From the NCBI GenBank assembly GCA_028700185.1, contig JAQVTF010000011.1, positions 1-40,746 of the forward strand: 40,746 nucleotides of DNA. The letters run 5' to 3'. The first letter of the stretch is position 1; every line of letters begins with the position of its first letter. A program made the position numbers and the translations under genes. The notes beneath the pieces were generated by a model. The model worked only from the letters and a program-made list of their open reading frames with translations, had not been told where the DNA came from and did not search any database. Shown in pieces: positions 1 to 40,746 of this stretch. The DNA comes from Desulfobacteraceae bacterium (GTDB lineage: Bacteria > Desulfobacterota > Desulfobacteria > Desulfobacterales > UBA2174).

Positions 1-478
1 CCAGCGCCTGAATCCGGGCTTTGGCGTCTGCCAAGGCGCCGTTGTCCGCCGTGGCGGTTTGGCCTTCAGCACCGCTGTTCGCCTGGCGGGCGGCGGCCAG
101 TTCGAGGCGTGCCTCGGCCAACGCCGCTTCCAGGCGCTTGTTCTCCGTTTCCAGCGCCGGCATGTCCGGGTGCGTCTCGCCGGCGGCCAACCGTGCTTCC
201 AGCCGCTTGATTTTCAGCGTGTTGGGTTCGTTTTGGGTGAGCAGCCGCGTCGCCATCCACCCCTCGGGGCCGTCCGGAACGCGCACGCGGCTCCAATCTT
301 TTCCCCTCTCCACCAGCTCCACCGGATCGCCGGAGTTCAAAACGGCCAGAATCTTGTGATCGTAGCCGGGGCCGGAGCGCAGGGTGACCTTGACCACATC
401 GTTGACGTAAAAAGACTCGGCCAGCGCCGTGGTGCACATGACCGCCAGCAAAACCATTGTCGCACGCAAGGCTTTCAT
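1..478 (-). CDS. SH3-domain-containing protein with C-terminal coiled coil (TIGR04211-like), 3' end cut off by window start
   Basis: Open frame on - from ATG at 478 to the window edge: MKALRATMVLLAVMCTTALAESFYVNDVVKVTLRSGPGYDHKILAVLNSGDPVELVERGKDWSRVRVPDGPEGWMATRLL..., i.e. signal peptide, bacterial SH3 repeat, then an Ala/Glu-rich coiled coil. Missing from the ORF track because it has no stop in the window. Confidence 0.8.
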   Translation of the reverse strand, partial: MKALRATMVLLAVMCTTALAESFYVNDVVKVTLRSGPGYDHKILAVLNSGDPVELVERGKDWSRVRVPDGPEGWMATRLLTQNEPNTLKIKRLEARLAAGETHPDMPALETENKRLEAALAEARLELAAARQANSGAEGQTATADNGALADAKARIQAL

Positions 479-618
479 GGGGCTCCTCGTAGAGGGGCGC
501 CTGCGGCGCCGCCAGGGTTTGTATTTGAAAAAAACAGGCTGTCGTGTCAAGGAATACTTTGATGGCACGAGCGCCCATGATTTTTTTAAGTGTTGAATCT
601 CAAGGAAAATTTAAATTC

Positions 619-1029
619 ATGATTGCCTACGACCTCCAGTGTTCCCGGGGCCACGTCTTCGAGGGGTGGTTCGACGACGAGGCGGCTTTCCTGTCCCAAC
701 AGCGGCAGGGATTGATCGCCTGCCCGGTTTGCAACGACGTCTCCATTGCACGCCTTCCTTCCGCCTTCGCCATCCGTTCCACCGGGGGCGGCGGCACGCA
801 AACCGCCGATGCCGAACGGATCGTAAACCAGGTCGCCACCTTCATCCGCAGCCATTTCGAAGACGTGGGCAGTGAGTTTGCCAAGGAAGCCCTCAAGATT
901 CACTACGGGGTCAGCGCGCCGCGCAACATCCGGGGCTCGAGCACCCCGCAGGAGGAAGAAACCTTGCGGCAAGAAGGGGTCGCGTTTTTGAAGGTTCCCG
1001 TTCCCGCAACGCCTGAATCGGACGCCTGA
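619..1029 (+). CDS. DUF1178 family protein
   Basis: MIAYDLQCSRGHVFEGWFDDEAAF...CPVCN...; N-terminal motif typical of DUF1178. The internal ATG at 619 is preferred over the ORF start at 544. Confidence 0.85.
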   Translation: MIAYDLQCSRGHVFEGWFDDEAAFLSQQRQGLIACPVCNDVSIARLPSAFAIRSTGGGGTQTADAERIVNQVATFIRSHFEDVGSEFAKEALKIHYGVSAPRNIRGSSTPQEEETLRQEGVAFLKVPVPATPESDA

Positions 1030-1048
1030 ATGCCGAGACGGGAACGCG

Positions 1049-1081
1049 AAGGCGTCCGGAGATCGCGCCGGGCGCCTTTTA
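1049..1081 (+). terminator. Rho-independent terminator-like hairpin between DUF1178 and the convergent moaB-like gene
   Basis: AAGGCGTCCGG (1049-1059) pairs with CCGGGCGCCTT (1068-1078) with one G-U, followed by a short T run. Its far end overlaps the moaB-like stop codon. Confidence 0.55.
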
Positions 1082-1585
1082 TCCGTGACGCAAATGACCG
1101 ACGATGTGGCCGAGTTCGGGAAAGATCAATTCCCGACAAGCCAGGCGGCAGGCCTTGAGGCTGCCGGGCAGGCAGAACACCACCGTGTCGGAGACAATCC
1201 CGGCAGTGGCCCGCGAAAGGATGGCGGCGCTGTCGATTTCTTCGAAACTCAGCTGGGCGAACAGGACGCCGAAGGCGGTCAGTTCCTTGTCGAACAGGGG
1301 CCGCAAGGCCTCGATGGTGACATCGGCCTTGGCCAAGCCGGTGCCGCCGTCCACGATGACGGCATCGGGCCGATGCGTGGTGAGGGATGCGGCCAGGGTA
1401 TGGGCGATGGCGGCGGCATCGTCGCCCACCACCTGATGAAACACCACGGTATGGCCTTCGGCGGCAGCGGTTCGGGCGATCCAGAGGCCGCTTTCATCCT
1501 CTGCGAGGCCCCGGCTGGTGGATACGGTGAGGATCCCCACCTGCAGATGGCGGGGCGCCTTGGCCTTGTGATGATCGGTTCCCAT
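1079..1585 (-). CDS. MogA/MoaB family molybdenum cofactor biosynthesis protein
   Basis: VGILTVSTSRGLAEDESG...VIVDGGTGLAKADVTIEALRPLFDKELTAFG...; MoCF-binding fold motifs. Confidence 0.85.
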   Translation of the reverse strand: MGTDHHKAKAPRHLQVGILTVSTSRGLAEDESGLWIARTAAAEGHTVVFHQVVGDDAAAIAHTLAASLTTHRPDAVIVDGGTGLAKADVTIEALRPLFDKELTAFGVLFAQLSFEEIDSAAILSRATAGIVSDTVVFCLPGSLKACRLACRELIFPELGHIVGHLRHG

Positions 1586-1612
1586 GGGGGGACTCCTTTT
1601 TCGTCGTCGGCG

Positions 1613-2197
<585 letters not shown>

Positions 2198-2367
2198 TTA
2201 AACGCTTGAATTCTAGTACACCACCGCTGCCCTTGTCCGCAAGCCCCGCGCCGCGGTCCCTCGGCGGCGGATGGAAAGCGGTTGATTTCGCACCGGGCAT
2301 TGCCTATATGGGGAGGCACCGGCGGCCGGCGCTTGGCCGCCTGTCGTTTCGGCAAGGAGTTTGATGG

Positions 2368-2979
2368 ATGATGCACACCGCTTGCACGGGGGTCATTCTG
2401 GCCGGGGGGCTCAATTCGCGCTTCGGCGGTCAGCCCAAGGCCCTGCTGGAGGTCGGCGGGCGGCGGATCATCGACCGGGTATTGGACGCATTCGGCCAAG
2501 TGTTCGACCAGGTGCTGCTGGTGACCAACGACCCGCTTCGATATCTACCATGGGACCTGCCGATGGTCACCGACATCCACCCGGTGCGCAGCTCGCTGGC
2601 CGGGTTGCATGCCGGGCTGTTCTACGTGCGGACCCCCTTTGCGTTTTTTTCCGCCTGTGACGCGCCCTTCCTTCGTCCGGAACTGATCCGGGCGGTGGTG
2701 GAGCGAATCGGTCCGGACTTCGACATCGTGATGCCCCGTAATGCCGTTGGCAGCGAACCGTTGGCCGCGGCCTACGGCCGCCGCTGCCTGGATCCGATCC
2801 AGCGTCAACTGGCGGCCGGGGACTTGAAGATCGATCGCTTTTTCAGTAAGATGCGTGTACGTTGGGTTTCAGAGAAACAGCTTCGCGCCGTGGATCCGAA
2901 TCTGGAATCCTTCATCAATGTCAACACGCCCGAAGACTTGGCCCAGGCCCGTCAGCGGGCGATGGAGCAGGTCTCATGA
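2368..2979 (+). CDS. mobA: Molybdenum cofactor guanylyltransferase (MobA)
   Basis: TGVILAGGLNSRFGGQPKALLEVGGRRIIDRVL...; NTP-transferase LAGGxxxRxGxxKA motif. Confidence 0.88.
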   Translation: MMHTACTGVILAGGLNSRFGGQPKALLEVGGRRIIDRVLDAFGQVFDQVLLVTNDPLRYLPWDLPMVTDIHPVRSSLAGLHAGLFYVRTPFAFFSACDAPFLRPELIRAVVERIGPDFDIVMPRNAVGSEPLAAAYGRRCLDPIQRQLAAGDLKIDRFFSKMRVRWVSEKQLRAVDPNLESFINVNTPEDLAQARQRAMEQVS

Positions 2980-3338
2980 ACCTCGAGAAGTTGATTCAGG
3001 ACGTGAAGCGACACCCGGACTACGCCCGGGTGGGCATGATGCTGTGCCACGTCGGCGTGGTCCGGTCCACCTCCCGCGACGGGCGCCCGGTGACGGGGCT
3101 GCGGGTGACGGTGGACCGGGAACGCTTGGCGGCGGTTCTGGAATCCCACCGTCGTCGACCGGGAATCGTGGATATCCAGATCGAGATCGACGCCGACCGG
3201 GACTTGGCCCTGGGGGAGACGGTGATGCATCTCGTGGTGGCCGGCGACGTGCGCGAACACGTCATCGAGACCCTCTCCGAGACGCTCAATGCCGTCAAGA
3301 CCACCGTAACCCATAAAACAGAGTATTTCGCGGATTGA
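2976..3338 (+). CDS. MoaE-like molybdopterin synthase catalytic subunit-related protein (short)
   Basis: MNLEKLIQDVKRHPDYARVGMMLCHVGVVRSTSRDGRPVTGLRV...; MoaE-like sequence, ATGA overlap with the mobA stop. Confidence 0.7.
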   Translation: MNLEKLIQDVKRHPDYARVGMMLCHVGVVRSTSRDGRPVTGLRVTVDRERLAAVLESHRRRPGIVDIQIEIDADRDLALGETVMHLVVAGDVREHVIETLSETLNAVKTTVTHKTEYFAD

Positions 3339-3343
3339 TACCG

Positions 3344-3835
3344 ATGGCTGAATTTTCCCATATCGACGCTGAGGGCCGGGTGCGCATGGTGGACGTGAGC
3401 GCCAAGGCCCCCACCTTGCGCATCGCTCGTGCCCGGGGAGCGGTGGAGATGCACCCCGAAACGCTGGAACGCCTCCGGGGCGGGTCCATCGCCAAGGGCA
3501 ACGTGCTGGAGGCCGCCCGCATCGCCGGGGTCATGGCCGCCAAGAAAACCGCCGACCTGATTCCCATGTGTCACCCGCTGGCCATTACCCATGCCAGGGT
3601 CGACTTCTTTTTCGAACCGGAGGCCAGCCGCATCGCCATCGAGGCCGAGGTGCGTCTGGTGGGGCCCACCGGCGTGGAGATGGAGGCGCTGACCGCCGTG
3701 GCCGTGGCCGGCTTGACCATCTACGACATGTGCAAGGCCTACGACCGGCAGATGCGCATCGTGGAGATCGTGTTGATGGAGAAAAAAGGCGGCAAATCGG
3801 GGCATTTCATCCGCGGTGCCGCCCCGCCGGCCTAA
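3344..3835 (+). CDS. moaC: Cyclic pyranopterin monophosphate synthase (MoaC)
   Basis: MAEFSHIDAEGRVRMVDVSAKAPTLRIARARG...IPMCHPLAITHARVDF...GVEMEALTAVAVAGLTIYDMCKA. Confidence 0.95.
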   Translation: MAEFSHIDAEGRVRMVDVSAKAPTLRIARARGAVEMHPETLERLRGGSIAKGNVLEAARIAGVMAAKKTADLIPMCHPLAITHARVDFFFEPEASRIAIEAEVRLVGPTGVEMEALTAVAVAGLTIYDMCKAYDRQMRIVEIVLMEKKGGKSGHFIRGAAPPA

Positions 3836-3872
3836 GGCGTCCACCGCTTTCGGCACAGGGAGCCGATGACCG

Positions 3873-4151
3873 ATGAACGGTTTGCTGCTCTTGGGGGGCT
3901 TGCTCTGCGTGGCGGCGGGATGCATCGTGCTTTTCGAGTCTATCGCGGCCATGATGAGCGTCGGTGAAATCGTTTTCGAGGCCTCCAGCCTGATGGACCT
4001 TCTGGGGGGCGGCGCCTTTGCCTGGATCGACCGAATCCCCTTGGTCTGGATCCGGTGTGCCCTCAACGACCTCGTTACCCGCCCGGCTTGGTTGCTGGTG
4101 CTTTCCATGGGGATTCTGTGTCTGCTCATCTCCGGTTTTCGCAATCGATGA
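3873..4151 (+). CDS. Small hydrophobic membrane protein, unknown function
   Basis: 92 aa with two predicted hydrophobic segments. Its stop overlaps the mltA start (ATGA), consistent with co-translation. Confidence 0.6.
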   Translation: MNGLLLLGGLLCVAAGCIVLFESIAAMMSVGEIVFEASSLMDLLGGGAFAWIDRIPLVWIRCALNDLVTRPAWLLVLSMGILCLLISGFRNR

Positions 4152-5347
4152 ACTCATCCCGTCTCTTTTGGCAGCGGTTGGCCCTGCTCGTTTCCGTCCT
4201 GGTGGCCGCCTGCGTCCCCCGACCACCGGTTGCCCCGCCATCGGACCTGGTGCGTCTAGAGGCCGATGAAGTGCCGGTGTTGGTGGACGACCAGACCTAC
4301 AGCGAGCTGGACCGGGCCATCGAACAGAGTCTCGCCTACCTGGCCCGGGTGCCGGCGGATCGAAAGTTTCGATTCGGTGAAGACAGCTATCAGCGCGACT
4401 GGCTGGTGCGCAGTCTGGAAGACTTCCGATCGCTCATCGCCGCTCAACCCGATCCGGAGACGCTGCGCCGGCAGGTCACGACGCGCTACCGCGTGTATCG
4501 GTCCAGTGGACGCGACGGTGAGGGCGAGGTTCTGTTCACCGGCTACTTCGAACCGGTGATCGACGGCTGCCGACAGCCCGGCCCGGACTGCCGCGTCCCG
4601 GTCTATGGCCTGCCCGAGGACCTGTTGACCATCGATCTGTCCCCCTTCGGCGAGCGGTTTGCCGGCCAGCGTATCGTCGGTCGTCTCAACGGCCGCACCG
4701 TCGTCCCCTATCCGGATCGACGCGCCATCGAGGCGGGAAACGCCCTTGCGGGCAAGGCGCCGGTGCTGGCCTGGGCCGCGGATCCGGTGGATCTTTTTTT
4801 TCTACATATCCAGGGCTCGGGGCGGATCCGCTTCTCCGACGGCAGCAGCCTGGGGCTGCGCTACCGGGCCACCAACGGCCGGCCTTACCGCAGCATCGGT
4901 GGACTGCTCATCGAAACCGGCGAAATTTCCCGGGAGGCGATGTCGATGCAGGCCATCAAGGCCCACCTGCGGGATCATCCCGAGCGGCGCGAGGAAGTGT
5001 TGACCCATAACCCGAGCTACGTTTTTTTTGAAACCGGCCAAGGGGATCCCGTGGGCAGCCTGGGGGTCCCCTTGACTCCCGGACGCTCGCTGGCCACCGA
5101 TCCGAGCTGTTTTCCCCGGGCGGCGCTGGTTTTTGTCCAATGTCAAAAACCCCGGTTGACGGCATCGAACCGTATCGATGCCTGGGTCCCCTTCGGCCGC
5201 TTTATGCTGAATCAGGACACCGGTGGCGCCATCCGCGGTCCCGGCCGGGCCGATTTCTTCTGGGGCAGCGGCGGGTATGCCGAAGTGGCCGCCGGTCACT
5301 TCAAGCACACCGGGTCCCTTTATTTTCTCGTACTCAAGCCCGCGTGA
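4148..5347 (+). CDS. mltA: Membrane-bound lytic murein transglycosylase A (lipoprotein)
   Basis: Lipobox LVAAC; VLFTGYFEPVIDG, FFLHIQGSGRIRFSDGS, NPSYVFFE and MLNQDTGGAIRGPGRADFFWG (MltA and 3D domains). Confidence 0.93.
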   Translation: MNSSRLFWQRLALLVSVLVAACVPRPPVAPPSDLVRLEADEVPVLVDDQTYSELDRAIEQSLAYLARVPADRKFRFGEDSYQRDWLVRSLEDFRSLIAAQPDPETLRRQVTTRYRVYRSSGRDGEGEVLFTGYFEPVIDGCRQPGPDCRVPVYGLPEDLLTIDLSPFGERFAGQRIVGRLNGRTVVPYPDRRAIEAGNALAGKAPVLAWAADPVDLFFLHIQGSGRIRFSDGSSLGLRYRATNGRPYRSIGGLLIETGEISREAMSMQAIKAHLRDHPERREEVLTHNPSYVFFETGQGDPVGSLGVPLTPGRSLATDPSCFPRAALVFVQCQKPRLTASNRIDAWVPFGRFMLNQDTGGAIRGPGRADFFWGSGGYAEVAAGHFKHTGSLYFLVLKPA

Positions 5348-5500
5348 GGCTTTCAATGACGGCGCGGCCGGGACCCGGGACCGTTGGTGGTCAAGGGGTG
5401 AAAAAACGGCCGACGCCTCGGGTCGACTCCGCCGGTGGGGGCGCCCTGAGGCGGCAGGGCGGTTATCGGTATCGAATCTCTGAAGGGTCTGGTTGACGAC

Positions 5501-6220
5501 ATGACCGATTCAGCACCAGCGCCGCCGGCGGAGGCGGGCGGGCACATCGAGCTGCTCGAAGCCCTGCGCCGGGTCCTGATCCGCAGCGCCATCGTTGCGG
5601 TGGGTTTCGCCGTGGGCGGATACTACATCGCCGAACCGGTGCTGGTGCGGTTGCAACGGCTCACCGGGGTGGAGATGGTGGCCTACGGGTTGCCGGACGC
5701 CTTTTTCGCCATGCTCAAGATGGCCCTGGTCATGGGGCTGGTGGCCGGGATGCCGTACACCTTTTACGGGTTGCTCTCCATCCTGCCGAAGTTTTTTGCC
5801 GGCTTTCGGCGTCGGGTCCTCTTCGGCTTCTGGATCGCCTCGGTGTTGTTGTTTGTCGGGGGGATCCTTTTCTGCCTCACGGTAACGTTGCCCTACGGCA
5901 TCAAATTCCTCCTCGGGTATCAAAGCCAGCATGTGGCCGCGCTGATTTCCGTCAAGCGTTTCGTTTCTTTTTGCCTGTGGATGTTTCTCGGTTTCGGCCT
6001 GATCTTCGAGCTGCCCCTGGCGATGATGCTCCTGGCGCGCATCGGCCTGGTGAACGCCCGGCAGCTCGGCCGGTACCGGCGCTATGCGGTTCTGGTGATT
6101 TTCATCGTGGCCGCCGTTCTCACCCCTACCCCGGATATCCTCAACATGACCCTGATGGCGGCCCCGCTTTACCTGTTGTTTGAAATCGGCCTGCTCGGCA
6201 TGCGGTTCTGGTCCCCCTGA
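5501..6220 (+). CDS. tatC: TatC-family twin-arginine translocase subunit
   Basis: Multi-spanning protein with FGLIFELPLAMMLLARIGLV and AAVLTPTPDILNMTLMAAPLYLLFEIG. The N-terminal HIELLEALRRVL diverges from the canonical HLxELRxR. Confidence 0.88.
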   Translation: MTDSAPAPPAEAGGHIELLEALRRVLIRSAIVAVGFAVGGYYIAEPVLVRLQRLTGVEMVAYGLPDAFFAMLKMALVMGLVAGMPYTFYGLLSILPKFFAGFRRRVLFGFWIASVLLFVGGILFCLTVTLPYGIKFLLGYQSQHVAALISVKRFVSFCLWMFLGFGLIFELPLAMMLLARIGLVNARQLGRYRRYAVLVIFIVAAVLTPTPDILNMTLMAAPLYLLFEIGLLGMRFWSP

Positions 6221-6233
6221 GGCCCCATCGACG

Positions 6234-7970
6234 TTACGGCTTGGCCACCGGCAGGGGTTGGGGCAGTCCCGTCGGTTGGGGACGCAAACGGGGCGCCGGG
6301 CGCCTTTCCAAGGCCCGGGCCGCGGGGTTTTTCTCATAAAAGCAGGACGGCTCGTAGCACCAACCGGTGGCCAGGCGCGCTTCTTCCTTCTTGAGGCAAT
6401 GGTAGATCCAGCGGCCGATGACCGGCGCCACCAGGCGGGTCCGGGCACCGAAAGTTTCCCCCAGATCCTTGAGTAGCCGGTCCATTCGGGTAAAGTGCGC
6501 CGGGTCGTGGCGGTAGTAGCGCCGCATGGCCCAGACCGCGCCGGCATAGGTGGTGCCCAGGGGCGCCGCCTCACGGGCAAAACGCCGACGCACCCGGGGA
6601 TCGGGCCAGTGGCGGTAGCGACGCCACCCGGCGAGCTGGGTGCGGATCAACCGGGCCAGGCTCGGCCCGTTGACGGCAAAATCCCGGTTGAAGGCCTCCA
6701 CGATGTAGCCCTCCTCGGCGCCGTCCCGGATGTGCGGGTGGCGGTAGTTGAAGCGGTACTGACCGTGGGTGTCGGCGGGGGGGAGCTGGGTTTCCGGCAA
6801 CAGGGTCCCCTCCTGTTGGCGCTGGGCGTAGAGCGGGGTTCCCGGAATGGCGGTGAAAAGCATGAACTGATGAAAATCGGTGGCATGGTCCACCGCCGCG
6901 TCGATGACGGCGGAGATGTTTTCCGGGCCGTGATGGTCCAGGCCGATGATACTGGAGCCCAACACCCGGATCCCGTGGGACTGGAGGGTTTTCACCAGGG
7001 CGCGGGTGTCCACGTGCTCGAGCTTGCGGTAGCCGCTGTGATCCCCTTCGATGCCCATCCAGACCCACCCGATGCCCAGGTCCACCAGCTCCTGGATCTC
7101 GTAGGCGCACAGGACCCGGGCCGAGGAGAAGACATTCAGGCTCCAACTCTTGCCGTTGGCGCGCATCAGTTCCAGGAGCCTCAGGGCCCGCTTGCGGTGG
7201 AGGAGGAAATTTTCGTCCAAGACGAAAAAGGACTGAACCTTGAGCTTGGTTTCCAGGCTTTCCATGACTTCGAAAAGCGCATCGCCGGTATCGAAGAAAT
7301 TGACGAAATGCCCCTTGCCGCCGAACAGGGCCGAGGTCGCGCAAAAATTGCAGCCCACCGGACAGCCCACCGACGGAATGAGGATGGCGGCGGTGTCACC
7401 CGGCCGCTCTGGCGGGCTGATGCCCAAAATGCGCGTGCCGAAGGCCGAATAGGCCGCCGGGTGGTGGATCGGCGCATCGGCGGGCTGGCCGAGGAAGGTC
7501 CTCAACCAGGCGATGCCTTCGCCGCGAACGATGTGGTCGGCGTCGATCCGATCCGCCAGGTCCGGCTTGGCGGCGATATGACCGCCCACCACGATGGTGG
7601 CCCGGGGCTGATAACGGCGGATCAGGGCGCACATGGTCTCTACTTTCACCAGGTTGGGAAGAATCGCCGTGATGCCGATGATGTCGTAGGGGGTGGTTTC
7701 CAGCTCCTGGATGAACCTTTCCCGGTCAGGGAAATCCAGAATGGTGCAGGGGGCGTCGATGTTGGCCTGGAGCATCAGCAGGTTGAACGAGCGGTGAAAC
7801 ATGCGGAGGGAAAAAGCGCCTTGAACCCGGGTGACCTGGTTCTGGTAAAGCTCCATGGGGTTGATGGCCCGGCTGCCGTATTCGTCGTCCCGGGCGAAGG
7901 GACCGAAGACGCTGGTCAGCAGGACCCTGGCCTTGGTGCCTTTGGGATGGACCGGTGTGTCGGCTTTCAT
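6234..7970 (-). CDS. B12-binding-domain-containing radical SAM protein
   Basis: CPVGCNFC (CxxxCxxC) cluster motif, preceded by a cobalamin-binding-like domain (VLLTSVFGPF...YDIIGITAILPNLVKVETMCALIRRYQPRATIVVGGHIA). Start taken at MKADTPVHPKG. Confidence 0.9.
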   Translation of the reverse strand: MKADTPVHPKGTKARVLLTSVFGPFARDDEYGSRAINPMELYQNQVTRVQGAFSLRMFHRSFNLLMLQANIDAPCTILDFPDRERFIQELETTPYDIIGITAILPNLVKVETMCALIRRYQPRATIVVGGHIAAKPDLADRIDADHIVRGEGIAWLRTFLGQPADAPIHHPAAYSAFGTRILGISPPERPGDTAAILIPSVGCPVGCNFCATSALFGGKGHFVNFFDTGDALFEVMESLETKLKVQSFFVLDENFLLHRKRALRLLELMRANGKSWSLNVFSSARVLCAYEIQELVDLGIGWVWMGIEGDHSGYRKLEHVDTRALVKTLQSHGIRVLGSSIIGLDHHGPENISAVIDAAVDHATDFHQFMLFTAIPGTPLYAQRQQEGTLLPETQLPPADTHGQYRFNYRHPHIRDGAEEGYIVEAFNRDFAVNGPSLARLIRTQLAGWRRYRHWPDPRVRRRFAREAAPLGTTYAGAVWAMRRYYRHDPAHFTRMDRLLKDLGETFGARTRLVAPVIGRWIYHCLKKEEARLATGWCYEPSCFYEKNPAARALERRPAPRLRPQPTGLPQPLPVAKP

Positions 7971-8420
7971 GATCGGCTCCTTGGTGATGGGAGAAAAGGG
8001 GATGGCGGGCTTCCGCCGGAGGCGCGCCAAGCGCGCCCTCTGTAGGATCAGGCTAGACGGAGAAGATGCCGAAAGCAAGTGCAACACATCGGTTTTACAA
8101 ATCATTTACACTGGCCGGCGGCGCGTTCAGGCCGCCGCCTCCCCATTGACAGGCCAAGGGGATGGTGTTACAGGAAGCTGCGTAGCCGAGGTCGCCGGCA
8201 ATGCTGGATTTTTCCCGGGTCGGCCCTAGGCTGCCATCATACCAACGGGCCATTGCCGCCCGGCAACACGGGTTTCATCTTCCTTCAATGCTCGGTTCGA
8301 ACCATCGCACAGGCAGAATTGGTGCGCCCGTTTACTGCGGAAACGAAGCGGATGCGGGGCGTACATCGGTGATCGTCAGGAGTTTTGGGGTTTGAATTCA
8401 ATCTACGTGGAGGTGACCAA

Positions 8421-8756
8421 ATGGCCGACGCTTACATCAACATTTTTCTGAACGATGAGAAAATCAAGGAGCTCGAGGCGGCTGGCTTGGCGGACCAGGT
8501 CAAGACCATCGACGGCAAGCAGGCAATCCAGGTGGCCATGACATCCAAGGATCAAAAGAAGCTGGTCAAGGGGTTCCCGGGGCTGGAATTCGATGCCGCC
8601 AACGCCTGTACCCTGCCTGAGGCGGGCGAAGCGACGCTGTGGAAGATCGTATGTGACATGAAGAGCCTCGATGTGATGAAATTTGCCATCACCAAGCTTT
8701 ACAACCCCCTGGCCGGGCGCGACGTGTTCGGTCGGGGCAGCACCGGCAACCGCTGA
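8421..8756 (+). CDS. Conserved-looking hypothetical protein, 111 aa
   Basis: MADAYINIFLNDEKIKELEAAGLADQVKTIDGKQAIQVAM...; good SD (GTGGAGGTG), soluble, not recognised as a known family. Confidence 0.65.
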   Translation: MADAYINIFLNDEKIKELEAAGLADQVKTIDGKQAIQVAMTSKDQKKLVKGFPGLEFDAANACTLPEAGEATLWKIVCDMKSLDVMKFAITKLYNPLAGRDVFGRGSTGNR

Positions 8757-8874
8757 TTTTTTTGCCGCCAAAAGCCAGGAAAGCCTTTTCGTTGCGCCCG
8801 CCGAGGATTTTTTACTTGGCGGGCGTAGTGTTGATGGGCATCGTTGAGTTGCCCAAGGAATCGGGGACCTTGCC

Positions 8875-9792
8875 TTGAAGGGATTCGGTAGCGTCGAGGA
8901 CACCCGCCGGGCGCTGGAGAAAGCCGGCTATATCTGTACGCCCCAGATCGCCACGGTGTTGTTTCTGGCGGCGGCCACGGACAAGCCGTTACTGGTGGAA
9001 GGGCCCGCCGGGGTGGGCAAGACCGAGCTGGCCAAGGCGGCGGCCGAAAGCCTCGGCCGTCCCATGATCCGCCTGCAGTGCTACGAAGGGCTCGACGAGG
9101 CCAAGGCCCTCTACGAGTGGGAGTACGCCAAGCAGTTGCTCTACACCCAGATCGTCAAGGAGAAGGTGCGGGAACTGATCGGCTCCGCCGGCTCCCTCTC
9201 CGAGGCCGTGGCACGCATCGCCGCGGAGGAAAGCGCTTTTTTTTCCGAACGTTTCATGCTGGCCCGGCCGCTGCTCAAGGCCATCACGGCGGTCGATCCC
9301 GTGGTGCTGCTCATCGATGAGGTGGACAAGAGCGACCCGGAGTTCGAGGCGTTTCTGCTGGAGCTGCTCAGCGACTTCCAGGTCACCATCCCCGAGCTGG
9401 GGACCCGCCGGGCCGCCACGATTCCCCTGGTGGTGCTCACCTCCAACAGCTTCCGCGACATGAGCGACGCCCTGAAGCGCCGCTGCCTGCACCTGTATAT
9501 CGATTACCCGCCCCCGGACCAGGAACTGGCCATCGTGCGCGGCAAGGTACCGGGCCTGGACCAAGCGCTCGCCCGACACATGGTGGACGCCATGGGGCGG
9601 ATCCGCGGCCTGGATCTGAAAAAGAAGCCGAGCATTTCAGAGACCCTGGACTGGGCGAGGGCCTTGATCGCCCTCCAGCTCGACACCCTGTCGCCCCAAG
9701 TGGTGGAGACCACCCTGGGGGTGATTTGCAAGCACCGTGAAGACGCCCGCCAGGTAGCCCAGGCATCGGCCAAAGTGGCCGGTTCGCCATAA
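8875..9792 (+). CDS. MoxR-type AAA+ ATPase (TTG start)
   Basis: Walker A VEGPAGVGKTELAKA, Walker B VVLLIDEVDKSD, LTSNSFRDMSDALKRRC. Confidence 0.92.
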   Translation: MKGFGSVEDTRRALEKAGYICTPQIATVLFLAAATDKPLLVEGPAGVGKTELAKAAAESLGRPMIRLQCYEGLDEAKALYEWEYAKQLLYTQIVKEKVRELIGSAGSLSEAVARIAAEESAFFSERFMLARPLLKAITAVDPVVLLIDEVDKSDPEFEAFLLELLSDFQVTIPELGTRRAATIPLVVLTSNSFRDMSDALKRRCLHLYIDYPPPDQELAIVRGKVPGLDQALARHMVDAMGRIRGLDLKKKPSISETLDWARALIALQLDTLSPQVVETTLGVICKHREDARQVAQASAKVAGSP

Positions 9793-9817
9793 CTTCCAGC
9801 CAACGCCACGGCGCCCG

Positions 9818-11197
9818 ATGGTTCCCCTGATTCTCGATTTTGTCGCCTGCGCCCGGGCCGGCGGGCTCCGAATTTCCACCGGTGAAGTGCTTGACTGCCT
9901 CACCCAGGCCCGGTGGATCGACCCGCTGGACGAAAGCCAGTTCTATGCCCTGTTGCGGGCCAACATGGCCAAGAGCCGGCTGGCGCAGGAGCGCTTCGAC
10001 CGGATTTATCGTCTCTACTTCCACGAGTTGCGCCGGCAGATCGATGATCCGTCGGTTTCCATCACCGCGCAAACCGAAGAGATCGGCGCCGAGGTCCGGG
10101 GCATGGATCCCGGTGAGCCGGTCTCCGGGGCCGTCGCCGATTTTCTTGAAGGCGATCCCGCCGCCTATCTCCGACTGCTGCGAGGCATCGACAGTGAGGG
10201 CGACAGCCAGCGTCTCGGTCCCGGCGCCAATCTCGGCGCTCTGGTGCGCCGGCTGCCGGTGCTGAGGGCGCTTGATCGGGCCGCCGCGGTTGTGGAGGAT
10301 TATCTGGCCACCCGCCGGCGCGCGCTTCACTGGGAAACCCGGCGCGAGATCGATGGGCATTTGCGTCAGCGTCTCGCCAGTGCCCGGCGTCTCCTCACCG
10401 AAGGCGAGCGCCTCGGCGTCGCTCCGCAAATCAACCGGGAGCGGTCTTCGGAGCGCCTGGACGCCCTGGGGGAACGGGCCTTTGCCGGCCTGAGCCCGGC
10501 CGAGGTGGATCAGATGCGCCAGGTGATCGCCCGGCTGGTCAGAAAGTTGAAAGACACCATCGGGCTTCGTTACGCGGCGCGTTCCCGCGGCCTGCTGGAC
10601 GTCAAGAAAACCCTCCGGCGCGCGGCCCGTTACCAGGGCGTGCCCCTGGAACTGCGCCGGCGCCGGCGGCCGCCGCGCAAAGGCCGGGTCATGGTGCTCT
10701 GCGACCTGTCCGGGTCGGTCTGGTCGGCAGCGCGGTTCATGCTCAACATGCTCTATGCCCTCCAGGACTGCTTCGACCGGGTCCGCAGTTTCGTTTTTGT
10801 GGCCGGCCTGGTGGAAGTGACCGATCTTTTCGATCACAACGACATCCAACGGGCCATCGGCAAGGTGCTGACGGAAACCGACCTGGCCTATGGGGCCGCC
10901 ACGGATTACGGGTTGACCCTACGGCAGTTCCGGAGCGCTTACTTGGATGCGGTGAACAAGAAGACCACCGTGATCATCATCGGCGACGGCCGCAGCAACT
11001 ACGGCAACCCGGAAGAGGGGATCGTGGCCGAGATCCGAGACCGCTGCCGGCGCCTGATCTGGCTCAACCCCGAAAGCGAGGCCTTCTGGTACACCGGCGA
11101 CAGCGAGATGCGGACCTACATGCCGCTGTGCAACGAGGTGCGCCCCTGTCAGAATTTGAATCAACTATCCGATTTCATAAGGGAGTTGGTTCTGTAG
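9818..11197 (+). CDS. VWA domain (CoxE-like) protein
   Basis: MIDAS motif MVLCDLSGSVWS...TDYGLTLRQF...VIIIGDGRSN; directly downstream of the MoxR gene. Confidence 0.9.
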   Translation: MVPLILDFVACARAGGLRISTGEVLDCLTQARWIDPLDESQFYALLRANMAKSRLAQERFDRIYRLYFHELRRQIDDPSVSITAQTEEIGAEVRGMDPGEPVSGAVADFLEGDPAAYLRLLRGIDSEGDSQRLGPGANLGALVRRLPVLRALDRAAAVVEDYLATRRRALHWETRREIDGHLRQRLASARRLLTEGERLGVAPQINRERSSERLDALGERAFAGLSPAEVDQMRQVIARLVRKLKDTIGLRYAARSRGLLDVKKTLRRAARYQGVPLELRRRRRPPRKGRVMVLCDLSGSVWSAARFMLNMLYALQDCFDRVRSFVFVAGLVEVTDLFDHNDIQRAIGKVLTETDLAYGAATDYGLTLRQFRSAYLDAVNKKTTVIIIGDGRSNYGNPEEGIVAEIRDRCRRLIWLNPESEAFWYTGDSEMRTYMPLCNEVRPCQNLNQLSDFIRELVL

Positions 11198-11377
11198 CGG
11201 CAATGGCGGAAGAACTTCGGCGGCCCTGGGCCCCTGGCCAAAAGGCCCCGGGGACCGGGGTTGATTCGGGGGATCGGCAGTTGACGCTCAGGTGATGATC
11301 GTTATAATGGGTTTCACTTGCCGGTGGTCCCGAACAGAGATCCCGGCTCTCTTCTGAATGACAACCAAGGCGAGCCA

Positions 11378-12136
11378 ATGCGCTTTCTCCTTTACAATAT
11401 CCGCTACGGTGCCGGTATCGGCCGGCAGTTTCATTTCCCCTTTCCTTTCAGCGGTTACCTGAAAAAAACGGAAAACCAACTCGATCGCATCGCCGATTTC
11501 ATCCGGGGCCAGCGTCCGGACATCGTCGGTCTGGTGGAAGTGGACACCGGCTCGTTTCGCTGCAATGGAGACAGCCAGGTGGCGACCATCGCCGGGCCGC
11601 TTTGCCACCGGCAGGTCTTTCGCAGCAAGTACGGGTTGGACTCCCTGGCGGGTCGACTCCCCCTGCTGAGCCAGCAGGCCAACGCGGTGATGACCAACCG
11701 CGACATCCTCGGACGCACCTTCCACTATCTCAACCACGGGATGAAGCGTTTGGTCATCGAGGTCCGGCTGCCGGAGGTCACCGTCTTTCTCGTCCACCTG
11801 GCCCTCAAGTACCGGCCGCGCCAGCACCAGCTGCTCGACCTGGCCGCCATTGTCGCCCAGGCCCAGGGGCCGGTGGTGGTGGCCGGGGATTTCAACGTCT
11901 TCCGCGGCGCCGGCGAACTGGACGGGTTCATGGCGGCCACCGGTTTGATCAGTGCCAATCCCCATGGCCTCCCATCGCACCCCAGCCGCTCGCCCCACCG
12001 GCAACTGGATTTTATCCTGCATAGCCCCGCGCTGCGCTCCCTGGGTTTTCAGGCCCCGCAAATTCCCTATTCGGATCACGTGCCCTTGATCTGGGATTTC
12101 GAAGCCCTCGACCAGGACTGCCGCGTGGCGGCCTGA
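11378..12136 (+). CDS. Endonuclease/exonuclease/phosphatase family protein
   Basis: MRFLLYNIRYGAG...DIVGLVEVDTGS...VVVAGDFNVF...RQLDFILHS...YSDHVPLIWDF. Confidence 0.9.
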   Translation: MRFLLYNIRYGAGIGRQFHFPFPFSGYLKKTENQLDRIADFIRGQRPDIVGLVEVDTGSFRCNGDSQVATIAGPLCHRQVFRSKYGLDSLAGRLPLLSQQANAVMTNRDILGRTFHYLNHGMKRLVIEVRLPEVTVFLVHLALKYRPRQHQLLDLAAIVAQAQGPVVVAGDFNVFRGAGELDGFMAATGLISANPHGLPSHPSRSPHRQLDFILHSPALRSLGFQAPQIPYSDHVPLIWDFEALDQDCRVAA

Positions 12137-12239
12137 CGACGGTTCAAGTCGGAGGATTGAAACCTACCGGGCCGGGGGCGTCCATCATCATCCATGGCTT
12201 GGCCGCCCGTCGTGGCCGGCGCGCATCGATGGGGCGGTC

Positions 12240-12443
12240 TCAGAGACGGCCAGCGGCCACCAGGCGGGCGAAATGCTCGAAGCTGCGGTCGTAGGTGCCT
12301 TCGGCGTCCGCGGAAAAACAGCAGGCGGGCAGCTCGCGCATCCGCAGGTGATACTGGATGCACTCGCAGCAGATGCCTTTGCGAGGGCAGGGTTCATAGG
12401 TGCAGTTGCACCGTTCGAGGTTTTTTTCTTGGCGGCATTGCAT
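12240..12443 (-). CDS. DUF6485-like small Cys-rich protein
   Basis: [59 protein letters not shown]; nine Cys in 67 aa; strong SD (AAAGGAGGT). Confidence 0.85.
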
Positions 12444-12515
12444 CGCTGACCTCCTTTGAATCTTGACGGTGTCCCGGAAAAGCGGCGCCCCGGCCGCGAA
12501 AAGACGAGGCGATTC

Positions 12516-13388
12516 ATGGATGCCAGTTTTTCAGCGAAGGATCAAGGGGACCGGGTTGACGCGGGCGGTTGCCAGAACGGTATTCCGGTGCCGGGCGGGG
12601 TCTACCTGTGCCAGGTCAGCGAGACTATTTCCTGCGGGGCCTGCTGCGGGCTCTACAACGTGGCCGATGCGTCCCGGCCGGCCCTGGAAGCGATGCTGAG
12701 CCGGCGCACGGAGCGCTTTTCCCGTCTGCCGCGCCAGATGGACGCCATTCTGTCCTTCGGCGAGCGGACCGCCGCCGCGGAGGGACATCCGCGGCCTTAC
12801 CCGGATTTCCACCACTGCCCCTACCTCGGGCTCATCGGTGAGAAGGGTACCCGGGTGGGCTGTCTGCTGCATCCCCTGGCCGACGGTAACCACGGGGTGG
12901 ATTTTCGCGGGTTGAGTTATTACGGCGGCATGGCCTGCCGCATCTACTTCTGCCCGGCGACCCACCGTCTGCCCGGACGCTACAAGGCCGTTCTGCGGCG
13001 CGTCTTCGACAACTGGTACGACTACGGGCTCGTGGTTACCGAGCGGCACCTGGTGGCGGCTCTGATGGCCGAAGTGGAGCGTCGTCTGGGCCGGCCACTG
13101 GACCCCGAGGGGCTGAGCCGGCGGCCGATGCATACCGCGGCCCTGGCAACCCTGTTGACCATCAAACAGGACTGGCCGTTTCGGGATCCGATCCAGGGCC
13201 ACCTCTGCCACGACCTGTTCCAGGACGACGGCAGCGGCCGGGCCCCGGCGGGCAGCGGGCCACGGGATTTTTACACCGTCGTTTTCCAGGAACTCGAATC
13301 GGTTCTGGACAACGATGAACGCGTCGCCGCGGCCCGGGCAATGGTGGATCGACGGATCGCGGCGACCGTCAGCACCCTGGCGGCTTGA
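12516..13388 (+). CDS. YkgJ-type cysteine cluster-like protein, unknown function
   Basis: [52 protein letters not shown]; clustered conserved-type Cys. Confidence 0.7.
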
Positions 13389-13402
13389 CGGTGCCGTGGC
13401 TT

Positions 13403-13630
13403 TCAGGGGTTGTTTTCCCACTTGATCTGGAACTCGATCTCCTCGGCGTTTCCCTCGCGTTCGTGCTCGATGTTGTAGACGGCCCCCGACGGGACGCGGA
13501 TACGTTCCCCGTCGATCTGGATCTGAAAGCGTTCCCCCTTTTCCACGGCATCCGCCAGGCGGCGCAGCTTGGCGGCGAAGGCGGCCTTGGAATAGGTTTT
13601 CTCCACGTCTCGTTCAGGCTTGGTGGGCAT
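13403..13630 (-). CDS. Amphi-Trp domain-containing protein
   Basis: MPTKPERDVEKTYSKAAFAAKLRRLADAVEKGERFQIQIDGERIRVPSGAVYNIEHEREGNAEEIEFQIKW; SD GGAGG upstream. Confidence 0.82.
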   Translation of the reverse strand: MPTKPERDVEKTYSKAAFAAKLRRLADAVEKGERFQIQIDGERIRVPSGAVYNIEHEREGNAEEIEFQIKWENNP

Positions 13631-13934
13631 GGCATTCCTCCGACGGATGGCGGATTCTGGCAGGAAAGGACGGGTTGGCCCGGGTTTTTCAAAAAGTATG
13701 AAAAAAACAAACGGGCCATCGCTCCAGCGCTAGGGGGGAAGACGGCAAACAAGAGAGGGACGGCATCTGGAGCGGCCGGGAGACGGCGGCCGCGGGTGGA
13801 TTGCTCCTGCCGAAGACCGTTCCTGATCCGGTGCGGCAGACACCGCCGGTATCGGCGAATGTCGCTCCGGTTCTCATGGCCCTTGAGATCTGTTTGCCTG
13901 AGCCCCCTGTCCGACGCAGAGTAATGGCCCGTTG

Positions 13935-14112
13935 GAGTGAGGCAGGTTTTCTGACTTCCGGATCAAGCGTACCGGTTGCGCCTTCCCGGTAAATGGCACC
14001 AGTGGCCCAAAGCAACCGTCGTCCCCGGTCACAGCGGCGGGACCGCTCCCGATTTTCACGGGATTCCCCTTGCGCCGACCCGAGGCCGGGGCAATCCTTG
14101 GCGGAACCTCGT
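13935..14112 (-). ncRNA. Cobalamin riboswitch
   Basis: The - strand reads GAGGTTCC...AAGGGGAATCCCGTGAAAATCGGGAGCGGTCCCGCCGCTGTGACCGGGGACGACGG...CACTGG...GGGAAGGC...GTCAGAAAACCTGCC. These are the conserved core, P6 region and B12-box-type end of cobalamin riboswitches. Boundaries are approximate. Confidence 0.92.
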
Positions 14113-14117
14113 CGACT

Positions 14118-14146
14118 AATAAACCCGATTTTGCACCAACGGTCAA
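14118..14146 (-). promoter_or_regulatory. Sigma70-like promoter for the cobalamin riboswitch transcript
   Basis: TTGACC (14146-14141), 17-nt spacer, TTTATT (14123-14118), immediately upstream of the riboswitch on the - strand. Confidence 0.55.
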
Positions 14147-14219
14147 GAGGACAGGAAGGGGGACCATCGATGGGGTTTTGATAGGGTGACCCTCCCTTTT
14201 TTGAACCGTTGACCCCTTA

Positions 14220-15542
14220 TCATTCCCCCGGCCGATGGATCGGTCGGGGCTCGCGGTCTTCCCGTTCACTCATGGGCATGTACTCCGTCTCGGGGGGGCC
14301 GATGTAAATCTGCCGGGGCCGAGACAGGCGCCAGTTGGGATCATCCATGCTCTCTTTCCACTGGGCGATCCAGCCCGGCAACCGGCCGATGGCGAACATG
14401 ACGGTGAACATGTTGGTGGGGATGCCCATGGCGCGCAGCACGATACCGCTGTAAAAGTCCACGTTGGGATACAGGTGATGGTCGACGAAGAAGCTGTCGG
14501 AAAGGGCACGCGTTTCCAGCTCCCGGGCGATCTCCATCAGGGGATCATCCAGGCGCAGCTTGTCCAGGAGACGATCACAGACCTTTTTCATGATTCGCGC
14601 CCGGGGATCGAAGGTTTTGTAAACCCGATGGCCGAAGCCCATGAGACGGAAGGGATCCGATTTGTCCTTGGCCCGCTGGATGATCTGGTCGATGCTCTCG
14701 TGACCGTGGTGGATCTTCTTGAGCATCTCGATCACGGCCTGATTGGCACCGCCGTGGAGCGGTCCCCACAAGGCGGCGATGCCCGCCGAAACCGCCGCGT
14801 AGAGATTGACGCGGCCGCTGCCCACCATGCGCACGGTGGAGGTGGAACAATTCTGCTCGTGATCGGCGTGCAGAATCCAGAAGACGTTGAGGGCATCGAC
14901 CATGTCCTGGTCGATGACATACGGCCGCACCGGGGTGTCGAACATCATGTTGAGGAAGTTGGCGCAGTACGACAGGTCCGGCCGCGGGTAAACCACCTTG
15001 TGGCCACGGCTGATCTTGTAGGACAGGGCCGCCATGGTGCGCACCTTGCTCACCAGGCGCGTGACGGTCATGTCGATCTCTTCCTCGATGGTCTGCAGCT
15101 CGGGATAGAAGCTGCGCAGGGCGTTGACCATCGCCGAAAGGATTCCCATGGGATGCGACAGGCGCGGGAAGGTGGAGTAGAAACTGCGCATGTCTTCGTG
15201 CACGAGGCTGTGGTCGTTGAGCAGAACCGAAAAGCGCGTCAGCTCGCGCCGTGACGGCAGGTGGCCGTGGATCAGCAGGTAGGCGGTTTCCACGAAGCTG
15301 GACTGCTCGGCGAGCTGTTCCACCGGAATGCCGCGGTAACGCAAAATCCCCCGCTCCCCGTCCATGAAAGTGACGCTGGAGGTGCAGCTACCGGTGTTGG
15401 CGTAGCCCGAATCGAGGGTGATCAGCCCCGTTTTCTGTCTCAGTTGACTGATATCGAAACCTTTTTCCCCTTCCGTGCCGGTCACGAGGGGAAGCTCGAA
15501 GGTCTGTCCCTGGTAAACCAGTTTCACCGTCTCTTGGCTCAT
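14220..15542 (-). CDS. gltA: Citrate synthase
   Basis: DGERGILRYRGIPVEQLAEQS, LHADHEQNCSTSTVRMVGS, LWGPLHGGANQAVIEML, RLMGFGHRVYKTFDPRA, NVDFYSGIVL. Start at MSQETVKL. Confidence 0.96.
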   Translation of the reverse strand: MSQETVKLVYQGQTFELPLVTGTEGEKGFDISQLRQKTGLITLDSGYANTGSCTSSVTFMDGERGILRYRGIPVEQLAEQSSFVETAYLLIHGHLPSRRELTRFSVLLNDHSLVHEDMRSFYSTFPRLSHPMGILSAMVNALRSFYPELQTIEEEIDMTVTRLVSKVRTMAALSYKISRGHKVVYPRPDLSYCANFLNMMFDTPVRPYVIDQDMVDALNVFWILHADHEQNCSTSTVRMVGSGRVNLYAAVSAGIAALWGPLHGGANQAVIEMLKKIHHGHESIDQIIQRAKDKSDPFRLMGFGHRVYKTFDPRARIMKKVCDRLLDKLRLDDPLMEIARELETRALSDSFFVDHHLYPNVDFYSGIVLRAMGIPTNMFTVMFAIGRLPGWIAQWKESMDDPNWRLSRPRQIYIGPPETEYMPMSEREDREPRPIHRPGE

Positions 15543-15613
15543 GGCGCGACTCTCCTCTTTGGCATGAAGCTGGTGTTCGTCCATGAATGGTCTTTTCCCG
15601 GGATTTCAGCGTT

Positions 15614-15675
15614 GGGCGCCAAGATTTAAATCCTCGAAACAGCGCTGCGATGCTTCCGGTTTAAATCGGGCGCCC
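15614..15675. repeat. Imperfect inverted repeat with two GRTTTAAATC sites in the gltA/ppiC divergent region
   Basis: GGGCGCC-AA-GATTTAAATCC (15614-15633) versus GGTTTAAATC-G-GGCGCCC (15658-15675). Confidence 0.65.
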
Positions 15676-15912
15676 GCCGTCTCTCACGAAAAAATCCTCA
15701 TCTCTGGGCGGACACAAGCTAATTGATTTAGCCCAAAGCCCCGCAGGGGTCAAGCCGTCAAGAGAGGAGGGACAGAAGAGGGACGCGGGAATTTTACTTG
15801 CAACGGCGTGATTGAAGATTTAGGTTGTTTCAGTCGGATTAGGAAGAAACGGGCATCTGGCGGCCTGCTTGTTCAAGCGGGCCTTCCTTATTGTAAGGGA
15901 AAGGAGTTTTCC

Positions 15913-16911
15913 ATGCGAGGCAGATCCACTCTGATGGCGGTATTGATGGCAGGATTGATGGGGATGGGGGCGGCAGGGATGGTCTCGGCCCAGGAGGCCA
16001 AGACAGAGGCGCGGGCCGCCTCCGATGCAGCGGTGGCCACGGTCAACGGCGAAACGATATCAAACGGTCAACTCGATCGGGAATTGGCGGGCATCCAGGG
16101 GCGCATGGCGCGCCAGGGACAGCCGGTGCCCGACGAAGCCCTGGCCCAGATCCGCGGCCGGGTGCTGGACCAACTGATCGGCGAGACGCTGCTTTTCCAG
16201 GAGAGTCAAAAGCTTAAAATCCGCGTGGACGACCAGAAGATCCAAGGCCAGATCGATGAAATGGCCCAAGGCTTCGAGGACAAGGCGGCCTTCGATCTGG
16301 CCCTGGCCAACGCGGGGCTTTCCCGGGAGGTCCTCACCGAACGGCTCGGCCGTCAGATGGCGATCCAGCAATTGATCGAAGAGAAAATCGTTGCCGGCGT
16401 GCAGGTGGCCGAAGCCCGTGCCGATGAGTTCTACAAGGCCAATCCGGAGGTTTTTGTTCAGCCCGAACAGGTCCGGGCACGCCACATCCTGATCCGCACC
16501 GAAGCCGAGGCGGACGCGGCGGCCAAGACCGAGGCCCGCAAGCAGATCGACGGGCTTCGCCAGAAGGCCGTCGATGGAGCCGATTTCGCCGAGCTGGCCA
16601 AAACCCATTCCCAGGACCCCGGCAGCAAGGAAAAAGGTGGCGACCTGGGGTTTTTCGCGCGCGGCCAGATGGTCAAGCCCTTTGAAGACACCGCTTTCGC
16701 CCTCAAGGAGAATGAAATCAGCCAGGTGGTGGAGAGCCCGTTCGGCTTTCACCTCATTCAGGTCACCGGACGGAAACCGGCGGAAACCGTCGCCTATGAA
16801 ACGGTCAAACCGCGCATCCTGGAGCACCTGAAGCAGCAGGCGATTCGCGAAAAGCTCGACGCCTACGTGGACGGGCTGCGCCAGGGCGCCAAGATCGAAA
16901 AGTTCATCTGA
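15913..16911 (+). CDS. Parvulin-type peptidyl-prolyl cis-trans isomerase (SurA/PpiC-like), exported
   Basis: Signal peptide MRGRSTLMAVLMAGLMGMGAAGMVSAQ, SurA-N-like region, parvulin motifs VRARHILIRTEAEAD...FAELAKTHSQDPGSKEKGGDLGFFARGQMVKPFEDTAFAL. AAGGAG SD at 15901. Confidence 0.93.
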   Translation: MRGRSTLMAVLMAGLMGMGAAGMVSAQEAKTEARAASDAAVATVNGETISNGQLDRELAGIQGRMARQGQPVPDEALAQIRGRVLDQLIGETLLFQESQKLKIRVDDQKIQGQIDEMAQGFEDKAAFDLALANAGLSREVLTERLGRQMAIQQLIEEKIVAGVQVAEARADEFYKANPEVFVQPEQVRARHILIRTEAEADAAAKTEARKQIDGLRQKAVDGADFAELAKTHSQDPGSKEKGGDLGFFARGQMVKPFEDTAFALKENEISQVVESPFGFHLIQVTGRKPAETVAYETVKPRILEHLKQQAIREKLDAYVDGLRQGAKIEKFI

Positions 16912-16921
16912 AACACCCGTA

Positions 16922-16958
16922 CCGGCCGCCCGGCCCGTCGGATTTTCCGGGCGGCCGG
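16922..16958. terminator. Strong hairpin between convergent ppiC-like and cspA genes (possible bidirectional terminator)
   Basis: Perfect 12-bp inverted repeat CCGGCCGCCCGG / CCGGGCGGCCGG. No clear T-tract on either side, so the terminator role is tentative. Confidence 0.5.
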
Positions 16959-16963
16959 ATCCC

Positions 16964-17164
16964 CTATTTCAGTCGTACATCCACCGCCTGGGGACCCTTG
17001 GGCGTGGTCTTGATCTCAAAGCTCACCGGCTCGTCTTTTTGAACCCCGAAGTAGCCGGGGTCCTTGATTCCGTTTTTGTGGAAGAAAATATCGCCTTGGT
17101 CTTCGGTTTCAATAAAGCCATAGCCTTTTTTGTCGTCGTACCATTTGATGCGTCCTTCGGGCAT
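16964..17164 (-). CDS. Cold-shock domain protein
   Basis: MPEGRIKWYDDKKGYGFIETEDQGDIFFHKNGIKDPGYFGVQKDEPVSFEIKTTPKGPQAVDVRLK (RNP1/RNP2 motifs); SD GGAGA. Confidence 0.95.
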   Translation of the reverse strand: MPEGRIKWYDDKKGYGFIETEDQGDIFFHKNGIKDPGYFGVQKDEPVSFEIKTTPKGPQAVDVRLK

Positions 17165-17314
17165 CGCAGTGGATCTCCTTTCGGTTCATCGGCGTCGAGT
17201 GACAATCGTTTTTCGCGGCCGCTCCGGGGCGCACTGGCGTCGGGGCCTGTCGCCTTGCGTGGCCGCAGCGGTGAAAGGCATGGCATGGGCAAGGGATGAA
17301 ACCGGCATCCGTCC

Positions 17315-17342
17315 AAAAAGGAGCCGGAATTCAGCCGGCTCC
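17315..17342 (-). terminator. Intrinsic terminator/attenuator within the cspA leader
   Basis: The - strand reads GGAGCCGG-CTGAATT-CCGGCTCC-TTTTT: perfect 8-bp GC-rich stem, 7-nt loop, U5 tract. Confidence 0.65.
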
Positions 17343-17423
17343 CAAGCGGATGGCCCGATGGCGGGGTCGCTGTTGAAAACGGCAGGAGGCAGGCCGTGAG
17401 GGCCGCGGATATGTGTTGACCCT

Positions 17424-17450
17424 ATTATCGCATCCGGGCGGACATGTCAA
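17424..17450 (-). promoter_or_regulatory. Sigma70-like promoter driving the cspA leader
   Basis: TTGACA (17450-17445), 15-nt spacer ending in an extended -10 TGC, then GATAAT (17429-17424). Confidence 0.5.
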
Positions 17451-17470
17451 AAGCCGCCGCAAGGCGACAG

Positions 17471-17500
17471 TTGACCCCTCAGGCCGGAATGCCGTATGAT
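17471..17500 (+). promoter_or_regulatory. Sigma70-like promoter upstream of the ABC-F gene
   Basis: TTGACC (17471-17476), 18-nt spacer, TATGAT (17495-17500). Confidence 0.4.
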
Positions 17501-17644
17501 TCCGGCTTCCGTTGACAAGACCGGAACATTTCGGGATCATTTCAATTTTTTGATGGCACGGGCAGCGAGACGTCGAATCCGTCTCGCCACTCAGGTCCAG
17601 GCCGATCAGCCGGACTTGGCCCGTCGAAGAAGAAGGAGTGTTCA

Positions 17645-19330
<1,686 letters not shown>

Positions 19331-19366
19331 CCAATGGCCAGTGACCCTTGATCAAGGAGCCCTTCG

Positions 19367-20209
19367 ATGCCCGAACTCGCCTACCTCAACGGAAAGATCA
19401 TGCCCATCGCCGAGGCGATGGTTCCCGCCGAGGACCGCGGTTACAACTTCGGCGATGCCGTCTACGAATATGTGGCCAGCTACAACGGGAAGCTCTTCTG
19501 CCTTGAGCTTCATCTGGATCGGCTGGCGCATTCCATGCGCGAGATGCGCTTTGCGCCGCTTTCCATGGAAACGATTCGCCACGCGATTCTGGACCTTTTC
19601 GAGAAAGGGCAGATGGCCCGGGCGGGCATCTACATCCAGATCTCCCGGGGGGTGGCCCCCCGCAACCACGCCTATCCGCCCACCGATACCCCGTTGCAGT
19701 TTTTCATGACGGTCCGCCCGGTGCATGAAAAGCCGCCGGAGGTGCGCGAGAAGGGGGCCTTCGCCATCACGGTGGTCGACCTGCGCTGGGGACGCTGCGA
19801 CATCAAGACGGTGCAGTTGGTGGCCAACTGCATGGCCAAGCAGCAAGCCCTGGAAGCAGGGGTTTTTGACGCGATTTTCGTTTCCGCCCAAGGGGTGGTG
19901 CGCGAAGGGACCAGTTCGAACCTGTTTATCGCCAAAAACGGCGTGCTGGTGACCCATCCGCTCAACCATCAGATTTTGCCGGGGATCACCCGCCAGGTCA
20001 TCATGGACGTTTGCCGCGACCAAGGCATCGAGGTCCAGGAGCGTTTTTTTTATCGGGAGGAGTTGGCCGCGGCGGACGAGGCCTTTCTCACCGGCACCAT
20101 CACCGAGGTGCTGCCCCTGGTGCGGATCGACGGCCAACCGGTGGGAGACGGTGTGGTGGGACCGTTGGCCCGGCGCCTCCAGCATGGCCTGCTGGAACGC
20201 ATTCAATAG
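19367..20209 (+). CDS. dat: D-amino-acid aminotransferase (PLP fold type IV)
   Basis: MPELAYLNGKIMPIAEAMVPAEDRGYNFGDAVYEYV...DLRWGRCDIKTVQLVANCMAKQQALEAG...EGTSSNLFI. Confidence 0.88.
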   Translation: MPELAYLNGKIMPIAEAMVPAEDRGYNFGDAVYEYVASYNGKLFCLELHLDRLAHSMREMRFAPLSMETIRHAILDLFEKGQMARAGIYIQISRGVAPRNHAYPPTDTPLQFFMTVRPVHEKPPEVREKGAFAITVVDLRWGRCDIKTVQLVANCMAKQQALEAGVFDAIFVSAQGVVREGTSSNLFIAKNGVLVTHPLNHQILPGITRQVIMDVCRDQGIEVQERFFYREELAAADEAFLTGTITEVLPLVRIDGQPVGDGVVGPLARRLQHGLLERIQ

Positions 20210-20229
20210 CTGAGGCCACCCGCCTTTTC

Positions 20230-21144
20230 CTACCCCCGCCACTCGGTGTCGTCCACCGTGGTCTTGAAGTCGGGCGTCACCACATCCGGCAGTGCTTCAT
20301 CGCCCAGGGCCGCCAGATCCTTGGCGCTGGGCTTGCCCACCACCACGATGCGGTGCCGGGGGCATTTCTCCATGGCGCGGATGGCGTCGCCCAGGTCGTC
20401 GGGGCAGTAGGCGTCGTAGTCGATGGACGGCAGATTGTCCTTGACCGTGAACAGGCTGCATGTGCGCTGGCAGGTCTTGCAGCCGATGCATCCCACCTTG
20501 CAGACGCGCTGGACGTCCTTGCCCGAATCCTTGTTGGAACAGGCCACCGCCAGAATCCGTTCCGCCTTGAAGGGGGCCATGGTGATGATGTTGCGCGGGC
20601 AGGCCCGGGCACAGGCGCCGCAACCGACGCAGCGGGTGTAGTCCACCGTGGCCAAGCCGTCTATGACGTGGATGGCGTCGAACTGGCAGGCCCGTTGGCA
20701 GTCGCCAAAGCCCAAGCAGCCGTAGGTGCATCCCTGGACCCCGTTGACGAGGTTGGCCGCCGCGCAGGTGGGCTCGCCGTGATAGGGGGCTCGCAGCAAC
20801 CGATCCGCCGTGTGGGCACCGCAGTGCACCACGGGCCGGTACGGCAGACTGGGGGTGGGGTCCACGCCCATGATGGCCGCCAGGGCCTCGGCGCAGGCTT
20901 GGCCGCCCACCACGCAGCGGTCCACCGGCTCTGCGTCGCAAACCACCGCGGCGGCATACTCCCTGCAGCCGACGAATCCGCACCCCCCGCAGTTGGCGCC
21001 GGGCAGCGCTTCGACGCAGGCCTCGATGCGCGGGTCCACCGGCACGTGGAAGGCGCGATTGGCCCAACCGAGCACCGCGGTGAAGAAGACGGCCAGAATC
21101 CCCATGGCCGTGACCGACAGTCCGATGGTGACCCAGATTATCAT
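20230..21144 (-). CDS. rnfB: Ion-translocating ferredoxin oxidoreductase subunit RnfB
   Basis: [21 protein letters not shown] plus ferredoxin motifs [12 protein letters not shown] and [11 protein letters not shown]. Confidence 0.95.
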
Positions 21145-21896
21145 GGCGTTGGGGCTCCACTGGGGGGTTCCGTGGGCGGGGCTTGGGCCACCACCGCGGG
21201 CGGGGTCAGGGCCGTTTTCAGCCCGTTGTCCACCCCGGTGAATCCCATGAAGGCCATGGCGAGAATCCCGCCCACGATCAAGGCGATGGGCGCCCCGCGA
21301 AACGGCGTCGGCACATCGCAGGCCTCCAGCTCTTCGCGGATGCCGGCCATGATCACGATGGCCAGCGTAAAGCCGAGGCCACCGAAGATCGCCAGCACCA
21401 GCGCCTGGCCCAGGTCCCAGCGCGCGGCCGGGTCATCAACGCCTACCAGGCGGCTCATGATGGTAAGGCAGGCGAAGAGGATGGCGCAGTTGGTGGTGAT
21501 CAAGGGCAGAAACACCCCGAAGGAGCGGTAAAGCAACGGAAAGAAACGACGCAGGTACATCTCCACGAACTGCACCGAAGCGGCGATGGCGAAGATGTAG
21601 ACGATGTAGCTCAGGATGCTGAGGTCGACGCCCGCGGCGGTTTGGGGATCGAGCCACCAACCGGCGATCCACTGGGTCAGCGGGGCGCCGGGCATCAGCA
21701 CGAAGCGGGTCATGGTCCAACTGATGGCGGCGGCGATGGTCATGACGAAGGTGACGGCGCAGCCCATGCCGAAAGCCATTTCCACCCGTCGGCTCACGCC
21801 GATGAACGGGCAGATGCCCACGAAGTAATAAAAAATGAAGTTATTGATCAGCGCCGCGCCCAGGGCGATGAGCAGGATGTCGATGAGATAGGTCAC
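21141..21896 (-). CDS. rnfA: RnfA membrane subunit (GTG start)
   Basis: (M)[58 protein letters not shown] start overlaps the rnfE stop. Confidence 0.93.
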
Positions 21897-22510
21897 GCCT
21901 CCTCCTTGCCGGCGCGTTGGGCCGAGATCCAGTTGGTCAACCCCAGCAGCAGGCCGAAGGTGAGAAATGCCCCCGGCGGCAGGACCATGATGACCCAGTC
22001 GGGCCAGGCGGCGGGCAGCACCCGGAAGCCGAACCACATCCCGGTGCCGAGAATTTCACGCACCGCCGCCAGGCTTACCAGGGCCAGGGTGAAGCCGATG
22101 GATTGGCCCAGGGCGTCGGCCACCGCGGTGAGTGGCCCCTGTTTGGCGGCGCAGACCTCGCAACGGCAGATGATGATGCAGTTGACGATGATCAGCGGGA
22201 TATAAGGCCCCAGGGCCTTGCTCATGGGATAGAGAAAGGCCGCCAGAAGGCGGTCGGCCACAGTGACGAAGGTGGCGATGGTCAGGGTGAAGATCACGAT
22301 GCGCAAATGGGGGGTGAGCAGATGGCGGATCAGGCTCACCATCAGGTTGGCGCACACCAGCACGAAGAGCACCGCCGCCCCCATGGTCACGGCGGATTTG
22401 AGGTTGTTGGTGACCGCCAGCGTGGCGCACAGACCCAGCATCTGGCGGTAGACGGGGTTTTCCGGAAGGATGCCCCGAATAAAACGCTGGCCGGCGGAGG
22501 GGGTGCTCAT
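21893..22510 (-). CDS. rnfE: RnfE membrane subunit
   Basis: [44 protein letters not shown]...[16 protein letters not shown]. Confidence 0.95.
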
Positions 22511-23175
22511 GGCGCCGCCTTTCCGGCGTCGGTGGCCAATTGATCGCGCACGTCCGCCAATGTCCGATTGACGATGTCCGTTACGGCGCGTGAGGAAATG
22601 GTCGCACCGGTGATGGCATCGATCTGGTTGCCGCTGGCGCCTCCCCCCTTGATCACTTCCAGGGGGAGCGCGGCGGGTTTGCCCGCGAATTGGCCGCGCC
22701 AGGGGGCTTCGGCGATTTTGGCGCCCAGCCCGGGCGTCTCTTTCTGGTCAAGGACGAACAGTCCGGTAATGACGTCGGCTGCCGGACTCAGGCCCAGCAG
22801 GACCTCGATGCGGTCGGCATACCCCTGTCCGGCGACCTGCACCACCCACCCGGCCAGTTCGTCGTCACGGGAGGCCCGGTGGATCCGGTAGACGGCGGTG
22901 CGGCCGCCGCTGGACACTGGCAGCATCCGGGTGTCCACCTCCAGTTGAGCCGATGTCGCGGCCGTGTCGGGGGGGGGGATCAGCTGCGGAACCCGGGACA
23001 GGGTCTCGTTGCGCTTGTTGTCGGCGATGGCCGGACCGAGGGCGGTTTGCACCCCGGCCAGCAGTGCGCCGAAAACAATGGCGAGCAGCAGCACGAGCCA
23101 CCCCTGGAGCAGGGCGTTGTCCCGCCAGGAACGGTTCGGGGAAGCGGTGTCGATTGTGGCAACGGCCGGTGGCAT
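22507..23175 (-). CDS. rnfG: RnfG FMN-binding subunit
   Basis: LLAIVFGALLAGVQTALGPAIADNKRNETL...DAITGATISSRAVTDIV (covalent FMN-type motif). Start at MPPAVATIDT. Confidence 0.93.
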   Translation of the reverse strand: MPPAVATIDTASPNRSWRDNALLQGWLVLLLAIVFGALLAGVQTALGPAIADNKRNETLSRVPQLIPPPDTAATSAQLEVDTRMLPVSSGGRTAVYRIHRASRDDELAGWVVQVAGQGYADRIEVLLGLSPAADVITGLFVLDQKETPGLGAKIAEAPWRGQFAGKPAALPLEVIKGGGASGNQIDAITGATISSRAVTDIVNRTLADVRDQLATDAGKAAP

Positions 23176-23189
23176 CGTCACCCTCCCTT

Positions 23190-24191
23190 CTATTGCTCGC
23201 CGAAGGGGGGCGGGATCGTCCAGCGGTTGATCAACGGCGTCAGGCCGTTCATCAGCAGCACGGCGAACATCACCCCTTCCGGGTAGCCGGAAAAAATGCG
23301 AATGATCATGACCAGGGCACCGATACCGGCGCCATAGATCATCTGGCCCTGGGGGGTCAGGGGGCTGGAAACCGGATCGGTGGCAATGAAAAAGGCCCCG
23401 AAAAGCAACGCCCCCCCGCACAGATGATGGGCCGGGGTCCAACCCTGGGCGGTGAAGCCGGTTTGCAGGATGGCGAAGAGGGCGGCGATTGCCAGCATCG
23501 AGGCCGGAATCCGCCAGGCGGCGCTGCGCCGCAGGCACAGAAACAGGCCGCCCGCCAGGCAAGCCAGGGCGCTGGTTTCCCCGAGGGATCCGTTGGTGCG
23601 GCCGATGAGCAGGTCCGCCAAACCGGTCACCACCCCCGATTGCTGGAAGGCCGTCAGGGGCGTGGCCTGCGTCATGATGTCGATGGCGCTCCCGGCATCC
23701 TGGTACCCGGCGGCACCCAGCGCACCGGCGAAGGAAATCATGACGAAGGCCCGACCCACCATGGCCGGATTGAACAGGTTCATGCCCAGGCCCCCGAAGA
23801 GGGCCTTGCCGATGCCGATGGCCACCATGGACCCGATGACACCCGCGTACCAAGGCGCCGTGGCCGGCAGGGAGAGGGCCAGGATGATGGCGGTGACGGC
23901 GGCCGATCCGTCCGCCAACGGTGGCCGCCGCCGGCGCATCAGGGCGCAGAGGGCTTCAACCGTCAGGCAGGCCGCCAGGCAGATCGCCATCTGGCGTACC
24001 GCCGACCAACGAAAAAAATAGATGGCCGCGCCCACCAGCGGCGCCAGGGCCACCAGCACGTCGATCATCATGCGCCGGGTGGTTCGGCCGCCCTCGACCA
24101 GATGGGGCGACGGGGCCACCTCGGTGAGGGTCGGGTCGACGCTTGCGTTTTTCAAGTCCGTCTTTTCCATGCCGGATGCCTTCATCGTCAT
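23190..24191 (-). CDS. rnfD: RnfD membrane subunit
   Basis: ...TRRMMIDVLVALAPLVGAAIYFFRWSAVRQ...LFGGLGMNLFNPAMVGRAFVMISFA...DIMTQATPLTAF; ATGA overlap with rnfC. Confidence 0.93.
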   Translation of the reverse strand: MTMKASGMEKTDLKNASVDPTLTEVAPSPHLVEGGRTTRRMMIDVLVALAPLVGAAIYFFRWSAVRQMAICLAACLTVEALCALMRRRRPPLADGSAAVTAIILALSLPATAPWYAGVIGSMVAIGIGKALFGGLGMNLFNPAMVGRAFVMISFAGALGAAGYQDAGSAIDIMTQATPLTAFQQSGVVTGLADLLIGRTNGSLGETSALACLAGGLFLCLRRSAAWRIPASMLAIAALFAILQTGFTAQGWTPAHHLCGGALLFGAFFIATDPVSSPLTPQGQMIYGAGIGALVMIIRIFSGYPEGVMFAVLLMNGLTPLINRWTIPPPFGEQ

Positions 24192-25546
24192 CGTCCCTGG
24201 CTGCGGGCCACCTGGGCCTTGCCGGCGCGGATCCACTGCACCAGGGGAATTCGTGCCGGACAGCTGTAGGCGCAGGCGCCGCACTCGAAGCAGGCCAGGA
24301 TGTTGTAGCGCCGGGCCAGGCGTAAATCCCCGGTGCGCGCCGCCTGGGCCAGCTTGGTGGGCACCAGGCCCATGGGACAGACCTCCACGCAACGACCGCA
24401 GCGTACACAGGGGCCGGCGGCGGCCGTTGCGGTGTCTTCGTGGGTCAGGATCGTGATTCCGCTGGTCCCCTTGGTCACCGGGGTGGTGCGGTCGGCAACG
24501 GCAAAGCCCATCATCGGCCCGCCGGCCACGATGCGCGCCGCATCGGCGGTGAGCCCGCCGCAGTAGTCGATGAGTTCCCCGATGGAAATGCCGATGGGCA
24601 CCAGCAGATTCTTGGGTTGAGCCACCCCGGCGCCGGTGACGCAGATCACCCGGTGGGTGAGGGGGCGGCTGCGCACCACGGCCCGGGCCACCGCCGCCAT
24701 GGTGCCCACGTTGCCGATGGCGACCCCCACGTCGGCCGGCAGGCCGCCCAGGGGCACTTCGCGGCCGACCACGGCCTTGATGAGGTGTTTTTCGCTGCCC
24801 TGGGGATACTTGGTCCTGAGCAGCCGCACCTCGATGCCGGTGCGTCCCACGGACTGCCGCAGGCTCTCCGCCGCCTCGGGCTTGTTGTCTTCGACACCGA
24901 TGATCACCCGTTGGGCCCCCACGGCATAGCTGGCCAGGAAAGCCCCGGCGATGATGGCGTCCGGCGCCTGGCGCATCAACTGTTCATCGGAGGTCAGATA
25001 CGGTTCGCACTCGCACCCGTTGACCACCAGGGTGTGGATCGGCTTTTGGGGGTTGGGGTTGATCTTGACATGGGTGGGAAAGGCCGCTCCCCCCAACCCG
25101 ACGATGCCGGCATCGAGAATTGCCTCATGGATCTGTTGCGGCTCGTAGATGCCGATGCAGTCCTTGGGCCACGGGCCGCCGAAGACGGCGTCCCACAGAT
25201 CCTGTCGCTGCAAGCCCGGATCGTCGGTGCGGATGGCGATGGCCGGCATGTGCCGTCCGTTGGCCAGGGTGGTCATCACCGAGCGTTCCACCGTGCCGGT
25301 GACGGGAGCGTGGAGGGCCGAGGAGACGAAGGCCTCTCCCCGCCCGATCAGTTCTCCCCAAGTCACCTTCTGGCGGGGTTTGACCACCGGGGTGCACGGG
25401 CCGCCGACGTTTTGCTGCAACGGCAGCACCACCCGCTCCGGGCACGGGACGATCTCGATGTCGGATCCGGTGGAAAAATGCTTGTTGGCGGGCGGATGAA
25501 TGCCGCGGTCAAATGTACCCCGGCGGTAACGGTCAAACCAACCCAT
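24188..25546 (-). CDS. rnfC: RnfC NADH/Fe-S subunit
   Basis: GIHPPANKHFSTG...GLGGAAFPTHVKINP...CVRCGRCVEVCPMGLVPTKLA...CFECGACAYSCPARIPLVQWIR. Confidence 0.95.
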   Translation of the reverse strand: MGWFDRYRRGTFDRGIHPPANKHFSTGSDIEIVPCPERVVLPLQQNVGGPCTPVVKPRQKVTWGELIGRGEAFVSSALHAPVTGTVERSVMTTLANGRHMPAIAIRTDDPGLQRQDLWDAVFGGPWPKDCIGIYEPQQIHEAILDAGIVGLGGAAFPTHVKINPNPQKPIHTLVVNGCECEPYLTSDEQLMRQAPDAIIAGAFLASYAVGAQRVIIGVEDNKPEAAESLRQSVGRTGIEVRLLRTKYPQGSEKHLIKAVVGREVPLGGLPADVGVAIGNVGTMAAVARAVVRSRPLTHRVICVTGAGVAQPKNLLVPIGISIGELIDYCGGLTADAARIVAGGPMMGFAVADRTTPVTKGTSGITILTHEDTATAAAGPCVRCGRCVEVCPMGLVPTKLAQAARTGDLRLARRYNILACFECGACAYSCPARIPLVQWIRAGKAQVARSQGR

Positions 25547-25672
25547 GTTCGTTGTGCCTCTCAGATGCCTCCATGATCGCTGTCCCGCCGGTCGGGGCGG
25601 CCTGCCGAGCCGGCTTTGATCTTGGCGAAACACTCAAAACCAGAATTGTCCCGAGGACGGCGAAAAACTCGT

Positions 25673-25701
25673 CTTGTAATGAACCGGGGGGAGGCTGTCA
25701 A
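25673..25701 (-). promoter_or_regulatory. Candidate sigma70 promoter for the rnf operon
   Basis: TTGACA (25701-25696), 17-nt spacer, TACAAG (25678-25673), about 120 nt upstream of rnfC. Confidence 0.4.
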
Positions 25702-25794
25702 GGGAAATGAACCACCGGCCGGTGGCGGGCATCCTTAAGGAGAACTCTGTTCGATCGACTATTTGATTGACCTTCATGGCCGGGCGAAGTAGGA

Positions 25795-26781
25795 ATGAAA
25801 CCCAATGGCCCCGAAAGAATCACCTATGACCAGATGGAGAAGAGAACGTTGAAAAATAAAGTGCTTGTGGCGCTGGACGGCTCGGTCCACTCGATGGAGG
25901 CGGTGCGCTACGTGGCCACGGTGCTTCCCGCCGCCAACACCGAAGTGGTTTTGTGTCATGTGAGCAACGAGCTGCCCGAACTTTTTGACGACCTGGACGA
26001 CAACCCCCTTTACCGAACCAAGTTGACGGCCATCAGGGAGTGGATCGCCGATCATCGCCATGGTATCGGCGGCTTCATGGACCAGGCCTGCCGGTTGCTG
26101 GAAGATGCCGGCGTGCCGCCCGATGCCGTCACGGTGAAGTATCTACCCCGTCGGCTGGGGGTTTGCCAGGATCTGATCCGGGAAATTTACGACGGTTACA
26201 GCGCTGTGGTGGTGGGCCGGGCCGGCATGAGCCGCATCAAGGATATCATGTTCAAGAGTGCCTCGGTGCACCTGGTGGGCAAGGTCCGCCATATTCCCGT
26301 CATCGTGGTGGGGGGGCCGCCCATATCCAAACGGGTGATGATCGCCTTCGATGGGTCCCACGATGCCCTGAAGGGGGTCTCCTGGGTGGGGTCCCTGTTG
26401 GCCGGTGGGGACAACGAAGTCATCACCTACAGTATTCTGAGCACCACCGGGCATTTCTGGGTTGGTGAAAAGGAGGTCTGCCTGCCCAAAAACGTCCCCG
26501 ATCCGCTGGCCGTGGGGCGAGAACTGGTGGGGACGCACCTGGAAGCGGCCCGAAACTGTCTCTGCGCCGCCGGTATGTGCGCCGAGCGCATCGCCTGCCG
26601 CCTCATCGCCCTGGAGCGCGATCGGGCCTCCGCCCTGGTGGAAACCGCCATGGGGTGCGGCTACGGGACCCTGGTGGTGGGGCGCCGCGGCCTGATCAGT
26701 TTCATCGAGGCGGTTTTCAGGGGGCGGGTGAGCCAAAAGGTACTCAAGATGGCCGAGGATCTCACCGTCTGGATCGTTTGA
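25795..26781 (+). CDS. Tandem-domain universal stress protein (UspA family)
   Basis: Two Usp-like repeats: VLVALDGSVHSMEAVRYV...VVVGRAGMSRIKDIMFKSASVHLVGKVRHIPVIVVGG and RVMIAFDGSHDALKGVSWV...LVVGRRGLISF. Start may be 25795 or a downstream ATG. Confidence 0.85.
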   Translation: MKPNGPERITYDQMEKRTLKNKVLVALDGSVHSMEAVRYVATVLPAANTEVVLCHVSNELPELFDDLDDNPLYRTKLTAIREWIADHRHGIGGFMDQACRLLEDAGVPPDAVTVKYLPRRLGVCQDLIREIYDGYSAVVVGRAGMSRIKDIMFKSASVHLVGKVRHIPVIVVGGPPISKRVMIAFDGSHDALKGVSWVGSLLAGGDNEVITYSILSTTGHFWVGEKEVCLPKNVPDPLAVGRELVGTHLEAARNCLCAAGMCAERIACRLIALERDRASALVETAMGCGYGTLVVGRRGLISFIEAVFRGRVSQKVLKMAEDLTVWIV

Positions 26782-26999
26782 TCGGTGCCGAGGGTCTTGA
26801 CGCTTGATTTCGGGCCTCCGGTTGCGCTATTTTTTTGAAAATTTGGAATTTTTCCATGCGGTGCCGCGTGAGTCCCAATGACGCCGGGGCGCGCCGGCGC
26901 CGCGGGCTTGAATCAACCCCTTTTCGGCATTGACATCATCGTCGTTGCCGCTACGAAGCGCCGTGATGCGCCGGTGTCGCGACCCTTCGAGGAGGATCC

Positions 27000-28061
27000 A
27001 TGCAGATCAAGGTCACCCGCGTCGCCCAGCCGAAGACCAAGCCGGACGAAACCCGCCTCGGCTTTGGCCAGATCTTCACCGACCACATGTTCAACATGGA
27101 TTACAGCCCAGACCAGGGCTGGCACGATCCGCGCATCGAGCCCTACGGGCCTTTCGCCATGCAGCCGTCGGCCATGGTGCTGCACTACGGCCAGGCAATT
27201 TTCGAAGGGCTCAAGGCTTATCGCAATCCGGCCGGTGGGATTCAGCTTTTTCGGCCTCGGGCCAACATCGAGCGGCTCAACCGTTCCGCCAGGCGGATGT
27301 GCATCCCCGAGATGGATCCTGACCAGGTGCTGGAGAGCTTGAAAGCACTGCTGCGTCTCGAGCAGGACTGGGTGCCGCGGGCACCGGGAACGTCGCTTTA
27401 CATTCGGCCCACCGTCATTGCCACCGACCCGTTTCTCGGGGTGCGCGCCTCGTTCACCTACCGTTTTTTCATCATCCTCTCGCCGGTGGGGGCCTACTAT
27501 CCCGAGGGGTTCAACCCGGTGAAGATCTGGGTGACCCGCGACCACGTGCGGGCCGTGCGCGGCGGGGTCGGTGAAGCCAAGACCCCGGGCAACTACGCCG
27601 CCAGCCTGCTCGCCGGCGAAGAAGCCCACCGGGCCGGCTACACCCAGGTGCTCTGGCTTGACGGGGTGGAGCAGAAGTACATCGAGGAAGTCGGCGCGAT
27701 GAACATCTTTTTCGTCATCGACGGCGAGGTGGTCACCCCGGCCCTCAACGGCAGCATCCTGCCGGGCGTCACCCGCGACTCGGTGCTTGCCATGGCGCGT
27801 CACTGGGGGCTCAAGGCCAGCGAGCGGCGTATCGGCATCGATGAGGTGGTGGCCGCCCACGAGGCCGGTCGACTGTCGGAGATCTTCGGCGCCGGCACCG
27901 CGGCGGTGATCTCGCCGGTGGGGGAACTGCGCTACGGCGACCAGACCCTGGCGGTGGGCGGCGGCAAAGTCGGTCCCCTCAGCCAGCGGCTCTACGACGA
28001 GCTGGTGGCTATCCAGTACGGCAAGGCGCCGGATCCCATGGGGTGGGTGGAACCGGTCTGA
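27000..28061 (+). CDS. ilvE: Branched-chain amino acid aminotransferase
   Basis: LHYGQAIFEGLKAYR, TSLYIRPTVIATDPFLGV, YYPEGFNPVKIWV, GEAKTPGNYAASLLA, EEVGAMNIFFV (BCAT II-like). Confidence 0.94.
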   Translation: MQIKVTRVAQPKTKPDETRLGFGQIFTDHMFNMDYSPDQGWHDPRIEPYGPFAMQPSAMVLHYGQAIFEGLKAYRNPAGGIQLFRPRANIERLNRSARRMCIPEMDPDQVLESLKALLRLEQDWVPRAPGTSLYIRPTVIATDPFLGVRASFTYRFFIILSPVGAYYPEGFNPVKIWVTRDHVRAVRGGVGEAKTPGNYAASLLAGEEAHRAGYTQVLWLDGVEQKYIEEVGAMNIFFVIDGEVVTPALNGSILPGVTRDSVLAMARHWGLKASERRIGIDEVVAAHEAGRLSEIFGAGTAAVISPVGELRYGDQTLAVGGGKVGPLSQRLYDELVAIQYGKAPDPMGWVEPV

Positions 28062-28124
28062 CCACGGGCTGTCGGCCGCCGTCAAACCGAAGGACGCCGT
28101 CCAATCGACACGCGAGGAGCACTC

Positions 28125-29507
28125 ATGCTGGAAGCACACCTGGAGGCCTTTGAGACCAAGATGCGCCAGGCGGGTTTGCCCCGCGAGATCATCGACACCT
28201 TTGGCGACTACTACCGGCAGTTGGTCAACGGAGAGACCGGGTTGATCCCGGATGCCGAGATCCAGCCGGTGGCCGAGGGGGCGATTCCTTCCCTCGACGC
28301 CCTTGGAGACTACGTCCAGACGGGGGTCGAGGCGCTGCCCCGATCGGTGATGATCGTGCTCAACGGCGGCCTGGGCACCACCATGGGCCTGACCCGGGCC
28401 AAGTCGTTGATGCGCGTCAAGGACGGGTTGACCTTCCTGGAGGTCATCGTTGGCCAGACGGCCCGGCGCCGGGTCCGTCTGGCGCTGATGAACAGCTTCA
28501 GCACCGACCGGGACACCCGGGAGGCCCTGGACCGCATCGCTCCGGCCCAGGCGCCCCTGATGTTCATGCAGCACAAGTATCCCAAGGTGCTGCGCGCGGG
28601 GCTGGCCCCGGCCCACTGGGCTCCGGCGCCGGAACTGGAGTGGAACCCGCCGGGCCACGGCGACGTGTTCATGGCCCTGTGGGTGTCCGGTACCCTCGAC
28701 CGTCTGTTGAACGAAGGGATCCGTTATGCCCTGATCCGCAACGTGGACAACCTCGGGGCCTCTCTGGACGAGGGCCTGCTGGGGTACCTGGCCGCCGAAA
28801 ACCTGCCGTTCATGATGGAGGTGGCCCTCAAGACCCCTTCGGATGTCAAGGGCGGCCACATCGCCCGCCACCGCAGCGGGCGTCTCATCCTGCGCGAGGC
28901 GGCCCAGTGTCCGCCATCGGAGATGGAGGCCTTCACCGACATCACGCGTTACCGATTTTTCAACACCAACAACGTTTGGATCCACCTCGAAGCGCTCAAG
29001 GAACTGATCCGCCAGAACGGCCGGGTGCGTTTGCCCATCATCCTCAACCCCAAGACCCTCGACCCCCGCAACGCCCAGAGTCCGCCGGTCTACCAGATCG
29101 AAACCGCCATGGGCGCGGCCATCGGGCTCTTCGAGGGCGCCGGGGCGGTCCGGGTGCCGCGCACGCGCTTTATCCCCGTCAAGAGTACCAATGAACTGCT
29201 GGCCGTGCGCAGTGATTGCTACGTGTTCACCGATGGGCAACTGCTGAGACCCAACCCGCAACGCAGCGCGCCGGAAATCGACATCCGGCTCGATCCGGCT
29301 TTTTTTGGCCATCGCGAAAGGTTCAACGCCCGGATCCCGGTGGGGAACGAACCGTCGTTGAAGGATTGCCGATCGCTTTCCGTCACCGGGGACGTCCGCT
29401 TCGAGGCTGGCGTGCGACTGGTGGGGGCGGTGCGGATTGTCAACAACGGTCCCACCCAGGCGGTGATCCCGGCCGGATCGGTCATCGAAGGCGACCTGGT
29501 GTTTTAA
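28125..29507 (+). CDS. UTP-glucose-1-phosphate uridylyltransferase, UDPGP (eukaryotic-type) family
   Basis: VLNGGLGTTMGLTRAKSLM, NPPGHGDVFMAL, IRNVDNLGAS, KGGHIARH, RFFNTNNVWI, FIPVKSTNELLAVRSDCY. Confidence 0.92.
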   Translation: MLEAHLEAFETKMRQAGLPREIIDTFGDYYRQLVNGETGLIPDAEIQPVAEGAIPSLDALGDYVQTGVEALPRSVMIVLNGGLGTTMGLTRAKSLMRVKDGLTFLEVIVGQTARRRVRLALMNSFSTDRDTREALDRIAPAQAPLMFMQHKYPKVLRAGLAPAHWAPAPELEWNPPGHGDVFMALWVSGTLDRLLNEGIRYALIRNVDNLGASLDEGLLGYLAAENLPFMMEVALKTPSDVKGGHIARHRSGRLILREAAQCPPSEMEAFTDITRYRFFNTNNVWIHLEALKELIRQNGRVRLPIILNPKTLDPRNAQSPPVYQIETAMGAAIGLFEGAGAVRVPRTRFIPVKSTNELLAVRSDCYVFTDGQLLRPNPQRSAPEIDIRLDPAFFGHRERFNARIPVGNEPSLKDCRSLSVTGDVRFEAGVRLVGAVRIVNNGPTQAVIPAGSVIEGDLVF

Positions 29508-29510
29508 ATC

Positions 29511-30776
29511 ATGGGAAAACGTATCGGCTTCGTCTCGACCCGTTTTTGCGGCACCGACGGCGTGACCCTCGAAGCGGCCAAGTGGGCCGAGGTGCTCACC
29601 GGCGCCGGGCATCAGTGCTTCTGGTTCGCCGGCGAACTGGACCGTGAACCCCAGGCACGCTTTCTCGTCCCGGAAGCCCACTTTCACCACCCGGAAAACC
29701 GCTGGATCGCTTCCCGGGTGTTTGGCTGCAAGCGACGGGAGCCGGAAGTCAGCGAGCGGATTCATGCCATGGCGGCTCGGCTCAAGGAACAACTGCACCG
29801 GTTCATCGCCGAATTCGCCATCGACCTGGTCATTGCCCAGAACGTGCTCACCATTCCCATGCACATTCCCCTGGGGGCGGCCCTCACCGAGACCATCGCC
29901 GAGACCCTGATCCCCACCATCGCCCACCACCACGACTTCTACTGGGAACGGACGCGGTTCTCGGTCTCGGCGGTGGGGGACTACCTGCGCATGGCCTTTC
30001 CGCCCAGCCTGCCCAACATCGCCCACGTCACCATCAACTCCATGGCCCAGGAAGAGCTGGCGCTGCGCACCGGGCTCAGCTCCATCGTGATTCCCAACGT
30101 GGTGGATTTCGAGAACCCGCCCCGTTTCAGCGCCGAGCGCAAGGCCGAGGTGCGCCGTTCCATCGACTTGGCGCCCGAGGACATCATGATCCTACAGCCC
30201 ACGCGCATCGTCCAGCGCAAGGGAATCGAACACGCCATCGAGTTGGTGAGGGAACTGGGAGACCCGCGTTGCAAGCTGGTCATCAGTCACGAGGCGGGCG
30301 ACGAGGGCTACGAGTACCGCGACTGGCTGGTGGAGTACGCCCGGGCCGGGGGGGTGGACCTGCGCCTGGTAAGAACCAGCGTCAGCGATCCTTTCAACCA
30401 CCGCAATTGCAAACAGGGGAACGGGGACACCCTGTGGGAGATTTATCCCCACGCCGATTTCATCACCTACCCGAGTCTCTACGAAGGATTCGGCAACGCT
30501 TTTCTCGAAGCGGTCTATTTTCGCAAGCCGCTGTTGATCAACCGGTATGCCACCTTCGTCCGCGACATCGAGCCCATGGGCTTCGACCTGGTGGCCATGG
30601 ACGGGTTTCTCACCCACCGCAACGTGGCGCAGGTGCGCGAGTTGCTCGTCAATCCCGAGCGCCGGGGAGCCATGGTGGAAAAAAACTACGCCATCGCCGC
30701 CCGGCACTTCAGCTTTGCGGTGCTGCGCAAACATCTCAACTACCTGCTGATCAACTTCTTCGGGATGGACGGATGA
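29511..30776 (+). CDS. GT4-like (GT-B) glycosyltransferase, substrate unknown
   Basis: IVIPNVVDFENPPRF..., ILQPTRIVQRKGIEHAIELV, YPSLYEGFGNAFLEAVYFRKPLLI. Starts 3 nt after the uridylyltransferase stop. Confidence 0.85.
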   Translation: MGKRIGFVSTRFCGTDGVTLEAAKWAEVLTGAGHQCFWFAGELDREPQARFLVPEAHFHHPENRWIASRVFGCKRREPEVSERIHAMAARLKEQLHRFIAEFAIDLVIAQNVLTIPMHIPLGAALTETIAETLIPTIAHHHDFYWERTRFSVSAVGDYLRMAFPPSLPNIAHVTINSMAQEELALRTGLSSIVIPNVVDFENPPRFSAERKAEVRRSIDLAPEDIMILQPTRIVQRKGIEHAIELVRELGDPRCKLVISHEAGDEGYEYRDWLVEYARAGGVDLRLVRTSVSDPFNHRNCKQGNGDTLWEIYPHADFITYPSLYEGFGNAFLEAVYFRKPLLINRYATFVRDIEPMGFDLVAMDGFLTHRNVAQVRELLVNPERRGAMVEKNYAIAARHFSFAVLRKHLNYLLINFFGMDG

Positions 30777-30837
30777 TGACCAATCGCCCCTTCGCCACCC
30801 CCAACCCGCAACCTGTAACGTGTCACGCGAGCCCTGA

Positions 30838-33800
30838 ATGATCCATCTTGCCACCCTGATCCAGGAGCCGGCCCCGGGCCAACGCCTGATCCGTTTTGCC
30901 GGTGATGTGCTCGCCCTGCGCCTGAGACTGCCGGAGCCCATGCCCGGTACGGCCTGGATTCGGACCAACGTCGGCCGTGCGGCGATTCGCCGCGGTGAAA
31001 TCATCGCCTCGGTGGAGGCCCACCGCCCCTTTTCCGGTCACGACTGGACCGACGTGGTGATGCGCCCGCTGGACGAGCTGACCTTCGAGGCGCGCTTGCC
31101 CCTGGTGGAGATCGGCCAGTACTGCGCCAAGTGCTTCTTTCTGCCCGAAGGCAGCGATCAGCCCCTCTGGCCCCCGGGCGACAATGTGGCCATCAAGGTC
31201 GAGCCGGCCGACACCTGCTGCGCCAACATCATCTACAACGCCTTCGTGCGGCAGTTCGGCCCCAACCGGGACGGCAGGGGCAGCGGCGGGGATCCCGAGG
31301 CCATCGCCGCCCTGGACCGATGCGGGTATACGGTAATTCCTCCCAGCGGGACCTTTCGCGACCTCATCGCCCACCTCGATTTTATCTTCGACCAACTCGG
31401 CTGCCGCTACGTTCAACTTCTGCCGATCCACCGCGTTCCCACCACCTATGCCCGCATGGGCCGTTTCGGCAGCCCTTACGCGGCCTTGAGTTTCACCGGC
31501 GTCGATCCGGCACTGGCGGTCTTCGACCCGTCGGCCACCCCCATGGAACAGTTTCTTGAGCTGGCGGACGCCATCCACGCCCGGGAGGGGAAGCTGATCC
31601 TGGACATCGCCATCAACCACACCGGCTGGGCGGCCCGTCTGCATCACGAGCATCCCGAGTGGCTGGTGCGTGACCCGGGAGGCCGGATCGAGACCCCCGG
31701 GGCCTGGGGGGTGGTCTGGGCCGATCTGACCCGGCTGGACTACCGGCGCCGGGACTTGTGGCGCTACATGGCCGATGTCTTTCTGACCTGGTGCCGCCGA
31801 GGGGTGGACGGGTTTCGCTGCGACGCCGGTTACATGGTGCCGCTGGAGGCTTGGCGCTACATCATCGCCGCCGTGCGGTTGCAGTTTCCCTACACGCTCT
31901 TTTTTCTCGAGGGGCTCGGCGGCAAGGTGTCGGTGACCCGCGCCCTGCTGCAGGAGGCCAATTTCAACTGGGCCTATTCGGAACTGTTTCAGAACTACGA
32001 CCGGGGGCAGATCGAGTACTACCTGCCGCCGGCCATCGAGATCGCCGAGGGGGATGGGGCCCTGGTGCACTTTGCCGAAACCCATGACAACAACCGCCTG
32101 GCGGCCCGGTCCCACGAATTCGCCCGTCTGCGCACCGCTCTGTGCGCCCTGTGCGCCCACCAGGGGGCCTTCGCTTTCACCAACGGCGTCGAGTGGCTCG
32201 CCACCGAGAAGATCGACGTGCACGGCGCCCCCAGTCTCAACTGGGGGGCTTCGCCGAATCTGGTGGACCATCTGGCCCGCCTACACACCCTGCTGCGCCA
32301 CCATCCGGTGTTCCACGACCGGGTTGCCCAGCGGCTCGTTCAGGCCGGGGTGGGAAACCATGTGGTGATCGAACGGCGCCATGGACCTTCCGGCCGACGG
32401 CTGTGGATCACGGCCAACCTCGACGATCGCCAGCCCGTGATCGCCCTGTGGCGGTGCGACGCCGATCCCGGCAACTGGATCGACCTGCTGGCCGGCGAGG
32501 CCACAACGGTGGAGCGGGTGGACGGTCTGCTTGCCTGTCACCTGGCCCCGGGTCAGGTGCGCTGTCTCAGCCGGCATCCCGAAGATTTGAACCTGCTCAG
32601 CGGCCAGGGCCACCGGACGCCGCCCCGGGCCCTGGTCCAACGCCTGCGCGCCGTGGTGCTGCGGGTGTACCGCTATTTTTACGGCGATGGCGATCTGGCC
32701 GATTTCGATCCAGAAAGTCAAGCGGTGGCGCTTTGCAAGGATCCGGAAGCCTTCTGCGCCCGCTTGGATCCCGCCCGTCCACCGGTGGCGGCGGTGGTGG
32801 CGTGGAACTGGCCCGGGGATGTCCGGCGTCAGGTGATGGTGCCTCCGGGGCACTTTCTCCTGGTCCGTGCCGCCCACCGTTTCCGGGTGCGGCTGGTGGA
32901 AGACGAGCGAACCCTTGCCATGGAAGATGCCCTGCCGTTGACCGATGGGGGGTTTTTCGCCTTGTTGAAGCCGCCGGCACCGGTGGCCGACTGGACCGAG
33001 CGGTTCTTGGCGCTGGCGGTGTACGAGAACGGCGATGGGGCGACAAGGGCCCATGGGCCGCTGTTGTTTTTGCCCCCGGCGGGCACCGGTCGGCCCAAGC
33101 GGATCTTCACGCGGCCAGATGCGAAAAACCATCTGCTGGCGCTTCTGACCAACGGCCGTGGCGGCATGGCCCGGGCCCATGCGGCCTGGGGACAACTTGG
33201 CAGCAAGTACGACGCCCTGTTGGCCGCCAATCTCGATCCCGCCGTACCGGTGGACCGCTGGATGCTGTTGACGCGCTGCCGGGCCTGGATCGTCTTTCAG
33301 GGATACTCGACCCCGGTGGTCCGCGATGGGCTGGAGCGTTTCTTCCTCGATGCCCAAGGCCGTCCCTGCTGGCATTTCACCCTGCCGGCGGGCCAGGGGC
33401 AACACCTGGAGCTGGCGGTGCGCATGGAGATGCCCGACGGGCAGAACGCCCTGCACATCACCTTTCAACGGGCGGCGGCGGACCAACCCGATCGCTTGGC
33501 TGATGACCGCCCCGTGCGGCTGATCCTGCGACCGGACATTGAGGATCGCAGCTTTCACGATCTCACCAAGGCCTACACCGGTCCGGAAAACCGTTGGCCC
33601 GTTGCGGTGGCCGCTTTCCCCGACGGATTCCGGTTCGCCCCGGACCCGTCGCGGATCCTTTCCGTGCGTCTGCCGGGCGGGATTTTTCAACAGGAGCCGG
33701 AATGGCATTACATGGTGCACCGGCCGCTGGAGGCGGAAAGAGGAATGGACCCGGATTCAGACCTGTTCAGCCCGGGCTATTTCAGCATCCCGCTGTCCGG

Positions 33801-35106
33801 CGGACAGCGGGTGCGCCTGGAGGCCTCGGCCGATGGTGATGCGCCGTCCGACACACCGGAAGTCGGTTCCGTCCCCGGGGCGCCCCCGCCGCCGCAGCCG
33901 GTGGGTGTTCTGCTGGGCAGATCCCTGTCGCGCTTCGTGGTGCGGCGGGACCGTCATCGCACCGTCATTGCCGGCTACCCCTGGTTTCTGGATTGGGGGC
34001 GTGACACGCTGATCGTGGTCCGGGGACTCATCGCTGACGGCCGTCTGGCCGAGGCCCGCGACATCCTGGTCCAGTTCGCGTCCTTCGAGGACCATGGCAC
34101 CCTGCCCAACATGATTCGGGGGCGCGACGCCACCAACCGGGACACCTCCGATGCCCCCTTGTGGTTTTGCGTGGCCTGCCGCGACTACCTCAAGGCATCC
34201 GGCAACAAGGATCTGTTGGCGGCCGTTTGTGGCGGTCGCCGCCTGAGGAAGGTGATTTTGGATCTCGGTCGGGGATTGTGCGCCGGCGCTTCCAACGGGG
34301 TGGGGATGGATCCGGCCACCGGTTTGCTCTTCAGCCCGGCCCATTTTACCTGGATGGACACCAACCATCCGGCCGGATCGCCCCGCCAGGGGTATCCGGT
34401 GGAGATTCAGGCCCTCTGGCACGCCGCGCTGGAGCTGATGGCCACTCTGGATGCCAAGGGGCCGTGGCAGCGGCTGGCGGCACAGGTCAGGCACTCATTC
34501 ACCCAGTTGTTCTGGGACGGGGAGTTGGGGTATCTGGTGGATTGCCGTCACGCCGATCCGGGGGTGCCGGCCACCCGAGCCGAGGCGGACGACGCCTTGC
34601 GGCCCAATCAGTTATTCGCCGTCACCCTGGGGGCGGTGCCCGATCCGGTGGTGGCGGCCGCGGTGGTTCGGTCCTGTCGGGAGCTGCTCGTCCCTGGCGC
34701 GGTGCGCAGCCTGGCGGACCGGCCGGTGCGCCGGCCCCTTCCGGTGATGCACAACGGCCAGTTGCTCAACGATCCCCACCACCCTTACCAGGGGCGCTAC
34801 CAGGGCGACGAGGACAGTCTGCGCAAACCGGCCTACCACAACGGAACGGCCTGGACCTGGATTTTTCCGGTCTTTTGCGAGGCCTGGGCAATCGCCTTCG
34901 GTCCGGCCGGATTGCCGGCGGCCCGGTGCTGGCTGGAAAGCAGCCTGCGCCTCATGGGGGCGGGCTGTCTGGAGCAGGTGCCGGAGATTCTCGACGGCGA
35001 TGCCCCCCACACCCCACGCGGCTGTGATGCCCAGGCCTGGGGGATGAGCGAACTGCTGCGGGTCTGGCACCTTTTTCACCCGGACGAGGTGGCCGCGGAA
35101 TCCTGA
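30838..35106 (+). CDS. Bifunctional-looking glycogen debranching enzyme: N-terminal GH13 plus C-terminal amylo-alpha-1,6-glucosidase (GH133/GDE_C)
   Basis: GH13 regions LDIAINHTG, VDGFRCDAGY, LFFLEGLGG and FAETHDNNR. C-terminal YPWFLDWGRDTLIVVRGLI...GTLPNMIRGRDATNRDTSDAPLWF...TGLLFSPAHFTWMDTNHPAGSPRQGYPVEIQALW...YHNGTAWTWIFPVFCEA. Single 1,422-codon frame. Confidence 0.92.
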   Translation: MIHLATLIQEPAPGQRLIRFAGDVLALRLRLPEPMPGTAWIRTNVGRAAIRRGEIIASVEAHRPFSGHDWTDVVMRPLDELTFEARLPLVEIGQYCAKCFFLPEGSDQPLWPPGDNVAIKVEPADTCCANIIYNAFVRQFGPNRDGRGSGGDPEAIAALDRCGYTVIPPSGTFRDLIAHLDFIFDQLGCRYVQLLPIHRVPTTYARMGRFGSPYAALSFTGVDPALAVFDPSATPMEQFLELADAIHAREGKLILDIAINHTGWAARLHHEHPEWLVRDPGGRIETPGAWGVVWADLTRLDYRRRDLWRYMADVFLTWCRRGVDGFRCDAGYMVPLEAWRYIIAAVRLQFPYTLFFLEGLGGKVSVTRALLQEANFNWAYSELFQNYDRGQIEYYLPPAIEIAEGDGALVHFAETHDNNRLAARSHEFARLRTALCALCAHQGAFAFTNGVEWLATEKIDVHGAPSLNWGASPNLVDHLARLHTLLRHHPVFHDRVAQRLVQAGVGNHVVIERRHGPSGRRLWITANLDDRQPVIALWRCDADPGNWIDLLAGEATTVERVDGLLACHLAPGQVRCLSRHPEDLNLLSGQGHRTPPRALVQRLRAVVLRVYRYFYGDGDLADFDPESQAVALCKDPEAFCARLDPARPPVAAVVAWNWPGDVRRQVMVPPGHFLLVRAAHRFRVRLVEDERTLAMEDALPLTDGGFFALLKPPAPVADWTERFLALAVYENGDGATRAHGPLLFLPPAGTGRPKRIFTRPDAKNHLLALLTNGRGGMARAHAAWGQLGSKYDALLAANLDPAVPVDRWMLLTRCRAWIVFQGYSTPVVRDGLERFFLDAQGRPCWHFTLPAGQGQHLELAVRMEMPDGQNALHITFQRAAADQPDRLADDRPVRLILRPDIEDRSFHDLTKAYTGPENRWPVAVAAFPDGFRFAPDPSRILSVRLPGGIFQQEPEWHYMVHRPLEAERGMDPDSDLFSPGYFSIPLSGGQRVRLEASADGDAPSDTPEVGSVPGAPPPPQPVGVLLGRSLSRFVVRRDRHRTVIAGYPWFLDWGRDTLIVVRGLIADGRLAEARDILVQFASFEDHGTLPNMIRGRDATNRDTSDAPLWFCVACRDYLKASGNKDLLAAVCGGRRLRKVILDLGRGLCAGASNGVGMDPATGLLFSPAHFTWMDTNHPAGSPRQGYPVEIQALWHAALELMATLDAKGPWQRLAAQVRHSFTQLFWDGELGYLVDCRHADPGVPATRAEADDALRPNQLFAVTLGAVPDPVVAAAVVRSCRELLVPGAVRSLADRPVRRPLPVMHNGQLLNDPHHPYQGRYQGDEDSLRKPAYHNGTAWTWIFPVFCEAWAIAFGPAGLPAARCWLESSLRLMGAGCLEQVPEILDGDAPHTPRGCDAQAWGMSELLRVWHLFHPDEVAAES

Positions 35107-35168
35107 CCTTCGGCTTTTCGCGTCTGCCACCGATGGCCGCCGTTTTTCCCGACTTCAGGATCCTCGCA

Positions 35169-35891
35169 TCAAGCCGTCGCCTTTCCCTCGGCCGACCGGC
35201 GCTTGCGGTTGTAGGTGTAGCGCATCTGGAGCAGTTCCACCCCCAGGGCGAAGCCCATGGGCAGGTAAATGTAGGCTTTGGGCACGTGACGGTGGAGCCC
35301 TTCCATGAAAATCGTTACCCCGATGGTGATCAGGAAGGAAAGCGCCAGGATCTTGAGGGCCGGATGACCCAGGATGAAGTCGCCGATGGGGCCGGCGAAA
35401 AAGAGGATGACGCCAAACGAGACCACCACGGCCGCCACGATGATGAGCAGATGGTCCGTCAGGCCCACGGCGGTGATCACCGAGTCGATGGAAAAAACGA
35501 TGTCCAGCAGCACGATCTGGCCCACCACGGCCTTCAGGCTGGCGCCGGTGAGGGCCGTCGGGTCGGCGTGGCGGTCTTCGTCGGCAAGTTCCACGGTATG
35601 GTGGATTTCGTGCACCGCCTTGTAGAGCAAAAAGAGACCGCCGGCCAGCAAGACCAAGTCGCGGATCGACAAGCCGGCCACCACCGGATCCGTCAAGCCG
35701 GCCAGGGTGATGACGACAAGCAGCATCACCAGCCGCGCCACCATGGCCGCAATCAGTCCGATCGCCCGGGCCCGGCCCTGCAAGGCAGACGGCAGTCGCG
35801 CCACGAAAATGGCGATAACCAGAACATTGTCCACCCCGAGCACCAGTTCCAACCCGATCAGCAGCAACAGTACGCCCAAAGCATCCAACAT
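35169..35891 (-). CDS. TerC-family integral membrane protein
   Basis: MLDALGVLLLLIGLELVLGVDNVLVIAIFVARLP...VVLLDIVFSIDSVITAVGLTDHLLIIVAAVV-type repeats; TerC ELVLGVDN and DIVFSIDSV motifs. Confidence 0.92.
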   Translation of the reverse strand: MLDALGVLLLLIGLELVLGVDNVLVIAIFVARLPSALQGRARAIGLIAAMVARLVMLLVVITLAGLTDPVVAGLSIRDLVLLAGGLFLLYKAVHEIHHTVELADEDRHADPTALTGASLKAVVGQIVLLDIVFSIDSVITAVGLTDHLLIIVAAVVVSFGVILFFAGPIGDFILGHPALKILALSFLITIGVTIFMEGLHRHVPKAYIYLPMGFALGVELLQMRYTYNRKRRSAEGKATA

Positions 35892-36114
35892 GGTGTACCT
35901 CTTTGAAAAGGATTTGCTCCATTGCTTCGTTGACGGCGATTCTACCGCACCCGGCGGGCAATGGAAAGCGGCCGCCGCCATTTATCGCCCCTTGCGACTT
36001 TCGTTCTATCCATTGTAGGATTGATTTGTATGTTGACGTGGCGCCTCGGGCCTGGTGGTCGAGGAAAGCCGCCTTTTGAATTCGTGAACCGTGCAAACGA
36101 GGTGGCATCGAGAG

Positions 36115-38655
36115 ATGAGCCGTTTTCAAACCTTTCAAGTCTATCCCAGGGTGCCTGCTTCCCTGGCCTTCCTGGAAAAACTGACGCGCAACCTCTGGTG
36201 GTGCTGGAACATCGAGGCCAGGGACCTGTTTCGCCGCATCGATCCGGTGCTGTGGGAAAGATGCAACGGCAACCCGATCCTCTTTGCCACCCGACTCTCC
36301 CAGGAGCGCCTGGAGAATCTTTCCCACGACGAAAGTTTTCTCGCCCACCTAGAGCGGGTCCGGAGCCTGTATGAAATCGAGGTGGACCTGCCCACCGAGC
36401 GGGCCCGGCACCGGTACCACGAAGACACCCTCATCGCCTATCTCTCCATGGAATTCGGCATTCATGAAAGTCTGCCGTTGTTTGCCGGCGGCCTGGGCGT
36501 GCTGGCCGGCGACCACCTCAAGGCCGCCTCGGACATGGGGGTGCCCCTGGTGGGGGTCGGCCTGCTGTTTCACCGCGGTTATTTCCACCAGTTTCTCGAT
36601 CAGACCGGCTGGCAGCAGGAAACCTACCCGGAAACCGACCTCTTCACCCTGCCCCTGCGCCGGGCCAAAGATCCTTCCGACACTGATGTGATGGTGCATG
36701 TGGACGGGCCCGACGGGCCGATTCACGCGGCGGTCTGGTGCATCGACGTGGGGCGCATCCACCTGTACCTGCTGGACACCAATATCCCTGAAAACCCCTT
36801 CCCGCAGCGGGAGATCACCGACCGGCTCTACGAGGGGGAAGGCAAGCGGCGGCTGGCCCAGGAGGTGCTGTTGGGGGTCGGCGGGCTCAAAGCCCTGGAA
36901 GCCATGGACCTGCATCCCACCGTGCTCCATCTCAACGAGGGACACTGCGCCTTTGCCGCCATCGAGCGCCTCGCCCAGACGATGGAACGCTACGGCGTCG
37001 ATCTGGCCGCGGCACGGGAAATCGTGCCGCGGACCACGGTATTTACCACCCATACGCCGGTGGCCGCCGGTCACGACGAGTTTCCCGTCGATCTGGTACG
37101 GCCCTACCTGGAACCCTTTGCCCACCGGCTCAACACCACGGTGGACCATATCCTCTCCTGGGGCCGTATCGGGACGGACTCGCCGTTGTCGATGTTCGTG
37201 CTCGGGATGCGCAATACCATGTACTGCAACGGGGTGAGCGAACTGCACGGCGCCACGGCGCGGCGCATGTGGGCCCACATCTGGCCCGGTCGTCCCGAGG
37301 ACGAGGTGCCCATCGGTCATGTGACCAACGGGGTGCACATCGCCTCCTGGATATCGGTGGACAATGCCCGTCTCTTCGAGCGCTATCTCGGTCCGGACTG
37401 GTACCTGCATACCGCCGTACCGGAGACCTTCAACCGAATCGACCAGATCTACAACGAGGAGATGTGGCGGGCCCATGAAATGGCCCGTTCGCGACTGATC
37501 CGCACCTGTCGGCGTCTCATGGTGCGTCAGTACAGCCAGCGCAACGCCCCCAAGGCGGCGATGCAGGAAGCCGAAGCGGTGCTGGACCAGGAAATTTTGA
37601 CCATCGGTTTTGCCCGCCGTTTCGCCACTTACAAACGCGCCACTCTCCTGCTCCAGGATCCGGAACGGCTCGAGGCCCTCATCACTTCCCAGACCCGTCC
37701 GGTTCAACTCATTTTCGCCGGCAAGGCCCATCCACGCGACAACGAGGGCAAGGCCCTGATCCAGAAGATCGTCCAGTTCGCCCAGCGGCCCAACGTGCGC
37801 CACCGGGTGGTCTTCATCGAGGATTACGGTATCCATTTTGCGCGCCACCTGGTTCAGGGCTGCGATGTCTGGCTCAACACCCCCCGTCGTCCCTACGAGG
37901 CTTGCGGCACCTCCGGCATGAAGGCGGCCGCCAACGGGGTGTTGAATCTGAGCGTGCTCGACGGGTGGTGGTGCGAGGGGTTCCGGGATGATCGGGGATG
38001 GCGCATCGGCAGCGGCGAGCAGTACGAGGATCTGGCCTATCAGGATGCCGTGGAGGGACAAGCCCTTTACAATATCCTGGAAAACGACGTGGTGCCGACC
38101 TTCTACGAGCGGCGCAACGGCGATGCGCCCAGCCGCTGGATCGCCATGATGAAAGCCTCGATGAAGATGGCCATTTCCGGATTCTGCGCCCATCGGATGA
38201 TGGCCAACTACGACTCGAGCTTCTACCGTCCCGCCGACGGCAACTGCCGGGAGTTGTTGGCCGACGACGCCAAGCAGGCCCGCGATCTTTATACCTTGCG
38301 GGAACGTTTGGCCAAGGAATGGCATGCGGTGACGGTGGCGCAGCCGCAGCGCTCCGCCGAGGGCCCCTTTCGGGTGGGAGACCATCTGACGATGACCACC
38401 ACGGTTCAGCTCGGCAACCTGAAGCCCGAAGAGGTGGACGTGGAACTCTACTACGGGGTGATGAAGTCCCTGGATGCCTTGAAGGTCAGCCACGTGGTGT
38501 CCATGCGGGTCACCGAGGACCTGGGCGGCGGCCGGTACATTTACGAATGCACCATCCGTTCAGACACCTCCGGCCGTTATGGGTTCACCGTCCGGGTGCA
38601 GCCCCGGGGCGACGCCCTGATCCGTTTCATGCCGGGGTTGATTACCTGGGCCTGA
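36115..38655 (+). CDS. glgP: Alpha-glucan (glycogen/maltodextrin) phosphorylase with N-terminal DUF3417
   Basis: LEKLTRNLWWCWNIEARDLFRRIDPVLWE (DUF3417), IAYLSMEFGIHESLPLFAGGLGVLAGDHLKAASDMG, HLNEGHCAFAAIERL, GFARRFATYKRATLLL, AGKAHPRDNEGK, TPRRPYEACGTSGMKAAANGVLNLSVLDGWW. Confidence 0.96.
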   Translation: MSRFQTFQVYPRVPASLAFLEKLTRNLWWCWNIEARDLFRRIDPVLWERCNGNPILFATRLSQERLENLSHDESFLAHLERVRSLYEIEVDLPTERARHRYHEDTLIAYLSMEFGIHESLPLFAGGLGVLAGDHLKAASDMGVPLVGVGLLFHRGYFHQFLDQTGWQQETYPETDLFTLPLRRAKDPSDTDVMVHVDGPDGPIHAAVWCIDVGRIHLYLLDTNIPENPFPQREITDRLYEGEGKRRLAQEVLLGVGGLKALEAMDLHPTVLHLNEGHCAFAAIERLAQTMERYGVDLAAAREIVPRTTVFTTHTPVAAGHDEFPVDLVRPYLEPFAHRLNTTVDHILSWGRIGTDSPLSMFVLGMRNTMYCNGVSELHGATARRMWAHIWPGRPEDEVPIGHVTNGVHIASWISVDNARLFERYLGPDWYLHTAVPETFNRIDQIYNEEMWRAHEMARSRLIRTCRRLMVRQYSQRNAPKAAMQEAEAVLDQEILTIGFARRFATYKRATLLLQDPERLEALITSQTRPVQLIFAGKAHPRDNEGKALIQKIVQFAQRPNVRHRVVFIEDYGIHFARHLVQGCDVWLNTPRRPYEACGTSGMKAAANGVLNLSVLDGWWCEGFRDDRGWRIGSGEQYEDLAYQDAVEGQALYNILENDVVPTFYERRNGDAPSRWIAMMKASMKMAISGFCAHRMMANYDSSFYRPADGNCRELLADDAKQARDLYTLRERLAKEWHAVTVAQPQRSAEGPFRVGDHLTMTTTVQLGNLKPEEVDVELYYGVMKSLDALKVSHVVSMRVTEDLGGGRYIYECTIRSDTSGRYGFTVRVQPRGDALIRFMPGLITWA

Positions 38656-38678
38656 GGGGAAACTGGAAACTTAAAACT

Positions 38679-38716
38679 GGGGGGCTGCCTTCGGCAACCC
38701 TCCCGGGGATGACCCC
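38679..38716 (+). promoter_or_regulatory. Hairpin-rich glgP-glgA spacer
   Basis: GGGGGGCTGCC-TTC-GGCAACCCTCCC (38679-38704, one mismatch, one G-U), then GGGG-ATGA-CCCC (38705-38716) abutting the glgA ATG. Confidence 0.5.
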
Positions 38717-40234
38717 ATGGAAAGCCTTCGGACCAAGCCGCGGATTCTCATTGTCACTCCCGAGGTGACGTATCTGCCCGACGGCATGGGCAATGCCACC
38801 AACTATCTCAAAGCCAAGGCCGGCGGCCTGGCGGACGTGTCCGCGGCGCTCATCAGCGCCCTGTTCGAACAGGGCGCCGACGTACACGTGGCCATGCCCG
38901 ATTACCGCCGCATGTTCATCCATGGCTCCCCGGAACTCTATCCGGGCCGCGAGTTGGAGTCGATCCGGGCCAAGATGCCCGATGATCGCGTCCACTTGGC
39001 CGAAGACCGGGCTTTTTTTTACGTGGACCACGTTTACGCCAACTACAGCCGCGACAATCTCAAGATCGCCCTGGCCTTTCAGCGCGAGGTGATCAACAAC
39101 ATCGTGCCCCGGGTGCGGCCGGATTTGATCCATTGCAACGACTGGATGACCGGCCTGGTGCCGGCCATGACCCGCATGGCCGGGATTCCCTGCCTGTTCA
39201 CCTTGCACAACATTCACACCGTCACCAGCACCCTGGCGGAGATCGAGGATCGCGGCATCGATGCGGCCTATTTCTGGCAGCACCTCTATTATCGCCAGTA
39301 CACCGACGAGTACGAGGCGGCCCGAGAAGCCGTGCCGGTGGATTTCGTCACCAGCGGGGTGTTCGCCGCCCACTTCGTCAACACCGTCAGTCCGACCTTT
39401 TTGAAGGAGATCGTGGATGGGCGACACGGTTTCGTCGACGGTCACCTGCAGCGCGAGCTGCGCAACAAGTACTGGGCCGGCTGCGCGGCGGGGATTCTCA
39501 ACGCGCCGGATCCCTCGTTTCGGCCCGACAGCGACACCACCCTGCCACGGTCCTACGGCCCCAAGGGGGCCCTGGCGGCCAAGCGGGAAAACAAGCGGCA
39601 TCTTCAACAGGCCCTGGGGCTCATCGTCGACGACAAGGCCCCCCTGTTTTTTTGGCCTCATCGGCTCGATCCCATCCAGAAGGGTTGCCAACTGCTTTCC
39701 GACATTCTCTACCGGGTGGTGTCTACGTTCTGGGCAGAGCGCCTGCAGGTTGTTTTTGTCGCCAACGGTGCTTACCAGCAAGTTTTTCGCGACATCGTGG
39801 CCCATCACCACTTCCAGCAACGGGTGGCGGTTTGCGACTTCAACGGCACCCTGGAGCGCCAGGCCTATGCCGCGGCCGATTTCATGCTGATGCCCTCGCG
39901 CTTCGAGCCCTGCGGCCTGCCCCAGATGATCGCGCCGATCTACGGTGCCCTTCCCGTGGCCCACGACACCGGCGGTATCCACGACACCATCACGCACCTC
40001 AACGTGGACGCCAACACCGGCAACGGGTTTCTGTTCGAGGTGTTCGACAGCCAGGGCCTGTTTTGGGCCATCGAGCAGGCCATGGCGTTTCACCGCCTCC
40101 CCGGCAAGGTGCGGGCCGCCCAGATTTCGCGGATCATGCTGCAAAGCCAGGAAACCTTCACCCACACCGTCACGGCCCGGCGATACATCGAGTTGTACGA
40201 AAAGATGCTCGAACGGCCGCTGATTGTGGAATAA
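38717..40234 (+). CDS. glgA: GT5-type glycogen/starch synthase
   Basis: ILIVTPEVTYLPDGMGNATNYLKAKAGGLADVSAALISAL (KxGGL), DLIHCNDWMTGLVPAM, SRFEPCGLPQMIAPIYGALPVAHDTGGIHDTI. Confidence 0.9.
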   Translation: MESLRTKPRILIVTPEVTYLPDGMGNATNYLKAKAGGLADVSAALISALFEQGADVHVAMPDYRRMFIHGSPELYPGRELESIRAKMPDDRVHLAEDRAFFYVDHVYANYSRDNLKIALAFQREVINNIVPRVRPDLIHCNDWMTGLVPAMTRMAGIPCLFTLHNIHTVTSTLAEIEDRGIDAAYFWQHLYYRQYTDEYEAAREAVPVDFVTSGVFAAHFVNTVSPTFLKEIVDGRHGFVDGHLQRELRNKYWAGCAAGILNAPDPSFRPDSDTTLPRSYGPKGALAAKRENKRHLQQALGLIVDDKAPLFFWPHRLDPIQKGCQLLSDILYRVVSTFWAERLQVVFVANGAYQQVFRDIVAHHHFQQRVAVCDFNGTLERQAYAAADFMLMPSRFEPCGLPQMIAPIYGALPVAHDTGGIHDTITHLNVDANTGNGFLFEVFDSQGLFWAIEQAMAFHRLPGKVRAAQISRIMLQSQETFTHTVTARRYIELYEKMLERPLIVE

Positions 40235-40277
40235 TCCAGACCGCCGATGATTCGTTGCCGACTTGCCCAAAGGTCAA

Positions 40278-40746
40278 ATGACTCCCATCGATAACGACGC
40301 CATTGCCGCCCGGGTGCGCCGCCTTGTGATGCGGGACTCTCTCTTGGCGCCCTATGCCGATGTCATCGGGAATCGGTTGCGGCGGATGGAAGAAACGGCC
40401 ACGCACCTGGCGCCCCGGGGATTCCGTTGGTCGGAGGCAACCCTGGCCCACCAGCGCTACGGACTGCATCGTCAGGCCGACGGCTGGGTCTTTCGCGATT
40501 GGGCCCCGGGGGCCGAGGCGATTTTTCTCGTCGGCGATCACAGCGGTTGGCGTGAAGATCCGCGCTTTGCGCTGCGACGGGAAAACGACGGGGGCGACTG
40601 GGTGGTTCGACTCCCCCCTGAGACCCTGGGGCATGAAAGGCTGTACCGTCTGCGAGTGTACGGGGCGATGGGCGGTGGGGACCGCATCCCGGCGTATGCC
40701 CGGCGGGTGGTCCAGGACCCGGTCACCGGGATTTTCAACGCTCAGG
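40278..40746 (+). CDS. glgB: 1,4-alpha-glucan branching enzyme N-terminus (CBM48), truncated by window end
   Basis: Open frame from ATG 40278 to the window end: ...RGFRWSEATLAHQRYGLHRQADGWVFRDWAPGAEAIFLVGDHSGWREDPRFALRRENDGGDWVVRLPPETLGHERLYRLRVYG...RIPAYARRVVQDPVTGIFNAQ. Missing from the ORF track because it has no stop. Confidence 0.85.
   Translation, partial: MTPIDNDAIAARVRRLVMRDSLLAPYADVIGNRLRRMEETATHLAPRGFRWSEATLAHQRYGLHRQADGWVFRDWAPGAEAIFLVGDHSGWREDPRFALRRENDGGDWVVRLPPETLGHERLYRLRVYGAMGGGDRIPAYARRVVQDPVTGIFNAQ

Follow-up and report, generated by a model that had tools for sequence, protein, structure and literature searches.

A candidate B12-sparing small RNA behind a cobalamin riboswitch in one order of Desulfobacterota

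To our knowledge, riboswitches that act through a regulatory RNA are few, and the standard examples are two B12 cases in Firmicutes. Rli55 of Listeria and EutX of Enterococcus are RNAs gated by AdoCbl riboswitches, and they sequester EutV (PMC8079631, PMC5821096). AspocR, also of Listeria, is a cobalamin-riboswitch-gated antisense RNA to pocR (PMC8079631). In a 2023 study, antisense-acting riboswitches of such type are called "exceptional" (PMC9943018).

The RNA family described here shares the plan of Rli55 and EutX: an aptamer, a terminator that in those systems is stabilised by B12 and that is lacking in the window's own genus, and a free-standing two-hairpin non-coding RNA, which in those systems is made only without B12. 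Rli55 and EutX shut off a B12-dependent pathway, and the same outcome is proposed here. They belong to Firmicutes, however, while the hosts here are Desulfobacterota of sulfate-reducing type, and they bind EutV via ANTAR dual hairpins, whereas the hairpins here are not ANTAR-like and their loops match the start of an mRNA. With AspocR the likeness is B12 gating and a proposed translation block through base pairing, but AspocR is a long antisense RNA of its own neighbour, whereas here two short loops would act on an unlinked gene. Comparison of genomes establishes that the promoter-like element, the aptamer and the predicted two-hairpin RNA are conserved together, as one unit, in many families of the order, often without a gene behind it. 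The reading we favour, somewhat above an even chance, is that of a stand-alone trans-acting small RNA gated by the cobalamin riboswitch, which would spare B12 by repressing acsC. The wider proposal, that many families in a single Desulfobacterota order have a B12-sparing RNA which shuts off AcsC in trans and whose loops co-evolve with their target, we hold to be evenly poised.

The unit in the window and in its congeners

As listed in Table 1, an RF00174 aptamer was found by cmscan on the minus strand of the window (the whole 40.7-kb stretch of DNA analysed). The match covers the full model, exceeds the gathering threshold of 31.5 bits and is the sole Rfam match across the window. The complete-looking cobalamin riboswitch of an earlier note on this DNA is, judged by the covariance model, real. 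The promoter placed before it in that note stood in part: the -35 box and the 17-nt spacing are kept in both congeners compared, G001 (Desulfobacteraceae UBA2174) and G002 (HyVt-13), but the -10 box is weak and a generic scan called no promoter. Distant carriers have TTGACA at the position equivalent to the -35 box of the window. The only other cobalamin riboswitch in the window's genome (G000) is ordinary, with the aptamer followed by a terminator and cobT. In ordinary RF00174 riboswitches the regulated product is a coding gene, whereas here it would be an RNA, without a regulated coding gene; the aptamer is alike, and the antiterminator/terminator cassette is shared with most carriers. It was also rightly noted before that no B12 transport or synthesis gene follows. 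The next minus-strand ORF encodes an Amphi-Trp protein and starts about 294-304 nt past the aptamer.

Table 1. Features of the riboswitch locus, in positions of the window
Feature	Position	Strand	Basis and remarks
Citrate synthase gene, upstream	14220..15584	-	PF00285, E 5e-132; conserved neighbour in G001 and G002
Promoter-like element	-35 TTGACC 14146-14141, 17 nt, -10 TTTATT 14123-14118	-	Sequence
Cobalamin aptamer	14124..13924	-	RF00174, model 1-189, 100.8 bits, E 3e-24 (cmscan)
Structured small-RNA domain (predicted)	13710..13933	-	88-90% identity in three species; fold z -4.0
Closing helix, 5' strand AACGGGCCAU	13933-13924	-	Pairs with 13719-13710
Hairpin UCUCA-AGGGCCA-UGAGA	13872..13888	-	Identical in three species
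hpA	13841..13857; loop AUACCGG 13852-13846	-	Stem varies, pairing kept; loop conserved across families
hpB, outer stem and bulge	13757..13824; bulge GGCAGGAG 13811-13804	-	
hpB, inner stem and terminal loop	13793-13787/13778-13772; loop CCGUCUCC 13786-13779	-	
Closing helix, 3' strand AUGGCCCGUU, then UGUUUUUUUC (UGUUUUUUU)	13700..13719; helix strand 13719-13710	-	Sequence and fold
Amphi-Trp gene, 75 aa	13403..13630	-	PF20068, E 4e-8; neighbour, not target

The 246 nt that begin just inside the 3' edge of the aptamer form one closed fold (-107.7 kcal/mol, z -4.0). The whole unit of promoter, aptamer and domain is present in G001 and G002. Pairwise identity among the three species reaches 88-90% for the domain, 87-91% for the aptamer and 88-89% for the final 600 nt of the citrate synthase gene, and falls in the spacers to 47-53% before the unit and 28-56% after it. 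An Rfam search of the domain at a permissive threshold matched the aptamer alone. By sequence and modelled fold, AUGGCCCGUU with the U-run at ~13701 is probably the 3' end of the RNA or its terminator; this U-run is weaker in G002 and missing in G001. The loop GGGCC of the hairpin at 13872..13888 can pair by eye with GGUCC of aptamer L5, and the hairpin is a candidate P13/L13. Pairing of the GGCAGG bulge with CCUGCC of the aptamer, or a pseudoknot between GGAG of the bulge and CUCC of the loop, is left as a possibility because GGCAGG is lost in some families.

Several readings of this region give way under the comparison. If the riboswitch and the domain were the leader of the amphi-Trp gene, that gene would be B12-regulated, as the earlier note had considered, and it is indeed the next gene on the same strand in G000 and G001. 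In G002, however, riboswitch and RNA are kept while amphi-Trp is absent behind them and an IS element takes its place, so that the linkage seen in G001 is missing at that locus, and in G000 the gene is preceded by a stable helix with a U-run behind it; such a leader is highly improbable. Note that the transposase gene in G002 (HTH_Tnp_1; L061:3723-4364) lies on the opposite strand just behind the RNA, which is intact. A relic leader of a lost B12 gene is scarcely credible. An SD-like AAGGG and an AUG inside the hairpin at 13888-13872 and the missing B12 gene downstream would suit a relic, but the domain holds 224 nt at the identity given above while the spacers have diverged, and its hairpins recur in other families. 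A small ORF within the domain, earlier called unconvincing, is indeed non-coding; it starts at 13877 and not at 13874. In G002 frameshifts interrupt it, and the substitutions (2/4/5 by codon position) follow no codon pattern. Since the domain is conserved unlike the spacers, amphi-Trp is absent from this place in G002 and the ORF is frameshifted there, the domain is taken to be neither a relic, nor an amphi-Trp leader, nor a small protein. An antisense RNA to the YkgJ-like gene, which ends at 13388, is not supported either: the RNA of the window seems to stop at ~13701, short of that gene, and other carriers do not have the gene as a common neighbour.

Recurrence of the two-hairpin RNA across the order

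Outside the genus, DNA similarity gave chance-level pieces only, and covariance models were therefore built. The domain model returned distant weak matches, two of which sit directly 3' of cobalamin aptamers. After iteration a common plan appeared: aptamer, antiterminator/terminator with CUGGGUGCAGCCCUUC, hpA and hpB. Across the family hpA keeps the loop AUACCGG, and its stem varies in sequence with pairing kept. hpB is a longer hairpin, with the bulge GGCAGGAG in many members and a terminal loop containing GUCUCC. This loop is altered in four genomes, reading UAUCUCC in G192 and G028, ACUCUCC in G056 and CGCCUCC in G054; all three RNA copies of G192 have AUCUCC instead of GUCUCC.

Counts were made on 77 distinct cobalamin aptamers, each with 300 nt or more of sequence on its 3' side. 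Of these, 16 are followed by hpA, compared with 0.65 in shuffles, and hpA and hpB follow in order in 12, compared with 0 in shuffles. All matches of model R3 above 40 bits (13/13) lie on the same strand 3' of an aptamer, and a more relaxed search turned up G056 as well as two more copies in G192, all of them likewise 3' of an aptamer. The carriers are spread over at least 14 families within the order; a draw of 247 genomes across the phylum gave no convincing case outside the order. A plain pattern, GGCAGGRG-N-YCTCCCGG, returned mostly noise, and its aptamer-linked matches alone held. The terminator between aptamer and RNA is present in most carrier families and absent in the window's genus, which is, on its sequence, an outlier among the carriers.

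The next gene lies on the opposite strand in G030, G033, G045, G047 and G028, and in G312 a stretch of ~1 kb separates the RNA from the next substantial gene on its strand. The hpB of G045 is a perfect intrinsic terminator, AAAAAUCCCCGGC-UGAACGUCUCCU-GCCGGGGAUUUUUUUUU, in which the CGUCUCC loop is kept. Since several genomes have no same-strand gene behind the RNA, there is a strong case for reading the locus as a riboswitch-gated small RNA, and as in Rli55 and EutX a non-coding RNA stands 3' of the aptamer, independent of the downstream gene. The riboswitch-controlled sRNA, one of the options in the earlier note, is thus the one that gained ground, with a structured non-coding domain conserved across families and several copies lacking a gene behind. 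The hairpins could instead be a cis-acting leader, either an mRNA stability element or a second aptamer, for whatever gene follows. That would agree with cbiK downstream on the same strand in G057 and G019, with a 90-aa YRT-repeat gene downstream in G009, G015 and G056, and with btuFCD ~600 nt downstream in G004. It is unlikely in view of the six genomes just named, of the IS behind the RNA in G002, and of downstream genes that are unrelated between families. The ~90-aa protein with repeated DGKxYRT motifs occurs after the RNA in three families (L092:5197-5481 in G015, L214 in G009 and L229 in G056), and a Pfam search of the G015 protein gave no match.

Returning to the small RNA, the direction of its gating may be read from ordinary loci. 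A hairpin-less version of the aptamer-terminator cassette precedes, in L015, L021 and L027, genes which we take to be for B12 synthesis or transport. The cassette therefore most likely acts as an OFF switch, so that the RNA would be made at low B12.

acsC as the predicted target

An mRNA complementary to both loops was sought with the pattern GGAGAC-N0-30-CCGGTAT in 16 carrier genomes, which gave about 110 matches. Among these, one and the same site, GGAGAC-n-ATGGCATTAACCGGTAT, is shared by 7 of the 16 genomes, each belonging to a different family; the exact double site is missing in the other nine. It consists of the Shine-Dalgarno sequence and the first codons of acsC, with the hpA site at codons 4-6. 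The gene was identified by NF003195 and by PDB 4djd chain C, the corrinoid/iron-sulfur protein large subunit (E 5e-120), and it sits between what are presumably acsB and an acsE-like gene. The window's genus is represented here by G001, in parts totalling ~0.8 Mb. Its acsC reads AAGGAGACGAAGATGGCTTTAACCGGGATTC, with 7 bp to the hpB loop and one mismatch in the hpA site, and is the best double-site start of 8331 ATG-ORFs in the ~0.8 Mb read. In G009 all ten bases of the hpB loop can pair with AGGAGACAGA. By itself, GGAGAC is no rarity near starts (21/602). Within the reach of the searches made, acsC was not found in G000, nor in a blind sample of G028. Complementarity to the start of translation, the mark of a base-pairing sRNA, is thus conserved at acsC in 7/16 carriers, with one mismatch in G001, and acsC is a good candidate for the target of the small RNA.

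The start of acsC may also be conserved for its own reasons, independent of the RNA. Codons 2-5 (GCA TTA ACC GGT) are identical in 6/6 complete acsC genes, all from carriers, while among the other amino-acid-invariant codons in the first 110 codons of the six genes only 7/72 are identical. Note that codons 4-6 are part of the search pattern (4-5 of those compared), which leaves codons 2-3 as the bias-free ones. The bases flanking the loops show a better fit to their own target than to permuted targets (p 0.048 for hpB, p 0.23 for hpA and p 0.027 jointly), which hints weakly at covariation with acsC.

An ANTAR hairpin pair has hexaloops whose first base is A and whose fourth is G. The loops here are AUACCGG (7 nt) and one of 8-15 nt containing UCUCC. 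A B12-gated RNA that sequesters a protein has its precedent in EutX and Rli55 and would share their architecture of aptamer, terminator and two hairpins with conserved loops (PMC5821096, PMC8079631). Such sequestration is quite unlikely here, given the departure from the ANTAR hexaloop pair and the complementarity of both loops to one mRNA start in 7 genomes.

For the base-pairing RNA, the following mechanism is proposed. As other members suggest, transcription would halt at the terminator behind the aptamer when B12 is bound, and the small RNA would be produced when B12 is low. The terminator is gone in the window's genus, and the gating step there must therefore differ, perhaps relying on the terminal long-range helix and the U-run. 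By complementarity, the hpB loop would pair with GGAGAC of the acsC Shine-Dalgarno sequence and the hpA loop with codons 4-6. This pairing would cover the ribosome site and block translation of acsC, which encodes the large subunit of the Wood-Ljungdahl corrinoid iron-sulfur protein, and a cell with scarce B12 would cease making a major B12-containing protein. The loop matches suggest, in short, that AcsC synthesis stops when B12 runs short.

The sparing logic is that of RyhB-type metal-sparing sRNAs (iron in the case of RyhB), by which abundant proteins needing a cofactor are not made when it is scarce. Production of RyhB is under Fur control, whereas here the sensor would be a riboswitch carried by the transcript itself. 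In titles and abstracts of the literature searched, no paper was found that connects a small RNA with the corrinoid iron-sulfur protein along these lines. If true, a regulatory-RNA riboswitch would exist outside Firmicutes, in many families, and its predicted target in trans would itself be a carrier of the vitamin being sensed. The orphan cobalamin riboswitches of these bacteria would be explained, and B12 supply would be tied directly to the carbon-fixing/acetyl-CoA-oxidising pathway in environmental anaerobes. Variants of the hpB loop would then predict variants of the Shine-Dalgarno sequence.

Elements resembling or adjoining the RNA

A model of the hpB core (R2) also matches a dispersed repeat without an aptamer, which was set aside as a different thing sharing the hairpin loop. 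The repeat is ~200 nt long, has CACAGAG/CTCTGTG-type arms and was found at L128-L131, L133-L136, L150, L153 and L154 (G015, G198, G176 and G527). It has two hairpins with complementary loops, GGGAGACG and CGUCUCCC, and one of the hairpins resembles the hpB tip. The repeat may be a mobile element, from which hpB could have arisen. Within the window, R3 also matches positions 32777-32876 (+), but weakly (20 bits, E 0.02) and away from any aptamer; this is probably a chance match. Just 3' of hpB in L016, L197, L206 and L211 there is a further conserved structured element, GCCGGG..CCGYAAGG..UGGGAUG..UGAC..CCCGGC, which has no Rfam match above gathering. In G192:C40 (L114/L232) a riboswitch with its hpA/hpB RNA is followed in tandem by a second complete cobalamin riboswitch.
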